Shown here one piece after another: positions 1 to 64,000 of a DNA stretch of 64,000 nt. The stretch is taken from the NCBI RefSeq assembly GCF_027594145.1, contig NZ_JAQFFK010000001.1, positions 124,001 through 188,000 on the forward strand. The letters run 5' to 3'. A model generated the notes under the pieces. The model saw only the letters and a program-made list of their open reading frames with translations. It was not told the origin of the DNA and ran no database searches. The translations under genes were made by a program, and so were the position numbers. Origin of the DNA: Methanococcoides alaskense. GTDB lineage: Archaea; Halobacteriota; Methanosarcinia; Methanosarcinales; Methanosarcinaceae. Every line of letters starts with the position of its first letter. Positions within the stretch are counted from its first letter, which is position 1.

Positions 1-553
1 TGATGTCAATAAGCTGGTCACGTGTCATGGTGAGCTTTACACGGTCGGTGTCACCCTCTGCTTCCATGAAGAAGGATTCTCCCTCAACACCAAGTAACAT
101 ATGGTCACTTATCTTCTCAGCGGCTTTAACAGCTTTTTGCAGGTCCTTTCCGTTAAGGACTATCTCTGCTGGCAGTTCAAGCTGTGGAATTCTTGGTTCT
201 GCACGTATGGTGGATGGGTCAAGCAGTGAAACTGTGTATGAAAAACCGCCTATCTGGATCTTCAGTTTCTTTGATTCCTCGTCGAGTTCCATCTGGACCT
301 TATCGTCCCTGTCTGCAACTCCTAGTATGTCATTGATCCTCGAAAGGTCCAATCCCAACTCACAGTCGTTTGCTTCAAAGTCATCGAATGCCTCTGGGGT
401 AAGGTCAAAACTTACCATCGCAACGTTTGCAGGGTCGACCGCCCTTACAATAACTCCTTCTGGTGAAATCCTGAACCTTGCTTCGTCCACGAGCACAGAA
501 AGCGTTTCGATCGAATCCTTTAGAAGATATGCATCAATTGTCGCCTTGAACAT
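1..553 (-). CDS. pcn: DNA polymerase sliding clamp PCNA (3' part outside window)
   Basis: Archaeal PCNA, the homotrimeric ring that tethers replicative polymerases, FEN1, ligase and RFC to DNA. The minus strand reads from an ATG at 553 as MFKATIDAYLLKDSIETLSV and continues in one frame for about 184 codons to the window edge. Typical clamp segments are visible, such as MVSFDLTPEAF near residue 45 and ELPAEIVLNGKDLQKAVKAA in the second domain. The usual length is about 245 residues, so roughly the last 60 lie outside. A GGTGGAG ribosome-binding site sits just upstream of the ATG. The plus-strand frame across this gene is a shadow. Its loader subunit RfcL, with a PCNA-binding tail, is also in this window at 26055-27548. 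Confidence 0.93.
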   Translation of the reverse strand, partial: MFKATIDAYLLKDSIETLSVLVDEARFRISPEGVIVRAVDPANVAMVSFDLTPEAFDDFEANDCELGLDLSRINDILGVADRDDKVQMELDEESKKLKIQIGGFSYTVSLLDPSTIRAEPRIPQLELPAEIVLNGKDLQKAVKAAEKISDHMLLGVEGESFFMEAEGDTDRVKLTMTRDQLIDI

Positions 554-643
554 GTTGTTTCTCCACCAAATAATCTCAATTTCAACTTGCTTATATCATT
601 TCCCATATATATGTTTTCACTGCCTTTTTAGTAAACATATATA

Positions 644-955
644 TTAGTCGTACTCACGCCATGTGAAGCCACATTTGATACATTTGAAAAATCGTGTTTC
701 CGACTCATCGGCAGATCTTAACTGTCTTAGCCACCAGTATGCAGTATTGTTTCCACATTCTTCGCATCTTGCGACCGTTGTAGGCAGTCCTATATCAGTA
801 TCACCTTCAAGGACAGTGACCTCTCTTTCCTCTCTTGATGATGTGCTCAAAAGTTCTGGAGCGACATCCTTCGTTTTCTCATATCCACATTTTCGACATT
901 TAAGCGTCCCTTCGATCGGGTGCATCATACTTTTACATTTTGGACAGAATTCCAT
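644..955 (-). CDS. tfs: Archaeal transcription factor S (TFS, TFIIS/RPB9-like)
   Basis: Small zinc-ribbon protein that stimulates transcript cleavage by stalled archaeal RNA polymerase. From the ATG at 955 it is 103 residues. The N-terminal ribbon has MEFCPKCKSMM and CRKCGYEK. The C-terminal ribbon has CEECGNNTAYWW, an ETRFFKCIKCGFTWREY ending, and the acidic DE pair (ADESETRF) typical of the TFIIS cleavage loop. A longer frame opens at 973, but family members begin at MEFCP, so 955 was chosen. It overlaps the 3' end of the NUDIX gene by 23 bp, which suggests co-transcription and translational coupling. Confidence 0.93.
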   Translation of the reverse strand: MEFCPKCKSMMHPIEGTLKCRKCGYEKTKDVAPELLSTSSREEREVTVLEGDTDIGLPTTVARCEECGNNTAYWWLRQLRSADESETRFFKCIKCGFTWREYD

Positions 956-1352
956 TAATAACATCTCCTGCATCGTCTATCATTTTTCGGTGGTCGAAAG
1001 CCAGTTCTGGCAGTTTTTCGGGATCGAACAAAACTACATCTGCTGCATCTGTGTTCGCTTCCGGATTTCCATGACCTGTCGCGAGATAGCATACGGACAC
1101 AGTGTGCCCACGAGGATCGCGTGAAGGGTCTGAATATACTCCGATCAATTTAACAAGATCGATAGATAATCCGGTTTCTTCAAAAGATTCCCTGATTGCC
1201 GCAGCTTCAGTTGTCTCGCCTACCTCTACAAAGCCACCAGGTAGTGCAAATTCGTTTTTGAACGGATAATTGCTCCGTTTTACGAGTACAATCTTACCAT
1301 TTAAGATGATTACGGCATCAACAGTCAATAGGGGTGTTTTTGGAACTGGCAT
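933..1352 (-). CDS. NUDIX hydrolase, ADP-ribose pyrophosphatase-like
   Basis: A 139-residue NUDIX enzyme that probably hydrolyses ADP-ribose or another nucleoside-diphosphate derivative. The full Nudix box is present: GGFVEVGETTEAAAIRESFE followed by ETGL, at about residues 39-62, with the metal-binding REXXEE core intact. PSRDPRGHTVSVCYLA downstream is typical of the ADP-ribose pyrophosphatase branch. The start is the ATG at 1352 (MPVPKTPLLTVDAVI). It is upstream of and overlaps tfs. The exact substrate cannot be told from the sequence. Confidence 0.88.
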   Translation of the reverse strand: MPVPKTPLLTVDAVIILNGKIVLVKRSNYPFKNEFALPGGFVEVGETTEAAAIRESFEETGLSIDLVKLIGVYSDPSRDPRGHTVSVCYLATGHGNPEANTDAADVVLFDPEKLPELAFDHRKMIDDAGDVINGILSKM

Positions 1353-1418
1353 TTTTTACATAACCTTATACATTTAGCAAGATACTATATATGATACCTG
1401 TTATAAAGATACTTTATT

Positions 1419-2231
1419 ATGATAGAAAGCGTACTTTGGATCGCCGTCGCATTAATGGTGGCATCTGCTATCCTGCCTCCAACAAAAAGGATAAAGTTTC
1501 TGATTGGTGGTTCAGGGTGGGTGTTCTTTTCACTACATTGGGCTTATCAGCCATTGCATTATATCGCGATAAACGATTATTTCAATGTAATACTTACTAT
1601 AGCCATTGCTCTTTTCTGCCTGTTCATGGCACAGAACATGGTCCGTGGTTACAGTAGTTCCTCAGTTCCTGAAGAAAAAGGCCATCTCAATATTGTGCTA
1701 ATGGCTACAAGTGCAACTGCTCTTGGTTCTCTTTTCTATTTCTCTTTTGCGAACATACCTTCGCTCAATCAGTGGATAATCTCCACAGTTACTGGCAATA
1801 CGGTATGGATGCTCCAGACGCTGGGGCATGATGTGGTCACAAGTGGTAATGGTGTGGTCTATAACGGATATGCTGTTAATATCATACTTGCCTGTACTGC
1901 CATTGAGAGCATTGCTTTGTTCACGGGTCTTATAGTCTCTATAAATGCTCCGAAAAGGAAGCTCTTCCAGGCTTTCATGGTATCAGTTCCAGTGATATAC
2001 ACATTGAACCTTATCAGAAATACCTTTGTGATAGTCGCATATGGTGAACAGTGGTTCGGTCCTGAAAGTTTTGAAGTTGCTCATCACATTATTGCCAAGT
2101 TCGGATCAGGGGTCGCACTTTTTATCATAGCCTATGTGGTAATGCGAATATTGCCTGAACTGCTTGACCTGATCGATGGTCTGTGGGAAATGACTACAGA
2201 ACAGTTAAGGTCGTTCGTACGTAAGATCTAA
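1419..2231 (+). CDS. artA: Archaeosortase A
   Basis: Polytopic membrane cysteine transpeptidase-like enzyme of the exosortase/archaeosortase family. It processes surface proteins carrying a C-terminal sorting signal and replaces their C-terminal helix with a lipid anchor. The 270-residue protein has about eight hydrophobic segments. The catalytic Cys is C159 in ACTAIES, the conserved Arg is R200 in NLIRNTFVIVAYG, and histidines H222-H223 lie in EVAHHIIAKFGSG. Only 11 bp separate it from archaetidylserine decarboxylase, with archaetidylserine synthase next. In Haloferax volcanii these same two lipid enzymes are needed for ArtA-dependent anchoring, so the operon makes functional sense. Confidence 0.9.
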   Translation: MIESVLWIAVALMVASAILPPTKRIKFLIGGSGWVFFSLHWAYQPLHYIAINDYFNVILTIAIALFCLFMAQNMVRGYSSSSVPEEKGHLNIVLMATSATALGSLFYFSFANIPSLNQWIISTVTGNTVWMLQTLGHDVVTSGNGVVYNGYAVNIILACTAIESIALFTGLIVSINAPKRKLFQAFMVSVPVIYTLNLIRNTFVIVAYGEQWFGPESFEVAHHIIAKFGSGVALFIIAYVVMRILPELLDLIDGLWEMTTEQLRSFVRKI

Positions 2232-2242
2232 GGGAACCGGAA

Positions 2243-2869
2243 ATGTTAGCTAAAGATTCTCTTTCATGGGTAGTTACTGTAGTTATCCTAACAGGTATTT
2301 TCCTGACCGCAGCGTTCTTGACGGGAATTGATCTTATATGGTATCTGTTCTATCTCTTTCTCTTCCTTACTGTCTTTGTCATCTGGTTCTTCCGGGACCC
2401 TGACAGGACTACCAAGATCTGTGACCATTGTATGTTCTCAGCAGCCGATGGCAAAGTTATTGATGTCAGTGGGCAAAGAGTATGTGTATTCATGAATGTC
2501 CATAATGTGCATGTGAACCGTGCACCTATCTCTGGTGTCGTAAAGAGCATAACTCACAAAAAAGGTGGCTATTTGCCTGCTTTTTATAAGGATTCTGAAC
2601 GGAACGAACGCACCGTCACAGTGATAAAGAGCAGCCATGGTGATGTGAATGTTACTCAGATAGCCGGTGTAATGGTTCGCAGGATAGTTTCCTATGTCAA
2701 TGTAGGGGATGAGCTTGTCAATGGTGAGAAGATAGGGATGATCCGTTTTGGCTCCCGTGTCGATGTGACCATTCCAGAAGATCTTGATATTACCTGTAAG
2801 GTCGGAGACCGTGTGTATGCAGGCGAAACGGTAATCGCAAAAGAAAAAGTCTTCAAGGTACGGAAATGA
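2243..2869 (+). CDS. asd: Archaetidylserine decarboxylase (phosphatidylserine decarboxylase-related)
   Basis: Pyruvoyl enzyme that converts archaetidylserine to archaetidylethanolamine. The 208-residue protein has two N-terminal hydrophobic helices (about residues 8-50), then the PSD core: FFRDPDR, SAADGKV, MNVHNVHVNRAP and the self-cleavage region MIRFGSRVDV. Cleavage between G170 and S171 would make the pyruvoyl group, as in the short PSD-A type. It lies 11 bp after artA and its stop overlaps the pssA start by 4 bp (ATGA), so the three genes form one translationally coupled operon. Confidence 0.9.
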   Translation: MLAKDSLSWVVTVVILTGIFLTAAFLTGIDLIWYLFYLFLFLTVFVIWFFRDPDRTTKICDHCMFSAADGKVIDVSGQRVCVFMNVHNVHVNRAPISGVVKSITHKKGGYLPAFYKDSERNERTVTVIKSSHGDVNVTQIAGVMVRRIVSYVNVGDELVNGEKIGMIRFGSRVDVTIPEDLDITCKVGDRVYAGETVIAKEKVFKVRK

Positions 2870-3549
2870 CTTTTATAAAACTACTTAAGATCCCGGATGT
2901 TGTGACCCTTGGCAATGCCATGTTCGGTATGCTTTCAATTTTCAGTGCATTTTCTGGAAAAGCTGATATCGCTTTCATCTTTATTCTTTTAGCAGCCATT
3001 GCCGATGGTGCGGATGGCTTTCTGGCCCGCAGAATGGGGTCAAGTGCAATAGGTGAAAATCTTGATTCCCTTGCAGACGCTATCTCTTTTGGTACGGCAC
3101 CGGCAGTTGTCATTTTTTTGATATATGGTCATCTCCAGCCTTCTCTTGTGGGAGCTGTTACCTGTATCTATGTTATCTGTGGTGTTCTCAGACTTGCGAG
3201 ATTCAACACAAAGAACAAGGCTATCCCTGATTTTGAAGGGCTTCCAATAACTGCTGCAGCTGCTGTTCTTGCCTCTTACCTGTTAATGGGGGACAAATAC
3301 ATAATATTGTATGGGATCGTTACAATAATGCTTCTGCTGTCGTATCTTATGATAAGTGAACATCCTTATCCCAAACTTCGGCATCCCAAAGCAATGGCCA
3401 TTATGGCAATTGTCTTCATGCTTCCAATATTGTCCTATTTCGTCCTGCCGGAATATCTTTCCATCTGTGCTACATTAATGTTCTTATTATTGCTTCTCTA
3501 TTTAGAATCCCCTATAATGAAGATCCCGAGGCAGTATTATGATGAATGA
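2866..3549 (+). CDS. pssA: Archaetidylserine synthase (CDP-alcohol phosphatidyltransferase)
   Basis: Membrane enzyme that makes archaetidylserine from CDP-archaeol and serine. The 227-residue protein has the CDP-alcohol phosphotransferase signature at about residues 46-69: ADGADGFLARR, then GENLDSLAD, with four aspartates for metal and CDP binding. Multiple transmembrane helices fill the rest. Its product is the substrate of the decarboxylase encoded just upstream. The stop codon lies inside a hairpin shared with the convergent clpB gene. Confidence 0.92.
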   Translation: MTFIKLLKIPDVVTLGNAMFGMLSIFSAFSGKADIAFIFILLAAIADGADGFLARRMGSSAIGENLDSLADAISFGTAPAVVIFLIYGHLQPSLVGAVTCIYVICGVLRLARFNTKNKAIPDFEGLPITAAAAVLASYLLMGDKYIILYGIVTIMLLLSYLMISEHPYPKLRHPKAMAIMAIVFMLPILSYFVLPEYLSICATLMFLLLLLYLESPIMKIPRQYYDE

Positions 3550-3599
3550 GCAATGAATGGAAAAAGTGAAGGGAAGTGTCCCTTCATTGATCATTGCTC
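3548..3599. terminator. Nested bidirectional hairpin between pssA and clpB
   Basis: Two nested inverted repeats fill the gap between convergent genes. The outer arms are GAGCAATGA (3548-3556) and TCATTGCTC (3591-3599). The inner arms are TGAAGGGA (3567-3574) and TCCCTTCA (3579-3586) with loop AGTG. The outer arms contain or abut both stop codons. There is no long T-run, so the termination role is inferred from position and symmetry. Confidence 0.6.
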
Positions 3600-6200
3600 T
3601 GCTGTCGCTGTTCTCACACTGACCACGATACCCCGGTCATCAGCATCCACGTCTATGGTAGAACCTTCAAGGGCCTTTCCTTCAACGATCAACTTTGCAA
3701 CTGCTGTTTCTACCTGGTTCTGAATGACGCGATTGAGGGGTCGCGCCCCAAAGGCTTCACTATAGCCAGCTTCACCAAGGTAATGTTTCGCCTTCTCTGA
3801 TATTTCAAGCTCCATTCTCTTCTCTTTAAGCCTCTGTATGAGGTCAGCGACCTTAATGTCAACAATGCTCACAAGCTGTTCCCTTGTCAGTGGTCGGAAA
3901 ATGGCCAGTTCGTCGATACGATTGATGAATTCCGGTCTAAAATATTTGGAAAGTTCATTCTGCGCCATCTCCTGCATTTCTGCGTAATCTTCACCTTCTT
4001 CCAGTTTCGAGATGGTGCGGTCAACACAGATATTAGATGTCATGATGATCAGCGTATTCTTGAAATCCACTGTTCTTCCACGCGAATCGGTCAGTCTTCC
4101 ATCATCGAGTATCTGGAGCATGACATTGAACACATCAGGGTGTGCCTTTTCTATCTCATCGAAGAGGACGACTGCATAAGGTCGTCTGCGAACCGCTTCT
4201 GTGAGCTGTCCTCCTTCTTCATGACCTATATATCCCGGAGGCGCTCCGATAAGGCGTGCGACGGTATGCTTTTCCATGTATTCCGACATATCGATGCGTA
4301 TCATATTGTTCTCATCATTGAACATTTCCGCAGCAAGTGCCTTTGCGAGTTCGGTCTTGCCAACCCCCGTAGGTCCAAGGAATATGAAACTTCCGATAGG
4401 TCTTTTCGGGTCCTTGATGCCTGCATAAGCGCGTATGATCGCATCGGAAACCGCTGTCACTGTTTCGTTCTGGCCTACAATTCTCTCATGAAGTTTATCT
4501 TCCAGATGTGTAAGCTTCTCACGTTCCCCTTCCATCAACCTTGTTATGGGAATGTTGGTCCATTGGCTTACTACCTGTGCAATATCCTCTTCCCAAACCT
4601 CTTCCTTGAGGAGCATGTCATCCTGTTGCTCCTGCAACTTTGATTCCTCTTCTTTATACTGATGTTCCAGGGGGGTTAGTGTGCCGTATTTCAGCTTTGA
4701 GGCCAGCTCGAAATCACCGCTGTTCTCAGCAAGTTCAAGTTGTGTCTTAATGTCCTCTATCTGCTGTTTCAGTGATCCCAGGTTTGCAATGGTGTCCTTC
4801 TCACTCTGCCACTTCGCACGCATGGCATCGGATTCAGCACGAATGTCCGCAAGTTCCTTTTCAAGGTCAGCTACTCTTTCCTTTGAAACCGCATCCTTCT
4901 CTTTTTTCAGGGCTTCTCTTTCGATCTCGAGCTGCAATATCTTACGATCTGCCTCATCAAGCTCGGATGGTTTACTATCAATGGCCGTTCTGACCTTTGC
5001 GGCGGCTTCATCAACAAGATCGATGGCCTTGTCTGGCAGGAACCTGTCCGAAATATAGCGGTTACTGAGGACCGCAGCAGCCACGAGTGCAGTATCCTTG
5101 ATCCTTACTCCGTGGTGGACCTCGTATCTTTCTTTCAGCCCTCTGAGGATGGATATGGTATTCTCGACATCAGGCTGGTCCACAAGGACCGGCAGGAATC
5201 TTCTTTCAAGGGCTGCGTCCTTTTCTATATACTTGCGGTATTCATCAAGCGTGGTGGCACCTATGCAATGCAGTTCGCCTCTTGCAAGCATCGGCTTCAG
5301 CAAGTTCCCTGCATCCATTGCACCTTCGGTAGCTCCTGCTCCTACGATGGTATGTATCTCGTCAATGAATAAAATGATCTGTCCCTGGGAGTCAGCAACT
5401 TCTTTTAAGACAGCTTTAAGGCGTTCCTCGAACTCTCCTCTGAACTTCGCCCCTGCGATGAGTGCACCCATATCCAGTGCTATGATCTTCTTATCCTTCA
5501 TGTCATCAGGAATATCATGTTTTGCAATACGCAGAGCAAGTCCTTCTACAATAGCTGTCTTGCCAACACCTGCTTCTCCTATGAGCACGGGATTGTTCTT
5601 CCTGCGGCGTGAAAGGATCTCTATGGTATGTCTGATCTCCTGTTCCCTACCTATCACCGGGTCAAGTCTTCCTTGAGCTGCAAGTTCGGTGATATCAATT
5701 CCGTATTTCTTGAGCGGTTCCATAGTGTCTTCCGGATTTTCGCTGGTAATGCGCCGATTCCCCCTTAGTTCCTTTATTGCTTCTAATGTGGCATCCATTG
5801 CGATGCCTGCTTCTTCGAGTATTCGGTAACTTGTGCTCCCTTTTTCTTTCAGGAGTGCGATGAGCATGTGTTCCACGCTGATGTATTCATCATTCATTGA
5901 ACCTGCTTCTTTTTCAGCCGTATCGAGTACTCTGCTGTATGCCTGGCTCACGTAAGTCTGTCCGCTTCCAGATCCGGATACTTGCGGCAGTTCTGACAAA
6001 TGATCTTCCAGTTCCTTTACGATCGACTGGTTGTCAGCTCCCATCCTGTCAAGAAGGGTAGGCACAAGCCCGCCATCCTGTTCCACTAATGCAAGTAACA
6101 GATGTTCGCATTCTGTCTGCTGGTTATAATACCTTGCAGCAATGGAGAACGATTTCTGTATGGCGTCCTGTGCTTTCTGCGTAAAACGGTTAAGGTCCAT
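3591..6200 (-). CDS. clpB: ClpB disaggregase (AAA+ chaperone)
   Basis: Hexameric ATP-driven disaggregase that works with DnaK to recover aggregated proteins. The 869 residues show the full ClpB layout: N-terminal repeat domain (about 1-145), first AAA+ module with Walker [10 protein letters not shown] (about 206) and Walker [10 protein letters not shown], a coiled-coil middle domain rich in Glu/Lys (about 405-525), second AAA+ module with GPTGVGKTE (about 605) and [14 protein letters not shown], and a C-terminal small domain. The ATG at 6200 follows a strong GGAGG at 6206-6210. An HTH regulator is divergently transcribed about 280 bp away and may control it. ClpB is patchily distributed in archaea and was probably acquired from bacteria. 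Confidence 0.97.
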
Positions 6201-6452
6201 TTTTACCTCCTTATATATGGTGATACAATGGTATTCGACTTTCAGTCCTTTTTGACATCTAATTGTATCTCTGCAACGGAAACATTTCCCCCTGTTCCAC
6301 GTATCTATCTCAGATATTCAAATGATCTGTTATTATTTGATCATCAACTTATGTCACACAATTTCATTTAGTGTATATCACATTTAAACATTTTGCATAT
6401 AAATGCAATTCTTATCTATTTTATATGCATGATATCGATAAAATCAATAAAG

Positions 6453-6460
6453 TTTATATT
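6453..6460 (+). promoter_or_regulatory. TATA box of the HTH regulator, probably leaderless
   Basis: TTTATATT is centred about 26 bp before the ATG at 6483. This matches archaeal TATA-to-start spacing and predicts a leaderless transcript, in line with the lack of a Shine-Dalgarno sequence. The 6201-6452 stretch is AT-rich and must also hold the clpB promoter on the other strand. I saw no clear operator palindrome in it. Confidence 0.5.
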
Positions 6461-6482
6461 ATTTGAATTTAATTGATTATTG

Positions 6483-6896
6483 ATGTCACGACAGATAATC
6501 CTTATCAATATTGAAAAACCCGTGGAAAAGGACCTTTTAAATGATATCCACTGGTTCTGTGACAGCTTTGGTCTTTCATCAGGTCGGGACACTGAGGATA
6601 TTTCCAAAAAAATAGTACTTAGCATGCTTACAAATATTTCCGAAGAGGACGGGGTAACTTCGGAGGTCCTTGCAACAACCCTTGGCATTAAATTATCACG
6701 TGTCAATCATCATCTTCGAAACCTTATCGATGCCGGTCTTGTCTACAGGAAAAAAAGATCATTGTACCTGCGTGGCGGTAGTCTCAAAGCAGCGGTATGT
6801 GAGATGAGAAAGGATTCTGAGAGGATATTCGATGAGCTGGAAATGATGGCGGAAGTTATTGACAATGAGGTTGGGCTCAAATGCCGGTCTCACTAA
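6483..6896 (+). CDS. ArsR-like winged-helix transcriptional regulator
   Basis: A 137-residue protein with a central winged helix (about residues 35-95): VLATTLGIKLSRVNHHLRNL is the recognition-helix region and DAGLVYRKKRSLYLRGG the wing. The C-terminal region is helical and acidic and probably dimerises. A TTG at 6480 could add one residue, but the ATG at 6483 fits the TATA spacing. It is divergent from clpB, an arrangement seen for some archaeal heat-shock regulators, so control of clpB is a reasonable inference and not shown. There is no obvious metal-binding cysteine cluster. Confidence 0.8.
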   Translation: MSRQIILINIEKPVEKDLLNDIHWFCDSFGLSSGRDTEDISKKIVLSMLTNISEEDGVTSEVLATTLGIKLSRVNHHLRNLIDAGLVYRKKRSLYLRGGSLKAAVCEMRKDSERIFDELEMMAEVIDNEVGLKCRSH

Positions 6897-7023
6897 GTTT
6901 TTTATATCCTCCAATGTAAATATTTATTTGCATGCGTAAGTTTATATAACTGTCTGCACGTACTCAATTACTGGACATTGTTTGTGGGAAACGTTTTCAG
7001 TTAAATGGTGGGGGTAATGGGTA

Positions 7024-8244
7024 TTGTCAGCAGAATTAGTTGAGCAGAAATTGGGATCCTATAGTTTGAAATTGAATAACAAATTGAAAGAAAGGGCTCA
7101 AGGACTGTCTCGTGTCAATGAGCAGCTTGAAGCAGAAATATTAGAGCATGATCGGGTTGAAGGTATGATGGGGGATAATGAACTTCTACTTGAAAATGTT
7201 CTTGAATCGTCGGGGGATGGTATTGCTTTTTTTGATATGGATAATAAGGGCAAGTTGATGAATTCTCAGTTCCGGTGTATGTGGAACATTCCTGAAAATA
7301 TAGGGGTCGATATGGACTACTTGGATATATTTGCGGAATTTGTTTTTCCACAGCTTGAGAATGCTGATAATGTGGCCCCAAAGATACGTAACTTCTCAAG
7401 CCGAAAAGAAAAAGATAGTGGCTTGTTATATCTCAAAGATGGTCGTGTCATTGAATACAATCTGTTCCCGGTTTTCAAAGAGGGGTCAATTCAAGGCCAT
7501 ATCTGTAATTGTCGTGATATAACTATAAACAAAAAAGCGGAATCTGAACTTAAGAAGTATGCGGAGGATCTGGAACATTCTAATGAGCTAAAGGACCTGT
7601 TCTCAGATATCTTGCGGCATGATCTGTTGAATCCAGCCGGGTTAGTCAAAGGTTTTCTGAATGTTCTTATACAAAAAGAAGAGGATCCCTATATGCTGGA
7701 TATGCTCAAAAAAGTGGAAATGAGCAATCAGAAGCTTATCGATATGATCGGGATGGCTGCAAAACTTTCAAGACTTGATTCAGATGAAGAGATCGATTTC
7801 AATGTAATTGATCTTGGTTTTATGGTCAACATCGCAAAGACGAACTTTGGGCCTATGTTCGAGAATAAGGGTATGAAGGTCGTATCCCTTTTCAGTGGCA
7901 ATTATCCTGCAAAGGCCAATATAATGATCGAGGAAGTGTTCGCAAACCTTTTTTCAAATTCTATAAAATACAGCCCCGAAGGCAGTACTGTCTATGTTGA
8001 TATTTTTGATGTAGGTGATGAATGGAAAGTGCAGTTCATTGATTTTGGTGAAGGTATTCCCGATGAGGATAAAGAATTCGTTTTCGAAAGGTTCAAGCGT
8101 GCCAACAAGACCTCTACAAAAGGAACTGGTCTTGGTCTTGCAATCGTAAAGAAGATAATCGATATTCATGGTGGCAGTTTTGGAGTTGAGGACAATCCCT
8201 GTGGGGATGGATGTGTTTTCTGGATAATTCTGAAAAAAGGATGA
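7024..8244 (+). CDS. PAS-domain sensor histidine kinase, cytoplasmic
   Basis: A 406-residue histidine kinase without transmembrane segments. Order: N-terminal coiled coil (1-55), PAS domain (about 55-170, ESSGDGIAFFDMDNKGKL to CNCRDITINKKAE), dimerisation helix with the phospho-acceptor H199 in ILRHDLLNPAG, then an HATPase domain with N308 (EEVFANLFSNSIKYSP), DFGEGIPDED, FERFKRAN and GTGLGLAIVKKI. It starts at a TTG at 7024 after GGTGGGGG (7007-7014). The nearby ATG at 7017 is out of frame and soon stopped. No receiver or response regulator lies next to it, as is common for methanogen kinases. Confidence 0.9.
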   Translation: MSAELVEQKLGSYSLKLNNKLKERAQGLSRVNEQLEAEILEHDRVEGMMGDNELLLENVLESSGDGIAFFDMDNKGKLMNSQFRCMWNIPENIGVDMDYLDIFAEFVFPQLENADNVAPKIRNFSSRKEKDSGLLYLKDGRVIEYNLFPVFKEGSIQGHICNCRDITINKKAESELKKYAEDLEHSNELKDLFSDILRHDLLNPAGLVKGFLNVLIQKEEDPYMLDMLKKVEMSNQKLIDMIGMAAKLSRLDSDEEIDFNVIDLGFMVNIAKTNFGPMFENKGMKVVSLFSGNYPAKANIMIEEVFANLFSNSIKYSPEGSTVYVDIFDVGDEWKVQFIDFGEGIPDEDKEFVFERFKRANKTSTKGTGLGLAIVKKIIDIHGGSFGVEDNPCGDGCVFWIILKKG

Positions 8245-8305
8245 TCTTCGGTCCTTCTACCAAATTGGCTATATATATGAAGGTCAATGTCGTTGCATCA
8301 GGAAC

Positions 8306-8674
8306 ATGGTAGATATAATGGTCGAAGATACAATTACTGACAGAGATAACGTGCTTTTTGAAGCGGGTATCAAGCTTGGAGCTTTATATCATCAGTTCAC
8401 AGGTTCTCCGGTGAACCTTCGTACTGTGGAAAGCCTTGAGGCAGCTATTGCACAGAGCATTTCAGTGCAGCCGTGTGTGGAGAACATTACTGTGAGCATT
8501 GATCGGGATGTTCTAGGCTCAAAGCTCAACGATGAGTTCGGTTACTGCGAGCTTGAAGGGCGTATGCTCAATGTTCAGATCGATGCAAGATACGGCTCAG
8601 CAAAGGTGCATGTTTCAATGGAGTTCAACAAGGAACTTGACTATCCTTTGATGAAAATTGATAAAATAGACTGA
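8306..8674 (+). CDS. mptD: Archaeal dihydroneopterin aldolase MptD
   Basis: Enzyme of methanopterin biosynthesis that cleaves 7,8-dihydroneopterin to 6-hydroxymethyl-7,8-dihydropterin and glycolaldehyde. The 122 residues match the archaeal MptD family, which is unrelated to bacterial FolB. The signature FEAGIKLGALYHQFTGSPV (about 19-37) and the central ENITVSIDRDVLG are present. The first ATG at 8306 is used; an in-frame ATG at 8318 is possible. It stands alone and is convergent with hisC, and both stop codons lie in one hairpin. Confidence 0.85.
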   Translation: MVDIMVEDTITDRDNVLFEAGIKLGALYHQFTGSPVNLRTVESLEAAIAQSISVQPCVENITVSIDRDVLGSKLNDEFGYCELEGRMLNVQIDARYGSAKVHVSMEFNKELDYPLMKIDKID

Positions 8675-8694
8675 CCGCCTGGAGTAGCGGTCAG
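8671..8694. terminator. Bidirectional hairpin joining mptD and hisC stops
   Basis: Perfect 8-bp arms CTGACCGC (8671-8678) and GCGGTCAG (8687-8694) enclose an 8-nt loop. Each arm contains the TGA stop of the gene that reads into it. No T-tract follows, so termination is inferred. Confidence 0.55.
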
Positions 8695-9773
8695 ATGTCG
8701 GAGAAGGCTTTTACGACCTTCTCATTCTGTTCTTGTGTTCCAATTGTCACACGTATGAGTGATAGGCCTGCATGTGCAAAGGATGTGCAGTCACGTACAA
8801 TGATTCCCTTTTTGAGCAATTCGTTAGTAACATCGCGTGCTTTGTGTGGTGCTACATCGACAAGTACGAAGTTAGCCTGTGTATCGTAGACCTTGAAAGG
8901 CAATTTTTCCTGAAGGAACTTCTTTCCTTTAACTGCAAGTTCGATACTTTTATTTAGATGTTCGGTATCTGAGAGGGCAGCTATTCCTGCGGCCATTGCA
9001 GCCGTACTGACATTGAAGGGGGTTGCTATCTTCATGTACTCTTCTCTGAGCCACTCCGGCATGATGCCGTATCCCATTCTTATACCTGCAAGACCGAATG
9101 CCTTTGAAAATGTCCTGCCCACAATGATGTTATCATGTTGGGTCACAAGATGTGCAACATTCTTCTCGGCAAATTCCACATATGCCTCATCCACGAAAAC
9201 AAGTGCATCGGTAGCTGTTGCGATCTTCAGTATGTCTTCTTCAGGAATGACATTTCCTGTAGGGTTGTTCGGGGAACACAGGAAGATCATCTTCGTGTTC
9301 GGGGTGAGGGCCGCCAGTAATTTATCCACATTGATCGAAAAGTCTTTTTCACGCTGGACATATACCGTAGTTGCACCGTTGGCACGTGCAGCTATCTCAT
9401 AGTAGGAGAAGGTCGGGGTAGTGATCACTACTTCGTCACCGTTAGTTATGACAAGCCTTGCCATTCCGTCCAGCAATCCATCCATCCCGGGACCGGATGC
9501 AACAATATTGGCTGCAGGTATATCTGTATACTCAGATATCGCATCCACAAGTTCGCGTGCATCTGCTGAGGGGTAGATACTGATCCCCTGTGCATTCTCT
9601 ATGAGTGCTTCGACAGCTTTTGGTGAAGGTCCGAGGGGATTCTCGTTCGACCCGAGCTTGATGACCGAGGATGGCTCAAGTCCGTAGGTCTTCACTATAT
9701 CCTCGATGGACTTACCGGGAACATATTTGGCAATGGATCCTATCTCATCCTTTATCAGTTCATATCTGGGCAA
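8691..9773 (-). CDS. hisC: Histidinol-phosphate aminotransferase
   Basis: PLP enzyme that makes histidinol phosphate in histidine synthesis. The 360 residues show the class I/II aminotransferase fold: [12 protein letters not shown] near 40, [10 protein letters not shown] near 165, VDEAYVEF near 195, and the PLP lysine K224 in [16 protein letters not shown]. The predicted start is a TTG at 9773 ([10 protein letters not shown]), inside the 3' end of argD, giving a 14-bp overlap. Pairing with argD suggests co-transcription of two aminotransferases for amino-acid synthesis. A related aromatic or other aminotransferase activity cannot be excluded. Confidence 0.9.
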
Positions 9774-10932
9774 TGATCTCGACCACCTTGTCTATCTGTT
9801 CCTTTGTTATTATGAGTGGAGGTGCGATGCGTATGACCTTCTCGGAAGTGCAGTTCAAAAGAATGCCATTGTCCCTTGCAAGGTCTACGATGTCTGCACA
9901 AGCCCTGTTAATTTCGACACCTATCATAAGACCGCGTCCACGAACTTCGATAATGCTGTCGTTATCAAGGGAATTCAGCTCGTTCATGAAGTATTGTCCC
10001 ATCTCTGCCGAGCGTTCCACCAGCTTCTCATCCCTTATCGCATCGATGGATGCCAGAGCTGCGGCACAAGCAAGGGGTCCTCCGCCGAAAGTTGCAGCAT
10101 GCTGGCTCTTTTCAAATGAAATTCCATCGCGTGCCACAATGGCGCCCATTGGGAATCCGCCACCTATGGCCTTCGCCATGGTCATGATGTCCGGTTCGAC
10201 CTTTGAATGATCCTTGCAGAACCATTTACCTGTCCTTCCAAAACCTGTCTGCACTTCATCGAATATCAGGAGCATCTCGTTCTCATCACATATCTCGCGA
10301 ACTTCACTCAGGTATTCATCTGAAGGCACATTTATGCCACCTTCTCCCTGTATGGGCTCTACGATGACGGCAGCGGTATCTTCAGTAATTGTATCCCTTA
10401 TGGCCTGTGCATCGTTGTAGGGTACGAATCTCTCTCCCTGTATTAGTGGTTCGAAAGGTGTCCTGTAAATAGATTTGTATGTGACTGTCAGTGAACCCAT
10501 GGTCCTCCCATGGAAGGAGTTCTCAGCAGCGATGAATTCCTTCTTGCCGGTGGCTACTCTTGCCAGTTTCATTGCAGCTTCCACGGCTTCGGTTCCGGAA
10601 TTGCAGAAAAATGCACGCCCCATGCCTGAAATGTTCACAAGTTCTTCGGCAAAGTTCGCCTGGACTTCTGTGTAATAGATATTGGACGTGTGTATGAGCT
10701 TGCCTGCCTGTTTGCTAATGGCTTCGACCACTTTCGGATGGCAGTGTCCAACATTGTTCACAGCGATGCCGGCGACACAGTCGATGTATTCCCTGCCCTC
10801 AATATCACGGACTATTGAACCCTGTCCGCTTTCAAGTGCTAATGGTTGGCGAGTGTATGTCTGCATTACATACTTTGAATCTTTCTCAACGATTGAATTG
10901 TAATCTTTTGATAGAGTTGTCTCTTTGGTCAT
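9760..10932 (-). CDS. argD: Acetylornithine aminotransferase
   Basis: PLP-dependent class III aminotransferase of arginine synthesis, 390 residues. Seen: [20 protein letters not shown] near the N-terminus, [29 protein letters not shown], and the PLP lysine K254 in [14 protein letters not shown]. The start ATG at 10932 has GAGG upstream. It overlaps hisC downstream. Class III enzymes are similar to each other, so ornithine or lysine-pathway substrates are also possible. Confidence 0.9.
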
Positions 10933-10959
10933 AAAAAGCCTCTAAATAGTTAGTAATGG

Positions 10960-11790
10960 TCAAATATCAAGCGTCATAAGTTCATTTTCATTGAGGATCT
11001 CATCTTCTTCCCTTATGAAGATAATTCCTCCGGGTGCTCTCATGACACCGTCAACACGTGCACTTTCGTGTATCTTTATGGAATTGGCATTTATCTCACC
11101 AAGAACATGTGTTCCCTTGTTGATGTATACATCACCTCTGGATACAATGTTCCCGTGTATGATATTATCTTCCCCGAGGTCCACTGTATTAAGGGTGCGG
11201 ATACTTCCATAAAGCGTAGTATCATTTCCCATCTCGAGTGTGGAAGCACGGATATTGCCGACAAGGCGACAATTGTTGCCTATGGATGCTGTGGCTGGTA
11301 CTCTGATGGAATCGATGGATATCTTAGAACCGTTCGGGACGATCATGGCGAGATTTCCTATGGTCTCTACTTCTTCATCGAAAAGCTCATCAAGCGCCTT
11401 TTCGACCTCTTCATCCTTGCCCATGCGTAAAAGTTCTGTCAGATAAAGGAACAGGTATGCTATAACAGGGATCGGGTTCCTTACAACGATCCAGCCCTTT
11501 GCTTCGAAACCGCTGCTGATCTTCACATCATTTCCAATGTCAAGGTCGCCTTTTACAACGAGCCTTCCATCAATGGTGACGAACTCACCGATGTAAGCGT
11601 TCTCTTTTGTCTTGACGTTCCCACCGATGTGTGACCAGATATCTATCCTTACATCCGAGCTGGCAACTATGTCACCTGAAACCTCTACCCTTTCACCGAG
11701 TATGGCAGCTTTGGCGATAATTCCATAGCGTATGTCGGAATGGTTACCCACTACGATATCACCATCAAGAACGATGTTCCGTTCTTCCAT
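10960..11790 (-). CDS. Polymer-forming bactofilin-like beta-helix protein
   Basis: A 276-residue protein made largely of short hexapeptide-like beta-helix turns, such as GDIVVGNHSDIRYGIIAKAA and GNIVSRGDVYINKGTH. The two beta-helix halves are split by a hydrophobic/charged insert at about 105-150 (PVIAYLFLYLTELL, then acidic EEVEKALDELFDEE). This matches archaeal proteins annotated as polymer-forming or bactofilin-like, or as acyltransferase-like. No acyltransferase catalytic histidine pattern was recognised, so a structural role is favoured. It is 27 bp upstream of argD on the same strand. Confidence 0.7.
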   Translation of the reverse strand: MEERNIVLDGDIVVGNHSDIRYGIIAKAAILGERVEVSGDIVASSDVRIDIWSHIGGNVKTKENAYIGEFVTIDGRLVVKGDLDIGNDVKISSGFEAKGWIVVRNPIPVIAYLFLYLTELLRMGKDEEVEKALDELFDEEVETIGNLAMIVPNGSKISIDSIRVPATASIGNNCRLVGNIRASTLEMGNDTTLYGSIRTLNTVDLGEDNIIHGNIVSRGDVYINKGTHVLGEINANSIKIHESARVDGVMRAPGGIIFIREEDEILNENELMTLDI

Positions 11791-11951
11791 TTTTGTATTG
11801 TCAGGAATGACAAATGTCTTCAGGAGTCCCTCTTCTGCGATATTTTCACTCTCCGGTGGGGATGATTTTGAGATTATGTATGCTCTATCAGCTTATTTAA
11901 CCTGTTGCTATGTAGATCTTGAAGTCTGCCTGCTGTTTTGCAAGAGAAAGC

Positions 11952-12422
11952 TCATTGTTCGCATCCGCACCTGACATCGACCGCGGCACCGGTATCAAGG
12001 GCTTCGATCTCTTCAGGGGACAACACCAACTGTCCTGTTGCGATCACCATATCGTTCTCATCGACAACAAGGACCTCATCCCCGCTCCGAAGTTCAGGGT
12101 CTATGGCAGTTACATGTTTTGCAAATGTGGTCTTGCCCTTGGAGACGAAAGGCACAGCATCATCACAGACAGTGACCCTTGAACCTGGCGCAGGTATGTG
12201 TTTGTGTATAGCTGTTGTAGCATCCATGCTCAATGTGAACGTTCCATCTCTTGCTCTTACGGTCGCAATACGTTTGCCTTGGCTCATTATCTGTCGGATA
12301 CGTTTTGTCCTTGAGAGCTGGAATGTTGAGTCATCGGGGAACATAATTTCTCCGCATCCTTTTCCAAACTGGTAGTCAGCCATGACACGAACTTTTTTCA
12401 GCATTTTCGCATTTTTATCCAT
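11952..12422 (-). CDS. PUA-domain RNA-binding protein
   Basis: A 156-residue protein with an N-terminal region (RVMADYQFGKGCGEIMFPDD) and a C-terminal PUA domain at about 75-150, with PGSRVTVCDDAVPFVSKGKT, RSGDEVLVVDENDMVIATG and a CGCEQ tail. It resembles the stand-alone archaeal PUA proteins related to the C-terminal part of archaeosine tRNA-guanine transglycosylase, and probably binds tRNA or rRNA. It has no catalytic domain. The start is the ATG at 12422; a TATA-like stretch about 27 bp upstream (12443-12452) would fit a leaderless mRNA. Confidence 0.75.
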   Translation of the reverse strand: MDKNAKMLKKVRVMADYQFGKGCGEIMFPDDSTFQLSRTKRIRQIMSQGKRIATVRARDGTFTLSMDATTAIHKHIPAPGSRVTVCDDAVPFVSKGKTTFAKHVTAIDPELRSGDEVLVVDENDMVIATGQLVLSPEEIEALDTGAAVDVRCGCEQ

Positions 12423-12528
12423 AGGCGCAAGATTATGTATTGCACTTAAAAATAGTATCGGTCGAAAATGTGTTTCGGAATCTAATTGTTGGCATAACAG
12501 ATTTTATATTTAAATGATTCCAATCAGC

Positions 12529-12536
12529 TTTAAATA
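12529..12536 (+). promoter_or_regulatory. Candidate promoter of a small RNA (TTTAAATA)
   Basis: TTTAAATA preceded by GC resembles the strong BRE-TATA boxes of archaeal stable-RNA genes. Its centre is 26-27 bp before 12559, exactly where an inverted-repeat structure starts. No protein-coding start lies at that distance. Confidence 0.35.
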
Positions 12537-12558
12537 ATATTATATCAATCCTTATATT

Positions 12559-12672
12559 GAGGAAACGGGAAGATTGCTTGCAAACTTTTGTGTTGTAAAT
12601 GACTGTAATCAAGCAAACCATTCATCCCCTCAAAAACCGTTTCCTCACTCTCTTGTTATCTTCTTTTGTGGT
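12559..12672 (+). ncRNA. Candidate small structured RNA between PUA gene and rtcB
   Basis: The approximately 370-bp gap 12423-12791 has no credible gene but holds nested inverted repeats. GAGGAAACGG (12559-12568) pairs with CCGTTTCCTC (12637-12646), and inside it TTGCTTG (12574-12580) pairs with CAAGCAA (12610-12616). A TATA-like box lies 26 bp upstream and a T-rich tract (TTATCTTCTTTT) follows at about 12656-12667, as expected for an archaeal terminator. I do not recognise a known family: no tRNA, no C/D boxes and no clear ACA box. The 3' end and strand are inferred. Confidence 0.35.
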
Positions 12673-12791
12673 ATTGACCTGAAAGCTTTGCTTATTTTGA
12701 TAAATTAGTCTGATGCCATACGATATAAGGGCCAATATATTCATATCGCCCTTACATCTCGATCTTATGCCCTTAACATAACTTTTACATA

Positions 12792-14252
12792 TCAGCCTTT
12801 AATAACGCCCATGGGCATCATTTTTGCTACCTTTCTTGCGATATCCAGTTCGTGGACCACATTGACCACTTCGCTACTGGATTTGTAAACACCTGGAGCT
12901 TCTTCTGCAATGACTGCCGGATGTGCTGATCTGACCGTAATGCCCCTTTTCTCAAGTTGCATCTTGATATCCTCTCCTTGGAACTCCTTTTTAGCATGTG
13001 AACGGCTCATCACCCTGCCGGCACCATGACATGCACTTCCGAACGAGATGTCCATTGATCGATCTCCTCCGTGAAGTACATAGGATGCTGTGCCCATACT
13101 TCCAGGGATCAGCACGGGCTGCCCTACATCGCGATATTTTAAAGGAACTTCCTTATGTCCCCTTGGGAATGCCCTTGTAGCACCTTTACGGTGGACGTAG
13201 ACGTTCTTCTTTTTGCCGTCAACCTCATGCTCTTCGAGCTTTGCCACGTTGTGTGCCACATCATAGACAAGTTCTAAACCCAGCTCGTCAATATCCGACC
13301 TGAAAGTGTCTGCGATAACATCCCTTGTCCAGTGCGTGATCATCTGGCGGTTGTTCCACGCATAGTTGGCGGCACATATCATTGACCCAAAGTAGTTCTG
13401 TGCTTCCTCGGACTGCGCCGGAGCACATGCGAGTTGCTTATCTGGAAGCTGTATGCCGTATTTCTTCGAAGCCTGTGACATCGTCTTGATATTGTCCGTG
13501 CAAATCTGATGACCTGTGCCGCGTGAACCGCAATGTATCATAAAACTGACCTGACCTTCTTCCAGTCCAAAAGTATCAGCAGCTTCTTGGTCATATATCT
13601 TATCAACATATTGCACTTCAAGGAAATGATTCCCGCTTCCAAGGGTTCCCGCCTGTGGTCTCCCCCTCTTTCGTGCCTTGATGCTTATGTGACCAACATC
13701 TCCGCCTTCGATACACCCGCCGCCTTCACAGTGCTCAAGGTCGGTCTTTTCCCCATAACCGTTCTCCACTGCCCACTTCGAGCCATGCAGATATATATCA
13801 TCAAGTTCGCTGTCTGTAACTCTCAGACGGCTTTTTGACCCTACACCCGACGGCACTGCCTCGAACATCCTCTCTGTAAGTTCTTTCATCTTCGGACGGA
13901 CCTCCTCGACCGTAAGGTTGGACCGTAAAAGCCTTACACCGCAGTTAATATCAAAACCCACGCCTCCCGGGCTGATCACTCCTTCCTCTTCATCAAAGGC
14001 TGCAACGCCTCCGATGGGGAACCCGTAGCCCAGATGGGCATCAGGCATTGCCATGGAGAATTTCTGTATCCCTGGCAATTTTGCCACATTTGCCACCTGG
14101 TCAAGTGTTTCCAGCTCAAGGTCCCGGATAAGCTTATCTGATAGATATATCCTTCCCGGAACGTTCATTCCAGGCGAATAGTCCTCAGGTATCTCCCAGA
14201 TATTATCATCTATCTTCGTGAGCAAATCAGTTATTTTATTTCCGCTTTCCAT
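12792..14252 (-). CDS. rtcB: RNA-splicing ligase RtcB
   Basis: GTP- and Mn-dependent RNA ligase that joins 2',3'-cyclic phosphate and 5'-OH ends, mainly tRNA exon halves. The protein is 486 residues from the ATG at 14252, which has GGGGTGG just upstream; a GTG at 14261 is less likely. Metal-binding motifs are seen: [37 protein letters not shown] and VAHNVAK. The guanylylated histidine is H409 in [16 protein letters not shown]. The archease gene lies 57 bp upstream on the same strand; archease stimulates RtcB turnover, so this is a functional pair. No intein is present. Confidence 0.97.
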
Positions 14253-14309
14253 GTATCCCACCCCTTGATGATATTGTTCTTAATGTATCATCGATAATAT
14301 TCGTTAATT

Positions 14310-14750
14310 TCATGTATCGACAGTGACCTGGACCATGGATCCGTTCTCGGTCTCTTCCACTCTCAGATCATTGTATGTCACTGCCTTGACCTCTGTATCG
14401 ATCTCATGCCTTTCAAGGTCTATCTCTTCACCGCATGCATGACCTGATAATTCAAATTCTCCATCCTTTTCTGTTATATTTTCAACCTTGAACTCTCCGA
14501 ATGCGAGGAAATCCACTTCAAAAAGGAAAAGAAGTTCTGAGAGCCACTCAACAAGCAGTTCATCGATCTCCGGTGCATTGACGATGATATCTTCCCTGTG
14601 CTTGCAGTCCACTTTTGATGTATTTATCATCACATTGAACATAGCTTCTGCAGCATTTGCAAAAGCATCTTCCTTTGTTTTGCCGTAGGCTCTGAACTTT
14701 GCATCCGCAGTATGTTCAAGATATTCATATTTTACTTCAGTGGACGGCAT
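14310..14750 (-). CDS. Archease, RtcB cofactor
   Basis: A 146-residue archease that promotes RtcB guanylylation and multiple turnover. Typical features are YEYLEHTADAKFRAYGKT at the N-terminus, EELLVEWLSELLFLFEVD-like central helices (DELLVEWLSELLF) and AVTYNDLRVEE near the end; the conserved HTADA and the C-terminal acidic residues for metal binding are present. It precedes rtcB with 57 bp between. The ATG at 14750 gives the usual family length. Confidence 0.95.
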   Translation of the reverse strand: MPSTEVKYEYLEHTADAKFRAYGKTKEDAFANAAEAMFNVMINTSKVDCKHREDIIVNAPEIDELLVEWLSELLFLFEVDFLAFGEFKVENITEKDGEFELSGHACGEEIDLERHEIDTEVKAVTYNDLRVEETENGSMVQVTVDT

Positions 14751-14819
14751 AATTTTTAGATGGTCTTTGCTCTACTTTAAACTATTCCAGAACGATCTGA
14801 TGGGTCAATATGTCCTGTC

Positions 14820-15428
14820 TCAGAGGCGCTTCCATATGCTGGCCATTCTCTGTATGGCTGTAATATGGCTGCCAATGGCTATCACTACGAGAGACCATCC
14901 GATGATCGTGTATCCGAAGATCGCTTCACTGTAAATGTAGTAGGCAAGGGATGCTATCAGTATCAGTACAAGCCTGTCAGCTCTACCCATGATGCCGCCA
15001 TAGAACCTGCCGATACCCAGTGCCTGTGCCTGGGTTCCAAGGTAACTGGTCAGAAGTACGCAGACAATGGCTATGGTGCCTATCTGCCAATGGACATGCC
15101 CGCCGAAGAACATTCCGCATATTATGAAAACATCGGAATATCTGTCGATCACATGGTCAAGGAAATCGCCTTTTTTACTGTCTGTGCGAAGGTACCTTGC
15201 GACTGCACCATCGAGGGCATCAAGGAATGAGTTAAGGGCAACAAATAATATCGCTATGAGTGCACTTAAGGGGTTGTCCACAGAAAAATAGAATGAGATG
15301 CCCGCAAGTGCAGCGCATACCAGTGAACCCACTGAGAGAGCGTTTGGTGATATGCCTTTGTTCGCTACGCTTCTTGCTATCGGGTCGAGTATCCTTGTAG
15401 CTGCCGGTCTGAATGAATCAATGGTCAT
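14820..15428 (-). CDS. CDP-alcohol phosphatidyltransferase, probably archaetidylinositol phosphate synthase
   Basis: Membrane enzyme of 202 residues with six predicted helices. The CDP-alcohol phosphotransferase signature is LDALDGAVARYLRTDSKKGD followed by FLDHVIDR (about residues 60-90). This subgroup in methanogens is the archaetidylinositol phosphate synthase, which joins CDP-archaeol and inositol-1-phosphate; other head groups are possible. The ATG at 15428 follows CAAGGAACAGCC and is preferred over a TTG at 15449. It is distinct from the archaetidylserine synthase at 2866. Confidence 0.8.
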   Translation of the reverse strand: MTIDSFRPAATRILDPIARSVANKGISPNALSVGSLVCAALAGISFYFSVDNPLSALIAILFVALNSFLDALDGAVARYLRTDSKKGDFLDHVIDRYSDVFIICGMFFGGHVHWQIGTIAIVCVLLTSYLGTQAQALGIGRFYGGIMGRADRLVLILIASLAYYIYSEAIFGYTIIGWSLVVIAIGSHITAIQRMASIWKRL

Positions 15429-15511
15429 GGCTGTTCCTTGTATGTTCAATAATAGTAGAGGTCTATTACCGTATATTGACTATTAGTTTTTTTGGTTCTT
15501 TTCGTATGGAT

Positions 15512-16063
15512 TTATTTTTTGGCAAGGTCCACAAGATACTTTATTCTGCATGAATGTTCGATCTGTGTCATAATTATGTATGCTTCCGATAATGTCTCAC
15601 CTATTGTGAACGGGCCATGGCTGTAGACCACCATTCCTCTATGTTCTTCAAACGCTTTAACAGCTCCTTCTCCCACTTCCTTAGAACCGATCCCACCTTT
15701 AACGATGGGTATTTCCTTCAGGAAAAGTTTTCCTTCGCTGTCAATGGGGATTATCTTATCAGAATCTGCTATGAGTGTCTGTGTGACGGAATAGGGACAA
15801 TGTGCATGAACGATCGCTTTTGCATTTGTTCCCTGATAGATCGCACGATGGACCGATGCCTCTGAAGATGCCAGTACGTCAAGCTCTGATGTATTTTCGA
15901 TGGGTACTTCTACCACACTTTTCTCCTCTATCTCATCCAGTGCCGCACCTGTCCGTGTTATTATCATACTTCTTCCAACACGCACACTAATGTTCCCGAA
16001 ATTAGACTCTACAAGCCCGTGGTCCACAAGCTTTTTCCCGAATTTTTCCATTTCTTGCCACAT
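15512..16063 (-). CDS. fucA: Class II aldolase, L-fuculose-phosphate aldolase-like
   Basis: A 183-residue zinc-dependent class II aldolase/adducin domain. Seen: ESNFGNISVRVG (about 19-30), the SSEASVHRAIY acid residue region, the zinc-binding VHAHCPYS (about 91-98), and a third histidine in YSHGPFTIG. The MJ1418-type homologue in Methanocaldococcus cleaves fuculose-1-phosphate, giving lactaldehyde for the lactate moiety of coenzyme F420; that role is likely here but not proven. GGTGGT lies upstream of the ATG at 16063. It is the last protein gene of the minus-strand block before tRNA-Thr. Confidence 0.8.
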   Translation of the reverse strand: MWQEMEKFGKKLVDHGLVESNFGNISVRVGRSMIITRTGAALDEIEEKSVVEVPIENTSELDVLASSEASVHRAIYQGTNAKAIVHAHCPYSVTQTLIADSDKIIPIDSEGKLFLKEIPIVKGGIGSKEVGEGAVKAFEEHRGMVVYSHGPFTIGETLSEAYIIMTQIEHSCRIKYLVDLAKK

Positions 16064-16137
16064 AGTATATCTACCACCCTAGAATCAACCATTACATTTA
16101 TCTGTTATTATGCATTGTATGGGTATGTTTCAATAGC

Positions 16138-16211
16138 GCCTCGGTGGCTCAGCCCGGCAGAGCGAGTGATTTGTAATCACTAGGTCGTGTGTTCAAATCA
16201 CACCCGAGGCT
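16138..16211 (+). tRNA. tRNA-Thr (anticodon TGT)
   Basis: Complete cloverleaf: acceptor GCCTCGG/CCGAGGC, D arm GCTC..GAGC, anticodon stem AGTGA/TCACT with loop TTTGTAA, and T arm GTGTG-TTCAAAT-CACAC. Anticodon TGT reads ACA. The CCA end is not encoded. A T-rich tract (TTTTTCTCTCTGTTTTAG) follows directly as a probable terminator. There is no intron. Confidence 0.95.
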
Positions 16212-16492
16212 TTTTCTCTCTGTTTTAGTTTTGTTGTTAAAGTTTTCTTATCAATTGGTTGTTTTATCCAGTCAATAAAAATATAGTATTGCTTCAAAAA
16301 CATTGCAAATTTTAATAGCAAATAGCAATATTTATCACTAAAGTATCACTACCTTAATACTTTAAGGAGTAATAGCAAATGGGTGTGGTTAGTGAGCAGA
16401 CGGTGGCATATTATGGCTCTCCACCTACATTTGTGGAGTATTTACTTTTTGTAATCTTATGCGTTGCGTTTTATCATAATATGCAGAACACC
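16212..16492. other. Intergenic DNA between tRNA-Thr and a TnpB element
   Basis: AT-rich stretch without a confident gene. AAGGAG at about 16373 is followed by an ATG at 16379 that opens only a 25-codon frame. This may be the start of a gene broken by the insertion downstream, but it is too short to call. Confidence 0.3.
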
Positions 16493-16586
16493 CCTTACGT
16501 AAGCTAGGGGATGAATGCGTACTAACATGATGATCACAGTTGTTTAACCTAAAGTATAATTAGTGTTAAGTAGTATGGGGGCAAGT

Positions 16587-17699
16587 ATGTTAAAGGCTTT
16601 CAAGTATAGAATGTATCCTACAAAAGAGCAGGAAGGGATGTTTTTCCAACATTTCGGTTCATGCAGGTTCATCTATAACTGGGCTTTGGATAACAAGATT
16701 AAATCTTATCAAACGGAGGGCAAGTCAACATCAAGGTTCACGTTGAACAAAATGTTGACCGAGTTAAAGGTAGAACATGAATGGTTGAAGGATGTAAATT
16801 CTCAATCGCTACAAGGTGCTACCCTTAATCTTGAAAATGCTTATACAAAGTTTTTCAGGGAAAAGACTGGATTTCCTAAATTTAAATCGAAAAAGAACCC
16901 TGTACAATCGTTTTCTGCACCACAACATTATAAAATAGATTACGATAACGACAAAGTTTTTCTTCCAAAGGTAGGGTTGGTCAAGACTATTTTACATCGT
17001 AAATTTACAGGTATCGGAAAGACTGCTACGGTTTCCAGAACATCTACTGGAAAATACTATATCAGCATTCTTGTCGAAGATGGTAAAGAAGTGCCTGTTA
17101 AATCCTCTTTCGATGAAAGTACAACAGTTGGCGTTGATGTGGGGATTAAGGATTTCGCTGTTATCTCCAATGGTGAAAAAGTCGAGAATCCTAAGTATCT
17201 TAAAAACTCTATGCAACGCCTGAATGTGCTACATCGAAGGATGAGCAAGAAACAAAAAGGTTCAAAGAATAGGACAAAAGCTAAACTTGCATTATCAAAA
17301 CTCCATGAGAAAGTCAGAAACCAGAGAAATGATTTCCAACACAAACTCTCTTCTAAACTATTAAGCGAGAACCAAGCTATAGCGTTGGAAACATTGAATG
17401 TTGAAGGGATGATGAAAAATCACAACCTTGCTCAACATATTGCAGATGCTTCGTGGAGTTCCTTTGTATCCATGCTCGAATATAAGGCAGAATGGTGTGG
17501 AAAGACCGTTCTACGCATCGGACAATTCGAACCATCAACTAAAATCTGTAATGTCTGTGGTCACTACAAAAATGACATGATACTTGCGGTTAGAGAATGG
17601 GAATGTCCTGAATGCAATTCAATTCACGATAGAGATATTAATGCCGCTATCAACATTAAGAAATTTGCACTTGATAAACAGAACTTAATTGGAATTTGA
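16587..17699 (+). CDS. tnpB: TnpB, RNA-guided endonuclease of an IS605-type element
   Basis: A 370-residue TnpB. The start at ATG 16587 (MLKAFKYRMYPT) has GGGGG upstream; a GTG at 16563 is in frame but atypical. N-terminal helix-turn-helix-like region (SCRFIYNWAL), then a RuvC nuclease with D184 (VGVDVGIKDFAV), E268 (IALETLNVEGM) and D350 in HDRDINAAINI, and a zinc ribbon (CNVCG..CPEC) between the last two. All three catalytic acids are intact, so the nuclease is predicted active. It would use an omega-RNA from its own 3' end, with the guide read from DNA after 17795. Confidence 0.93.
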   Translation: MLKAFKYRMYPTKEQEGMFFQHFGSCRFIYNWALDNKIKSYQTEGKSTSRFTLNKMLTELKVEHEWLKDVNSQSLQGATLNLENAYTKFFREKTGFPKFKSKKNPVQSFSAPQHYKIDYDNDKVFLPKVGLVKTILHRKFTGIGKTATVSRTSTGKYYISILVEDGKEVPVKSSFDESTTVGVDVGIKDFAVISNGEKVENPKYLKNSMQRLNVLHRRMSKKQKGSKNRTKAKLALSKLHEKVRNQRNDFQHKLSSKLLSENQAIALETLNVEGMMKNHNLAQHIADASWSSFVSMLEYKAEWCGKTVLRIGQFEPSTKICNVCGHYKNDMILAVREWECPECNSIHDRDINAAINIKKFALDKQNLIGI

Positions 17700-17795
17700 A
17701 GCACCTTCGGAATGAGGGGAAGGGCCTGTGGAGTTGCGTTCGATGGAACGAGCTATGAAACAGGAAGCTCCATGCGTAAGCGTGGAGTAGTTCAC
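17700..17795 (+). ncRNA. Predicted omega-RNA scaffold of element 1 (3' portion)
   Basis: The untranslated right end of TnpB elements encodes the guide RNA. This segment holds two hairpins: GAGTTGCGTTCGATGGAACG (17731-17750) and GAAGCTCC...GGAG (17764-17787). The conserved terminal GTAGTTCAC ends at 17795. By analogy with ISDra2 the guide would start at 17796. The 5' end of the RNA, probably inside the tnpB coding region, cannot be placed by eye. Confidence 0.55.
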
Positions 17796-18032
17796 GCATG
17801 CATAGTATCATTTATCCTGGTTATTCCAGGACGTGTTCCCTCATGCATGTGAAGCACTTATATGCAACCCTTTTCCATAACTAATACCAAATTCGTAAGT
17901 TTTGAGGAACAATGTCAAATGTAAAACGACTACATCAAATAGAATCTCTTTCGGATACGTTCAGGTGATATAAACAGGATGGAATGAAAAAGAAAGTTCA
18001 TTCTATATACATGGGATGAAAACTACATCTGA

Positions 18033-18233
18033 TATAGTTCAGTTGAACATTTGGATTCTATCAAAGTAGTAGCTATCACCCATCTATTGAGGTTTGCGGC
18101 TATATGGGACGAACTTGGAGGCATTGAGTTCAATGACATCCCAAAATATGCAGAAGTTGTTGATATAGTTGTAACTACCGCACCATATTATGCAAAGCCT
18201 TTTGACCTCACAACAAAAATAAACAGGCTCTGA
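18033..18233 (+). pseudogene. Unrecognised gene fragment upstream of DUF364 gene
   Basis: An open stretch of 66 codons without a convincing start (a TTG at 18051 is the first possible initiator) ends 26 bp before the DUF364 gene. It reads HLDSIKVVAITHLLRFAAIW, then IEFNDIPKYAEVVDIVV. It looks like the C-terminal remnant of a larger soluble protein. DUF364 genes often sit beside metal or cofactor ABC transporter genes, so a transporter-component relic is possible but not shown. The segment 17796-18032 between the TnpB right end and this fragment holds no other gene. Confidence 0.35.
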
Positions 18234-18258
18234 TGAGAAACACACAGGCGGTAATAAA

Positions 18259-19131
18259 ATGGAAGATAATTCGTTAATGGCAATGTTGCTTGAGCAGATC
18301 AGGCAGGAACTCGAAGGAAAACTGGATGACATCTATGTGGAAGATGTAAGGGTGGGTGTTGTCTATGGCGGAGTGAAGATAACAGGCGGCTACGGAGGAA
18401 TCGCAGCCACTCAACCTCAATCAGGCTCATCTCACTGTACAACACTGCCGGAGGCAGGAGATATGTCCAGCAGGCCTGCATCAGAGGTCATGGAAATGGC
18501 ACTCTCTGACAACATGCTCAAAGCTGTTGTTGGAGTGGCGACCGTAAATGCACTGGCAACTATGATATGCGACCTTCATCCTGAAAAGTATGCATTATCC
18601 GATGTTGATGTGCTTGACCTGATAAAGCCAGGGGACAAAATTGGAATGGTGGGCCATTTCAGCCCAATGATAGCACGGATACTGAAGATAACAGACCAGC
18701 TTACAGTGATCGAAAAGAAGGATATCATTGATGAACGTATAGTTGTCGTTCCAGAGAATAATGCTTCCGAAGTACTTTCAGGGTCGGATGTTATCATAAT
18801 CACTGCCAGTACACTTGTAAATGGAACAACTGATGAGCTTATATCCATGAAGAAAAATGCACGTGAAGTAGTCCTTCTCGGCCCTTCCGCAGTGATGTTG
18901 CCACAGCCGTTCTATGATAAAGGATTCACTGCGGTGATGGGAACACGAATAAACGATACTGACACTATGTTAAAGGTCGTTAGTGAAGCAGGCGGCACTA
19001 ATCAATTACTCAAAAAATGTGGTGAGAAGATCTCATTTCAGGACTTATTCCTCTTTGTGTCATGTCATCCACAACGATCCAACCTTGATCGTGAGCATCC
19101 ATTACATCTTCCAATGCCTGCACATCCCTAA
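18259..19131 (+). CDS. DUF4213/DUF364 Rossmann-like protein
   Basis: A 290-residue protein with an N-terminal DUF4213 part (about 1-100, VGVVYGGVKITGGYGG) and a C-terminal DUF364 Rossmann-like domain (about 105-250: IKPGDKIGMVGHFSPMI, SDVIIITASTLVNGTTDELI, VVLLGPSAVMLP). The family is thought to bind metal or corrinoid/siderophore-type ligands and often sits with ABC transporters. AGGCGGT precedes the ATG at 18259. The family-like sequence ends near GEKISFQ; the last approximately 30 residues (LFVSCHPQRSN...) overlap the opposing glycosyltransferase gene by 122 bp and look like read-through, which suggests a deletion joined the two genes. Confidence 0.75.
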   Translation: MEDNSLMAMLLEQIRQELEGKLDDIYVEDVRVGVVYGGVKITGGYGGIAATQPQSGSSHCTTLPEAGDMSSRPASEVMEMALSDNMLKAVVGVATVNALATMICDLHPEKYALSDVDVLDLIKPGDKIGMVGHFSPMIARILKITDQLTVIEKKDIIDERIVVVPENNASEVLSGSDVIIITASTLVNGTTDELISMKKNAREVVLLGPSAVMLPQPFYDKGFTAVMGTRINDTDTMLKVVSEAGGTNQLLKKCGEKISFQDLFLFVSCHPQRSNLDREHPLHLPMPAHP

Positions 19132-20470
19132 TTACTGTTGCATTAGCATAAACATCATATTGGGTATCATTTATAAGGAAATCGTCGATTCCTGTCCCGG
19201 TTATAGAAAATGCCAGCCAGTAATCACATCTGCCAATATAATATTGTGCAAGAGGTGTCCAGCCAGCCATTATTGCATCATCAGGACCCATGTTCATTTT
19301 GATAGCATTGTAGGCTTCTTTGAACTCTGCTTGTGGGGTTCTGGGTTCCAATTTGTAATTATCCTCTGGAGTTAATTGAAATTGAGCTACTGATGCTGAC
19401 AACAACAGAATTATGATTGCTGAATTAATTAAAACCTTCACATTAGGGGATCGCAACTTCGGTAAAAGTTGTTCCTTTTTATGTTCTGTCAACTTTATGA
19501 TCAACAAAGACGTAAATACAACTAATATCGGAAATATGAAATATAGATATCTAAATCCAAGAAGTTTAACATGAAATGAGATAAAATAAAAAGGGATCAT
19601 GTAAGACAATATCAGGAGTGTTCCCAAACCTGGTCTTTTCTCAAGAGCCACAACTGCTCCAAGGGGGGCTAAATAAAAGAATAAAGGGACCCAGTCCTCT
19701 AAAAAATAAATATAAGGTCCAAAATAATCATATCTTGTATTAAAGACCACGGATATGACCCGGCTAAGATCTGTGGCGAATATAAGTATCAATAAAATAG
19801 CCAATGACAAGATCACAGGTCGTATATCTATGGACTTGATCTGTATCCTTTTAGCAATGTCAATATTTCCTATCAGGAAGTAAATTAAAGCTATGGGAAT
19901 AAGCACGTAACCAAATAAGTGACTTGACATAGCTCCCAATATGCATATTACGAGCAAAACGAAATTTCTGGTTGTTCTATTATTATTGAACTCGTAGATC
20001 AATAGTATTGAAGCTAAGTAGAAGAACTGTAACTGTTGATACATGCGGGCCTGACGTGACCACATTATTTCCCAAACAGAAAATGCTATGAATATCGAAG
20101 CTAGAATTCCAACATTTCTATTTTCCAGTTTCGCACCTATGAAGTATACAATTGGTATTGTCAATGTGCCAAATATAACACTTGGAAGTCTTCCTGCAAA
20201 TTCACCCACTCCAAAGATGTTGTATGATAATGCAATCAGATATGTGTTTAAAATAGCCCGGCCATATATCTGTCCCGAAGGAAATACAGGTGATCCGTAT
20301 TGCAAAAGTGCTGCTGCAGCATTAGATGATATCGCTTCATCGAGCCATAATGATTGATCTCCGAGATGATAAACTCTAAGCAAAAAACCTATTACAGTGA
20401 TCATGCCGATCAATAGAGCTACCTTTAACTCTGCTCGGTTAAACTCACTTCTTTTTTGTTTGAGTGCCAT
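19010..20470 (-). CDS. GT-C family glycosyltransferase (ArnT/PMT-like)
   Basis: A 486-residue integral membrane protein with about ten to twelve transmembrane helices. The first extracytoplasmic loop has the GT-C acid motif GDQSLWLDEAISSNAA (about 33-48), and a second loop has WSRQARMYQQLQF. Such enzymes use polyprenyl-phosphate sugars to glycosylate proteins or lipids outside the membrane. The C-terminus (GWIVVDDMTQRGISPEMRS) runs into the DUF364 gene, overlapping by 122 bp, so its end may be altered. The start at 20470 follows only AT-rich DNA with no clear Shine-Dalgarno. Confidence 0.82.
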   Translation of the reverse strand: MALKQKRSEFNRAELKVALLIGMITVIGFLLRVYHLGDQSLWLDEAISSNAAAALLQYGSPVFPSGQIYGRAILNTYLIALSYNIFGVGEFAGRLPSVIFGTLTIPIVYFIGAKLENRNVGILASIFIAFSVWEIMWSRQARMYQQLQFFYLASILLIYEFNNNRTTRNFVLLVICILGAMSSHLFGYVLIPIALIYFLIGNIDIAKRIQIKSIDIRPVILSLAILLILIFATDLSRVISVVFNTRYDYFGPYIYFLEDWVPLFFYLAPLGAVVALEKRPGLGTLLILSYMIPFYFISFHVKLLGFRYLYFIFPILVVFTSLLIIKLTEHKKEQLLPKLRSPNVKVLINSAIIILLLSASVAQFQLTPEDNYKLEPRTPQAEFKEAYNAIKMNMGPDDAIMAGWTPLAQYYIGRCDYWLAFSITGTGIDDFLINDTQYDVYANATVIRDVQALEDVMDAHDQGWIVVDDMTQRGISPEMRSSHHIF

Positions 20471-20479
20471 GATCTTGAT

Positions 20480-21007
20480 TTAATAATTAACATTAGAGTT
20501 TTCAAATCTACTTATCAACACTGTAGCTGCACCGAATATTACCAAAATACTCATCAAAGATATGATCATCGTCGATTCTATCAAGTTAGTATTTATTTCT
20601 TTGATAACCAACAATATGCAAAAAATTGTTAATATTGATTGAAATACATTATTTGCACCAATTTTCATTAATTCAAATTCAGTACTCTTCTTGTAGGACA
20701 CGTTTACTTGTTCATATAATAATTCCAATGATCTTACCACTTTTTTACTAAATGGTATGTCATAAACTGTAGCATGTTTAACAGGAACAATTATTCCCCT
20801 AATAGAGTACCGTATGATCTCAGCATAGTAAGCTGATACTAAAAATAACATATATAATGCAAAGAACCAGTTGATCTTTGTTTGGAGTCCGGGATATACA
20901 AAAGGATTCAGTTGAAGATAGACTGTTATGATGACAGCAACAGCAGAGAACATGATAAAGCCTTCAAGAATAATTAGTTTTATTGCTGAAGCATCAATCG
21001 TTTTCAC
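20480..21007 (-). CDS. Hypothetical membrane protein, four predicted helices
   Basis: A 175-residue protein with hydrophobic segments at about 10-32, 46-66, 118-137 and 143-165, and a charged cytoplasmic-type stretch between the second and third. No family recognised. The predicted start is a GTG at 21007. It lies 9 bp upstream of the GT-C glycosyltransferase on the same strand, so it may be a partner in surface glycosylation. This is inferred from position only. Confidence 0.65.
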   Translation of the reverse strand: MKTIDASAIKLIILEGFIMFSAVAVIITVYLQLNPFVYPGLQTKINWFFALYMLFLVSAYYAEIIRYSIRGIIVPVKHATVYDIPFSKKVVRSLELLYEQVNVSYKKSTEFELMKIGANNVFQSILTIFCILLVIKEINTNLIESTMIISLMSILVIFGAATVLISRFENSNVNY

Positions 21008-21049
21008 ACGCTTCTGTAGCCAATGAGACCTTATAAATATTCTGGTTTT

Positions 21050-21202
21050 ATGCGTATGTCAAAAACCTTGTTGTTAATCTTTTTTGTCGCTGTTATCACT
21101 CCAATATTCTTTTCAACGGATAAGGTGGCGTTTGTCGATAATAGTTCAAGGGATGAAGCAGGAAGCTCCGTCCGTAAGGGGGGAGTAGCTCACGTTTTAT
21201 AA
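21050..21202 (+). pseudogene. Truncated N-terminus of a secreted protein, fused to a TnpB right end
   Basis: ATG at 21050 opens 50 codons: MRMSKTLLLIFFVAVITPIF is a clear signal peptide, followed by FSTDKVAFVDNSS. At about codon 37 the frame runs into the conserved TnpB right-end sequence (21160-21193) and stops at 21200. The body of the gene is missing. The signal-less protein at 22961-23587 on the other side of element 2 is a candidate for its remaining part. Confidence 0.5.
21160..21193 (+). repeat. Solo TnpB-type right end
   Basis: The 34-nt sequence from AGGAAGCTCC to GGGGAGTAGCTCAC matches the right end of element 1 (17762-17795) in length and plan, and differs mainly in the hairpin loop. 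It is not attached to a tnpB gene. Element 2 begins about 85 bp downstream. It is either the leftover end of an earlier element or an end copied into a gene. Confidence 0.65.
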
Positions 21203-21403
21203 AATGAGGCTAAGATTATCAAAATGACAACTTCTCAATAAATCTAAATAGTATACATTTTAACATTTGAGCGGGAAGTCCCCCTTCCTCAAGCAGCCGA
21301 GGGCGCTAGGTGGGGGATGAACACGATTCTATCCATATGAAAACATCATTAGATACTAACTCTTAAATAGTTTTGTAACACTTATAAAATTTGGAGATAT
21401 TAT

Positions 21404-22738
21404 ATGCAGTTAACTTTACCGATTCAGATTCAACCTACTCCTGAACAGGAATCTGTTCTATGGGATCTTTCTGAAAAGTGTAGGCTGATATATAATTTCG
21501 GGTTAACTGAACGACGTGATGCATATAAGAACAAATCCAAAATTGGTTATGTTAAACAGCAAAATGATTTACCCAATATCAAACAAACTTATCCTGAATA
21601 TACATGGGTGTATTCGAAAGTCCTGCAAGGTGTTCTGAAGTGTCTTGATAACGATTATAAATCATTCTTCAATCTAAAAAAGAATGGTGATAAAAAAGCA
21701 AGGCCGCCTGGATTCAAAGGTAAGGATTATTTTATAACGATGCTTTATAACCAGTCGGGATTTGAAATATCCGATTCAAATGGGCATATTATTATACTTA
21801 AATCAATGGATACCAGGATACACAGCCCAACGTTGGATTATACTAATCAGGATAAACTATACATTGATTTTTCACATAAACATCCATCAAAAATACCACT
21901 GAAATTCGAACTCCCTGCTGAATTATTGTATAATAGAATATTCAAGCATGCTGGGACCATTAACCAAATCAATGTTTGCCAGAAAGAGAACGAGTTTTAC
22001 ATATCAATTACATACGATATACCATCAATCCCATTCAACAATAATGATGCATATCTTGCTATTGATATTGGTACGACTAAACAGACCATGGTTGATACAG
22101 ACGGTAACTTTACTGAACTTATTAACCGACGACCCGATAAATACTGGGAACCTAAAGTTCAACAGATCCAGTCAAGACGGGACCATTGTCTGAAGAACAG
22201 TAGGAAATGGAAGTTATTACATGGAAATTTGGGTAGGATGAAACATAAATCATCCAACCAATTGAAAGATAACCAGCATAAAATTACCAAACGTATTATT
22301 GAAAATAACGATGCTGGTGTTATCATCATAGGTAAACTGGATGTCAAAAGTATGGCATCAAGTAAACCTGGTGATAAAAAATACAATAGAAGTACACATC
22401 GAGGTACCCATAACTCAGGACATATGGGACGATTTGCTCAATTCTTGACCTATAAAGCTGAACAAGCGGGTAAAAGAATAATAAGAATTGATGAATCATA
22501 TACTTCAAAAATGTGCTGTGTATGCGGATCCTTAAAAGACATGTCACTTAGCGATAGGACATACGAATGTGGTGTCTGTGGCAATGTTCTGGACAGGGAC
22601 TGTAACAGTTCAGTGAACATCTTAATGAGATATTTCAAACATAATGCCTTGTGGACAGGCTATCAACAAACAGTTGATAATCTGCGACAAACAGGTTTAC
22701 AGATCGGGATTATTCCTAACGGAATTATCTCGAAATGA
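21404..22738 (+). CDS. tnpB: TnpB-like protein with altered RuvC-II site
   Basis: A 444-residue TnpB, longer than element 1's. The RuvC-I aspartate is D221 (AIDIGTTKQTMV), the zinc ribbon is CCVCG..CGVCG, and RuvC-III is LDRDCNSSVNIL (D397/D399). At the canonical RuvC-II glutamate position there is glycine: VIIIGKLDVKSM (G310) where element 1 has ALETLNVEGM. Some TnpB groups carry a relocated glutamate and others are nuclease-dead. Which applies here needs a structural alignment. The C-terminal tail (residues about 415-444) is extra. The start ATG at 21404 follows GGAG. Confidence 0.88.
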   Translation: MQLTLPIQIQPTPEQESVLWDLSEKCRLIYNFGLTERRDAYKNKSKIGYVKQQNDLPNIKQTYPEYTWVYSKVLQGVLKCLDNDYKSFFNLKKNGDKKARPPGFKGKDYFITMLYNQSGFEISDSNGHIIILKSMDTRIHSPTLDYTNQDKLYIDFSHKHPSKIPLKFELPAELLYNRIFKHAGTINQINVCQKENEFYISITYDIPSIPFNNNDAYLAIDIGTTKQTMVDTDGNFTELINRRPDKYWEPKVQQIQSRRDHCLKNSRKWKLLHGNLGRMKHKSSNQLKDNQHKITKRIIENNDAGVIIIGKLDVKSMASSKPGDKKYNRSTHRGTHNSGHMGRFAQFLTYKAEQAGKRIIRIDESYTSKMCCVCGSLKDMSLSDRTYECGVCGNVLDRDCNSSVNILMRYFKHNALWTGYQQTVDNLRQTGLQIGIIPNGIISK

Positions 22739-22751
22739 CGTAAATACTCGT

Positions 22752-22812
22752 AGGAAGCTCCTTCCTCAAATTAACGTGCTGGAAGCACGTTAATTAGGGA
22801 GGGGTAGTTCAC
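22752..22812 (+). ncRNA. Right-end hairpins of element 2, predicted omega-RNA 3' end
   Basis: GGAAGCTCCTTCCTC pairs with the GAGG-like GGGAGGGG near the end. An extra perfect 10-bp stem lies inside it: TTAACGTGCT/AGCACGTTAA with loop GGA. It finishes in GTAGTTCAC at 22812, and the guide would follow. The longer loop sets it apart from the 34-nt ends at 17762 and 21160. Confidence 0.5.
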
Positions 22813-22960
22813 TATAATTGTATAGGCCAATGGGGGAATTTGGTGGGACCAGAAGTAATTACAACTTTGTCTAAATTTTTCTATCATCCTTCAGCTACTT
22901 CTCCTGAAAATTGAAGGAAGATCAGCACATAAAGCCACAAAATTATTATCTTAGGTACTT

Positions 22961-23587
22961 GTGGGAATCAGTATAGAACATGGGGGGATCATCACGATCA
23001 AAGAAGATTATAATCTATTCCTTACGATCATCAAAAAAATAAATTCATTATTTTATAGGTCAGTTCCCGAAATATCTCATGGGGATATAATTGAGTGGGA
23101 TGTATCTGCTATTCAATTAAAGCAAGGTGAGGAGCTAATGATCTCAGGTAAAACTAAACCTGATAAAAGTATAAAATTGGATGTTAACTTCGAGATCTCA
23201 ATTCCTGTTAAAGATAATAAGTATGAACACAGGTTCGATGACGTGGCGATAAATTCAGTGCCAAACGAATTCCGGGTCGAGGCATATGAGGTCAAGAACA
23301 TGACCTTCACGGTCCGAATGCTGATACCTTTTAAGCAGTACAGAGAAGCTGAAAATGGACGGGCGATATACATTGACAAAAATGTTCCTTCAGGAAACTA
23401 TGATATAATCATAAATGGAGAAACTGAAAGTGCAGAAAATGTTCTATTGAAGATCAAAGCTTCACAAACAATTGTTTCGGACAGTGAAGGCAATTTTGTT
23501 TACGGATATCCAACAAAAGCATTCCCTGTTGGACCCATTAACTTATTCTTAGGAAAGGAAGAAAAAGAAATAAAAATAATCCCCTGA
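22961..23587 (+). CDS. Unrecognised beta-rich protein, probably N-terminally truncated
   Basis: A 208-residue product from a GTG at 22961, with an upstream in-frame stop at 22952 and no convincing ribosome-binding site. The sequence is beta-strand-rich and resembles the immunoglobulin-like domains of archaeal secreted proteins (GEELMISGKTKPDKSIKLDV; VPSGNYDIIINGETESAENV; VYGYPTKAFPVGP). Such domains normally follow a signal peptide, which is absent. The severed signal peptide at 21050 and TnpB element 2 in between suggest a gene split by insertion. It may no longer be expressed. Confidence 0.5.
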   Translation: MGISIEHGGIITIKEDYNLFLTIIKKINSLFYRSVPEISHGDIIEWDVSAIQLKQGEELMISGKTKPDKSIKLDVNFEISIPVKDNKYEHRFDDVAINSVPNEFRVEAYEVKNMTFTVRMLIPFKQYREAENGRAIYIDKNVPSGNYDIIINGETESAENVLLKIKASQTIVSDSEGNFVYGYPTKAFPVGPINLFLGKEEKEIKIIP

Positions 23588-23598
23588 AAACAGGAGAT

Positions 23599-23865
23599 TC
23601 AGTTCCTTTTGCTCATTAGTGACATGAAATCGGTTGATCCCATTACAGGAACGGTTTCAATGTAGCACACATCTGACCATGGGAGGTTGAATGTTGCCAA
23701 AGCCTCTGCATCATCGCACTCATATAGGATAAAATATCTTCCTCCTGTAAGATCGACCCATTGGTTGTGGACCTTTATTCCTGCAGGCATTTTTATTTCT
23801 TTAAAGTGTTCAAGTACGAGATCGCGACTCTCTGGTTCCCAAGTACTGATTTCCATATATAACAT
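23599..23865 (-). CDS. Small DUF3303-like protein, copy 1
   Basis: An 88-residue single-domain protein resembling the DUF3303 family: MLYMEISTWEPESRDLVLEH, DLTGGRYFILYECDDAEALA and a VCYIETVPVM ending. It is probably a small dimeric alpha-beta barrel (ferredoxin-like fold). Function unknown. A near-identical paralogue lies 160 bp upstream on the same strand (24027-24299), most likely from tandem duplication. Confidence 0.72.
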   Translation of the reverse strand: MLYMEISTWEPESRDLVLEHFKEIKMPAGIKVHNQWVDLTGGRYFILYECDDAEALATFNLPWSDVCYIETVPVMGSTDFMSLMSKRN

Positions 23866-24026
23866 ATTAATTACCCCACTTTTAATTTAATAATTATACC
23901 ATGAAAAATTAGATCCAAGAGGATCTCATGGTATCACTAGTGTTCTAATGATGTTTATTATCCATTACTGCTTCAATATCTTCCTGGATCGCATTTTGCA
24001 TTATTTACTTTTGACCATTTCCGATC

Positions 24027-24299
24027 TCAGCTTTTTCTGCTCATTAGTGATATGAACTCGGTTGATTTCATTACAGGGACAGTTTCAATGTAGCATACAT
24101 CCGACCATGGAAGGTTGAATTTTGCAAAAGCCTCTGCATCATCGCACTCATAGAGGATAAAATATCGAGATCCCGTGAGATCGATCCATTGATCGTGGAC
24201 CTTTACTCCTGCAGGCATCTTCAGCTCTTTAAAGTGTTCAAGTATCAGATCACGTTTCTCTGGTTCCCAAGTACTGATTTCCATGTATAGCATATTCAT
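24027..24299 (-). CDS. Small DUF3303-like protein, copy 2
   Basis: A 90-residue paralogue of the gene at 23599, identical at most positions (WEPEKRDLILEHFKELKMPA, DLTGSRYFILYECDDAEAFA). Differences are scattered and mostly conservative, so both copies have been under selection since duplication. It has two extra N-terminal residues. The 297 bp before it (24300-24596) are AT-rich and show no gene. Confidence 0.72.
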   Translation of the reverse strand: MNMLYMEISTWEPEKRDLILEHFKELKMPAGVKVHDQWIDLTGSRYFILYECDDAEAFAKFNLPWSDVCYIETVPVMKSTEFISLMSRKS

Positions 24300-24596
24300 T
24301 TCCCCACTTTTGATTTATCAATCATTTACTTTTAAACCATCTCTGGTATCAAAATCAATTGATCTTCCATGGACAGTTTCTACAGATTCTCTTATTACTA
24401 AAAGCACAGCTAATCGTCTTTTTAGCATTTTCATCTGTGTCCCCCGACCACCAAATAAATTATGTATGTTAAGTTCTGTCCCTATTTCATATATAGCTTA
24501 CTATCTATTCTAACAAAACTATATTTAGCTTTAAAATTCACTCACTAAGAAGTCTCTAATGTAGGCTCATGAGCTAATATGACCAAGACAATTCCT

Positions 24597-25634
24597 TTAG
24601 TGTAAATGTACTTTGGATTGCTCGGATGCAATCGGGAAATTAGCCCAGAAATCCCGATCCCTTTCAGTTTCTGATTCCGTTTTCAATTCTTCCGGATATG
24701 GGAAGAACAATCTGGAATATTCTTTTTTTGAGTCACTAAAACGCATAACATAAAACTTAAGGATCTCAAGTAATGCATCGTATGTCAATCGATTATCAGT
24801 ATATTTTTTTATGATCTGAGTCAGGTATTTCTCTTCAACAATGTTCAAGGAAGAGACTATATTTAAGAATGTTTCATTTGCAACATCTATAAATTCATTC
24901 GACTTCGGTTCTCTGGAAAAAATATGTGGCATTATTCTTTCGTATTCTTTCAAGATCGCATCGAATTTTAAAGAACTCTTATTTTCAACCAGCTCATCCA
25001 ATTTTAAAGAGATATCATGATTGTAGAGACGGAAAAGATAGTGATTATACTGATTGAATTGCTTTAATTTTTCAATTGAACCCGATTCTTTTACTTTCCT
25101 AAGGTCTGCAAAAGCAAAAAGTTTTGTAAGGAAATGGTGCCTTATAATATTGTTCTTCAGCCGATCATCTTCTTCCATCGGATAGTCGATGTAGTCACGA
25201 AGTATCTTCTCTGCAAAAAAACCATTACCACGATCGACCACTAATCCTTTCACTTTATCGGAGTAGATCTTGATATCCCGCATCCCAATGGTGGGGGATC
25301 CGGATTTAAATATGAAACCATCAACTGGAGGCAGTTCTTTCAGGAATGTGTCTGTGAAGTTATCCATCTTTTCTGTTAGATCACTCAGTGTTATTGGTTG
25401 GATAAGTCTTTTTTCCCCATCTACAAGTACTATCCTTATGGGATAACGTGGAACTCCAAGTCCAATTTCCACTTCCGGACAAACTTTAATAAAATCTGCA
25501 AATTGCATCATGTTACGAACTGTCTGGCAATGTATGACACTTCCATCATAGCGCACATTTTCAAACTCCAGACATTTACTTACAACAATGCGAGGCTTTG
25601 TGTAAGGATACTCAGGAATTTCATAATCCACCAT
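24597..25634 (-). CDS. DUF523/DUF1722 (YbgA-type) protein
   Basis: A 345-residue two-domain protein. DUF523 occupies about 1-150 (KPRIVVSKCLEFENVRYDGS, FIFKSGSPTIGMRDIKIYS). DUF1722 occupies about 165-335, all helical (RHHFLTKLFAFADLRKV, NRLTYDALLEILKFY). The family is uncharacterised; YbgA-type proteins have been linked to stress or DNA-repair contexts. The ATG at 25634 has GGAGGGAG directly upstream and is preferred to the TTG at 25646. Confidence 0.85.
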   Translation of the reverse strand: MVDYEIPEYPYTKPRIVVSKCLEFENVRYDGSVIHCQTVRNMMQFADFIKVCPEVEIGLGVPRYPIRIVLVDGEKRLIQPITLSDLTEKMDNFTDTFLKELPPVDGFIFKSGSPTIGMRDIKIYSDKVKGLVVDRGNGFFAEKILRDYIDYPMEEDDRLKNNIIRHHFLTKLFAFADLRKVKESGSIEKLKQFNQYNHYLFRLYNHDISLKLDELVENKSSLKFDAILKEYERIMPHIFSREPKSNEFIDVANETFLNIVSSLNIVEEKYLTQIIKKYTDNRLTYDALLEILKFYVMRFSDSKKEYSRLFFPYPEELKTESETERDRDFWANFPIASEQSKVHLH

Positions 25635-26054
25635 CTCTCCCTCCAATTAACTGATAAGTAAAATGAAAACACCAATTCATGTTTGTAAAGTAAAAATAAA
25701 AGGCAATGGCTCGATAACTCCGTGCTGTTCATTTTCGAAATACGTCATATGATCCCCCGACATTATGACTGGAAAGTATTCCATTCTTGTAATATGCTAT
25801 GGACGAATATCAAAATTATAATTTACAGAAGTCTTTTTGCAAGACATGATATTTATAAGTGGTGTAAAATACTAATTATATATTGCTTTTTTTATATTTC
25901 CAATTCATTATTATATAAGGCACGCTATTAAATGACCTATCTGAGTAAGATCCAATCTAAAAAAGGAAGAAATGAAAAGAAAAAGGCTAGAAATAGTTGA
26001 CAACAGGCTTTGTCAAATTTCTCACCCGACGATCTCATTATTCTGGCATATCTT
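25635..26054. other. Gene-free AT-rich interval
   Basis: The interval separates the start of the DUF523/DUF1722 gene from the 3' end of rfcL. It must hold the promoter of the former and the terminator of the latter (T-rich on the minus strand around 25970-26000). No gene-like frame or strong hairpin was seen. Confidence 0.4.
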
Positions 26055-27548
26055 TCAGAAGTCGAACAATGTCTTTTGCGGTTTAGCCTTTGATGCACTC
26101 TTTTTTACAGGAGGTACATTCTCGGTCTCTTTTTTTTCGACCTTGTTCTCTTGAGGTGCACTGTTGATTATCTGTGTCAGGTCCATCTGTTTCTTGTCAG
26201 GTGTCTGTTTTCTGGGCTTCTTCTCAAAGAATGCCTTGCCTTCATCGCGTCCAAGGCTCTGTCGTCTTGCCTGTGCGAGGTCATGGATCCTCTGTATGTC
26301 CTTTGTGACCTTTTTCTTGCCCGTGAGATAGACCATCTCATCAATGCTCAGCTCAAGATCGAAAGTGACATCTGCTGCATATTCGTCTTCTTCCAGCATC
26401 CTGCCGTAAAGGTGTGCAAGGTCTGTGCGTGAATATCGCATGGATTTATTGGCATGGTCCGCTATCTTTGAAGCGATATTATCTCTCATATCACGTTTTG
26501 CCCTTAATTGTCCCATCTTTCGCCAGAACGATGGTGGCTGATACTTTGTGAATCCGCTACCAACGTGGGCCTTTGAAACAACGGTCCCGCATGTCATAAG
26601 AGCACCTGCATATCTCCAGAGGCGGTAGCTCTGTCGTTTTCTTACACGTCCGAGGTATCTGTCCGCTTTAGCCAGATGCTCATATCCTGTGATGAGGTCT
26701 TCCTCTGTGCCTTCTTCAGTTCCATACTGTAAGGGCAGGTTCTCATCTATCCAGTGGATAAGGTTCTCAGGGGTCTCATCAAGACCATAGGTAGCTTCCA
26801 GTGCTGTCTTTGGGTCTGTGTTCTTGAATATCTTCCCAAGCACTTTGAAGATCGACTCTTTTGTATCCCTTTCGGAAGTAGCGATATCCTCTATGTGTAT
26901 CTCATCTCTTCCTGTTGCCACTGCCTGAAGGTCTTTAATGGCACTTCGCAGGTCTCCTCCGGCGTTCTCTGCTAGCTTTTCAAGAACTCCGACCCCGCAC
27001 ATTATCTTCTCTTCGACACAGATCCTCTTCAGTGCCGGTATCATGGAACGTCCCTGTACCGAATTGAACTTGAGCTCGATGCATAGGGAACGTACGGAAG
27101 GTGTAAGTCCATAGAGGTCGTTGGCAATAAGCACGATGGGGTGGTCTGTGTTCTTTATAATACCACCTATAGCCCGGGCTCCTCCTCTGTCGGCATTCCC
27201 GTGGATATTATCGGCCTCATCAAGTATGATAAGTCTCTTTGCAGTGGTTCCTGTAAGGGAGCTCATCTTTGATGCAGAACCAGCGACCCTTTCAATGACG
27301 CCTGCCGTTCTCTGGTCACTTGCGTTAAGTTCGATGATCTCCCAGTCGAGGTCCCTGGCAAGTGCGTGTGCTGCGGAGGTTTTTCCAACTCCTGCAGGAC
27401 CATGCAGTATGACCGCTCTCTTTTCAGGCGTTTCTGATAGCCATGACTGTGCCCATTCACGCATATCTACAACAGATTTTTTGTTGCCTACAATGTCCTT
27501 AAGGGACTGTGGTCGGTATTTTTCAACCCATTCGATAGATTCTACCAT
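26055..27548 (-). CDS. rfcL: Replication factor C large subunit
   Basis: Clamp-loader subunit that opens PCNA on primed DNA. The 497 residues include RFC box [18 protein letters not shown], Walker [17 protein letters not shown] (about 48-63), Walker [13 protein letters not shown] (about 107) and a sensor region [14 protein letters not shown]. The extended C-terminal part is charged and ends in QKTLFDF, a PCNA-interacting (PIP) box. The ATG at 27548 is used. RfcS is not in the window. The gene is divergent from mtxX. Confidence 0.96.
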
Positions 27549-27637
27549 CTGTGATCATACCTTACATAAAAGCGAAAAGTAATTAATGTTTGCATTTCTT
27601 TTTGATTCTAATTAATATCATTTCTGGCAGGTGTATC

Positions 27638-28495
27638 GTGGCTCGGCAAAGCAGCACAGAAGGTCTTATGGATGTTGTCAGGAGAAGGGCTATTTCAAAT
27701 GTGGCAAAGGTTGCCATAGGAGTTCGGAACCCTTCTGCAAAGATGATCTCCAGTATCGAGAATGCTCAAAATTCAGGTTATGCTCAAGTTATTCTTGTAG
27801 GGGATAAAAAAGAGATAGATTCTGTGGGAACTTCTCTTGAGATCATCAATACCCATGAACCCGAGTTAGTGCTTGGAGATCTGCTTGCTTCCGGTTCAGT
27901 GGATGCTGCGGTAAGAGGCACTGCTAATGCTTCCGGCACTCTTTCCCATCTTAAGGATGTCCTTGGTATCGATAAGTTGTATCGCATGGCCTTTCTGATA
28001 AGTGCGGACGGTGTCCCGTTCTTCCTTGCTCCTGTCGGTATTGATGAGGGAAATGACCTTTCGGACAAGATAACCCTTGTGCGTCTTGGTGTCGAACATA
28101 TACGCAGGTTCGATATCGAGCCGGTGGTGGGTATACTTTCAGGGGGCAGAATGGGAGATCTTGGCAGACACGAGAAGATCGACCGTACCCTTGCAGATGG
28201 AGATTTCCTTGCATCCCGGCTTCTGGAAAACGGTATATGTGCAAAGCATTATACAATACTCATCGAAGATGCTATCAAGGAAGCGAACTTTATCTTTGCT
28301 CCAGATGGTATAACCGGCAACCTGATATTCAGGACACTTGTTTTCCTCGGCGGAGGGGACGGTATTGGTGCGCCGGTATTGATGGATGATCATGTCTTCG
28401 TGGATACTTCACGAGTGGGCGGCCACTATACGAAAGCCATAATGCTTGCCAGTGCTCTTGTGGACATGAAGAATGAAAGGAATGTATCGAATTAA
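27638..28495 (+). CDS. mtxX: MtxX, methanogenesis marker protein 4
   Basis: A 285-residue protein of the MtxX family, related in fold to phosphotransacetylase-type acyltransferases and found across methanogens. Seen: [20 protein letters not shown] at about 25-45, [17 protein letters not shown], and [18 protein letters not shown]. The start is taken at the GTG at 27638 after CAGGTG; a TTG at 27590 would add an unlikely hydrophobic leader. It is followed directly by the fused mtxA-mtxH, as in the Methanosarcina mtx region, implying a role in a methyltransferase reaction. The biochemical role is unknown. Confidence 0.87.
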
Positions 28496-28506
28496 GGGGT
28501 GTTTAC

Positions 28507-29964
28507 ATAGAAACTGTTGCCTTTGACTGGCCTGTTGTAAAAGGGGATTGTGTATCCGGTAAAGAGGATTCCTGTATTGCTGTTATCACGCTTGCGAGTT
28601 CATTGGAACCGTATGATAAAGCTGCTATGTGGGGTAGTTGCAAGACCGAGAACCTTGGTGCGGAAAAGATCATCATAAATACTATCTCGAATTCCAATAT
28701 AAGATATGTGCTGCTATGTGGCAATGAATCAAAAGGTCACCTTGCCGGACAGACGCTTATTTCACTTCATAAGAACGGCATTGATGATGATGGTCGAATT
28801 ATTGGTTCGGATGGTGCTATTCCTTTTGTGGAGAACATCGGAAAGGATGCCATCGAACGTTTCCATAAACAGGTTACGATAATTGACCGCATAGGTCTTA
28901 CTGATACTGATGAAATATACAATATCGTTGACGAATACTGCTCAAAGGACGGTCCATATTGCGAAGATCCTTTTGTTGTGGAAGTTGTGACGAAGAGGAA
29001 AACAGTTCCAACGGATATGGTGGGTGGCAGCATGTTCTGTTTCCAGAAGGAACAGAATATAGTGAATATTGCCGGCGTGAAAATGGGTGGGCAACCCGGT
29101 GAGCTACCGACAGTTCTTGCAGGTACTATCTTCTACGAAGGGCATAAAATTGTAGAGGATGCGGATGTTGGGATATTTGACCGGTTCGCTGCTGAGGACC
29201 TTGTGAATGTGCAGGACCTGATGTCGGATGAGACTGGTAATCCTTCGATAGTGCATATCTTTGCCAACACTGTCGGAAGTATGCAGAAATATATTGACTT
29301 TGTTTCATCTGTGAGTGATTCTCCATTCATCATCGATTCTCCGCAACCGGAGGTCAGAATGGCTTCTGCTGAGTATGTTACTGATATCGGTCTTGCTGAC
29401 AAGACCATCTACAATTCAATCAATATGAGCATCACAGAAACCGAATGTGAAGCACTCCGATTTTCTGACATTGACAGTTCCATTGTTCTTGGGTTCAATG
29501 CAATGGATTCTTCCCTTGAGGGAAGGATGTCCCTTCTTGAGGATGGCGGCAAACTGCTTGACAAGGGATTGATCGAAGTGGCAGAGGACTGTGGTATCAG
29601 TAATATCCTTATTGATCCGAGCATTACCCCCATGGGCAATGGTGCAGGCATTGCACTTCGTATGACAATGGCAGCCAAGGAGAAATGGGGATTCCCGGTA
29701 GGTTCAGGTATTCATAATGCTCCTTCCTCATGGAGATGGCTCAAGGAAAAGAAGAAGCTCGATCCTCTTGTATATCGCATGTGTGATATCGGAACGGTAA
29801 CGATGCAGCAATTGGTAGGTGGCGATTTTGTACTTTATGGTCCTATCGAGAATGCCACATACACCTTCCCAATGGCTGCAATGGCTGATATTATGATAGC
29901 TGAAGCTTCATCTGATATGGTCTTCCAGACCGCTTCCAGACACCCTCTTAACAGGCTGGTCTGA
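28507..29964 (+). CDS. Fused MtxA-MtxH: corrinoid protein plus methyl-H4MPT methyltransferase
   Basis: Residues 1 to about 165 resemble MtrA, the corrinoid subunit of methyl-H4MPT:coenzyme M methyltransferase. VVKGDCVSGKEDSCIAVITL, GSCKTENLGAEKII and the cobalt-ligating histidine H78 in NESKGHLAGQ are seen, but there is no C-terminal membrane anchor. Residues about 170-485 resemble MtrH (GGSMFCFQKEQNIVNIAGVK, DNPQPEV-like SPQPEVRMASAEY, SGIHNAPSSWRW). It should move methyl groups between methyl-H4MPT and a corrinoid in the cytoplasm. Oddly, no ATG, GTG or TTG precedes the conserved N-terminus: AAGGGG (28494-28499) is followed by ATA at 28507. The first standard codon, TTG 28603, would remove conserved MtrA sequence. 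Confidence 0.8.
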   Translation: METVAFDWPVVKGDCVSGKEDSCIAVITLASSLEPYDKAAMWGSCKTENLGAEKIIINTISNSNIRYVLLCGNESKGHLAGQTLISLHKNGIDDDGRIIGSDGAIPFVENIGKDAIERFHKQVTIIDRIGLTDTDEIYNIVDEYCSKDGPYCEDPFVVEVVTKRKTVPTDMVGGSMFCFQKEQNIVNIAGVKMGGQPGELPTVLAGTIFYEGHKIVEDADVGIFDRFAAEDLVNVQDLMSDETGNPSIVHIFANTVGSMQKYIDFVSSVSDSPFIIDSPQPEVRMASAEYVTDIGLADKTIYNSINMSITETECEALRFSDIDSSIVLGFNAMDSSLEGRMSLLEDGGKLLDKGLIEVAEDCGISNILIDPSITPMGNGAGIALRMTMAAKEKWGFPVGSGIHNAPSSWRWLKEKKKLDPLVYRMCDIGTVTMQQLVGGDFVLYGPIENATYTFPMAAMADIMIAEASSDMVFQTASRHPLNRLV

Positions 29965-30035
29965 TATATTCGGTCTTGGAAATGCTTATGTATTGCTTCT
30001 ATACATATTCCTCTTAACTTCCAGGTTGGTCATGC

Positions 30036-31307
30036 ATGAAAGAACTTAAGGTTAGTATATCTGATGAGTTATTTAAGGGATTGTCCGATGTTAAGGATAG
30101 GGATTCCTTTGTAGCAGCACTTCTTAAGAAAGAGCTGGAAAGGGCAGAATGCAAACCTCAGGTGTCTAACAGCAGCTCAAATGATGCGGATGTTGAAGTT
30201 GTAATGGTTGGGGATGGTTTGGACATCATGCCGGTCCTGGATGATGTGGGTGAACCGGCAATATCGTCTCCTGATGTTCTGAATGAACCTGGTGACAATG
30301 GAAAGTATGTGTCTATTGAAAAAATGGCATGTTTTCAGCAGTCTATTGCAGATATGGCAAACCGCATAGATGAACTTGAAGATAAGATCAGTGATATGAA
30401 CATTGTCATTTTTAATCTTATGAAAAGATCAAGTGTTAATGACGATGCTTCTGTTGACGGTGTTTCTGCTGACGATGTTTCTGTTGACTGTGTTTCTGCT
30501 GACGATGTTTCTGTTGACGATGTTTCTGCTGAAGCTGTGTCCGTTGAGGCTGGTGGCTATGTCAATCCTGTATCTGATCAAATAGTGGCAACTTCCGGGT
30601 CAAATTCAACAGTTCCAAATGATCTCGTAATAAAACTTCCTTATGCAACCCTATCATTTCCGGAGTTGAAAATACCGCCGGAATTACTTCCTGATGAAGA
30701 CGGTCTTTCTATGAAAGAAGGAACGTTCGTACAGGGCATCTTGTCTTCTGTTCCCCTCACAGGTGAATCTATTTCTTCTGGTTCTCCGGATCCCACTCCT
30801 TTTGAGACCCTGGTTTCTCTCAGGCAGGATCCATTTACTAATGAGGTTCGTGAAACAGAAAGCTCATCAAATGATCTGGAGCCACCATTGGAAAACTTGC
30901 TGGGAAGATCTGTCCCATCAACGGATAATTTTGCATATTTGGTCGAACAAAGTGTGATCTCTTCAAAAACACTGCCATCTTCAACACCAAATGTTCCTGT
31001 AACATCAATGTTCGCACCTTCCGGGGCTCAGGTAAACAACAATTTAGGTGTATCTTCTGTAGAAGTGGTATCTAAGGCTCCCTCTGCTTCTGAGGGTCCG
31101 CTTCCTGTGCCCGACAGGTTGGAAAGTTCTATTCTTGCATACCTGCCATTCGGTTCTGAAGTAAAGAAGGATGTCATCAAGAACCTTCTTCCAAAAAGAT
31201 ATACGAATGATGATCTTGAAACCAAGATAAACCAGCTTCTGGCTTCAGGAAAGGTGTCTAATATTGTGAAAGATGGGATCGTGCATCTCACAAGGACATC
31301 TAGGTAA
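30036..31307 (+). CDS. Unrecognised protein with coiled coil, pentad repeats and winged-helix-like C-terminus
   Basis: A 423-residue protein of unknown function. The N-terminus (MKELKVSISDELFKGLSDVK) looks like a ribbon-helix-helix-type dimer. Residues about 88-130 form a short coiled coil (SIADMANRIDELEDKISDMN). Residues 136-170 are seven DxVSV/DxVSA pentads, followed by a long low-complexity Ser/Pro-rich linker. The last 65 residues (ESSILAYLPFGSEVKKDVIK, NDDLETKINQLLASGKV, DGIVHLTRTSR) have a winged-helix pattern. DNA or chromatin binding is plausible but inferred. It stands alone and is convergent with ilvD. Confidence 0.7.
   Translation: MKELKVSISDELFKGLSDVKDRDSFVAALLKKELERAECKPQVSNSSSNDADVEVVMVGDGLDIMPVLDDVGEPAISSPDVLNEPGDNGKYVSIEKMACFQQSIADMANRIDELEDKISDMNIVIFNLMKRSSVNDDASVDGVSADDVSVDCVSADDVSVDDVSAEAVSVEAGGYVNPVSDQIVATSGSNSTVPNDLVIKLPYATLSFPELKIPPELLPDEDGLSMKEGTFVQGILSSVPLTGESISSGSPDPTPFETLVSLRQDPFTNEVRETESSSNDLEPPLENLLGRSVPSTDNFAYLVEQSVISSKTLPSSTPNVPVTSMFAPSGAQVNNNLGVSSVEVVSKAPSASEGPLPVPDRLESSILAYLPFGSEVKKDVIKNLLPKRYTNDDLETKINQLLASGKVSNIVKDGIVHLTRTSR
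30441..30545 (+). repeat. Seven 15-bp tandem repeats within a coding region
   Basis: The consensus is GACGATGTTTCTGYT, encoding DDVSV/A. The middle units are almost identical, and the first and last are more diverged. Length is a multiple of three, so copy changes keep the frame. Expansion by slippage is likely. Confidence 0.85.
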
Positions 31308-31343
31308 GAGGGGAAATAATACTGAATTTTAAAAAAGAAAGTT

Positions 31344-31362
31344 AAGCTGCATATTGCAGCTT
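31344..31362 (-). terminator. Hairpin terminator of ilvD
   Basis: Perfect arms AAGCTGCA (31344-31351) and TGCAGCTT (31355-31362) with a 3-nt loop. On the minus strand they are followed by a T-run (CTTTCTTTTTTAAAATT), as expected for termination after the ilvD stop. On the plus strand they may also stop the convergent gene. Confidence 0.6.
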
Positions 31363-33023
31363 TATTCTCTGATAGCACCTTTGCTTGCTGAAGATACCAT
31401 CTTTCGATAGCGTGCAAGGTATCCAGTAGCTTCCTTCTCTACCGGTTTGAACAAGGCCCTTCTCTTTTCAAGTTCCTCTTCCGAAACTTTGAGCTCAATT
31501 CTTCTTTCAGGCATATCTATCTCAATGATATCACCTTCCTGTATCAATCCAATAGGACCGCCCTCATAAGCTTCAGGGGATATATGTCCTATGCATGGAC
31601 CTCTTGTACCGCCTGAGAACCTTCCGTCCGTAATGAGTGCAACGGAATCGATAAGTCCCATTCCCGCTATGGCGGATGTCGGGGAGAGCATCTCTCGCAT
31701 TCCTGGTCCTCCTTTTGGTCCTTCATACCTGATGACCACAACGTCACCTGGTGTGATATCTCCTTTAAGGATGGTTTCCATTGCTTCTTCTTCACTGTCG
31801 AAGACCCTTGCAGGTCCGGTATGCCTGAGCATCTTTTCATCAACGGCAGACTGTTTGACCACAGCTCCATCAGGGGCAAGGTTTCCTTTCAGTACCGCAA
31901 TACCGCCTTCCTCGTGGAGGGGTTCTTCGATCGTCGTGATGACACGTGCGTTAGTCTTTGGATTGACAATTACGAATTCTTCCATGTTCTCGCCAACGGT
32001 CTTCCCTGTGACCGTCATCTCATCAAGGTTGAGCTTTGATGCGAGTCTCTTAAGGATTGCATGAACACCGCCGGCTCTCTCAAAGTCGATCATGAAGTTC
32101 TCTCCACCAGGTCTAAGTCCTATCAGGTGAGGAGTTGTCTTGCTCAGTTCATTGAACTTCTCAAGAGGAAGCTCAAGCCCGAATTCGTGTGCTATGGCAG
32201 GCAGGTGAAGTGTCGTGTTGGTACTTCCTCCGACCGCAAGGTCCACTCTTATCGCATTCTCGAATGACCTATCAGTGACTATCTGACGTGCGGTAAGTCC
32301 CTCGTTTATCATTGCAACGATCCTTTCTCCTGACTCCTTTGCAATGCGCATCTTTTTCGCATCGATCGCGTGTGCGGTCGCACAGCCTGGAAGACTGAGT
32401 CCGAGAGCTTCTGTCATGCATGCCATTGTGTTTGCAGTGAACATTCCTGCACAGGAGCCTGCACCACAGCAACAGAGATCTTCAAGCTGTTTAAGTTTTT
32501 CAGATGAGACCGCACCGCTCCGGCAAGCGCCAACTCCTTCGAAAACGGAAACAAGATCTGTGTATTTATCATCAACAAATCCGGGAAGCATTGGCCCCCC
32601 TGTCACAACAATTGCCGGGATGTCAACTCTTCCGGCAGCCATTAGGTGTCCCGGGGTGATCTTGTCACATGAAGTGACCATGACCATGCCGTCCATCTGC
32701 TGTCCCTGCAACATGATCTCAATAGTATCTTCTATTGCTTCCCTGCTTGGAAGTGAGTATTTCATACCTTCATGTCCCATTGCGATCCCATCGCAGACAC
32801 CTATCGTATGGAACTCGAAAGGAACACCACCCGCATTGCGAATACCGGCCTTTACAGCTTCTGCTACTTTGTCAAGGTGAATATGTCCCGGAATGAACTC
32901 TGTCCAGGAATTCACAACAGCTATGAACGGTTTTTTCATCTCAGAATCCGTCACTCCCATAGCTTTCAAAAGCGATCTGTTAGGCGCTCGTGCGTCTCCT
33001 TTCTTTGTATTGTCACTTCTCAT
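31362..33023 (-). CDS. ilvD: Dihydroxy-acid dehydratase
   Basis: Iron-sulfur enzyme of valine, leucine and isoleucine synthesis that dehydrates 2,3-dihydroxy acids to 2-oxo acids. The protein is 553 residues from the ATG at 33023, which has CGAGGT upstream; an in-frame ATG at 33044 is less likely. Cluster ligands are in [11 protein letters not shown] and [20 protein letters not shown]. Further family blocks are [36 protein letters not shown] and [20 protein letters not shown]. It is divergent from the radical SAM gene. Confidence 0.96.
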
Positions 33024-33110
33024 ATGATAACCTCGTAAATGCAATGACCAACTATTCTACACGATTAAAGTATATGAATAATACTATGACATATTATATC
33101 AAAAGGTTCA

Positions 33111-33118
33111 TTTATAAA
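33111..33118 (+). promoter_or_regulatory. TATA box of the radical SAM gene, leaderless
   Basis: TTTATAAA is centred 26-27 bp upstream of the ATG at 33141, which predicts transcription starting at or next to the start codon. There is no Shine-Dalgarno sequence before that ATG, which agrees. Confidence 0.55.
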
Positions 33119-33140
33119 CCATCCTTCCTTTTACTATCCC

Positions 33141-34841
33141 ATGAGAGCTGTGATAATAGATGGTTATGTGGATGAGCCGGCATGTTTCGGAGTCCCGCCC
33201 TATATTTCTCCTTATATTCGTTACATAGCCGGAGCCCTGCGTGAAAAGGGCTTTTTAGAGCATGACATTGATTATTTTACCATCGACAGTATCAGAAAAG
33301 CAACTCCTGATGATGTCCATATCTTAAAAAATGCCGATATCGTGGTCATATTGTCCGGTATGACAGTTCCCGGCAAATACCTTCGTTCCTCACCGATAAC
33401 TCCTGGTGAGATCGAGAACCTCTGCACCCTTACTTCAGGCATCAAGGTCATAGGTGGTCCCATCCGTCTTGGTTTTAGTAAAGAAGGTGGCAAAGGTGCA
33501 AAAGAGCTTGGAATTGATGCTGAGGGTACTATTATTGCAAAAAGCGATATCGAAGCTTTTGTCTATGATCTTTTTGAAAATGGCAAACTCTGTGACCCTG
33601 AAGACGTTGTTCACAGGATGAGGACCGTGGATGAGATCGGCAGATGGGCTAAACTCGGTGCTTTTATAATAGCTCAACATCCCGATTATCCTCACGTTAT
33701 GTGTGAACTGGAGACCTATCGCGGGTGTGGTCGCAAGGTACACTGTTCCTTCTGCACTGAAAGATTCTACGGTCATTCCGATCACCGTCCTGTGGCAGAT
33801 GTAATTGCTGAGGTATCTTCACTTTATGATCTTGGTGCAAGGAACTTCCGTATTGGGAGGCAGCCGGACCTATTGAGTTATCATGCTAAGGATATCGGTG
33901 CTGATGTTCTTCAGCCCAGCCCGGACGTTCTGGAAAGCCTTTACAGTGGTATCCGAAAGGTTGCACCTGAACTGAAAGTTCTGCACATGGATAACACGAA
34001 CCCTGCAACCATGGTCGCCTACCCAGAACAGAGCCTCGAGATATTGAAGACCATCGTGAAATATCATACCTCTGGTGATATAGCAGCATTGGGCATAGAA
34101 AGTGCGGACCCTGCCGTTGTTAGTGCGAATGATCTAAAAATACATCCGGATGATGTGTTCGATGTCATTAAGATGATAAACGATGTTGGTTCGGCAAGGG
34201 GTAGCAGTGGTTTGCCGGAGCTGCTTCCGGGATTGAACTTTGTTCATGGTCTGCCTGGGGAGACTAAGAAGACATTCGAGTTGAACTATGATCTCCTTAA
34301 GGATGTACTGGATTCCGGGCTTCTTGTAAGAAGGATAAATATTAGGCAGGTAATGGCATTTCAGGGAACGAAAGTGTATGGGAACGATGACCTTGTTTAC
34401 AAGCACAAAAAACTGTTTCTCAAATACAAAGAAAAGGTCCGAAAGGGGATCGATCTGCCGATGTTAAGGAAGATCGTGCCGATTGGAACTGTGCTCAAGG
34501 ATGTAATGTGTGAGATCCATGATGAAAGGTCAAAGCATGATCTGACATTTGGCAGACAGTTCGGTTCATACCCTCTCCTTGTGGGATTCCCTCTCGATCT
34601 TCCTCTGGGTGCATTCGTCGATGCTGCCATCGTGGGACATGGGCAGCGTTCTGTAAAAGCGATACCTTATCCACTGGATGTAAATTCCACTCCTTTGAAG
34701 GTGATCAAGGAAATTCCCGGGTTAAATGCTATGGATGTATCTAAGGTCATAAGTGGTGTGCCTTATGCGAATATGGATGAACTTGTTCAAAAAGTGGCTC
34801 TTCCGGAAAATATACTTGAATACCTATCTGTGAATCCCTGA
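33141..34841 (+). CDS. Radical SAM protein with C-terminal helix-hairpin-helix (COG1031 type)
   Basis: A 566-residue archaeal radical SAM protein. The N-terminal part (1-185) is a cobalamin-binding-like alpha-beta domain (MRAVIIDGYVDEPACFGVPP, KNADIVVILSGMTVPG). The cluster motif is atypical: ETYRGCGRKVHCSFCTERFY at about residues 190-209, a C-x5-C-x2-C pattern. GLNFVHGLPGETKKTFELNY is a later core strand. The C-terminus has a DNA/RNA-binding-type helix-hairpin-helix (IKEIPGLNAMDVSKVISGVP). The substrate is unknown, but nucleic acid modification is plausible. Confidence 0.85.
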   Translation: MRAVIIDGYVDEPACFGVPPYISPYIRYIAGALREKGFLEHDIDYFTIDSIRKATPDDVHILKNADIVVILSGMTVPGKYLRSSPITPGEIENLCTLTSGIKVIGGPIRLGFSKEGGKGAKELGIDAEGTIIAKSDIEAFVYDLFENGKLCDPEDVVHRMRTVDEIGRWAKLGAFIIAQHPDYPHVMCELETYRGCGRKVHCSFCTERFYGHSDHRPVADVIAEVSSLYDLGARNFRIGRQPDLLSYHAKDIGADVLQPSPDVLESLYSGIRKVAPELKVLHMDNTNPATMVAYPEQSLEILKTIVKYHTSGDIAALGIESADPAVVSANDLKIHPDDVFDVIKMINDVGSARGSSGLPELLPGLNFVHGLPGETKKTFELNYDLLKDVLDSGLLVRRINIRQVMAFQGTKVYGNDDLVYKHKKLFLKYKEKVRKGIDLPMLRKIVPIGTVLKDVMCEIHDERSKHDLTFGRQFGSYPLLVGFPLDLPLGAFVDAAIVGHGQRSVKAIPYPLDVNSTPLKVIKEIPGLNAMDVSKVISGVPYANMDELVQKVALPENILEYLSVNP

Positions 34842-34883
34842 ATCTTCTTTCGGAGATGTCCATTTATAGTTAAATAAGAAAGA

Positions 34884-35306
34884 ATACCACCCATTTTAAT
34901 CTCGCATCAAATCGAAGATTTAATGGGAGTTTCATTTCTTCGAAAATATCCAGATCAATCTGGATGTCTTGCAGTGTAACTGTAAGATGAAACAGGTGGA
35001 TGAATTGCTGTTATTTTGTTTAAATAACTTTCTGAATATTGTCTAGAAGTATTCGTATATAGTACGTAGTTGTATCTCACATTAGTCACTGGTTGTGAGA
35101 ACCAAGCAACCTCTGTATGATATGTCCACCTACAAGGCGAATAAGGTCGTGGATAAAGTGTCGTTCTTGCTCGAAACACGTAAAGCCGAATCGAGATAGG
35201 AACGAAGACATAGTAGGGCAGGGACTTCTCCATTTCAAGCTCGTGGAGATTCCGGTAGGTAATCAATGAAACAAGAAGCCACCCATTTTAATGGGTGGTA
35301 GTTCAC
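34884..35306 (+). mobile_element. Decayed TnpB element (relic 3)
   Basis: The 490-bp gap between the radical SAM and flippase genes holds a left hairpin (CCCATTTTAATCT...AGATTTAATGGG, about 34889-34926) and a right end with the standard plan: GAAGCCACCC (35275-35284), GGGTGG, and terminal GTAGTTCAC (35298-35306). Between them only the C-terminal end of a tnpB can be read. Most of the gene has been deleted. Confidence 0.6.
35099..35269 (+). pseudogene. tnpB C-terminal relic (zinc ribbon and RuvC-III)
   Basis: The frame from 35099 reads EPSNLCMICPPTR, then WIKCRSCSKHVKPNRDRNED, to a TGA at 35267. This aligns with the EPSTKICNVCG...WECPEC...DRDIN block of the TnpB in element 1: two CxxC pairs and the DRxN motif. 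An in-frame TGA at 35096 and lack of upstream TnpB sequence show it is dead. The right end 6-37 bp further on is still well preserved. Confidence 0.6.
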
Positions 35307-35328
35307 CAGTGTTCATTTCCGTATATGT

Positions 35329-36363
35329 TCATTTCTTGATGGATTCGTTGATGATATCTGCATCTTTGAGTACCTTAATGCTGATAAACCCTCCAATAAT
35401 GATATTCATATAATATGTGAGGGCTCTCCATGTGAGCACTGTTATCCCTATCAGTGAAGGGGTCGCGATAACAACGGAAAAGAGCGAGCTGGCACCAAAT
35501 TCCGCAACACCGCTTGCTCCGGGGGTTGCAGGTATTATCATAAGGCATGTAAGAAGTATCTGTACCATGAACGACAGTAAGATCTCCGGGGGCTGTCCGA
35601 GTCCTGCAAGTATCACCGGTAGTATGGAGTAAAGTGTTCCTCTGTAAACGATGGTACATATAGTTCCATAATAGAGTCCTTTCCTTCCCTCTTTGGTGAA
35701 ATACCTTATACTATATTGGAAATGGTCCATCTCTATGTCGATCTTTCTCAGAACATTTGCAAGGGCTTCATCTGTCTTCCTGCCATGGAAGCGTTTTGTC
35801 CTGTTTACAAAAAAGTGAATTGTGGACCTTGTCTTGTTCGGTTTCCATATTGCATAGATTAGCATTCCCAGTACTATGAAAATGAACAGTTCACCTGCTA
35901 TCAATAGCATATCTAAGTTATCTTCGGGGAAAAACCCTCTTAAAGTGTAAAGGGCAAATGGTGCGATAAGAAGGATAAGAAATGCATCCGTCAGCCTTTC
36001 CCCCACTACGACAGCCGTGGCCTTTCCTATGGGGATCGCATTTTTGGAAAGCAGGTGTATCCTCAATGCTTCTCCACCGGCAGAAGAGGGTGTAACAGCT
36101 GCGACAAGAAGGCTGGATATTGCTATCTCGATCGTTTTCAAGGTCTTTATGTCATGTCCCAGCGACTGGCACATGAATTTCGTTCGTAATCCCCATACCA
36201 CGTATGAGAACAACTGAAGGGCTATTGCAGCAACAATAGCCTCTTTCTTAATGTTCAGGATCGCATCAATGGTCGTGGTATCTACTGTGAATACCAGCAG
36301 AAGTACTATCGATATAAAGCTGATAACAAGCGAAACAGATAGCCACTTGAAGATCCGATTCAT
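35329..36363 (-). CDS. Flippase-like integral membrane protein (LPG synthase TM/UPF0104 family)
   Basis: A 344-residue protein with about eight transmembrane helices, of the family that includes the membrane part of lysylphosphatidylglycerol synthase and haloarchaeal AglD-associated proteins. Seen: FSYVVWGLRTKFMCQSLG near 50, VAAVTPSSAGGEALRIHLLS near 95, and PATPGASGVAEFGASSLF near 280; the Pro/Gly/Glu motifs are typical. It lies 21 bp downstream of the nucleotide-sugar synthase gene on the same strand, so a role in lipid-linked sugar metabolism or transport is likely. Confidence 0.82.
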   Translation of the reverse strand: MNRIFKWLSVSLVISFISIVLLLVFTVDTTTIDAILNIKKEAIVAAIALQLFSYVVWGLRTKFMCQSLGHDIKTLKTIEIAISSLLVAAVTPSSAGGEALRIHLLSKNAIPIGKATAVVVGERLTDAFLILLIAPFALYTLRGFFPEDNLDMLLIAGELFIFIVLGMLIYAIWKPNKTRSTIHFFVNRTKRFHGRKTDEALANVLRKIDIEMDHFQYSIRYFTKEGRKGLYYGTICTIVYRGTLYSILPVILAGLGQPPEILLSFMVQILLTCLMIIPATPGASGVAEFGASSLFSVVIATPSLIGITVLTWRALTYYMNIIIGGFISIKVLKDADIINESIKK

Positions 36364-36384
36364 GGTTTTGGTAACTTCGAAGTT

Positions 36385-37545
36385 TTAGTCGAATTCCGGA
36401 TTTATTATGGTCTCCTTGATCCTTGAACCTGCTTTGATGCTCACTTCAGGCCATATCTTCACATCAGAGTGAATGGTCGCATCATCACGTATTATAACAC
36501 GTGGACCGATAACAGTTCCGTTCTCAAGATTACAATTTTGTCCGACAATGGTATCGTTGTCGATTATGGATCCGGATGCATTTGTGTTGCTTCCAATGGT
36601 CACATCGTTGAATATGTATGAAGATAATATCCTGCAATTGTCCTTAATTACACAATTGGACCCTATCGCAGTGTAAGGTCCGATAAGCACATTGTCTCCG
36701 ATGGTAGTGTTCTCTCCTATGACGATAGGTCCCACAAGTGCGGAATTCGTACCTACGATAACGTTGTTTCCTATCTTCAGGGGCCCTTGTATTCGTGCGT
36801 CCTTTGTATTGAAATTCCCTTCAATGGATGTTCCTGGGAGGGATTCGAGCATCCATCTCTGTGCCTGCCTGTATGCTGTGGAACTTCCTACATCGGTCCA
36901 GTGGCCGCACACCAGCATTCCATTGATCTTCTCTCCTTTGCTCATCAATGCAGGGAACAGGTCCTTTGCAAAATCATATTTTTCATCTTTGGGTATCCAG
37001 TCGAATATTTCCGGAGAACACATGTAGATACCTGTACTCGCAAGATTACTGAATATCTCTCCTGGGCCGGGTTTCTCCAAAAAGCGGTGGATCCTGTTAT
37101 TGACATCCATGTCCGCGATACCAAATTCACGAGGGTCATCGATGGACATAAGTCCGATGGTCACAATGGCATCGTTCATTTCATGCTGGCGGTATATCGT
37201 GCGCAGACTAAGGTCCATTACGTGGTCTCCGCCCACTATCATGAACGGTTCATCTTTAAGGAACTCTTCCGCATTCTTCACTCCACCTGCGGTACCGAGT
37301 CTCTTTTCTTCATATACATATTCGATATGAACTCCGAACAAACGGCCGTCTCCGAGGCTTTCCTCTATCTTTTCTGCCATGTACCCAATGGTAATGACTA
37401 TCTCGGTGAAACCTTCTTTTGCAAGGTGTTCTATCAGATGAACGACAGACGGTTTGTTCAGAATAGGTATGCTTGGTTTAGGTCTCTCGAAGGTAAGGGG
37501 GCGAAGTCGTGTGCCTTCCCCGCCACACATGATACACGCTTTCAT
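36385..37545 (-). CDS. Nucleotide-sugar pyrophosphorylase with left-handed beta-helix
   Basis: A 386-residue sugar-1-phosphate nucleotidyltransferase. The N-terminal Rossmann-like domain has MKACIMCGGEGTRLRPLTFE and KPSIPILNKPSVVHLIEHL, with GGDHVMDLSL as the metal-binding region. The C-terminal third is hexapeptide repeats (IGENTTIGDNVLIGPYTAIG, IIDNDTIVGQNCNLENGTVI). The sugar could be glucose, mannose or N-acetylglucosamine phosphate. The ATG at 37545 begins the conserved motif and has GAGGG close upstream; a TTG at 37593 is less likely. Confidence 0.88.
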   Translation of the reverse strand: MKACIMCGGEGTRLRPLTFERPKPSIPILNKPSVVHLIEHLAKEGFTEIVITIGYMAEKIEESLGDGRLFGVHIEYVYEEKRLGTAGGVKNAEEFLKDEPFMIVGGDHVMDLSLRTIYRQHEMNDAIVTIGLMSIDDPREFGIADMDVNNRIHRFLEKPGPGEIFSNLASTGIYMCSPEIFDWIPKDEKYDFAKDLFPALMSKGEKINGMLVCGHWTDVGSSTAYRQAQRWMLESLPGTSIEGNFNTKDARIQGPLKIGNNVIVGTNSALVGPIVIGENTTIGDNVLIGPYTAIGSNCVIKDNCRILSSYIFNDVTIGSNTNASGSIIDNDTIVGQNCNLENGTVIGPRVIIRDDATIHSDVKIWPEVSIKAGSRIKETIINPEFD

Positions 37546-37607
37546 GCCCTCTAAGATGTTGTTTTTCTTTATTACTGTTGCTATATTGAACAAGAACTCT
37601 GAAAGTT

Positions 37608-37988
37608 TCAGAGCTTTTCAACATCCTTCTTGTCCTTAACAATGATCTCAAGTTCACCTTCGTACTCGTCAAGGACTCCGGCAACATGTGCCATATCGTT
37701 GACTGCCAGTTCCTTGCCTATCTCTTTGGCACCTTTATTGTTCGGAACGAATACAGTGATCATCTCACCTTCGTGTTCGATCTCCAGGATAAGATGGTCC
37801 CCGGAATAGGTCATTCTCTTATTGAGGACAGGTCCTTCAACAAAGACCTTTTCTCCGAGAGTTGTTGAGTCTGACAATGGTTCAATATTGCCGCTCAATT
37901 CTCCGGGGATGTATGTAAAATAAGCTACTGCCAGCGATAGTATTGCCATCGCCAGCAGGATCGCAATTATTTTCTCTTCTTTTTCCAT
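37608..37988 (-). CDS. Membrane-anchored OB-fold protein
   Basis: A 126-residue protein with one N-terminal transmembrane helix (about 7-27, IIAILLAMAILSLAVAYFTY) and an extracytoplasmic OB-fold-like domain (GEKVFVEGPVLNKRMTYSGD, ITVFVPNNKGAKEI, VAGVLDEYEGELEIIVKD). The domain resembles tRNA-anti/NirD-like OB folds, so it may bind nucleic acid or metal outside the cell. Its start is 9 bp after the FKBP gene's stop, implying co-transcription. Confidence 0.75.
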   Translation of the reverse strand: MEKEEKIIAILLAMAILSLAVAYFTYIPGELSGNIEPLSDSTTLGEKVFVEGPVLNKRMTYSGDHLILEIEHEGEMITVFVPNNKGAKEIGKELAVNDMAHVAGVLDEYEGELEIIVKDKKDVEKL

Positions 37989-37997
37989 AGGTAATGT

Positions 37998-38540
37998 TCA
38001 GTCCTGGCCGATGGAGATCAGTGTGATCTTGAAGGTAAGTGTCTCTCCGGCAAGGTGGTGGTTGTAGTCAACATAAACGTTGGTATCATCCATTCTAACA
38101 ATGGTGACCTGGCCATACTGTGTGAAGAGTGGCATACCGACCTCTGGCTCGATTCCCATTTCTTTAAGCTGGGTTCTTGGGACTGGCTGAACAAGTTCCT
38201 CATCGTATTCTCCGTAGGCCTCTGCTGCTGGGATGGTGACCGTCTTTTCTTCACCGACCGTCATGCCGACAACGCCTGCATCGAACCCGGCGATCATCTG
38301 TCCTGCACCGACCGTGAACTCAAGTGGTTCGTATCCTCTTGCAGGGTTGTGTTGTCCTGCTTCCTTTGCGACATCTTCAAGGGATGTATCAAAGATAGTT
38401 CCGTCTTCAAGCTGACCGATGTAATTGACCGATATTAGATCTCCTTCTTGTACCATGGTATTTTCCTGATCCCCGTTGCTTGCACACCCGCTCACAAGGA
38501 GCATGCCTGTAATTATTAGGAATAATAGTGCTTTTCTCAT
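37998..38540 (-). CDS. FKBP-type peptidyl-prolyl isomerase lipoprotein
   Basis: A 180-residue SlyD-like FKBP. The N-terminal signal has a lipobox LLVSGCAS, so it should be lipid-anchored outside the membrane. FKBP elements follow: DLISVNYIGQLEDGTIFDTS, FTVGAGQMIAGFDAGVVGMT and GEEKTVTIPAAEAYGEYDEE. An insert-in-flap domain (PVPRTQLKEMGIEPEVG) follows, as in chaperone-type archaeal FKBPs. The ATG at 38540 is preferred over a TTG at 38549. Its likely job is folding exported proteins. Confidence 0.9.
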   Translation of the reverse strand: MRKALLFLIITGMLLVSGCASNGDQENTMVQEGDLISVNYIGQLEDGTIFDTSLEDVAKEAGQHNPARGYEPLEFTVGAGQMIAGFDAGVVGMTVGEEKTVTIPAAEAYGEYDEELVQPVPRTQLKEMGIEPEVGMPLFTQYGQVTIVRMDDTNVYVDYNHHLAGETLTFKITLISIGQD

Positions 38541-38667
38541 TGGAATCAACAGTTCTAATCTTATTATATGTGATAAGCGTTTTGATTACTGTGAATATTT
38601 AAAAAACGCTATCTTGAGGCGCTTTCATAATTGTGCTGCAACATGTTTATATGCTGACGCATACATG

Positions 38668-38685
38668 TGTAGCATATAGGCTACA
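38668..38685. promoter_or_regulatory. Inverted repeat in the promoter of the small envelope-protein cluster
   Basis: TGTAGC (38668-38673) and GCTACA (38680-38685) are perfect arms with a 6-nt AT spacer. A TATA-like TTTATATG lies at 38646-38653, placing the predicted start of transcription inside the repeat, where a repressor would block it. The last gene of the cluster (39907) encodes an ArsR-like regulator that could bind here; this is inferred. Confidence 0.4.
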
Positions 38686-38728
38686 TATATGGCATGTGCC
38701 TTACATACATATTATGAAGGTGAAAAAT

Positions 38729-39232
38729 ATGAGTAAAACAACAACAATGCTTTTGATAGGCGCTCTATTTGTTGTAGGCGCTGGAATGCTTGCCACAGCA
38801 GGTGAAGCCCAGGCTGCTTATGGATATGGCGGATGTCCTGGTTACGGAGGTGGGTATGGAGCAACTTACTATGGCGAGAGTCAGACCGTCGATTACCCTG
38901 AGGTAGTGGTAACTGGTGTGGATAATGCACTGAATATTGCAAAGGCCGACATATATCCTGATGTGAAAGAAGAGAATATCTATGCAATGGGCAGATGGTG
39001 GGTCGTACAGTATGTCGATGATGAAGGCATTATTGCCCTGAGCTATATCGATACATTCACCGGAGATGTTGTCGATCTTACCGACCAGTCTTACACTTAT
39101 GCTCCAAGGGGATATGGCAGGATGCATGGTTATGGGCAGGGTATGATGAATGGTTACGGACCTGGCTATGGCATGATGAATGGCTATGGGCAAGGGTATG
39201 GAATGGGTAACGGTGGAATGTACCGTTACTAA
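38729..39232 (+). CDS. Secreted Gly/Tyr/Met-rich protein, unrecognised
   Basis: A 167-residue exported protein. MSKTTTMLLIGALFVVGAGM begins a signal peptide with cleavage near AQA-AYG. The middle (about 55-110) is a PepSY-like fold segment (NALNIAKADIYPDVKEENIY, WWVVQYVDDEGIIALSYIDT). Both ends of the mature protein are Gly/Tyr/Met-rich (GYGPGYGMMNGYGQGYGMG), which might bind copper or another soft metal. The ATG at 38729 follows AAGGTGA. It is the first of four genes in one direction. Confidence 0.72.
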   Translation: MSKTTTMLLIGALFVVGAGMLATAGEAQAAYGYGGCPGYGGGYGATYYGESQTVDYPEVVVTGVDNALNIAKADIYPDVKEENIYAMGRWWVVQYVDDEGIIALSYIDTFTGDVVDLTDQSYTYAPRGYGRMHGYGQGMMNGYGPGYGMMNGYGQGYGMGNGGMYRY

Positions 39233-39370
39233 TAATTTTTCTATATAATCGAATTATGTGGGTTTCCTGTCCTTTATTGATCAGTACCACCACAACCACC
39301 TTTGGCAGGAAACCTGCTGATATCATTTTGTCTTTACCGATATCTGTACTTTAAAATGGAGCTGAGAAAT

Positions 39371-39628
39371 ATGATGGGATATGGTATTTATGGGGGATAT
39401 GGTGGCATAGGAGGTTTTGGTATGATATTCATGTTAATTCTGTTTGCAATTATTATTTGGTTCGTGATGTCTCTCTTCAGGAATGGGTCCGCATCGTTCT
39501 GCAACAATGGAAATGGTATGCATAATGATGGTGTAAATAACAACGAAGATCTCCGTCTCTCGAAGATCGAACAGCAGGTTGAGAGCAATCGTGAAACTCT
39601 GGGCAAGATCTTGAAGAAGCTGGAGTAA
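39371..39628 (+). CDS. Small membrane protein with Gly-rich N-terminus and coiled coil
   Basis: An 85-residue protein: MMGYGIYGGYGGIGGFG, one transmembrane helix (about 17-38), a Gly/Asn-rich spacer and a C-terminal coiled coil (LRLSKIEQQVESNRETLGKI). The N-terminal GYG pattern echoes the secreted protein before it, suggesting assembly together. Starts further upstream (39302, 39356) are open, but GGAG at 39357 favours 39371. Function unknown. Confidence 0.6.
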   Translation: MMGYGIYGGYGGIGGFGMIFMLILFAIIIWFVMSLFRNGSASFCNNGNGMHNDGVNNNEDLRLSKIEQQVESNRETLGKILKKLE

Positions 39629-39665
39629 ACGCTAATATAAAAACAGTTACATTTTACTGATCATC

Positions 39666-39887
39666 ATGATGCACTATTACGATACTTTCAATAATTCCTA
39701 TGTTTTCGGTTTCCTTCTGGAGATCATCCTCATACTTGTGGTTGTAGGTGCAGCTATCGTTTTCCTTAGCCGCTCAGGGTTAGTGGGCTCACAGAACAGC
39801 AATGAAAGGCTTGTGAGCATGGAAAAGGATGTTGCTGACATCAAGAAGACCGTAGAGGAGATCAGGGATAAACTGGAAGAGATCTAA
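39666..39887 (+). CDS. Small membrane protein with coiled coil
   Basis: A 73-residue protein with one transmembrane helix (about 13-35, FGFLLEIILILVVVGAAIVF) and a C-terminal coiled coil (RLVSMEKDVADIKKTVEEIR). Its plan is the same as the preceding gene's, so the two could pair through their coils. It is 37 bp after that gene and 19 bp before the ArsR-like regulator. Confidence 0.62.
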   Translation: MMHYYDTFNNSYVFGFLLEIILILVVVGAAIVFLSRSGLVGSQNSNERLVSMEKDVADIKKTVEEIRDKLEEI

Positions 39888-39906
39888 AACAGTACCCGGT
39901 CAAATT

Positions 39907-40200
39907 ATGGAACGGACAATGCAGCAGGTGGTGTCAATAGGGGAGGCTATTTCCCATCCATTGCGCCTTAAGCTATTGTGTATGCTTTCTGAGCGTGAAT
40001 GGTATATCTATGAGCTTGCCAAAGAACTGGGCGTTTCGCGTCAGGTTCTCTATCTTCACTTGAAACGTCTTGAAAAAGCCGGTTTTGTTGAAAGTGATCT
40101 TCGACTTGAGGCTGATGATATGAGGGCAAAGAAGTTCTTCAGGTTGAAAGAGTTCAATGTTTCATTGGGTATCAATGACCTAAGGCCATTCTTCGAATGA
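39907..40200 (+). CDS. ArsR-family transcriptional regulator
   Basis: A 97-residue winged-helix protein: SIGEAISHPLRLKLLCMLSE, recognition helix region LAKELGVSRQVLYLHLKRLE, then KAGFVESDLRLEADDMRAKK and FFRLKEFNV. No CxxC metal site is seen, so a different signal is sensed. It ends a tight run of small envelope-protein genes and is a candidate for autoregulation through the repeat at 38668 or the palindrome at 40289. Confidence 0.82.
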   Translation: MERTMQQVVSIGEAISHPLRLKLLCMLSEREWYIYELAKELGVSRQVLYLHLKRLEKAGFVESDLRLEADDMRAKKFFRLKEFNVSLGINDLRPFFE

Positions 40201-40281
40201 GCTTTCTAAGAGCGCTGTAACTGGATATTTTTCTCAGATAGCTTTCTTTAATTCTTTCTCTTTTCTTTTTTTTAAAAAACT

Positions 40282-40315
40282 TCTAATTCGATTGCGCAAT
40301 CGTTACCAAATTAGA
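40282..40315. promoter_or_regulatory. Nested palindrome upstream of the CobN-like system
   Basis: A perfect 14-bp palindrome CGATTGCGCAATCG (40289-40302) sits inside outer arms TCTAATT (40282-40288) and AATTAGA (40309-40315). It lies in the 351-bp gap between the ArsR-like gene and the DUF2162 gene. The T-run is on the wrong side for a plus-strand terminator, so an operator is more likely. The rest of the gap (40316-40551) is AT-rich with TATA-like sequences and a GGGTGG ribosome-binding site at about 40540. Confidence 0.45.
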
Positions 40316-40551
40316 TTACATGTGTATTATTTTGGCAGTGTTATATACACAGTTATAGTTACATATATAATCTAAATACACGTCCTTATATGTCATAACA
40401 AATTTACTTGTTACAATTCAGATGGGTTGCATTAAATTATGCATATAACTTCAAAATTTAGATATTAACTATAAGCAAAAAAGGTGATATATGTGGTCAT
40501 AAATGAATACATTTCAGCATTTAGCTCGCCATGCCTAATGGGTGGTACTAA

Positions 40552-41226
40552 ATGAACATGGTAATTCTCACAGTCGTAGGTATCCTAATGGCTATCTTGC
40601 TCTTTGGTGTAAAAACCGGGATTGGTTGTGGTTTCTCTAACCGTAGTCTGAAAAGCATTCTTCTATTGGCTTCCAGTTATCTTATTTTGTCCATCGTTCT
40701 GGGTAGTCTGATAGGATATGTGGACCAGTCGAACCTTGATGTTATTACGAGCATGGGTATGTCTCTCCACGTCCTGGTTGCATTGTTACTGATCGGGGCA
40801 GGCATCTATACGCAGAAACAATGGAATTGCGGGTGTGATGTTTCCCATCGGACATTCCTTGTTATCTCGCTCCCCTGTCCTGTTTGCCTGACAGCATTGT
40901 TCATATCCTGTATGCTGCTGGCATCATACATCGATAGGAGTGGCACTCTGATAGGGTTGCTTGTGGGTGTCGTTTTTTTCATTTCTGTCGTGTCAACATC
41001 ACTGCTTTGCAAGAAACTTGGCAAGACCCCTGAAACTCTCGGTAACATCATGATGATACTTGGTATCTACTATCTAATGGGTGCCATTATTGTTCCTGCT
41101 TACATCAAAACTAAACAGATGAACATACCTCAATATACTGCACCACCTATGGATATTCTTCCCTTTGTGGTATTCGCGGTCTTCATTGCCGGGGGATTTG
41201 TTCTTAATAATATACGGAGTAATTGA
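40552..41226 (+). CDS. DUF2162 membrane protein, putative transporter
   Basis: A 224-residue membrane protein with about seven helices. It has conserved cysteines: GIGCGF near 26, WNCGCDVSHRTF near 92, and PCPVCLTALFISC near 108, a set that could bind a metal or a disulfide. It belongs to the uncharacterised DUF2162 family of methanogens. Its stop overlaps the ExbB-like gene start by 4 bp, and DUF2149 and the CobN-like chelatase follow, so it is probably the membrane permease or partner of that system. Confidence 0.78.
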   Translation: MNMVILTVVGILMAILLFGVKTGIGCGFSNRSLKSILLLASSYLILSIVLGSLIGYVDQSNLDVITSMGMSLHVLVALLLIGAGIYTQKQWNCGCDVSHRTFLVISLPCPVCLTALFISCMLLASYIDRSGTLIGLLVGVVFFISVVSTSLLCKKLGKTPETLGNIMMILGIYYLMGAIIVPAYIKTKQMNIPQYTAPPMDILPFVVFAVFIAGGFVLNNIRSN

Positions 41227-41852
41227 AAATGGCTATTGATTCATTTTTGTTCCAGCTGATGTACACTGCATCAGCTGCGTTGTTATATCCAGTGGTCATA
41301 CTGCTGCTGTTAGCAGTCGCAGCATCTCTTGGATTGATCGGTGAGTTCATTTCGGAATATGCAAAACGTCACCGCAATGTACGGGAACTTGAAAAAGTTG
41401 GTCGAAGTGTGCAGGAAAGCGTGAAAGCCTCTTCGCTTGACAATGCGGCAGAAAAACTGCACAGTCTTGACCAGAACCAATTGGTAACCTCATTTGCAAA
41501 AGATGCTGGTGAATATCTGAAACAGAACTCTATCTCCTCTATTGACTGGCTTTCAGAAGAGTATGAGGTAAGGATGACAAAGCGTCTGGAGCAGACCAAG
41601 ATACTATCCACGGTTGCTCCAATGCTCGGTCTGATGGGCACCCTAATTCCACTGGGTCCTGCGCTCATTGGTCTTGCACAGGGTGATATCCTACAGCTTG
41701 CTAACAACCTGATGATCGCTTTTGCAACAACAGTTCTCGGACTGTTCGCAGGTGTCGTAGGGTATGTCCTGACACTTATCAGAAAGCGGTGGTACTGGCA
41801 GGATATGGCAGATATAGATTATCTTATGGATTCCATGGGGAGTGACCAATGA
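41223..41852 (+). CDS. MotA/TolQ/ExbB-type proton channel protein
   Basis: A 209-residue three-helix channel protein. TM1 is near 10-40, then a cytoplasmic helical region (RHRNVRELEKVGRSVQESVK), then the conserved block TKILSTVAPMLGLMGTLIPL (about 124-143) and LMIAFATTVLGLFAGVVGYV (about 163-182), as in TolQ/ExbB. These proteins form proton channels that power work across the envelope. It overlaps both neighbours by 4 bp. The next gene (DUF2149) takes the ExbD/TolR place in the order. Confidence 0.87.
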   Translation: MKMAIDSFLFQLMYTASAALLYPVVILLLLAVAASLGLIGEFISEYAKRHRNVRELEKVGRSVQESVKASSLDNAAEKLHSLDQNQLVTSFAKDAGEYLKQNSISSIDWLSEEYEVRMTKRLEQTKILSTVAPMLGLMGTLIPLGPALIGLAQGDILQLANNLMIAFATTVLGLFAGVVGYVLTLIRKRWYWQDMADIDYLMDSMGSDQ

Positions 41853-42208
41853 GGAGAAAACGCTATCATAGGCCCGGCATCCTCTATGAGGAAGATGACC
41901 AGAACCCTCTGACAGGGGTTGCGAATCTATTCGATATTGCCATGGTGTTCTCAGTAGCACTTATGATAGCTCTTGTCATGTCTTTCCAGCTTCCTGAGCT
42001 TCTAAGTCCTACGGCAGATATAACCATTGTTAAAAATCCGGGTCAGCCCGATATGAAGATCATTGTCAAGGAAGGTCAGAATATAGAAGTACTGAATATG
42101 ACCGATCAGATCGGCGGTGGTACCGGTGAGGCTCTTGGTACTGCTTATCAGCTGGGTGATGGAAGGGTCGTCTATGTTCCGGATTCAGGTAATGAGACCG
42201 GCTCATGA
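41849..42208 (+). CDS. DUF2149 protein, candidate ExbD/TolR-like partner
   Basis: A 119-residue protein with one N-terminal transmembrane helix (about 25-48, NLFDIAMVFSVALMIALVMS) and an extracytoplasmic domain of about 70 residues (DMKIIVKEGQNIEVLNMTDQ). The aspartate at the start of the helix (LFDIAMV) sits where ExbD/TolR has its proton-carrying Asp. With the ExbB-like gene directly before it, this suggests an archaeal two-protein channel. The DUF2149 assignment is by recall of the family; the ExbD analogy is inference. Confidence 0.75.
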   Translation: MRRKRYHRPGILYEEDDQNPLTGVANLFDIAMVFSVALMIALVMSFQLPELLSPTADITIVKNPGQPDMKIIVKEGQNIEVLNMTDQIGGGTGEALGTAYQLGDGRVVYVPDSGNETGS

Positions 42209-42315
42209 TCCATTTTTGGTCTTTATTGGCTCTTTATGATGTGAAATCGAATTTGAACATTATTAGAAAAAATTTGAATTAAGAAGTGAATTGAATGTGG
42301 TAAAATTAGTAGTTT

Positions 42316-42358
42316 GAAACATCCCGATAAGCCGCCAAGCAAATTTCCGGGATGTTTC
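42316..42358 (+). promoter_or_regulatory. Leader hairpin of the CobN-like gene
   Basis: Perfect 11-bp arms GAAACATCCCG (42316-42326) and CGGGATGTTTC (42348-42358) enclose a 21-nt loop. The hairpin lies 24 nt before the ATG at 42382 and its GGGTGG ribosome-binding site, and there is no T-run. It could regulate translation or mRNA stability, or partially terminate transcription between DUF2149 and the chelatase. It does not resemble the cobalamin riboswitch. Confidence 0.5.
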
Positions 42359-42381
42359 AGGCACATTATCGGGTGGATAAT

Positions 42382-45300
42382 ATGCAAAATATAAAACATC
42401 AATTATTACTATTAAGTGTTTTGATTTTACTGGCTCTTTCTCCAGTGGTATCGGCAGATGAGAACCAAACGAATGTAATGTTTGTGCTGGGCACGGATGT
42501 GAATGAAGCTTCGCTAATAACTATGTCTTCGCACCCCAACATCACATCCAACCTGACCGTAACGATCTTCAACAGTACTGAAACCGTTCCGGCAGGATTC
42601 AATTTCTCGAATTATTCGGTCATATTCCTCGAATCACAGTCAGAGGGTGCTGTTAACGACTGGCAGGCGAACTTAACATCTAACCTGACCATCGCCAAAG
42701 ACAATGGCTGTAGCGTGATAGGATATAACCTTTCATCCAATATCACCTTGCCAAACGTTGACCTGTATACAAATGACTACACTGATGTCGAACGGTACTG
42801 GATACAGGGCGGTGACACCAACATGGAATCCATGCTCAAGTTCATGGGGCAGGAGTTCTGCAATGCATGGGCGAACGAGACCATTCCAGAACCTGTTATT
42901 CTGCAGTCCAAACAAAAGATCACCTATATTATCAACTCTGATACCAGCAGGTATTATCTTTCTCAGGTCCTGTCAGAGAGAAGTGTGATCACAGACAATT
43001 TCAATGTTACTGTGATGAGTGGTACTGAAGCTGCTAACCTCAGCGATGTTTCTGACCAGGACGTTATCATGCTCTACATGATAGGTGCCAACGAACTTCC
43101 CGAGTTCAAGGACGAGCTTCTCGCTGCAAAAGCCAGTGGCTCACAGATCGGACTTTTTGGTATGAGCGATGTCTATGGAATAGGAACCATCGATATGGAG
43201 AATGCGCCACATAGCGCAATGAAGGATTACCTCTATAACAGTGGATACACGAATATGGAGAACTGGGTCCGCTGTATCGGAGCGACCCTCGAGGATGTGT
43301 ACGTTGAATACTCGGCTCCAGCCGCACCATCGATCCCTGACCATGGTATTTATCACCCTGGTGCATTCCCTAGGGTATTCGAGAACAGTACCGAATATCT
43401 TGAGTGGTATGTGAGCAATGGGTACAATGCATCTGCACCAACTATTGGAGTGATCGCAAGTTACAATATCGAGAAAACAACCCTTCTTCATACCACCGAT
43501 GATGCAATAATCAACAATCTGGAATCAAAAGGATATAATGTTATTTTCTCAACATACAAAGTATGCACCAATGATGTTGACTATTTCACACAGAATGGAA
43601 CTGTACTGGTAGATTCCATCATCTCATTAAAGGGCTTCAGTCTCAATTACGGAGACCAGGAAAAAGGTGTTGAGTATCTCGAGGGGTATGGTGTTCCTGT
43701 AATAAAGGGTGTGCTTGATTATTACCAAGGTCCAGACCAGTTCAATGAAAGTTTACATGGTATGGACCCAAGTTCAATTCCTTCCCATGTCACTCAACCT
43801 GAGATCGATGGGTTGATTGATTTCATATGGGTTGCTGGTAGGGTTACAGATCCAATCTCTCAGCAGAAATACTATGAACCCCAGATGCAACAGTTAGACT
43901 GGATGTGTGACCGTGCGATCTCCTGGGCAGAACTTGGTCATGTTAGCAATGCTAACAAGAAAGTGACTATTATTTACTATAATCATGAGGGTGGCAAGAA
44001 CAACATAGGTGCCAGTTACCTTGATGTTGGATCCAGTTTTACATTACTGCTTGAGCAGATGCGAACAGCAGGTTATGATGTAGGAAATGGCACTATTCCA
44101 AATGGCAGTGAGTTCATCGATAGATTCATCGAGAGCAGGAACGTTGGTTCATGGGCACCAGGTGAACTTGAGAAGGTCGTCAACTCAGGTAATGTCACGC
44201 TGGTTCCAGTGGACGAATATCTCGCATGGTACAACACCCTGCCGCAGTCCGTACAGGATGAGATCGAAGCACGATGGGGCGAAGCACCAGGCAACATTAT
44301 GGTGTACGAGAATAAGTTTGTGATCCCTACCGTACAGCTTGGTAATATCAACTTCATACCACAGCCGACCAGAGGCGACCTGTCAGATGAATCGGTAATG
44401 TACCACGATAAATCATTACCTCCTACTCATCAGTATCTCGCGACATACTTCTGGATCAACAATGTCTATGATGCTGATGCTATGATCCACTTCGGTACTC
44501 ATGGTACTCAAGAATGGTTGCCCGGGAAAGAGGTTGGACTGTGGAAGTATGACTATCCATCCATCATGGTGGCTGATACACCTGTAGTATATCCATACAT
44601 CATGGATAATGTAGGGGAAGGTACTCAGGCTAAACGTCGAGGCAATGCAGTGATCATAGATCACATGATCCCTCCAATAACGGATGCAGAATTATATGGT
44701 GAACTGGCTACTATGCATGATACGATGCATAGTTATGAGGATTCAGCAAGTTCCAATGATACTGCAATGATGGCACTTTATCGAAACAGTACTATCCAAC
44801 TTTACGAAAATCTCTCGATGGAAAATGATCTGAATGTGACGGCTGGTGAACTAAGGGCAATGCCAGAGGTCGATTTTGCGAACTTCGCTTCGGACACTCT
44901 CCACGATTATCTTCATCAACTACAAGGTACGCTCATGCCCCTTGGACTTCACACATTTGGTGTTGCACCACAGGACGAAAAACTCGTCACCATGGTCAAA
45001 TCAATGCTTCGCAGCGCTTTCATTGATCATATCGTTGATGTAATTCCCCATGTAGGAGATGAGGAGGATTGGACTGATACTGCTGAATCTTATGCAACCG
45101 AGCTTTTGAATGCTACATTGCTCAATGGCACGAACGTTTCAACTGCTCAGTTAAATGTGCTGAACCTCACCGACGCGAACATCACGTCAGATCTGAATCT
45201 GGCACTGAATTATTCCAGTGCTCTGGGGAATACCTCCCGTGAGATCACTCAGACGTTGTATGCTCTCAATGGAGGATATATTGAACCTGGGTCTGGAAAT

Positions 45301-46980
45301 GATCCTATACGAAATCCGGATGCTTTGCCAACAGGCAGGAACTTCTACAGTTTCGACCAGAGGAAGTTCCCTGATGTGGAAACAACAACTATGGGCGCGA
45401 TCCTTGCAAACCAGCTGGTGCAGCAGTACCATGATACACATAACAACACCTATCCAAACAAGGTAGCTTATGTTCTCTGGTCTACGGAAACGATGCGTCA
45501 TCGTGGACTCATGGAAGCTCAGATATATTCGCTTCTTGGAGTAAATCCAACAAGGAGTTATGGTCGGATAACAGGCTTTGAAGTCCTTCCAAGGAATGAC
45601 ACCAACCCAAGGATAGATGTGGTCATCACACCTTCAGGACTGTACAGGGACACGTTCCCGTATCAGCTTGAGCTGATCGATAAGGCGGTTCGAACAGTGG
45701 CAGCACTCAATGAGTCCAATGAAACGAACTATGTCAGATACAATTCCCTGATAATGGAAGATGCTCTTCTGGCCAGTGGATACAACAACACTACAGCACA
45801 GGCGCTCTCACAGTCCAGGATCTTCACTGAATCACCGGGTTCATACGGTACAGGGCTTCCGGGAGCGGTGACCGCGAGTGAGACATGGGACAGTGATGAT
45901 GAACTTGCAGATCTTTACATGTCACGCATGTCCAACATCTATGGGCAGGATATATGGGGTGAGAACTATGAAGACGTTTTCAGGATGAACTTAATGGATG
46001 TTGACGCTGCCATACACAGTGATACGACGAACTTGTATGGGCTCATCGATAACGATGATTTCTACCAGTACCTTGGTGGACTTGGGCTTGCGGTGAGGTC
46101 ATTGACAGGAGATAATCCGGAGATGTATATTGCAGATCTGAAAAATGTGGACAATCCCCAGATCATTACCCTGAACGAGGCATTCAGGACGGAGTTGCGT
46201 GCAAGATATTTCAATCCTAAATGGATAGAGGGTATGATGGAATACGATTACGCTGGTGCTAGGGAGTTCATGAAGTTCACCGAGCATATGTGGGGCTGGG
46301 ATGCGACGACCCCTGGATTGGTGAAGGATTCTGACTGGAATGAGATATACGACATCTACGTCGACGACAAGTACGATCTTGGTATGGAGGAATTCTTCAA
46401 TGACAACCCATATCAATATCAGTCCATGACTGCTCGCATGCTTGAAACCGCAAGGAAAGACTACTGGGATGCCTCGGATGAGACACTTCAGAACTTGGTG
46501 AAGGAGTACGCAGAATCTGTGGTCGAGAACGGTGTAACATGCTGTCACCATACCTGTGGTAATCCGTTGCTTGATAGTTATATACAGGGCGTGATGTCCA
46601 TACCAGGTGTTGTTTCACAGGAGACCATAGACGAGTACAACAAACTGATGCAGGAAGCCACACAGAGGGAAACTTCATCATCAGCTTCCAGTACTCGCAG
46701 CAGCAGTAGCGGAACTACTGCATCTGCTTCGATTGTCAATACCACTAGCACAAGCAGTGTTGATGGAGGGTATGGAACTACCACCGAACAGGCAACAGAG
46801 TCTTCTCAGCAAAACACACCAGACAACTACGTTGAAGGGTATGAAATGACAAAAGAATCCACAACAAGTGATTCATCCTCGTCGTCTACATCCTTCTCCG
46901 GTGCTGATATTTTAGGCAGCGTATTGGTCATATTGGCCGTTTCTGTCATATTTATCGGTTTCAGGAGACGAGGGGTCTAA
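42382..46980 (+). CDS. Secreted, membrane-anchored CobN/BchH-like chelatase
   Basis: A 1532-residue relative of the cobaltochelatase/Mg-chelatase large subunit, which normally inserts Co or Mg into tetrapyrroles in the cytoplasm. The core is present: AMIHFGTHGTQEWLPGKEVG (H703, H707, E711), NVGEGTQAKRRGNAVIIDHM, and a C-terminal CCHHTCGNPLLD metal motif (C1387-C1392). Unusually it has a signal peptide (LLLLSVLILLALSPVVSA), many N-x-S/T sites, a Ser/Thr-rich linker (about 1420-1500) and a C-terminal helix ending GFRRRGV. It is therefore predicted to face outside. It follows an ExbB-like channel, not the usual CobST/ChlID ATPases. The ATG at 42382 has GGGTGG upstream. Confidence 0.88.
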   Translation: MQNIKHQLLLLSVLILLALSPVVSADENQTNVMFVLGTDVNEASLITMSSHPNITSNLTVTIFNSTETVPAGFNFSNYSVIFLESQSEGAVNDWQANLTSNLTIAKDNGCSVIGYNLSSNITLPNVDLYTNDYTDVERYWIQGGDTNMESMLKFMGQEFCNAWANETIPEPVILQSKQKITYIINSDTSRYYLSQVLSERSVITDNFNVTVMSGTEAANLSDVSDQDVIMLYMIGANELPEFKDELLAAKASGSQIGLFGMSDVYGIGTIDMENAPHSAMKDYLYNSGYTNMENWVRCIGATLEDVYVEYSAPAAPSIPDHGIYHPGAFPRVFENSTEYLEWYVSNGYNASAPTIGVIASYNIEKTTLLHTTDDAIINNLESKGYNVIFSTYKVCTNDVDYFTQNGTVLVDSIISLKGFSLNYGDQEKGVEYLEGYGVPVIKGVLDYYQGPDQFNESLHGMDPSSIPSHVTQPEIDGLIDFIWVAGRVTDPISQQKYYEPQMQQLDWMCDRAISWAELGHVSNANKKVTIIYYNHEGGKNNIGASYLDVGSSFTLLLEQMRTAGYDVGNGTIPNGSEFIDRFIESRNVGSWAPGELEKVVNSGNVTLVPVDEYLAWYNTLPQSVQDEIEARWGEAPGNIMVYENKFVIPTVQLGNINFIPQPTRGDLSDESVMYHDKSLPPTHQYLATYFWINNVYDADAMIHFGTHGTQEWLPGKEVGLWKYDYPSIMVADTPVVYPYIMDNVGEGTQAKRRGNAVIIDHMIPPITDAELYGELATMHDTMHSYEDSASSNDTAMMALYRNSTIQLYENLSMENDLNVTAGELRAMPEVDFANFASDTLHDYLHQLQGTLMPLGLHTFGVAPQDEKLVTMVKSMLRSAFIDHIVDVIPHVGDEEDWTDTAESYATELLNATLLNGTNVSTAQLNVLNLTDANITSDLNLALNYSSALGNTSREITQTLYALNGGYIEPGSGNDPIRNPDALPTGRNFYSFDQRKFPDVETTTMGAILANQLVQQYHDTHNNTYPNKVAYVLWSTETMRHRGLMEAQIYSLLGVNPTRSYGRITGFEVLPRNDTNPRIDVVITPSGLYRDTFPYQLELIDKAVRTVAALNESNETNYVRYNSLIMEDALLASGYNNTTAQALSQSRIFTESPGSYGTGLPGAVTASETWDSDDELADLYMSRMSNIYGQDIWGENYEDVFRMNLMDVDAAIHSDTTNLYGLIDNDDFYQYLGGLGLAVRSLTGDNPEMYIADLKNVDNPQIITLNEAFRTELRARYFNPKWIEGMMEYDYAGAREFMKFTEHMWGWDATTPGLVKDSDWNEIYDIYVDDKYDLGMEEFFNDNPYQYQSMTARMLETARKDYWDASDETLQNLVKEYAESVVENGVTCCHHTCGNPLLDSYIQGVMSIPGVVSQETIDEYNKLMQEATQRETSSSASSTRSSSSGTTASASIVNTTSTSSVDGGYGTTTEQATESSQQNTPDNYVEGYEMTKESTTSDSSSSSTSFSGADILGSVLVILAVSVIFIGFRRRGV

Positions 46981-46994
46981 TATCAATTTAGTAG

Positions 46995-47036
46995 CACTTC
47001 GATAATGTTGTCGAAGTGTCCCTTTCTTTTTTTGTT
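46995..47036 (+). terminator. Terminator after the CobN-like gene
   Basis: Arms CACTTCGA (46995-47002) and TCGAAGTG (47011-47018) with an 8-nt loop are followed by CCCTTTCTTTTTTTGTTTT. This is a canonical hairpin plus T-run 15 bp after the stop and marks the end of the DUF2162-ExbB-DUF2149-CobN operon. Confidence 0.75.
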
Positions 47037-47170
47037 TTAGTTATCGATTCTCAATACTTGGTTTTTTAGTCCTTTTATTTTCCATCATTATAAACAATTA
47101 AAATTAACATTCATTAAAGTTAGCTTTAATATGAATGATTTGTTAGTGCTATTATTCACATTCGTTTGGA

Positions 47171-48340
47171 ATGATAACAATGCTAATAGATCCCATCTGT
47201 AAGTCCCAAGTATCTAAAGATAGTGAATATGTCACTGAATATGGTGGCAAAACATACTATTTCTGTTCTGGCAAGTGCAAAAGCAAGTTCGACAGGCTTG
47301 AAAAAAGTGTTATACGCCTCAAGCGCACTATCGGAGACCAGGAGAAGATATCCTTTGGCAGACTGAACAAGGAGATAATCAAGACTGGGATCTGCACTTT
47401 GTGTGGTGCATGCGTTGCTTCCTGTGAATGTGTTACTTTTGTAGACAACAAGCCAAAACTTGTGGGTAAATGCACTGCATGTGGGGTTTGCTATAATCAA
47501 TGTCCTCGGACCATCACCAAGGAGGAGGACCTCATTGGAAAGATAAGGTATGGCTATGCTGCAAGATCCACTATTCCCGGATTGAAAGGGCAGGATGGCG
47601 GCGTTGTAACTTCAATGCTGGCATACGCACTTGATGAGGGATTGCTGGATTGTGCCATCGTTACGAAAAGGTCCGAGGATGAGCCCTGGAAGGCTGAGCC
47701 TGTGATAGTCAGGACCTCTGCTGAAGTGCTTGAGTCTGCGGGGAGCATCTATACCCATAGCATGACCTTGGAGCCTTTGATGAGCGCCATAAAGCAGGAG
47801 ATGGGGAGCATTGGATTTGTTGGCCCAAGCTGTAATATAGACGCGGTACACAAGATGCAGACAAGTTCATATGGTTTTCTTCATCTTTTCTTAAGGGCAA
47901 GGGTGCTTAAGTTTGGTCTGTTCTGTATGGATAGTTTTGAGCACGATGGAATTAAAGAATTCGTTGAGTCAAAAGGGCTGGACCTTGCTGATATCCATTC
48001 AATGAAGATCAGAAAAGGGCTCTTTGAGTTTGGTACTTCTGAAGGTATGAAAAGCTACGATCTTTCAGAATTGGACCAATACCGTTGCAGTTCGTGTAAG
48101 TTCTGTACCGATATGGCTGCTGAGAACACTGATATTTCATTTGGTGGCGTGGGAACTCCGGTCGGCTGGACTACAGTGCTCGCAAGGACGTCGATCGGGT
48201 ATGAGATCTTCAATGAGGCGATCGATAGTGGCTATCTGGAAGCCCGTCCTCTGGAAAAAGCTGAAATGGATCGAATGGTCAACCTTGCAAAGATGAAAAA
48301 GGTACAGATGTACACGTTGAACCGCAGGCAAAATAGCTGA
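47171..48340 (+). CDS. YHS domain fused to F420-dehydrogenase beta-subunit (FrhB) family protein
   Basis: A 389-residue protein. Residues 1-45 form a YHS/TRASH-like metal-binding domain (IDPICKSQVS, GKTYYFCSGKCKSKF). Residues about 70-115 hold two 4Fe-4S motifs (CTLCGACVASCECV, CTACGVCYNQCP). The rest is the FrhB N- and C-terminal domains (GQDGGVVTSMLAYALDEGLL, GFVGPSCNIDAVHKMQ, CSSCKFCTDMAAENTDISFG). FrhB proteins bind F420 and FAD and pass electrons to partner enzymes. The partner is unknown here. An alternative ATG lies at 47180. It follows the CobN system after a terminator and about 135 bp of AT-rich DNA. Confidence 0.85.
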   Translation: MITMLIDPICKSQVSKDSEYVTEYGGKTYYFCSGKCKSKFDRLEKSVIRLKRTIGDQEKISFGRLNKEIIKTGICTLCGACVASCECVTFVDNKPKLVGKCTACGVCYNQCPRTITKEEDLIGKIRYGYAARSTIPGLKGQDGGVVTSMLAYALDEGLLDCAIVTKRSEDEPWKAEPVIVRTSAEVLESAGSIYTHSMTLEPLMSAIKQEMGSIGFVGPSCNIDAVHKMQTSSYGFLHLFLRARVLKFGLFCMDSFEHDGIKEFVESKGLDLADIHSMKIRKGLFEFGTSEGMKSYDLSELDQYRCSSCKFCTDMAAENTDISFGGVGTPVGWTTVLARTSIGYEIFNEAIDSGYLEARPLEKAEMDRMVNLAKMKKVQMYTLNRRQNS

Positions 48341-48369
48341 TTGCGTGTTTGTTCTTTAAAAATTGAAGT

Positions 48370-48444
48370 TGGTGGACCGGTCGGGAATTGAACCCGAGGC
48401 CTCTACCATGCCAAGGTAGCGATCTTCCCCTGATCTACCGGCCC
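48370..48444 (-). tRNA. tRNA-Ala (anticodon GGC), CCA encoded
   Basis: On the minus strand: acceptor GGGCCGG/CCGGTCC with the G3:U70 pair diagnostic of alanine, anticodon stem CTACC/GGTAG with loop TTGGCAT (GGC), T arm TCGGG-TTCGAAT-CCCGA, discriminator A, then an encoded CCA at 48370-48372. It is divergent from tRNA-Ile. The 180 bp between them carry promoters and no gene. Confidence 0.95.
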
Positions 48445-48628
48445 ACAATTGGATAATTAGTGACATAATTACAATGATTTATGATAAACTTATCGCTTTC
48501 AATTGTAGCTCTATTCTGCATCTCTATGTATTTTTTCGAGGAGAGGCGAGCCTAAGGGGAAATCTTAATGTAGTAGAATGAGTATTGTGTAGCTCGTACG
48601 ATGAACAGCATCGTGCAAGATACGCATT

Positions 48629-48702
48629 GGGCCCGTAGCTTAGCTAGGTGGAGCGCACGGCTGATAACCGTGAGGCCATGAGTTCGAATCTCATCGGGCC
48701 CA
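48629..48702 (+). tRNA. tRNA-Ile (anticodon GAT)
   Basis: Acceptor GGGCCCG/CGGGCCC, anticodon stem CACGG/CCGTG with loop CTGATAA (GAT), T arm ATGAG-TTCGAAT-CTCAT, discriminator A. A small hairpin ACGATG-AACAG-CATCGT (48598-48614) lies in its 5' leader. Its 3' end is repeated twice downstream at exact 163-bp spacing. Confidence 0.95.
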
Positions 48703-49029
48703 CTACACTTCTATTCTTTTGAATTTTGCAATTAAGATCTTTGTTTTGTGATTTCTGAGTTCAATTGTTTTTTTGTTGTTCTATTATTGAGGTATTGAGC
48801 GTAAGCGAATTACCTCGACTCGCGCTCCAGAAGCGTTATCTGGGTCACGGCTCTCATCGGGCCCACTACACTTCTATTCTTTTGAATTTTGCAATTAAGA
48901 GCTTTGTTTTGTGATCTCTGAGTTCAATTGTTTTTTTGTTGTTCTATTATTGAGGTATTGAGCGTAAGCGAATTACCTCTACTCGCGCTCCAGAAGCGTC
49001 ATCTGGGTCACGGCTCTCCTCGGGCCCAC
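48690..49029 (+). repeat. Two 163-bp tandem repeats with three copies of the tRNA-Ile 3' end
   Basis: CTCATCGGGCCCAC occurs at 48690 (inside tRNA-Ile) and 48853, and as CTCCTCGGGCCCAC at 49016. The units 48690-48852 and 48853-49015 differ at only a few bases. Each unit holds an inverted repeat GAGGTA...TACCTC (one arm slightly changed in unit 2) around a GTAA loop, and a stem CCAGA...TCTGG. There is no coding frame. It looks like tandem duplication at a tRNA attachment-type site or a repeated structured RNA tail. From 49030 to 49348 no gene is seen; the 65-codon frame at 49079 has no ribosome-binding site. Confidence 0.88.
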
Positions 49030-49348
49030 CATTCTTGTTCTCTTACCCGTTTTTCTTAATAGTTTCGATCAAAAGCTTTTGCTTTCTATCTTTGTTATCT
49101 CTTCTGATACACTACTATTACAATATTCTGAGAAGAATGCTGTGATCTCAGGCAGCGAATATCACAACTTGTATCTTGGTCATATGAATGTTTTATGGGT
49201 CCATGTGTGTGTTTTTTCAGCAACGTATAATTTTATTTATGTCCTTGGCAAAGTCTATTCAGATGCAATATTCTAACTATTATAAAAATCACACCATAAA
49301 TCTTATAAACTACAAAGATAATATGCTCTTTATAAAATTGGTGATATA

Positions 49349-49729
49349 ATGGTAGGTATGAATGATGGAGATCCGTATATGGATGACAAAGAGCACGAAA
49401 TGGTAATACTTCTTCAGAAGCTTAATGTATCAAAACCGGTTGCAAAAGCGCTTGCCTGTTTACTCAGTACTGAGCGGATCACTTCTCGCGAGGTTGAGAG
49501 GATGTCCCGTCTGAGACAGCCGGAAGTCAGCATCGCTATGAACTACCTTGAAGAGAACAATTGGGTAGATGTCGAAGAACTAAAGAAGAAACAGGGCAAA
49601 GGCAGGCCAATAAAAGTATATTCGCTCATTGTTCCAATGAATGAGATCATCGAGACAATTGAGACAAAAGTATTGTCTGAAAACAAAATGCTATTGGAGA
49701 ATATCGAAAAGCTCAAAAGCATTTCTTGA
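49349..49729 (+). CDS. Predicted winged-helix transcriptional regulator
   Basis: A 126-residue archaeal regulator of the TrmB/ArsR-like group. The helix-turn-helix is at about 25-75 (VSKPVAKALACLLSTERITS, VERMSRLRQPEVSIAMNYLE), the wing is DVEELKKKQGKGRPIKVYSL, and a dimerisation helix closes the protein (IETIETKVLSENKMLLENIE). GGTGAT precedes the ATG. Targets are unknown; the next gene is an amino-acid biosynthesis enzyme 150 bp away. Confidence 0.82.
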   Translation: MVGMNDGDPYMDDKEHEMVILLQKLNVSKPVAKALACLLSTERITSREVERMSRLRQPEVSIAMNYLEENNWVDVEELKKKQGKGRPIKVYSLIVPMNEIIETIETKVLSENKMLLENIEKLKSIS

Positions 49730-49879
49730 TCTCCTTTTCTTTCTTTCAGGTCATTAGTCTAATCTTTTTTATTGTTGCAACAGTTTTAGTTGCAAATCTA
49801 TTTTGATCAGGGGACGGATACAAATATTTACCTGTTCATTGTATTATACACTAAGCAAGCGACACAAGGAGTTAATCTT

Positions 49880-51121
49880 TTGAGTACCATCAGTGAAAAA
49901 ATCTTCAGCAAAGCAAGTGGAAAGGATGTAAAGGCCAATGAGTTCGTCATGGCAAAAGTTGACTATGCAATGGCTCACGATGGCACAAGTGTGCTTGCGG
50001 TACGTTCGTTCAAGAACATGGGCCTTGAAAATGTTTGGGACCCAAAGCGCATTGTTATTCCTTTTGACCATCTAACGCCTGCAAACACGGAAACGACTGC
50101 GGCTTTACATCATGATATAAGGGAATGGATCGGGGAGCAGGGTATACCGAACTTCTTTGATGTGGGTGAGGGTATCTGTCACCAGGTCCTTCCTGAGAAC
50201 GGTTTTGCAATGCCTGGAAAGCTAGTTGTCGGGGCTGATTCTCATTCATGCACCTATGGTGCTTTTGGTGCTTTTGGTACGGGTGTCGGTGCAACTGACA
50301 TGTCCGAGATATTCGCATCCGGTGAACTCTGGTTCAGGGTGCCCGAGACCATTAAAGTGACTGCCTCCGGAGAACTGAAGAAGAACGTTCTTGCCAAGGA
50401 TGTAACACTCAAAGTGATCGGTACGGTTGGCGCATCCGGTGCTACTTACAAGGCTGCTGAATTCTATGGCGATACAATAACCGACATGTCGATATCCGGC
50501 AGGATGACCTTATCAAATATGGCTATTGAGATGGGTGCTAAAGCAGGTATCGTACCGCCTGACCAAAAGACCTTCGATTTCCTTGAAGGCAGGGCTGTGG
50601 AAGGGTATGAGCCAGTCTATGCAGATGAGGATGCTGAATACTGTGCCGAATATGATATTGACTGTGCAAATCTCGAACCGCAGGTGGCGCTTCCGCATCA
50701 GGTGGACAATGTGTGTGATGTATCGGAGATCGAGGGTAAAAAGGTGGACCAGGTGTTCATCGGAACCTGTACCAATGGACGACTGGAAGACCTCGAAGTG
50801 GCGGCTGAGCTTCTCAAAGGCGAGCAGGTTGCTGTAAGGACTATCGTCATTCCTGCATCTCGCTCAATAATGCTTGAGGCTGTCCGCAATGGAACTGCAG
50901 AAATACTTCTCGATGCTGGTGTCACACTGGGTTCTCCGGGATGTGGTCCATGTCTTGGTGGTCACATGGGTGTTATCGGTGAAGGTGAGGTCTGTATCTC
51001 GACAGCGAACCGTAATTTCAAGGGTAGGATGGGCAAAGGTGGTTTCATCTATCTTGCATCTCCTGCAACAGCAGCGGCATCAGCTATCACAGGTGAGATA
51101 ACCGATCCAAGAATTGTGTAA
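49880..51121 (+). CDS. hacA: Homoaconitase/3-isopropylmalate dehydratase large subunit
   Basis: Iron-sulfur hydro-lyase large subunit, 413 residues. Cluster cysteines lie in [13 protein letters not shown] and [13 protein letters not shown]; other blocks are [20 protein letters not shown] and [20 protein letters not shown]. Methanogens have two such enzymes, for leucine (LeuC) and for 2-oxosuberate in coenzyme B synthesis (HacA). They cannot be separated by eye. The start is a TTG at 49880 with AAGGAG at 49866-49871; the longer frame from 49790 is not needed. The small subunit is not adjacent, as is usual in methanogens. Confidence 0.9.
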
Positions 51122-51143
51122 TTTTAGAAGTGGAGGTAGTATA

Positions 51144-51356
51144 ATGGCAGAAGAACTTGATGAAGGTAAACTGGAACATCTTCTTGAACACTGGATCGAA
51201 CATAGTGAAAGTCATAGCAAGAGCTTTAACGATTGGATCTCCAAGCTGGATGCTGCAGGGTTCGAGGAAGTTGCAGGTCATATCCGTACGGCAGCCACGA
51301 AAATGGATGAGTGTACCGGACATTTAAAACAAGCAAAAGATGTCGTGAGTAAATGA
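51144..51356 (+). CDS. Small His/Glu-rich helical protein
   Basis: A 70-residue protein with GGAGGT at 51132 and an ATG at 51144. It is fully helical with evenly spaced histidines (KLEHLLEHWIEHSESHSKSF, ASGHIRTAATKMD-like AGHIRTAATKMDECTGHLKQ). It resembles short domains found with metal-handling proteins, so nickel or other metal binding is possible. It lies 22 bp after hacA and is probably co-transcribed. Not otherwise recognised. Confidence 0.7.
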   Translation: MAEELDEGKLEHLLEHWIEHSESHSKSFNDWISKLDAAGFEEVAGHIRTAATKMDECTGHLKQAKDVVSK

Positions 51357-51469
51357 TCCCTCACGAACAACCTTTTAATTTTAGTTCTGGCCAAATGGCC
51401 AATTATTAAAGGAAAGATAGTTGGCACGATATCTGTAATGAATATCGAGGCCTGACAAAAGAACAACTA

Positions 51470-51607
51470 TCATTCTGCAATGGACGCATGAATATCTGGG
51501 ATCGCGTGCATTTTGTTTTCAGGTTTAACATCGCTCAATTTGAATCCATGCAATACATGTGCCATTGGTGAAGTATTGACTACTCGCACTTCTATTTTTT
51601 CAGACAT
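51470..51607 (-). CDS. Small 45-residue protein, unrecognised
   Basis: On the minus strand AAGGAG (complement at 51616-51621) precedes an ATG at 51607 by 8 nt, opening MSEKIEVRVVNTSPMAHVLH, then GFKLSDVKPENKMHAIPDIH and ASIAE before a TGA. The good ribosome-binding site and non-random composition suggest a real gene. It is hydrophilic with several histidines. It lies alone in an 850-bp interval between the small His-rich protein and larC. Confidence 0.5.
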   Translation of the reverse strand: MSEKIEVRVVNTSPMAHVLHGFKLSDVKPENKMHAIPDIHASIAE

Positions 51608-52207
51608 AGCTGTTTCTCCTTTTTAGTTAAATCGTTTTTAGACTCCTTTTTGCCGATCGCCTGTTATTCAATCGGCAATCATAGACTAATCTACTACTAT
51701 TTATAGTTTATGCATTTGTTTATATCTCACTCCTGTGAATATGCTAAATTTGATATTTATCTGCAATTTTTTTATAAACAAATTTGCTTGTGCTAAACTT
51801 TAACTATATATAGTTTTCTACAATTTGCAATATGTGCTTTAATAACTTTATTATTAGAAAAAATCAACACCTGTTGGATGTATTACTCTTTCGTGTCTAC
51901 AGGGATTCCAATAAAACGTATTTTCTAATAATTGAGGATCTTTTATTTTGTCTCTCAAAAACAATCTCTACTGACGTTATTATCTAATATTATCTAAAAA
52001 AAGTAGAAAAAGATTATTTTTGATGTCAGTATCCTTTTCTGAGTGCCAATATTGAAAAAGATAAGATGAATTTCACGTACTAACTGCCTTTTTTTTAATA
52101 ACAAGCAGGTTTGTTTTGAAATACACTTTCTTAATAAATGCAACTTAGTGGCTTAATTTTTGAAAACCTGTCAATTTATACGGCCGTTATCAACTAACAT
52201 CCCAAAA
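51608..52207. other. 600-bp AT-rich interval
   Basis: The stretch has no coding frame on either strand. It includes a perfect palindrome AACTATATATAGTT (about 51806-51819) and several TATA-like runs that could serve the 45-residue gene on the minus strand. There are T-rich tracts near 52091 and 52150. No tRNA or strong RNA hairpin was seen. Confidence 0.4.
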
Positions 52208-53398
52208 TCATTTCTTCAGAATCCCGTTCCAGGCGTTCTCCTCAGCACGCCTTATCACTTCCTTCAATGGAAGCCCGCATTCCTGACTTATTCGTTTACA
52301 ATCTTCGAATTCGGCTGAAATATGGAGAACTTCATCAGAAGTGTCATGTGCTATCTTGACAGCTACCTGAAAGGTCTGCTTCCCTATCGTTATATTCACA
52401 TTCTCCATCTTGCGTTCTGCAATAAAACGGTGCTTTGTTGGGAGGATACGAACTCCGAGGGTCCCAGTCTGTCTTATCAGCTCCCTTGCAATCCTTTCGC
52501 TGTCCTCGGGATGTGCGATGACATGTATGATGTGGCCAGTGCGTCCTTTTTTCATGGTGGCAGGTGTTATGGTGACATCTTTGGCACCGGTTTCCATGAG
52601 TGCCTCAAAAAGATTACCAAGCACTTCTCCGGTAACATCATCCACATTCGTCTCAAGGACTTCCATGTGGTCACGTGAAAGGACTCCTTTGGTCTCCATT
52701 AGCATTGTACGAAGAACGTTGGGCATTGCAGTCTCCGCATCCCCTGCACCATATCCGGTGGTCATTATCTTTCCAGGGGGGAGTTGGTCGCTGGGGTCTG
52801 CAAAATAAGTAAGTAAAGCAGCTCCCGTTGGGGTGAGCAGTTCCCTATCGCCGCTGCTATGTATCTCCAGACCACTTTCGCTGAGTATCTCGGTGGTCGC
52901 AGGAGCTGGCACAGGCAATGTACCATGTGCACTTCTAACACTTCCTCCTCCGACATTGATAGGGGTGCACAATATATTCTCTACCTTCATCTTGTGAATA
53001 GCATAGCAAGAACCTATGACATCTGCAAGTGCATCATCCTGACCTACCTCGTGGAAATGTAGTTGTTCAAGAGGCATGCCGTGAACCTTTGCCTCTGCTT
53101 CTCCAATGATCCTGAATACTGCAATGGCACTTTTTTCCACTTCTTCGGGAAGTTTCGCATCCTTTATTATGTCTATAAGTTCCTCGAATGACCGTATCCT
53201 TGCCCTGTCCTTTGTATGGATATGAACATCTGTGGCACGTATGCCGCATTTAGTGACATCTTCAACAGCTACGGAAACATCCACGGAGGCTTCGATAATT
53301 TCTGTTATCTCTTTCCTGTCTGCCCCAAGGTCGATAAGTCCTGCAAGTATCATATCTCCGGAGGCACCTGAAAATGGTTCAAATACAAGTGTTCTCAT
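52208..53398 (-). CDS. larC: LarC nickel-insertion protein
   Basis: Inserts nickel into the pincer cofactor (pyridinium-3,5-bisthiocarboxylic acid mononucleotide). The 396 residues show VFEPFSGASGDMILAGLIDL at the start, LHFHEVGQDDALADVIGSCY, GGGSVRSAHGTLPVPAPATT and GAGDAETAMPNVLR. The ATG at 53398 follows GAGGCGGGA. It is a single continuous frame, whereas in Lactobacillus plantarum larC is made by ribosomal frameshifting. It starts 11 bp after larB. LarE (sulfur transfer) and a LarA-type racemase are not in this window. Confidence 0.93.
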   Translation of the reverse strand: MRTLVFEPFSGASGDMILAGLIDLGADRKEITEIIEASVDVSVAVEDVTKCGIRATDVHIHTKDRARIRSFEELIDIIKDAKLPEEVEKSAIAVFRIIGEAEAKVHGMPLEQLHFHEVGQDDALADVIGSCYAIHKMKVENILCTPINVGGGSVRSAHGTLPVPAPATTEILSESGLEIHSSGDRELLTPTGAALLTYFADPSDQLPPGKIMTTGYGAGDAETAMPNVLRTMLMETKGVLSRDHMEVLETNVDDVTGEVLGNLFEALMETGAKDVTITPATMKKGRTGHIIHVIAHPEDSERIARELIRQTGTLGVRILPTKHRFIAERKMENVNITIGKQTFQVAVKIAHDTSDEVLHISAEFEDCKRISQECGLPLKEVIRRAEENAWNGILKK

Positions 53399-53409
53399 AG
53401 TATCCCGCC

Positions 53410-54189
53410 TCAAAACTCTTTCTTTCTCGCTTCTGCAACACTATTTGCTATCCTTGCGGCAAAAGCACCTGCAACGAATCCAGCATCGATGTTGACTACT
53501 GATAATATGGAACATGACTGCAACATCGAAAGGAGTGCAGCTTCTCCTTTGGCACCGGCACCGTATCCGATCGATACGGGTAGCCCTATCACAGGTACAT
53601 CTATAAGGCTGGATACTACCGTTGGTAGAGTTCCCTCTCTTCCGGCTGCCACAACTATAGCGTCAGGTCTGTTCTCTTCAAAGACACTCATCTCGGATAT
53701 CAGCCTCTGGAACCCTGCCACGCCCACATCGTATATCTGAATTGTACTGCACCCCATCTCTGAGGCAGTCATGCGTGCTTCCTCTGCAACATCGATATCA
53801 GCAGTACCGGCTGTAATGATGGCCACAGTGCCTCCTGTCCTTGGTACAGGGGTGCTGTCATGCACTACCGCTGTTCTTGAATGCATGTCCCATTCAATAT
53901 TCTCCGGCTTGAATGCATTCCTAATGGCTGATGCATGTTCTTCATTAATGCGTGTAATAAGTGTTCTTCCCACAGCTTCATTGTGTGCTTTCACTATCTC
54001 TACTATGTCTTCAGGCTCCTTTCCTTCTGCAAGGATAGCTTCCATGTACCCTGTACGGTATTTGCGAAACGTGTCCAGTTTTGCGATATCGGAGACCGGA
54101 ACGTATCCCATGGAACGTATCTGGCTTTCTGCGTTCACAAGGTCTGTACTTCCTTCTTTCACCTGTCGCAATATATTCTTCAATTCCAT
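53410..54189 (-). CDS. larB: LarB, nickel-pincer cofactor precursor synthase
   Basis: Carboxylates and hydrolyses nicotinic acid adenine dinucleotide to pyridinium-3,5-biscarboxylic acid mononucleotide. The 259 residues have an N-terminal helical region (ELKNILRQVKEGSTDLVNAE) and a C-terminal PurE-like domain (GTVAIITAGTADIDVAEEAR, VAAGREGTLPTVVSSLIDVP, PVSIGYGAGAKGEAALLSML). The ATG at 54189 has AAAAGGA upstream and is preferred to a TTG at 54207. It forms an operon with larC. Confidence 0.92.
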   Translation of the reverse strand: MELKNILRQVKEGSTDLVNAESQIRSMGYVPVSDIAKLDTFRKYRTGYMEAILAEGKEPEDIVEIVKAHNEAVGRTLITRINEEHASAIRNAFKPENIEWDMHSRTAVVHDSTPVPRTGGTVAIITAGTADIDVAEEARMTASEMGCSTIQIYDVGVAGFQRLISEMSVFEENRPDAIVVAAGREGTLPTVVSSLIDVPVIGLPVSIGYGAGAKGEAALLSMLQSCSILSVVNIDAGFVAGAFAARIANSVAEARKKEF

Positions 54190-54321
54190 GCTCGATCCTT
54201 TTACCAATGGACTGGACTATATAAATAAAAGTCCCTTTTAGGCAAAGACTAATAACGATAGCTTGCTTTAAATGTAGTCTGATAGCGTGGAAATCAGGTA
54301 CTAATCACAGGTTTAGAGATC

Positions 54322-57300
54322 ATGTCACAAAGATCAAAAGATATGGCACTTCGTAATTTCAAAAAAGGGATGTCCCTTTTAGATGCCGGACAGCAGAAAG
54401 ACGCTCTTGAGTTACTGCTTGTTGCTGAAAAGCAAGCAAAGGATGCAGATTCTATCGATCTGCTAATAAATACTCTTCAATCTGTTGCAGAAATAATGGA
54501 ATCCAGAGGGGAAATTGATGCAGCTCTTGAGAGATATATGGAAGCATCTGAGCTACTGGATGATCTTGCAAAGTCCGACCCCACTTTTGTAGAGCACAAA
54601 GCCCTGGCTATGAACAAGGTCGCTACTCTTCTTGTCAATAAAGGTGATACAGAGCATGCCGGACCTTTCTTTGAGGAAACGATAAAAGCATATGATAAAC
54701 TGCTTTCAAAAGAGCCGAATAATGTTGTTAATTGTTCATCTGCTTCATCTGCGCTCAATGATGCTGCTACCATCCTTGCTGAAATAGGTCAGCAAAAGGA
54801 TGCAAAAGAAAGGTTCGAAAGAGCCCTTAAGTTATCAACTAAGCTCATTGTACTCGATCCTCTGAACAATTCCAATGGTATTAAAGCTCTGACCATTCAG
54901 ACCAATCTTGCCAATCTTCTCTATGATATGGGAATTCTGGAAGATGCAAGAATGAATTTTGAAAGTGCTTATGGCGGATATTCCGGACTGCTAAAGAACG
55001 ATACCTCTGACAATTTGTTCCGTGACCACCTAGTAGATATACTGGATAAACAGGTCCATGTCCTTCTTGATATGCAGGAATACGATGCTTCCAGCAAAAA
55101 GCTTCATGAACTGTTGGATATGCTTCAAAGTCTCGCAAAGGATGAACCACGTTTCCTTGAAAGAATCACTGATTCTATTTTCGGACTGGTAAATCTTGCC
55201 CGCGACAATGCGGATCGGGGAATGCTTGCCGATGCCCGTTCAAGGTATGAGTTCACACTTACTGTTCTTATGGATCTTATACAGGATGAGCCTGATTACG
55301 CAATTTTCCTTCCAACGGTCCGTACGATACTTACTGATCTGGAATCTCTTCTTGAAACTGATAATGATGTCAGCGAAAAGGAAGCCGATCTCAATATACT
55401 CATCTCTATGTACGAGAAGCTTTCCACTCTTGATACTTCTGATCTCTCATATGCTACAAAGATCTCCGAACTCAATGACCGCATGGTGCACCTTCTGATA
55501 GGTGCTGGTCGCCTTGATGATGTTCGTGCAAAGGCTGCTCTAACTCTTGACGACCTCATGGATCTGATACAGGAGGATCCTAAGAATGTCAATTTACTTT
55601 CTATGATCCGTGAGATGCTGGATGATCTGGAATCTCTTCTCGACACTGATCGTGATGTCAACGAACATAAGTCTAATCTCAATACCCTCATCTATATGTA
55701 CGAGAATCTTTCCGATATTTATCCTTCTGACGTATCTTATGTTACAAAGATCTCCGATCTCGATAACTGCATGATACGTCATTTGATAAATTCTGGTCGT
55801 CTTGATGATGCCCGTTCAAGGTCTGATTCCACGCTTGATGTTCTTATGGACTTGGTTCAGAAGGAGCCTGACAATGTTACTTTCCTTTCCATGATCCATA
55901 CGATCATTAATGACATGGAATCTCTTCTTGAAACTGACATGGATGCCAGCAAACAGGAATCTAACCTCAATGCCCTGATATCTATGTACGAGATGCTTTC
56001 CAATATCGATCCTTCCGACTTCTCTCATCATGTAAAGATCGCTGAACTCAATGAGCGTATGGGTCGTTTTTTAATGAATGCTGGTCGTCTTGATGACGCT
56101 CGTTCAAGGTATAGTTCCACACTTAATGTTCTGACGAAATTGATCAAGGAAGAACCTGATAATACCAATTTCCTTTCTATATTCCGTACAATAGTGAACG
56201 ATATGGAAGCTCTTTTTGAAATGAACGATGATGAAAGTGAAAAAGGATCTGATCTCAATGTTCTTATTTCTATATATGAGAACCTTTCCATTCTTGATCC
56301 CTCCGACCTTTCTCATCATGTGAAGATCGCCGAACTCAATGAGCGGGTGGGCAACCTTTTGATGAACGCCGGACGCCTCGATGCTGCCCGTGCAAAGTAT
56401 GATTCAGCACTCACTGTTCTGATGGATCTTATTCAGGAGGATCCTGATAATGTCACTTTCCATTCTATGTTCCGTATTTTACTTGCAGATATGGAACATC
56501 TTCTTGAGGTTGATTGTGCTGACAGCGAAAAGGAATTTGATATCAATGTCCTTATCTCTATGTACGAGAAACTTTCCCAGCTGTATCCCTCCGATCTCTC
56601 CCATTATGTGAAGATCGCCGAACTCGATCACCGCATGGGCAATATTCTGATGAACGCCGGTCGTCTCTCTGCTTCCCGTTCAAAATATGAGTCCACACTT
56701 AACGATCTGATAAAGCTTATTCAGAAGGAACCTGGGAATCTCACTTTCATTTCTATAGTCCGTACGATACTTAGTGACATGGAGTCTCTTATCAAAATGA
56801 ACGATAATGACGTTGAAAAAGAATATATTTTCAATGTCCTCATTTCTATGTATGAGAACCTTTCCACTCTTCATCCTTCCGATCTCTCGTATCTGGCAAA
56901 GCTCGCCGAACTCAATGAGGGCATGATCATCCTTTTGATAAATGCTGGTCGTCTTGCCGATGCCCGTTCAAAATATGATTCTACCCTTGACGTTCTTATG
57001 GACCTGTTACAAAAGGAATCTGATAATGTCACTTTCCTTTCTATGATACGTACGATACTTAGTGACATGGAATATCTTCTTGAGACTGATTATTCTGACA
57101 CTGAACGGGAAGCTGAGCTCAATGTCCTCATCTCTATGTACGAGAAGCTTTCTACTCTTGATCCTTCCGATCTCTCGTATCATGCAAAGCTCGCCGAACT
57201 CAATGACCGTATGATCATCCTTTTGCTAACCACTGGTCGTCTTGACGAAGCTTGTTCAAAATGTGATTCCACGCTTGATGTTCTTATGGACCTGGTTCAG

Positions 57301-59457
57301 AAGGAGCCCGATAATGTCACTTTCCTTTCCATGATCCATACGATACTGAATGACATGGAATCTCTTTTCGAAACTGAAGGTGATGCCAGTAAAAAGGAAG
57401 CTGATGTCAATTTCCTGATCTCGATGTATGAGAAGCTTTCCACTCTTGATCCATCTGATCTCTCTTATCATGCAAAGATCGCTGGACTCAATGAGGGCAT
57501 GATAATTCTTTTGATAAATGCTGGTCGTCTTGATGATGCTCGTTCAAGGTCTGATTCCACGCTTGATGTTCTTATGGACCTGGTTCAGAAGGAGCCCGAT
57601 AATGTCACTTTCCTTTCCATGATCCATACGATACTGAATGACATGGAATCTCTTTTCGAAACTGAAGGTGATGCCAGTAAAAAGGAAGCTGATGTCACTT
57701 TCCTGATCTCGATGTATGAGAAGCTTTCCACTCTTGATCCATCTGATCTCTCTTATCATGCAAAGATCGCTGGACTCAATGAGGGCATGATAATTCTTTT
57801 GATAAATGCTGGTCGTCTTGATGATGCTCGTTCAAGGTCTGATTCCACGCTTGATGTTCTTATGGACCTGGTTCAGAAGGAGCCCGATAATGTCACTTTC
57901 CTTTCCATGATCCATACGATACTGAATGACATGGAATCTCTTTTCGAAACTGAAGGTGATGCCAGTAAAAAGGAAGCTGATGTCAATTTCCTGATCTCGA
58001 TGTATGAGAAGCTTTCCACTCTTGATCCATCTGATCTCTCTTATCATGCAAAGATCGCTGGACTCAATGAGGGCATGATAATTCTTTTGATAAATGCTGG
58101 TCGTCTTGATGATGCTCGTTCAAGGTCTGATTCCACGCTTGATGTTCTTATGGACCTGGTTCAGAAGGAGCCTGATAATGTCACTTTCCTTTCCATGATC
58201 CATACGATACTGAATGACATGGAATCTCTTTTCGAAACTGAAGGTGATGCCAGTAAAAAGGAAGCTGATGTCAATTTCCTGATCTCGATGTATGAGAAGC
58301 TTTCCACTCTTGATCCATCTGATCTCTCTTATCATGCAAAGATCGCTGGACTCAATGAGGGCATGATAATTCTTTTGATAAATGCTGGTCGTCTTGATGA
58401 TGCCCGTTCAAGGTCTGATTCCACGCTTGATGTTCTTATGGACCTGGTGCAAAAGGAGCCTGATAATGTCACTTTCCTTTCCATGATCCATACGATATTG
58501 ACTGATCTGGAATCTCTTCTTGATACGGAATTTGATGCCAGTAAAAAGGAATCGGATCTCAATTTCCTCATCTCGATGTATGAGAAGCTTTCCACTCTGG
58601 TTCCTTCCGACCTTTCGTATCATATAAAGATCGTAGAACTCAATGAGCCAATGATCGGTCTTTTGATGAATGCTGGTCTTATCGATGATGTCCGTTCAAG
58701 GTATGGTTCTATTCTTAATATCCTGATGAAATTGATGGAAGAGGAGCCTGAAAACGTCACTTTCATTTCTATGTTCCGTAATGTATTGTCGGATATGGAA
58801 AGTCTTCTTGAAATTGACTGTGATGACAGTGAAAAAGAAGCGGATCTCAATGTCCTTATCTCTATGTACGAGAAGCTTTCTCTTCTTGATCCATCTGATC
58901 TTTCGCATCATGCGAAGGTGGCTGATCTCTATGACCGCATGGGCAGTTTTTTGATGAATGCTGGTAGGAATGTTGATGCACGTTCAAGTTATGATATGTC
59001 ATTAAGCATCAGGAACATACTTATTGAGAAAGGTGAATCGCCAATGCTGCAGGAGTTCGGGATAGCTTCTATCAGGAACAATCTTGGTACGATGTTTGCA
59101 CAGGATGGTGAGTTTGCAGAAGCCAAAGCAATGTTCGAGGCTTCCCTTAAAACGTATGTCGATCTTTTTGACAGGGATAAAGAGGATGCAGCATATCAGT
59201 ACGGTGCTGCTCTTACATTGAACAATCTTGCAAAACTGTTCGCGGATATGGGTCGCGATGAAGATGCAAAGAGCATCTATGAATCAGCACTTGAGGCATA
59301 TGTTGAATTGCTTAATGCTGACCCGGAGAATGTTCGTTACAAGAAACACGCTTCCATAACCCTTGATAATCTTGGTTCATTGCTTGGTGAGATGGGAAGG
59401 GGCGAAGATTCTATCCGTATGCATGAGGCAGCACAGGAATTAAGAAGCGAGATCTGA
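54322..59457 (+). CDS. Giant TPR/helical-repeat protein with amplified 96-residue repeats
   Basis: A 1711-residue all-helical protein without signal peptide or membrane segment. Residues 1-290 and about 1560-1711 are TPR-like (ALERYMEASELLDDLAKSDP; EDAKSIYESALEAYVELL). Between them are 13 copies of an about 96-residue unit built around LNVLISMYEKLSTLDPSDLS and GRLDDARSRSDSTLDVLMDL. Four consecutive units are almost identical in DNA. Methanosarcinales carry several large TPR proteins that serve as protein-binding scaffolds; the partner here is unknown. It stands alone, with a hairpin after its stop. Confidence 0.88.
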   Translation: MSQRSKDMALRNFKKGMSLLDAGQQKDALELLLVAEKQAKDADSIDLLINTLQSVAEIMESRGEIDAALERYMEASELLDDLAKSDPTFVEHKALAMNKVATLLVNKGDTEHAGPFFEETIKAYDKLLSKEPNNVVNCSSASSALNDAATILAEIGQQKDAKERFERALKLSTKLIVLDPLNNSNGIKALTIQTNLANLLYDMGILEDARMNFESAYGGYSGLLKNDTSDNLFRDHLVDILDKQVHVLLDMQEYDASSKKLHELLDMLQSLAKDEPRFLERITDSIFGLVNLARDNADRGMLADARSRYEFTLTVLMDLIQDEPDYAIFLPTVRTILTDLESLLETDNDVSEKEADLNILISMYEKLSTLDTSDLSYATKISELNDRMVHLLIGAGRLDDVRAKAALTLDDLMDLIQEDPKNVNLLSMIREMLDDLESLLDTDRDVNEHKSNLNTLIYMYENLSDIYPSDVSYVTKISDLDNCMIRHLINSGRLDDARSRSDSTLDVLMDLVQKEPDNVTFLSMIHTIINDMESLLETDMDASKQESNLNALISMYEMLSNIDPSDFSHHVKIAELNERMGRFLMNAGRLDDARSRYSSTLNVLTKLIKEEPDNTNFLSIFRTIVNDMEALFEMNDDESEKGSDLNVLISIYENLSILDPSDLSHHVKIAELNERVGNLLMNAGRLDAARAKYDSALTVLMDLIQEDPDNVTFHSMFRILLADMEHLLEVDCADSEKEFDINVLISMYEKLSQLYPSDLSHYVKIAELDHRMGNILMNAGRLSASRSKYESTLNDLIKLIQKEPGNLTFISIVRTILSDMESLIKMNDNDVEKEYIFNVLISMYENLSTLHPSDLSYLAKLAELNEGMIILLINAGRLADARSKYDSTLDVLMDLLQKESDNVTFLSMIRTILSDMEYLLETDYSDTEREAELNVLISMYEKLSTLDPSDLSYHAKLAELNDRMIILLLTTGRLDEACSKCDSTLDVLMDLVQKEPDNVTFLSMIHTILNDMESLFETEGDASKKEADVNFLISMYEKLSTLDPSDLSYHAKIAGLNEGMIILLINAGRLDDARSRSDSTLDVLMDLVQKEPDNVTFLSMIHTILNDMESLFETEGDASKKEADVTFLISMYEKLSTLDPSDLSYHAKIAGLNEGMIILLINAGRLDDARSRSDSTLDVLMDLVQKEPDNVTFLSMIHTILNDMESLFETEGDASKKEADVNFLISMYEKLSTLDPSDLSYHAKIAGLNEGMIILLINAGRLDDARSRSDSTLDVLMDLVQKEPDNVTFLSMIHTILNDMESLFETEGDASKKEADVNFLISMYEKLSTLDPSDLSYHAKIAGLNEGMIILLINAGRLDDARSRSDSTLDVLMDLVQKEPDNVTFLSMIHTILTDLESLLDTEFDASKKESDLNFLISMYEKLSTLVPSDLSYHIKIVELNEPMIGLLMNAGLIDDVRSRYGSILNILMKLMEEEPENVTFISMFRNVLSDMESLLEIDCDDSEKEADLNVLISMYEKLSLLDPSDLSHHAKVADLYDRMGSFLMNAGRNVDARSSYDMSLSIRNILIEKGESPMLQEFGIASIRNNLGTMFAQDGEFAEAKAMFEASLKTYVDLFDRDKEDAAYQYGAALTLNNLAKLFADMGRDEDAKSIYESALEAYVELLNADPENVRYKKHASITLDNLGSLLGEMGRGEDSIRMHEAAQELRSEI
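57265..58416 (+). repeat. Four near-identical 288-bp tandem units inside the TPR gene
   Basis: Units begin with GATTCCACGCTTGATG at 57265, 57553, 57841 and 58129, and a fifth more diverged unit begins at 58417. Differences within the first four are isolated, such as an Asn/Thr change in unit 2 and a silent change in unit 4. Outer units of the same gene are much more diverged. This indicates recent expansion or gene conversion. Confidence 0.95.
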
Positions 59458-59474
59458 ACAGGAAGTTCTTTTAT

Positions 59475-59513
59475 AGGGATAGGTATTTCTTACGGAAAGT
59501 AAGATACCTCCCT
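59475..59513 (+). terminator. Hairpin between the TPR gene and the U32 peptidase gene
   Basis: AGGGATAGGTATTTCTTAC pairs with GTAAGATACCTCCCT with single-base bulges, around loop GGAAA. It lies 18 bp after the TPR stop and 22 bp before the next start. There is only a weak T-tract, so it may be a terminator or a leader structure of the U32 gene. Confidence 0.5.
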
Positions 59514-59534
59514 TAAAATTGATGAGTTGATATT

Positions 59535-62015
59535 TTGAAAAATGATAATACGGTCTGTAATACTCCTCCGGAAATACTGGCTCCGGCGGGCGATGTCGAT
59601 GCATTGATAGGTGCAATTAAAGGCGGTGCCGATGCTGTCTATTTTGGTGTTACGGACCTTAATGCAAGAAAAGGCGCGAAGAACTTTTCCGTAGATGATC
59701 TTGAGGAAACCATCGATCTGCTTCACTCTCATGGTATCAAGGCTTTCCTTGCATTGAACATACCTGTGAAACAGAATGAGCTCCAACATGCCCTTGATGT
59801 TGTGGATAAAGCATATTCGCTTGGTATCGATGCGATCATCCTTCAGGACCTCGGGCTTTTGAGCATCCTTCACAGGAGCTATCCTGACCTTGCGTTGCAT
59901 GCAAGCACACAGATGACCATTCATACGATCGAAGGTGTGAACTTTATAGCAAATGCCGGTGCGGTCCGTGTCATTGTTTCGAGGGAACTTGAGGTCCGGG
60001 AGATCGAGGACATCGTTAAGAATTCCGATGTTGAGATCGAGATATTTGTACACGGTGCGTTGTGCTATTCTTATTCCGGTAAATGTCTTTTCAGCAGTTT
60101 CATTAATGACCGCAGTGCCAATCGTGGTGCGTGTGCACAGCCTTGCAGACGACCTTATGTTTTTGTTGTGAACGGTCGGAGCGTGAATGAGAAGATAACA
60201 GGTAGATTCCCTATCAGTTGTGCGGAGCTCTGCACTCTTTCCGAGATTGGTGATATTGTCAAAACCGGTGTGAAAAGCTTGAAGATAGAAGGCAGGATGA
60301 AAAGACCGGAATATGTGACCGAAAGTTCTCAGGCTTATAAGCAGGTCGTGGAAGCTTTCTGTGGTTCTAAGGAACTTAGTGAGGATGAGATCAAGGGATT
60401 CGAAAAAGACCTTGCGCAGTTGTTCTACAGAGGATTTACCAAAGGTTTCGTTCTTGGTGACAGGGATGTCGCACATCCGAAATACAGTTCAAGTTATGGT
60501 GTATTTTTAGGCAAGATCACCAATGTGAAGGATTTCAAGTACAATACAAGCATTACTCTGACATTGGACGAGGATATTCGTCTGAAAGATGGTGTGGGCA
60601 TACATACAAAGGCCGGTGTTCTGGGATCAGCTGTGAATAAGCTTTTTGATGCAGATGGCGAGGAGATCAAAGAGGCAAATAAAGGGGATACTGTTACTCT
60701 TGAGATAAGCTCGAAGACCGGTAAGGCTGTTTCCGTTGGCAATGAGGTTTATCTGACTACAGATCAAAGACTTCTGGAACGTTTGCAGCGAACACGGAAA
60801 CAGGGGTTGCCGGTTTCCATTGAAGTGGATGCAAGTGTGGATGAGGTTCTGAAGGTTAGGATATCTTCTACTTCTTTTAGTGCTGAGTTCGTTGATGATT
60901 TCGTAGTACAAAAGGCCCAGAAGGCACCGATGTCAAAGGAAAAGATCGTTGAGGCAATGGAGAAGCTCGGTGATACCTCATTTGAGGCAAAGGACGTCGA
61001 TGTGAATATAAATGGTGATATTTTCATTCCCATGGGAGTGCTCACAAATGCCAGAAGACAGGCTGCGGATATGCTGCTGGAAAAGATACTGGCATCTTAC
61101 CGAAGGGAAGAAAAGCATCCGAAGTTGTCCGATATGACACATTTCTGCGATGATAAGGCTGCCGTTGGATCTGAAATTACTATCCCTCTCCTAAGTGTGG
61201 AAGTAAAGAACAGCGGTGCTCTTTTTGATGCTGTGGAATGTGGTGCCGACATTGTTTATCTGCCGATCAGTAAATTTTCTGAATTGCTTTCAGAGGAGTA
61301 TGCTGAAATGTTCAGGGATGTCAAGGAAACGGTGGAGATCGTTGTGCTGGCTCCCCGTATATCCCATGAAGCTGAGCTGAATGCACTTGTTCCAATGTTC
61401 GAGACCGTAAAAGAGGAAGGTCTGCGTATAGCTTGTTATACTCTGGGACAGGTCGAGTTGGCAAGAAAGATGAGCATTCCTTTTGTTGTGCAGAAGGAGT
61501 TCAACACATTCAATTCCTATACTTCGGATGAGTTCTACAGGGCAGGGGCATTCCGTGTGACCCTTTCCAGTGAACTCAATATGGATGAGATGAAAGATGT
61601 GGCAGATGATATCTCCTGCCGCGGTAAGTCTCACCAGCTCGAAGCGGTTGCACATGGACGGGAACTTATGCTCATAACCGAACATGATCTGCTAAAACCT
61701 CTTATCGATAATGGGATCACCATTGAAGGCAGTGAGGTCCTTCTTGTCGATTCGAAGAGTGATGAATATCCTGTTAAGCGTGTCGGGGAAAGGACGCTTA
61801 TCTATGATTCAATGGTCATTGAGATGCTGGACCATGTGGACAAGTTCGAAGAATGCAGGATCGATGTGATACGTCTGGACCTTTCCCTTTATGGTAAAAA
61901 GGATGTTCAGGAAATTACATCTGCATATCGCCGGGTCATGGATGGTAAGGATGCGGTCATCTATTCCAAACGGGGTTCTGATTTCACTTCCGGTCACTAT
62001 TTCAAAGGTGTGTGA
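59535..62015 (+). CDS. U32-family peptidase-like protein
   Basis: An 826-residue protein with the U32 core at about 12-300: [40 protein letters not shown], and the signature [20 protein letters not shown] followed by [11 protein letters not shown], whose cysteines suggest an iron-sulfur site. A DUF3656-type middle region and a second barrel-like part (about 545-750) follow. Bacterial U32 proteins include RlhA and TrhP, which hydroxylate RNA, so an RNA-modifying role is as likely as proteolysis. The start is a TTG at 59535. It is followed 1 bp later by maf. Confidence 0.88.
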
Positions 62016-62016
62016 T

Positions 62017-62604
62017 GTGAGAAAGGTCGTACTTGCTTCCGCCTCTCCTCGCAGGAAAGAGCTGCTTTCCCAGTTGATCGGGAATAATTTTGAGGTATGC
62101 GTTAGCTCGTACGAAGAAACTCATCGCCATGACATGACAGTTGAGGAGTTGGTGGTCTTTCACTCTTTGGAGAAAGCAAAGGATGTTGCCTTAAGTTTCG
62201 ATTCGGGCATCATCATCTCCGCGGACACTGTTGTTTTCTGTGAAGGAGCCGCTCTGGGGAAACCACATACTCCGGAAAAGGCAAAAGAAATGCTTGAAAG
62301 TATAAGTGGGAAGTCTGTTCAGGCTATCACCGGAATGACCGTTCTCGATATGGATTCCGGTAAATGTGTCAGTGAATACGTGAGTACGGATGTTAATATG
62401 AAACAGATGTCCTCTGATGAGATCGTATCCTATGTGAATTCAGGAGAACCGCTTGACAAAGCTGGAGCTTTTGCAATACAGGGGAAAGGGGCTGTACTTG
62501 TTGAAAGTATCCATGGGGATTTCTTCAATGTCGTTGGTCTTCCCCTTTTCAGGCTTGGTACAATTCTTCAGGAAATGGGTATCTCTATCTTTGATGATGG
62601 TTGA
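62017..62604 (+). CDS. maf: Maf-family nucleotide pyrophosphatase
   Basis: A 195-residue house-cleaning NTP pyrophosphatase. It starts at a GTG at 62017 with AAGGTG upstream, right after the U32 stop. Motifs: [20 protein letters not shown] at the N-terminus, [20 protein letters not shown] with the catalytic Asp, [14 protein letters not shown], and [20 protein letters not shown]. It removes modified or non-canonical nucleotides such as m5UTP, pseudo-UTP or dTTP in family members. It is coupled to the U32 gene. Confidence 0.93.
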
Positions 62605-62705
62605 TGTTCGATACTCCTGTCAGACCCTTTTCAATTTTATTAAATTACAGTTCACCGAAAAAGACATAAGCGATGTTCTTCAACTATTTTTAAGGAGTGG
62701 TTATC

Positions 62706-62990
62706 ATGGCAACAGCAAAATGGAATGGGGTTTTACTTGCGGAAAGTGATTCGGTAAAAGTGATCGAAGGAAATCTTTATTTTCCACCTGAGTCAGTGAA
62801 CAAAGAACTTTTTAGGGAGTCGGATACTCGTTACCAATGTCCCTGGAAAGGCCTGGCATATTATTTCGATATAGTTGTCAACGAGGAAGAAAATAAGGAC
62901 GCTGCCTGGTCCTATCTTGAACCGAAAGAGGCAGCAAAAGAGATTGCGGGTCATTTTGCTTTTGGGAATGGGGTTGAGTTAATCCCTTAA
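62706..62990 (+). CDS. DUF427 protein
   Basis: A 94-residue single DUF427 domain: ATAKWNGVLLAESDSVKVIE, YQCPWKGLAYYFDIVVN and AAWSYLEPKEAAKEIAGHFA. The fold is a small beta barrel of unknown function. AAGGAG at 62692 precedes the ATG at 62706. Its TAA stop shares TTAA with the stop of the convergent thiamine-diphosphate enzyme gene, so the two genes overlap by 4 bp. Confidence 0.85.
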   Translation: MATAKWNGVLLAESDSVKVIEGNLYFPPESVNKELFRESDTRYQCPWKGLAYYFDIVVNEEENKDAAWSYLEPKEAAKEIAGHFAFGNGVELIP

Positions 62991-64000
62991 TCTACCCTTT
63001 TTGTGCTTGCAGCCATCTTATCCGGGTCAACTACAACTTCAATAAGCGATGCCTTTTCAGATGAGAATGCTTTTTTAAGTGCAGCATCGAGATCTTTCGG
63101 GTCTTCTATCCTGTAACCTTCACCTCCGGCAGAGTTAGCAAATTCCGCGAAGTCCGGATTCGGGAAACTCACACCGTATTCGGGATAATTATCCCGTAGC
63201 TGTTCTTTCTTTATGTTCTTGAGCTTACCATCGTTAAAGACTATGACATTAATGCCAAGGCCTTCTCTTACAGCGGTAGTGAAATCTCCCATTAACATTG
63301 CAAAGCCACCATCACCTGTCACACAGATGACCTGCTTATCCGGATAATCAAGTTTTGCTGACAATGCCGCTGGCAATGCAAATCCCATACTTGCAATATT
63401 TGCGGACATGAACGTTCTCTGTCCTTCACACATGAACTTCTTGTAGAACCAGTATGTATGGTCCCCAACATCGACACAGATGATCGCATCTTTGTCTGCA
63501 TGGCGTTTTATGGCCTGTATCACATAACCGGAATTTATCGGAATGGAAAGGTCGTTCGATTCAGTTTCAAGTTCTTCGTGGTGTTCCTGTTTCATTCTGT
63601 CGATATATTCAAGGAATTCGGTGTTCTCTCTCTTCCTCTCAATAAGTGGCAGAAGTTTTTGGAGAACAAGTTCCGCATCACCGACGATCCCCGCATCAAC
63701 GTCAAAGGTCTTACCGAGCTTTGTCGGATCGATATCTATCTGTACTATCTTTATTCCCGAAGGTACAAGGTTAGCCTGCCTGAAACCGGAACCCATTATA
63801 ACTATCAGATCGCAGTTCTTTATTGCCTTTGCAGCGTGTTTCGAACCGATGGATCCCAGTACTCCAAGGCTAAATCTATCATTTTCGTGTACAACACCTT
63901 TTGCTCTTGATGTGGTTGCAACAGGTGCGTTCAGTTTTCCAGATAGCTCTTTTATCAGCTTTCCACTGTGCCTGGATCCCCAGCCTGCAAAAAGAGTGAC
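62987..64000 (-). CDS. Thiamine-diphosphate enzyme, PoxB/acetolactate synthase-like (5' part outside window)
   Basis: The C-terminal 337 residues of a TPP-dependent enzyme. The frame runs unbroken to the window edge. The middle domain has GVLGSIGSKHAAKAIKNCDL and VIMGSGFRQANLVPSGIKIV. The TPP-binding domain has NIASMGFALPAALSAKLDYP and GDGGFAMLMGDFTTAVREGL, then FNDGKLKNIKKEQ, with Asp and Asn for Mg-TPP. The sequence is nearest to pyruvate oxidase/dehydrogenase (PoxB) and acetolactate-synthase-like proteins. Without the N-terminus the reaction cannot be fixed. Convergent with DUF427. Confidence 0.85.
   Translation of the reverse strand, partial: VTLFAGWGSRHSGKLIKELSGKLNAPVATTSRAKGVVHENDRFSLGVLGSIGSKHAAKAIKNCDLIVIMGSGFRQANLVPSGIKIVQIDIDPTKLGKTFDVDAGIVGDAELVLQKLLPLIERKRENTEFLEYIDRMKQEHHEELETESNDLSIPINSGYVIQAIKRHADKDAIICVDVGDHTYWFYKKFMCEGQRTFMSANIASMGFALPAALSAKLDYPDKQVICVTGDGGFAMLMGDFTTAVREGLGINVIVFNDGKLKNIKKEQLRDNYPEYGVSFPNPDFAEFANSAGGEGYRIEDPKDLDAALKKAFSSEKASLIEVVVDPDKMAASTKRVD

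Follow-up and report, generated by a model that had tools for sequence, protein, structure and literature searches.

HmuS, encoded in the hmuYRSTUV operon of Bacteroidota, is a membrane-bound heme de-chelatase that removes iron and for which His538 is required; the purified protein de-chelates heme in vitro with NADH, without ATP or HmuUV (PMC12583661). Two papers describe the complete hmu operon as absent from archaea, with M. barkeri lacking the entire operon (PMC10846266). Exported CobN-like proteins had earlier been named BtuS (PMC6460266, citing Rodionov et al. 2003); in the available portions of PMC6460266 and PMC10846266, this family is described for the CobN-like protein alone, archaeal membrane partners being unmentioned. 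The class I chelatases CobNST and ChlHID/BchHID are cytoplasmic, ATP-driven and biosynthetic and work with AAA+ partners. On plasmid pSZ77 of Trichlorobacter (Geobacter) lovleyi, genes for DUF2162, ExbB, DUF2149 and CobN proteins are followed directly by ExbB, ExbD and TonB, and the genome paper associated the cluster with transport and its CobN with cobalamin metabolism. In Pseudomonas aeruginosa, the PA1922-PA1925 operon of the Zur regulon combines a TonB receptor, a CobN-like protein, an ExbD-annotated channel-family gene and DUF2149; this zinc-regulated operon is likened to the present set through the available part of its published description, in which DUF2162 is not named.

In a 64,000-nucleotide stretch of Methanococcoides alaskense DNA (the window), four genes on one strand at 40552-46980, here called T, U, V and S, lie where the preliminary description had placed them and correspond in family and order to the pSZ77 genes (Table 1). 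The T. lovleyi cluster differs in having TonB receptors and a canonical ExbB/ExbD/TonB set on its flanks, in a bacterium with an outer membrane. The preliminary description knew of no mechanism for such a set, a statement that does not hold because HmuS, HmuU and HmuV are homologous to S, U and V and the plasmid carries the same four families. The 4-bp overlap reported between U and V is real, whereas that between T and U exists only with a TTG start of U; in close relatives U starts at an ATG two codons downstream, which removes the overlap, and the likely start is the ATG at 41229. After a gap of 143 bp from V, S has an open frame of 1542 aa; the 1532 residues given earlier correspond to a start at Met codon 11, the ATG at 42382, which is the likely start and where a typical signal peptide begins. 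Homologues of the ArsR-type protein encoded 5' of T occur in 5 of the 42 compared loci (besides the window, beside T in L051, L053 and L062 and after S in L046), and this protein may be linked to the set; upstream of T, no common DNA motif rose above shuffled controls.

Table 1. Features of the T-U-V-S locus, in window coordinates
Feature	Position	Strand	Evidence
ArsR-type winged-helix protein, candidate regulator 5' of T	39907..40200	+	PF01022, 47.4 bits
T (DUF2162 membrane protein)	40552..41226	+	PF09930, 223 bits
U (ExbB/TolQ/MotA-type channel protein)	41223..41852	+	PF01618, 37.9 bits, cut-off 22.9
V (DUF2149)	41849..42208	+	PF09919, 118.5 bits
S (predicted secreted, membrane-anchored CobN-like protein, BtuS/HmuS class)	42352..46980	+	PF02514 positions 2-1090 of 1090, 1138.3 bits
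Two tandem head-like domains of S (residues ~37-185, ~186-330)	42460..43341	+	halves compared
HFGTHGTQEW of S, including the residue aligned to HmuS His538	44488..44517	+	alignment
LIDNDDFYQYLGGL of S, Asp/Gln (CobN-like) at HmuS His1209/Glu1212	46042..46083	+	alignment
CCHHTC of S	46540..46557	+	sequence
Ser/Thr-rich stalk, C-terminal helix and basic tail of S	46663..46980	+	hydropathy, sequence

S is almost certainly a member of the BtuS/HmuS class. Its PDB matches are HmuS of B. thetaiotaomicron (9d26, 461.4 bits), CobN (7c6o, 449.1) and ChlH (4zhj, 397.2), and in the tree a branch with SH-aLRT 100 separates 32 archaeal, 7 bacterial and 7 HmuS rows from 13 cytoplasmic-type CobN/BchH rows. 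The signal peptide, Ser/Thr-rich stalk and C-terminal membrane helix proposed earlier agree with hydropathy: the best 19-mer on the Kyte-Doolittle scale reaches 2.29 at the N terminus and 2.51 at the C terminus (0.19 to 1.64 and -0.06 to 0.63, respectively, in six cytoplasmic CobN/BchH references), and the stretch preceding the C-terminal helix is 34% Ser/Thr. These predictions contradict a cytoplasmic placement, and S very probably resides at the cell surface, as expected of BtuS proteins, which are exported, membrane-attached and apart from biosynthetic CobN/ChlH. With CobN and ChlH/BchH, S shares the full-length chelatase family match and, with CobN, an Asp/Gln site, but an assignment as CobN cobaltochelatase is ruled against by the predicted export, the side of the tree and the lack of an AAA+ pair at the locus. 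The likeness to HmuS extends to a membrane anchor with the protein outside the cytoplasm, the HFG(T/A)HG histidine, a Cys pair (SCSGFVC, matched by CCHHTC) and a missing AAA+ partner at the locus. S differs from HmuS in its Ser/Thr-rich stalk and its two head domains, which match each other by blastp (E=1e-8, composition correction off) and by profile comparison (probability 95.2, E=2.8e-8).

The catalytic core of S is mostly conserved. Both the HFGTHGTQEW and CCHHTC motifs noted in the preliminary description are present, and the equivalent of His538 is kept in 29 of the 32 archaeal secreted S proteins, that of the window included. Loss of the tetrapyrrole pocket, which would have counted against the original proposal, is thus seen in three archaeal S proteins (L058, L068 and L071, two of which adjoin T, U and V) and not in the window S. 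As first suggested, S likely works on a tetrapyrrole or on the metal it carries; the evidence speaks neither for nor against an F430-like ring, one of the options named at the outset. The opposite side of the site differs: HmuS has LSLDHxxEFMGG (His1209, Glu1212), whereas the window has LIDNDDFYQYLGGL with Asp and Gln. Residue 1209 is Asp in five of five CobN references from biosynthetic contexts (residue 1212 is Gln in four) and His in the single BchH and in all seven HmuS. This residue code is not universal, as the 13 cytoplasmic-type proteins comprise six with Asp, five with His and two with Cys at 1209; L091, which lies in a hydrogenase-maturation cluster, carries the Asp but no Gln. A few archaeal neighborhoods contain cobalt/B12 genes: cbiM, cbiQ, cbiA and cbiD occur in L059, CbiM and CbiQ beside S in L069, and in L065 and L070 a methyltransferase (read as CbiT) follows S by 1 and 7 bp, then corrin methylases; the T. 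lovleyi set likewise sits on a cobalamin plasmid. The cobalt/B12 seed proteins used matched in 0 of the 29 loci of the window's family, most of these loci spanning up to 20 kb. CbiM is present in 2 of 41 TUV-type loci (L059 and L069) and, among the matches listed, no more than 10 kb from 2 of the 64 V places; its proximity alone is no evidence, since a rough estimate of chance gives about 1.2 of 64. On balance, we give a corrinoid or its cobalt, rather than heme or its iron, an even chance of being the ligand of the window S. We know of no case of cobalt removal from an intact corrin.

The alternative that survives best, although it seems unlikely for the window, is heme and iron scavenging as in the Bacteroides Hmu system, in which S would strip extracellular heme of its iron and Fe(II) would be taken up through FeoB or T. 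HmuS is the only characterized relative with U/V partners that we found; His occupies position 1209 in L039, L048, L050 and the FDH-type S of nine further loci chosen for that type, and L048 and L050 adjoin a DtxR-type iron repressor and a flavodoxin (by Pfam in L048, by similarity in L050). In M. barkeri, two BtuS proteins are up in two iron/sulfur regimes compared with a third, a difference that the authors connect with iron (PMC10846266). However, DtxR and flavodoxin are absent from the remaining His-type loci, and the window S, besides its Asp/Gln site, lacks further HmuS features: the head/neck heme ligands Met79 and His254 are replaced by Ile and Gly in a less surely aligned region (Met79 is found in 2 and His254 in 0 of the 32 archaeal S), and the Met-rich insertion of domain IV is missing (the stretch between the two aligned parts counts 257 residues with 25 Met in HmuS and 105 residues with 3 Met in the window S). 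Nor were HmuY or HmuR evident among the window ORFs, and T has no HMM match to HmuT at 0.01 (hhalign probability 11.6).

Somewhat less probable still is that S serves as a non-catalytic surface receptor, with U/V and T or a BtuCD-type transporter importing cobamides or other metal rings whole, much as in TonB systems with many receptors. S is often multicopy and variable in length (1,322 to 2,075 aa among the tree members, reaching 2,622 aa in the S frames of 15 genomes), and V genes are few: these 15 genomes, chosen as most had many S, hold 27 V places and 65 S frames of at least about 1,400 aa (of which one is split and another has internal stops). Such numbers also speak for the preferred reading below, in suggesting one U/V motor for several S proteins. 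The three S proteins without the catalytic His also fit a receptor, as does L063, in which the neighbor gene of T is preceded by an ABC ATPase gene and, one gene further away, by a FecCD-type permease gene. Yet the nearest studied relative is an enzyme, and the otherwise prevalent catalytic His, needless for a pure receptor, disfavors this reading. Whether S removes the metal or only binds the ring, we regard both outcomes as about equally probable.

U and V compare with the ExbB/ExbD, TolQ/TolR and MotA/MotB stators as follows. U matches PF01618, carries the invariant subfamily signature GLMGTLIP.GPA and has three threonines (T140, T169 and T170) that align with ExbB threonines and are invariant in 25 of 25 sequences, six from Bacteroidota among them; its profile aligns with one ExbB at probability 68.5 (E=4.6e-5), but it scores far below the equivalog cut-offs of ExbB (20.2 of 206.2 bits) and TolQ (19.1 of 221). 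The Asp that the preliminary description placed in the membrane helix of V is Asp29, at the start of the only predicted helix (20-46), within a block (N26 L27 F28 D29) invariant in all 37 aligned V sequences; the outer part is beta-rich, and the model is weak (mean pLDDT 61.3). Although a single predicted helix with an invariant Asp recalls ExbD/TolR, homology to ExbD is undetectable in the sequence profile of V (hhalign probability 0.3 against one ExbD; no ExbD in a PDB profile search up to E=10). T has seven long predicted helices and an invariant PCPxC motif (P108, C109, P110 and C112 in 27 of 27 sequences); its AlphaFold2 model (mean pLDDT 79.5) found no PDB fold match at E<=0.001.

The preliminary description would have been undermined had the four families failed to co-occur, and no such failure was found. 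V is encoded in 48 of the 148 genomes of the phylum; T is encoded no more than 3.5 kb from 44 of the 64 V places, and V beside 43 of 45 T places, an association exceeding chance. When profiles made from archaeal sequences were applied to the 12 Bacteroidota loci that the HmuS search returned, every locus contained S, U and V together (E of 3e-45 to 2.5e-57 for U and 2.2e-34 to 7e-46 for V). The S-U-V module does occur in archaea, paired with another T and in the order TUVS rather than STUV. It is quite improbable that U/V powers other surface proteins and that the neighborhood with S is loose. U/V does stand without a nearby S in L075, beside a CARDB-rich secreted protein, and in L076, beside an S-layer protein, and the set is incomplete in 13 of 41 TUV-type loci, some at contig ends; against this, T, U, V and S are joined in the other 28, and S, U and V are also grouped in Bacteroidota, Pseudomonadota and Desulfuromonadia. 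The channel and Asp-helix pair is conserved with the chelatase, and U/V probably acts on S.

The absence of AAA+ partners noted in the preliminary description is true of the locus and not of the genome, in which ChlI-like and ChlD-like frames lie side by side on a different contig (G000:C3:308031-310561); the 20 kb surrounding this pair contain no CobN. An AAA+ chelatase-subunit match at E<=1e-69 is found in 77 of the 89 CobN-bearing genomes and missing in 12, eight of which (G002, G012, G022, G085, G090, G003, G080 and G131, each 99% complete; best AAA+ match 8.8e-17) encode S beside V and T, which argues that S needs no AAA+ protein. One of the eight, G080, holds L071, whose S lacks the catalytic His, the residue readings covering all of these genomes except G131. 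Metal insertion by S, or its pairing with the genomic ChlI/ChlD-like proteins as an ordinary class I chelatase, is very improbable: the window genome (76.6% complete) has that pair and, besides two secreted S, no CobN-type protein was found in it, but S is predicted to lie outside, the pair is distant, eight genomes have S without one, and in the anaerobic pathway cobalt is inserted early by CbiX/CbiK-type enzymes.

Our preferred reading, which we hold with even confidence for and against, is that T-U-V-S, in archaea, corresponds to the inner-membrane half of the hmu system of Bacteroidota and is a surface machine for metallo-tetrapyrroles. With the topology predicted here, S would be an enzyme or receptor outside the membrane whose head domains catch the ligand and whose conserved cleft, with His538 on one side and the Asp replacing His1209 opposite, would hold a metal ring, more likely a corrinoid than heme. 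U, as a channel, and V, as its single-helix Asp partner, may form a stator-like motor driven by an ion gradient, acting on S across the Ser/Thr-rich stalk and pushing the ligand, the released metal or the metal-free ring through S. Such a motor would replace the AAA+ ATPase, ATP being absent from the cell exterior; the chemistry itself may proceed without its drive, given that purified HmuS de-chelates heme without ATP or HmuUV. T could carry the product, a metal ion or a ring, over the membrane or relay electrons through its PCPxC cysteines. In methane-producing archaea the set, a distant relative of the heme system of gut bacteria, probably uses an ion gradient to dismantle or take in metal-ring molecules, perhaps B12-like ones, outside the cell.

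To our knowledge, archaea lack an outer membrane of the TonB type. U/V appears distinct from the TonB energizer, because T. lovleyi has both sets and archaea keep U/V next to S, and the conservation of S-U-V in archaea argues against the view that HmuU and HmuV serve only the outer-membrane receptor HmuR. Much more tentatively, class I chelatases may come in two energy types, one cytoplasmic and AAA+-driven and the other at the surface and driven by an ion gradient through ExbB/DUF2149; one motor might serve several S proteins with different heads, the active site of S might have switched more than once between a porphyrin (His/Glu) and a corrin (Asp/Gln) setting, and archaea might dismantle or remodel external cobamides and hemes. 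With the archaeal S-U-V set, what the motor does can be tested in an envelope of simpler build, and the His/Asp difference allows chelatase specificity to be probed through a single residue. Should the corrinoid interpretation hold, the set would represent a seemingly new route to dismantle or remodel cobamides outside the cell, in hosts whose methane metabolism relies on corrinoids.

Profile searches bore out the four genes of the preliminary description, each scoring above its curated Pfam cut-off: a DUF2162 membrane protein (T), an ExbB-like channel (U; MotA_ExbB), a DUF2149 protein (V), and a CobN-like protein predicted to be secreted and anchored (S; CobN-Mg_chel). Against solved structures, the window S scored highest with HmuS, the heme de-chelatase of the Bacteroidota HmuS/HmuT/HmuU/HmuV heme system (461 bits), followed by Mycobacterium tuberculosis CobN (449 bits) and ChlH (397 bits), and its C-terminal stretch of 357 residues showed a clearer preference for HmuS (168 versus 113 bits). 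In a maximum-likelihood tree of 59 proteins, obtained by a quick method with SH-aLRT support only, from rows of uneven composition that include two long ones, and with both active-site stretches excluded, a branch with support of 100 placed 32 archaeal secreted S, 7 bacterial S, and 7 HmuS on one side and 13 cytoplasmic-type CobN/BchH proteins on the other. Six of the bacterial S came from U/V operons and one from Cupriavidus, where no U/V was seen adjoining; the second S of locus L049, cut at the stretch end, and the masked S of L059 were excluded. C-terminal hydropathy separated the two sides without exception (1.26 to 3.25 in 46/46 secreted rows versus 0.63 or less in the 13 others), and N-terminal hydropathy did so less well, with four of the 46 secreted rows (L055, L087, L094, and L097) at or below the highest reference. 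Profile matching had initially called secreted S in L072 and L073 as well; these CobN proteins were dropped, as they have no signal or anchor and fall on the cytoplasmic side of the tree. In these two loci, U/V lie beside a Peripla_BP_2 protein, radical-SAM genes, and the cytoplasmic-type CobN, which has an LDHYYEF site. The window S has two tandem head-like domains and, judged from its sequence, almost certainly belongs to the wider BtuS/HmuS class, BtuS being the older name for exported CobN-like proteins.

Identity of the window S as a heme de-chelatase of the HmuS type was rejected, since several of the features that define HmuS are missing. In the HmuS numbering taken from PMC12583661, the heme-site ligands Met79 and His254 are replaced in the window S by Ile and Gly, respectively (Met79 occurs in 2/32 archaeal S and His254 in 0/32), and the methionine-rich insertion is absent, the corresponding 105 residues containing 3 Met as compared with 25 in the 257 residues of HmuS. 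The window S is therefore not HmuS by these features, and heme was retained as a rival reading of its ligand. The catalytic His538, on the other hand, is retained in 29 of the 32 archaeal secreted S, including that of the window. The secreted S of L058, L068, and L071 lack both His538 and the 1209 site, and T, U, and V still adjoin in L058 and L071. The window S carries Asp at 1209 and Gln at 1212, as does CobN from B12 operons (Asp1209 in 5/5 references and Gln1212 in 4/5), unlike HmuS (His1209/Glu1212 in 7/7) and BchH (His1209/Asp1212 in one sequence). Position 1209 is Asp in 25, His in 3, Glu in 1, and Met in 3 of the 32 archaeal S, and across the whole tree 37 rows have Asp, 16 His, and 6 other residues, with at least four changes between the His and Asp states. 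The 1209/1212 code is suggestive of the ligand rather than proven as its indicator, because the 13 cytoplasmic-type proteins are themselves split between Asp (6), His (5), and Cys (2). Nine more loci with S bearing the His-type FDH motif were brought in by a search using a His-type S. Two His-type sets, L048 and L050, adjoin a DtxR-type repressor and a flavodoxin, which fits with iron; neither gene was seen at the remaining His-type loci. An S gene close to a CooC-like gene is of the FDH type in four loci of the genus (L144 and L146-L148) and of the Asp type in the window's genome (L077). We read the ligand of the window S as related to, but different from, that of HmuS.

A link to cobalt argued from mere proximity was rejected, since CbiM lies close to at least 2 of the 64 V places and overall proximity is near chance; the weight lies with the tight same-strand cobalt/B12 cases only. 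For example, cbiM, cbiQ, cbiA, and cbiD are tight against the set in genome G025 (L059), as are CbiM and CbiQ in G093 (L069), and in G051 (L065) a CbiT-like methyltransferase begins 1 bp past S and is followed by corrin methylases, one of which includes a CbiG portion. A methyltransferase gene also begins 7 bp past S in G113 (L070); Pfam gives methyltransferase alone, and we read it as CbiT from its context, as we do CbiO and CbiN in L059, where a 97-aa frame has no Pfam match. The plasmid of T. lovleyi has tight cobalt/B12 neighbors too. A CbiD search added a single loose case, at about 16 kb in G113. A FecCD permease and an ATPase lie 5' of the set in L063; L071 likewise has a FecCD-type permease. 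Cobalt/B12 seed proteins had no match in any of the 29 loci of the window's own family, Methanosarcinaceae, no cobalamin riboswitch was found in the window at Rfam gathering thresholds (the sole matches being three tRNAs), and no shared DNA motif 5' of T exceeded shuffles in 18 loci.

When the archaeal profiles were run on the 12 Bacteroidota loci retrieved by the HmuS search, every locus gave U and V along with S. U contains GLMGTLIP.GPA without exception in 25/25 archaeal and Bacteroidota sequences; three of its threonines are likewise invariant, and two or more of these line up with conserved ExbB positions. V has a single predicted helix with an invariant NLFD at its start (37/37), which recalls the FID of ExbD, but profile comparison did not establish homology between the two. 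T, with an invariant PCPxC (27/27) and seven predicted long helices, was rejected as an HmuT orthologue on profile searches and comparison, and kinship with a transporter of solved structure was rejected too, given no Foldseek match at E<=0.001 and one chance-like profile match. In Runella, the position of T is held by a protein annotated as a urease accessory protein within a hydrogenase-maturation (hyp) cluster, a NikR gene lies close to the set in Azospirillum, and a related operon of Pseudomonas aeruginosa is reported to be part of the Zur regulon. Because of these cases, we infer that the T position may be a permease slot, with the metal varying among systems.

The absence of AAA+ partners, asserted previously, fails for the genome as a whole, in which a ChlI/ChlD-like pair was found elsewhere (locus L105), close to a PP-loop gene resembling larE (putative); PF01078 on its own was uninformative, as it matched many other AAA+ frames of sizes suggesting Lon and MCM. 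A strong match to an AAA+ chelatase subunit is missing in 12 of the 89 CobN-bearing genomes of the phylum Halobacteriota. Eight of these 12 are 99% complete and have S adjoining T and V, so that an AAA+ subunit is apparently not required by S in these genomes, among which G080 (L071) carries a degenerate S. T. lovleyi possesses both the U/V of the set and a separate canonical ExbB/ExbD/TonB, which speaks for a distinct job for U/V. That U/V drive S is the simplest reading, but purified HmuS, according to PMC12583661, is active in vitro without HmuU/HmuV.

Features outside the four-gene set.
Feature	Location	Strand	Remarks
ChlI-like and ChlD-like AAA+ frames, side by side	L105 (G000:C3:299001-319000), 8932-11675		No CobN nearby
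Fused YHS domain, ferredoxin-like region, and F420-hydrogenase beta subunit	window 47171-48340		Immediately after S; homologues in 5/42 loci compared
LarC-type nickel insertion gene and adjoining putative larB	window 52208-54207	minus	LarC-type: PF01969, 442.6 bits

The LarC-type gene and its larB-like neighbor look like nickel-pincer cofactor genes, and in L037 and L038 a homologue of the former also lies 3' of the set.

Among the 148 genomes of the phylum, DUF2149 is present in 48, DUF2162 matches in 41 (above the cut-off in 39), and a CobN-family protein in 89. Control searches also matched the S, T, and V families in Methanosarcina acetivorans. The co-occurrence on which the preliminary description staked its reading held, T lying within 3.5 kb of 44/64 V places and V adjoining 43/45 T places; at least 34/64 V places have S no more than 12 kb away, and of the 41 V or T neighborhoods compared (L037-L076 plus the window), 28 contain all four genes. 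A 260-aa piece of an S protein matched in 79/90 genomes of the family, although some of these matches may not be secreted. By our own count in 15 genomes, the majority picked for their many S, there are 27 V places versus 65 S frames of at least about 1,400 aa, and a single U/V motor, the proposed ion-gradient pair, thus seems to serve several S proteins. The genome carrying the window (6 contigs, 1,972,843 bases, completeness 76.6%) has one DUF2149 gene and two CobN-family genes, the second encoding a 1731-aa protein with a hydrophobic segment at both its N-terminal and C-terminal ends; the 20 kb surrounding this second gene contain none of T, U, and V. G213, a 5.8-Mb genome of the family, has three V genes and 12 CobN-family matches, of which ten are long frames, including one with internal stops. 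U/V pairs also occur without S, close to a secreted protein in L074, a CARDB-rich secreted protein in L075, and an S-layer protein in L076, and may power other surface proteins there.

We recognized no description of the T-U-V-S set in archaea in the accessible open-licence literature on DUF2162, DUF2149, and CobN/ExbB/HmuS/BtuS, and one may exist elsewhere. What would surprise a specialist is an S-U-V module in cells that have no outer membrane and a secreted chelatase carrying a CobN-type site.
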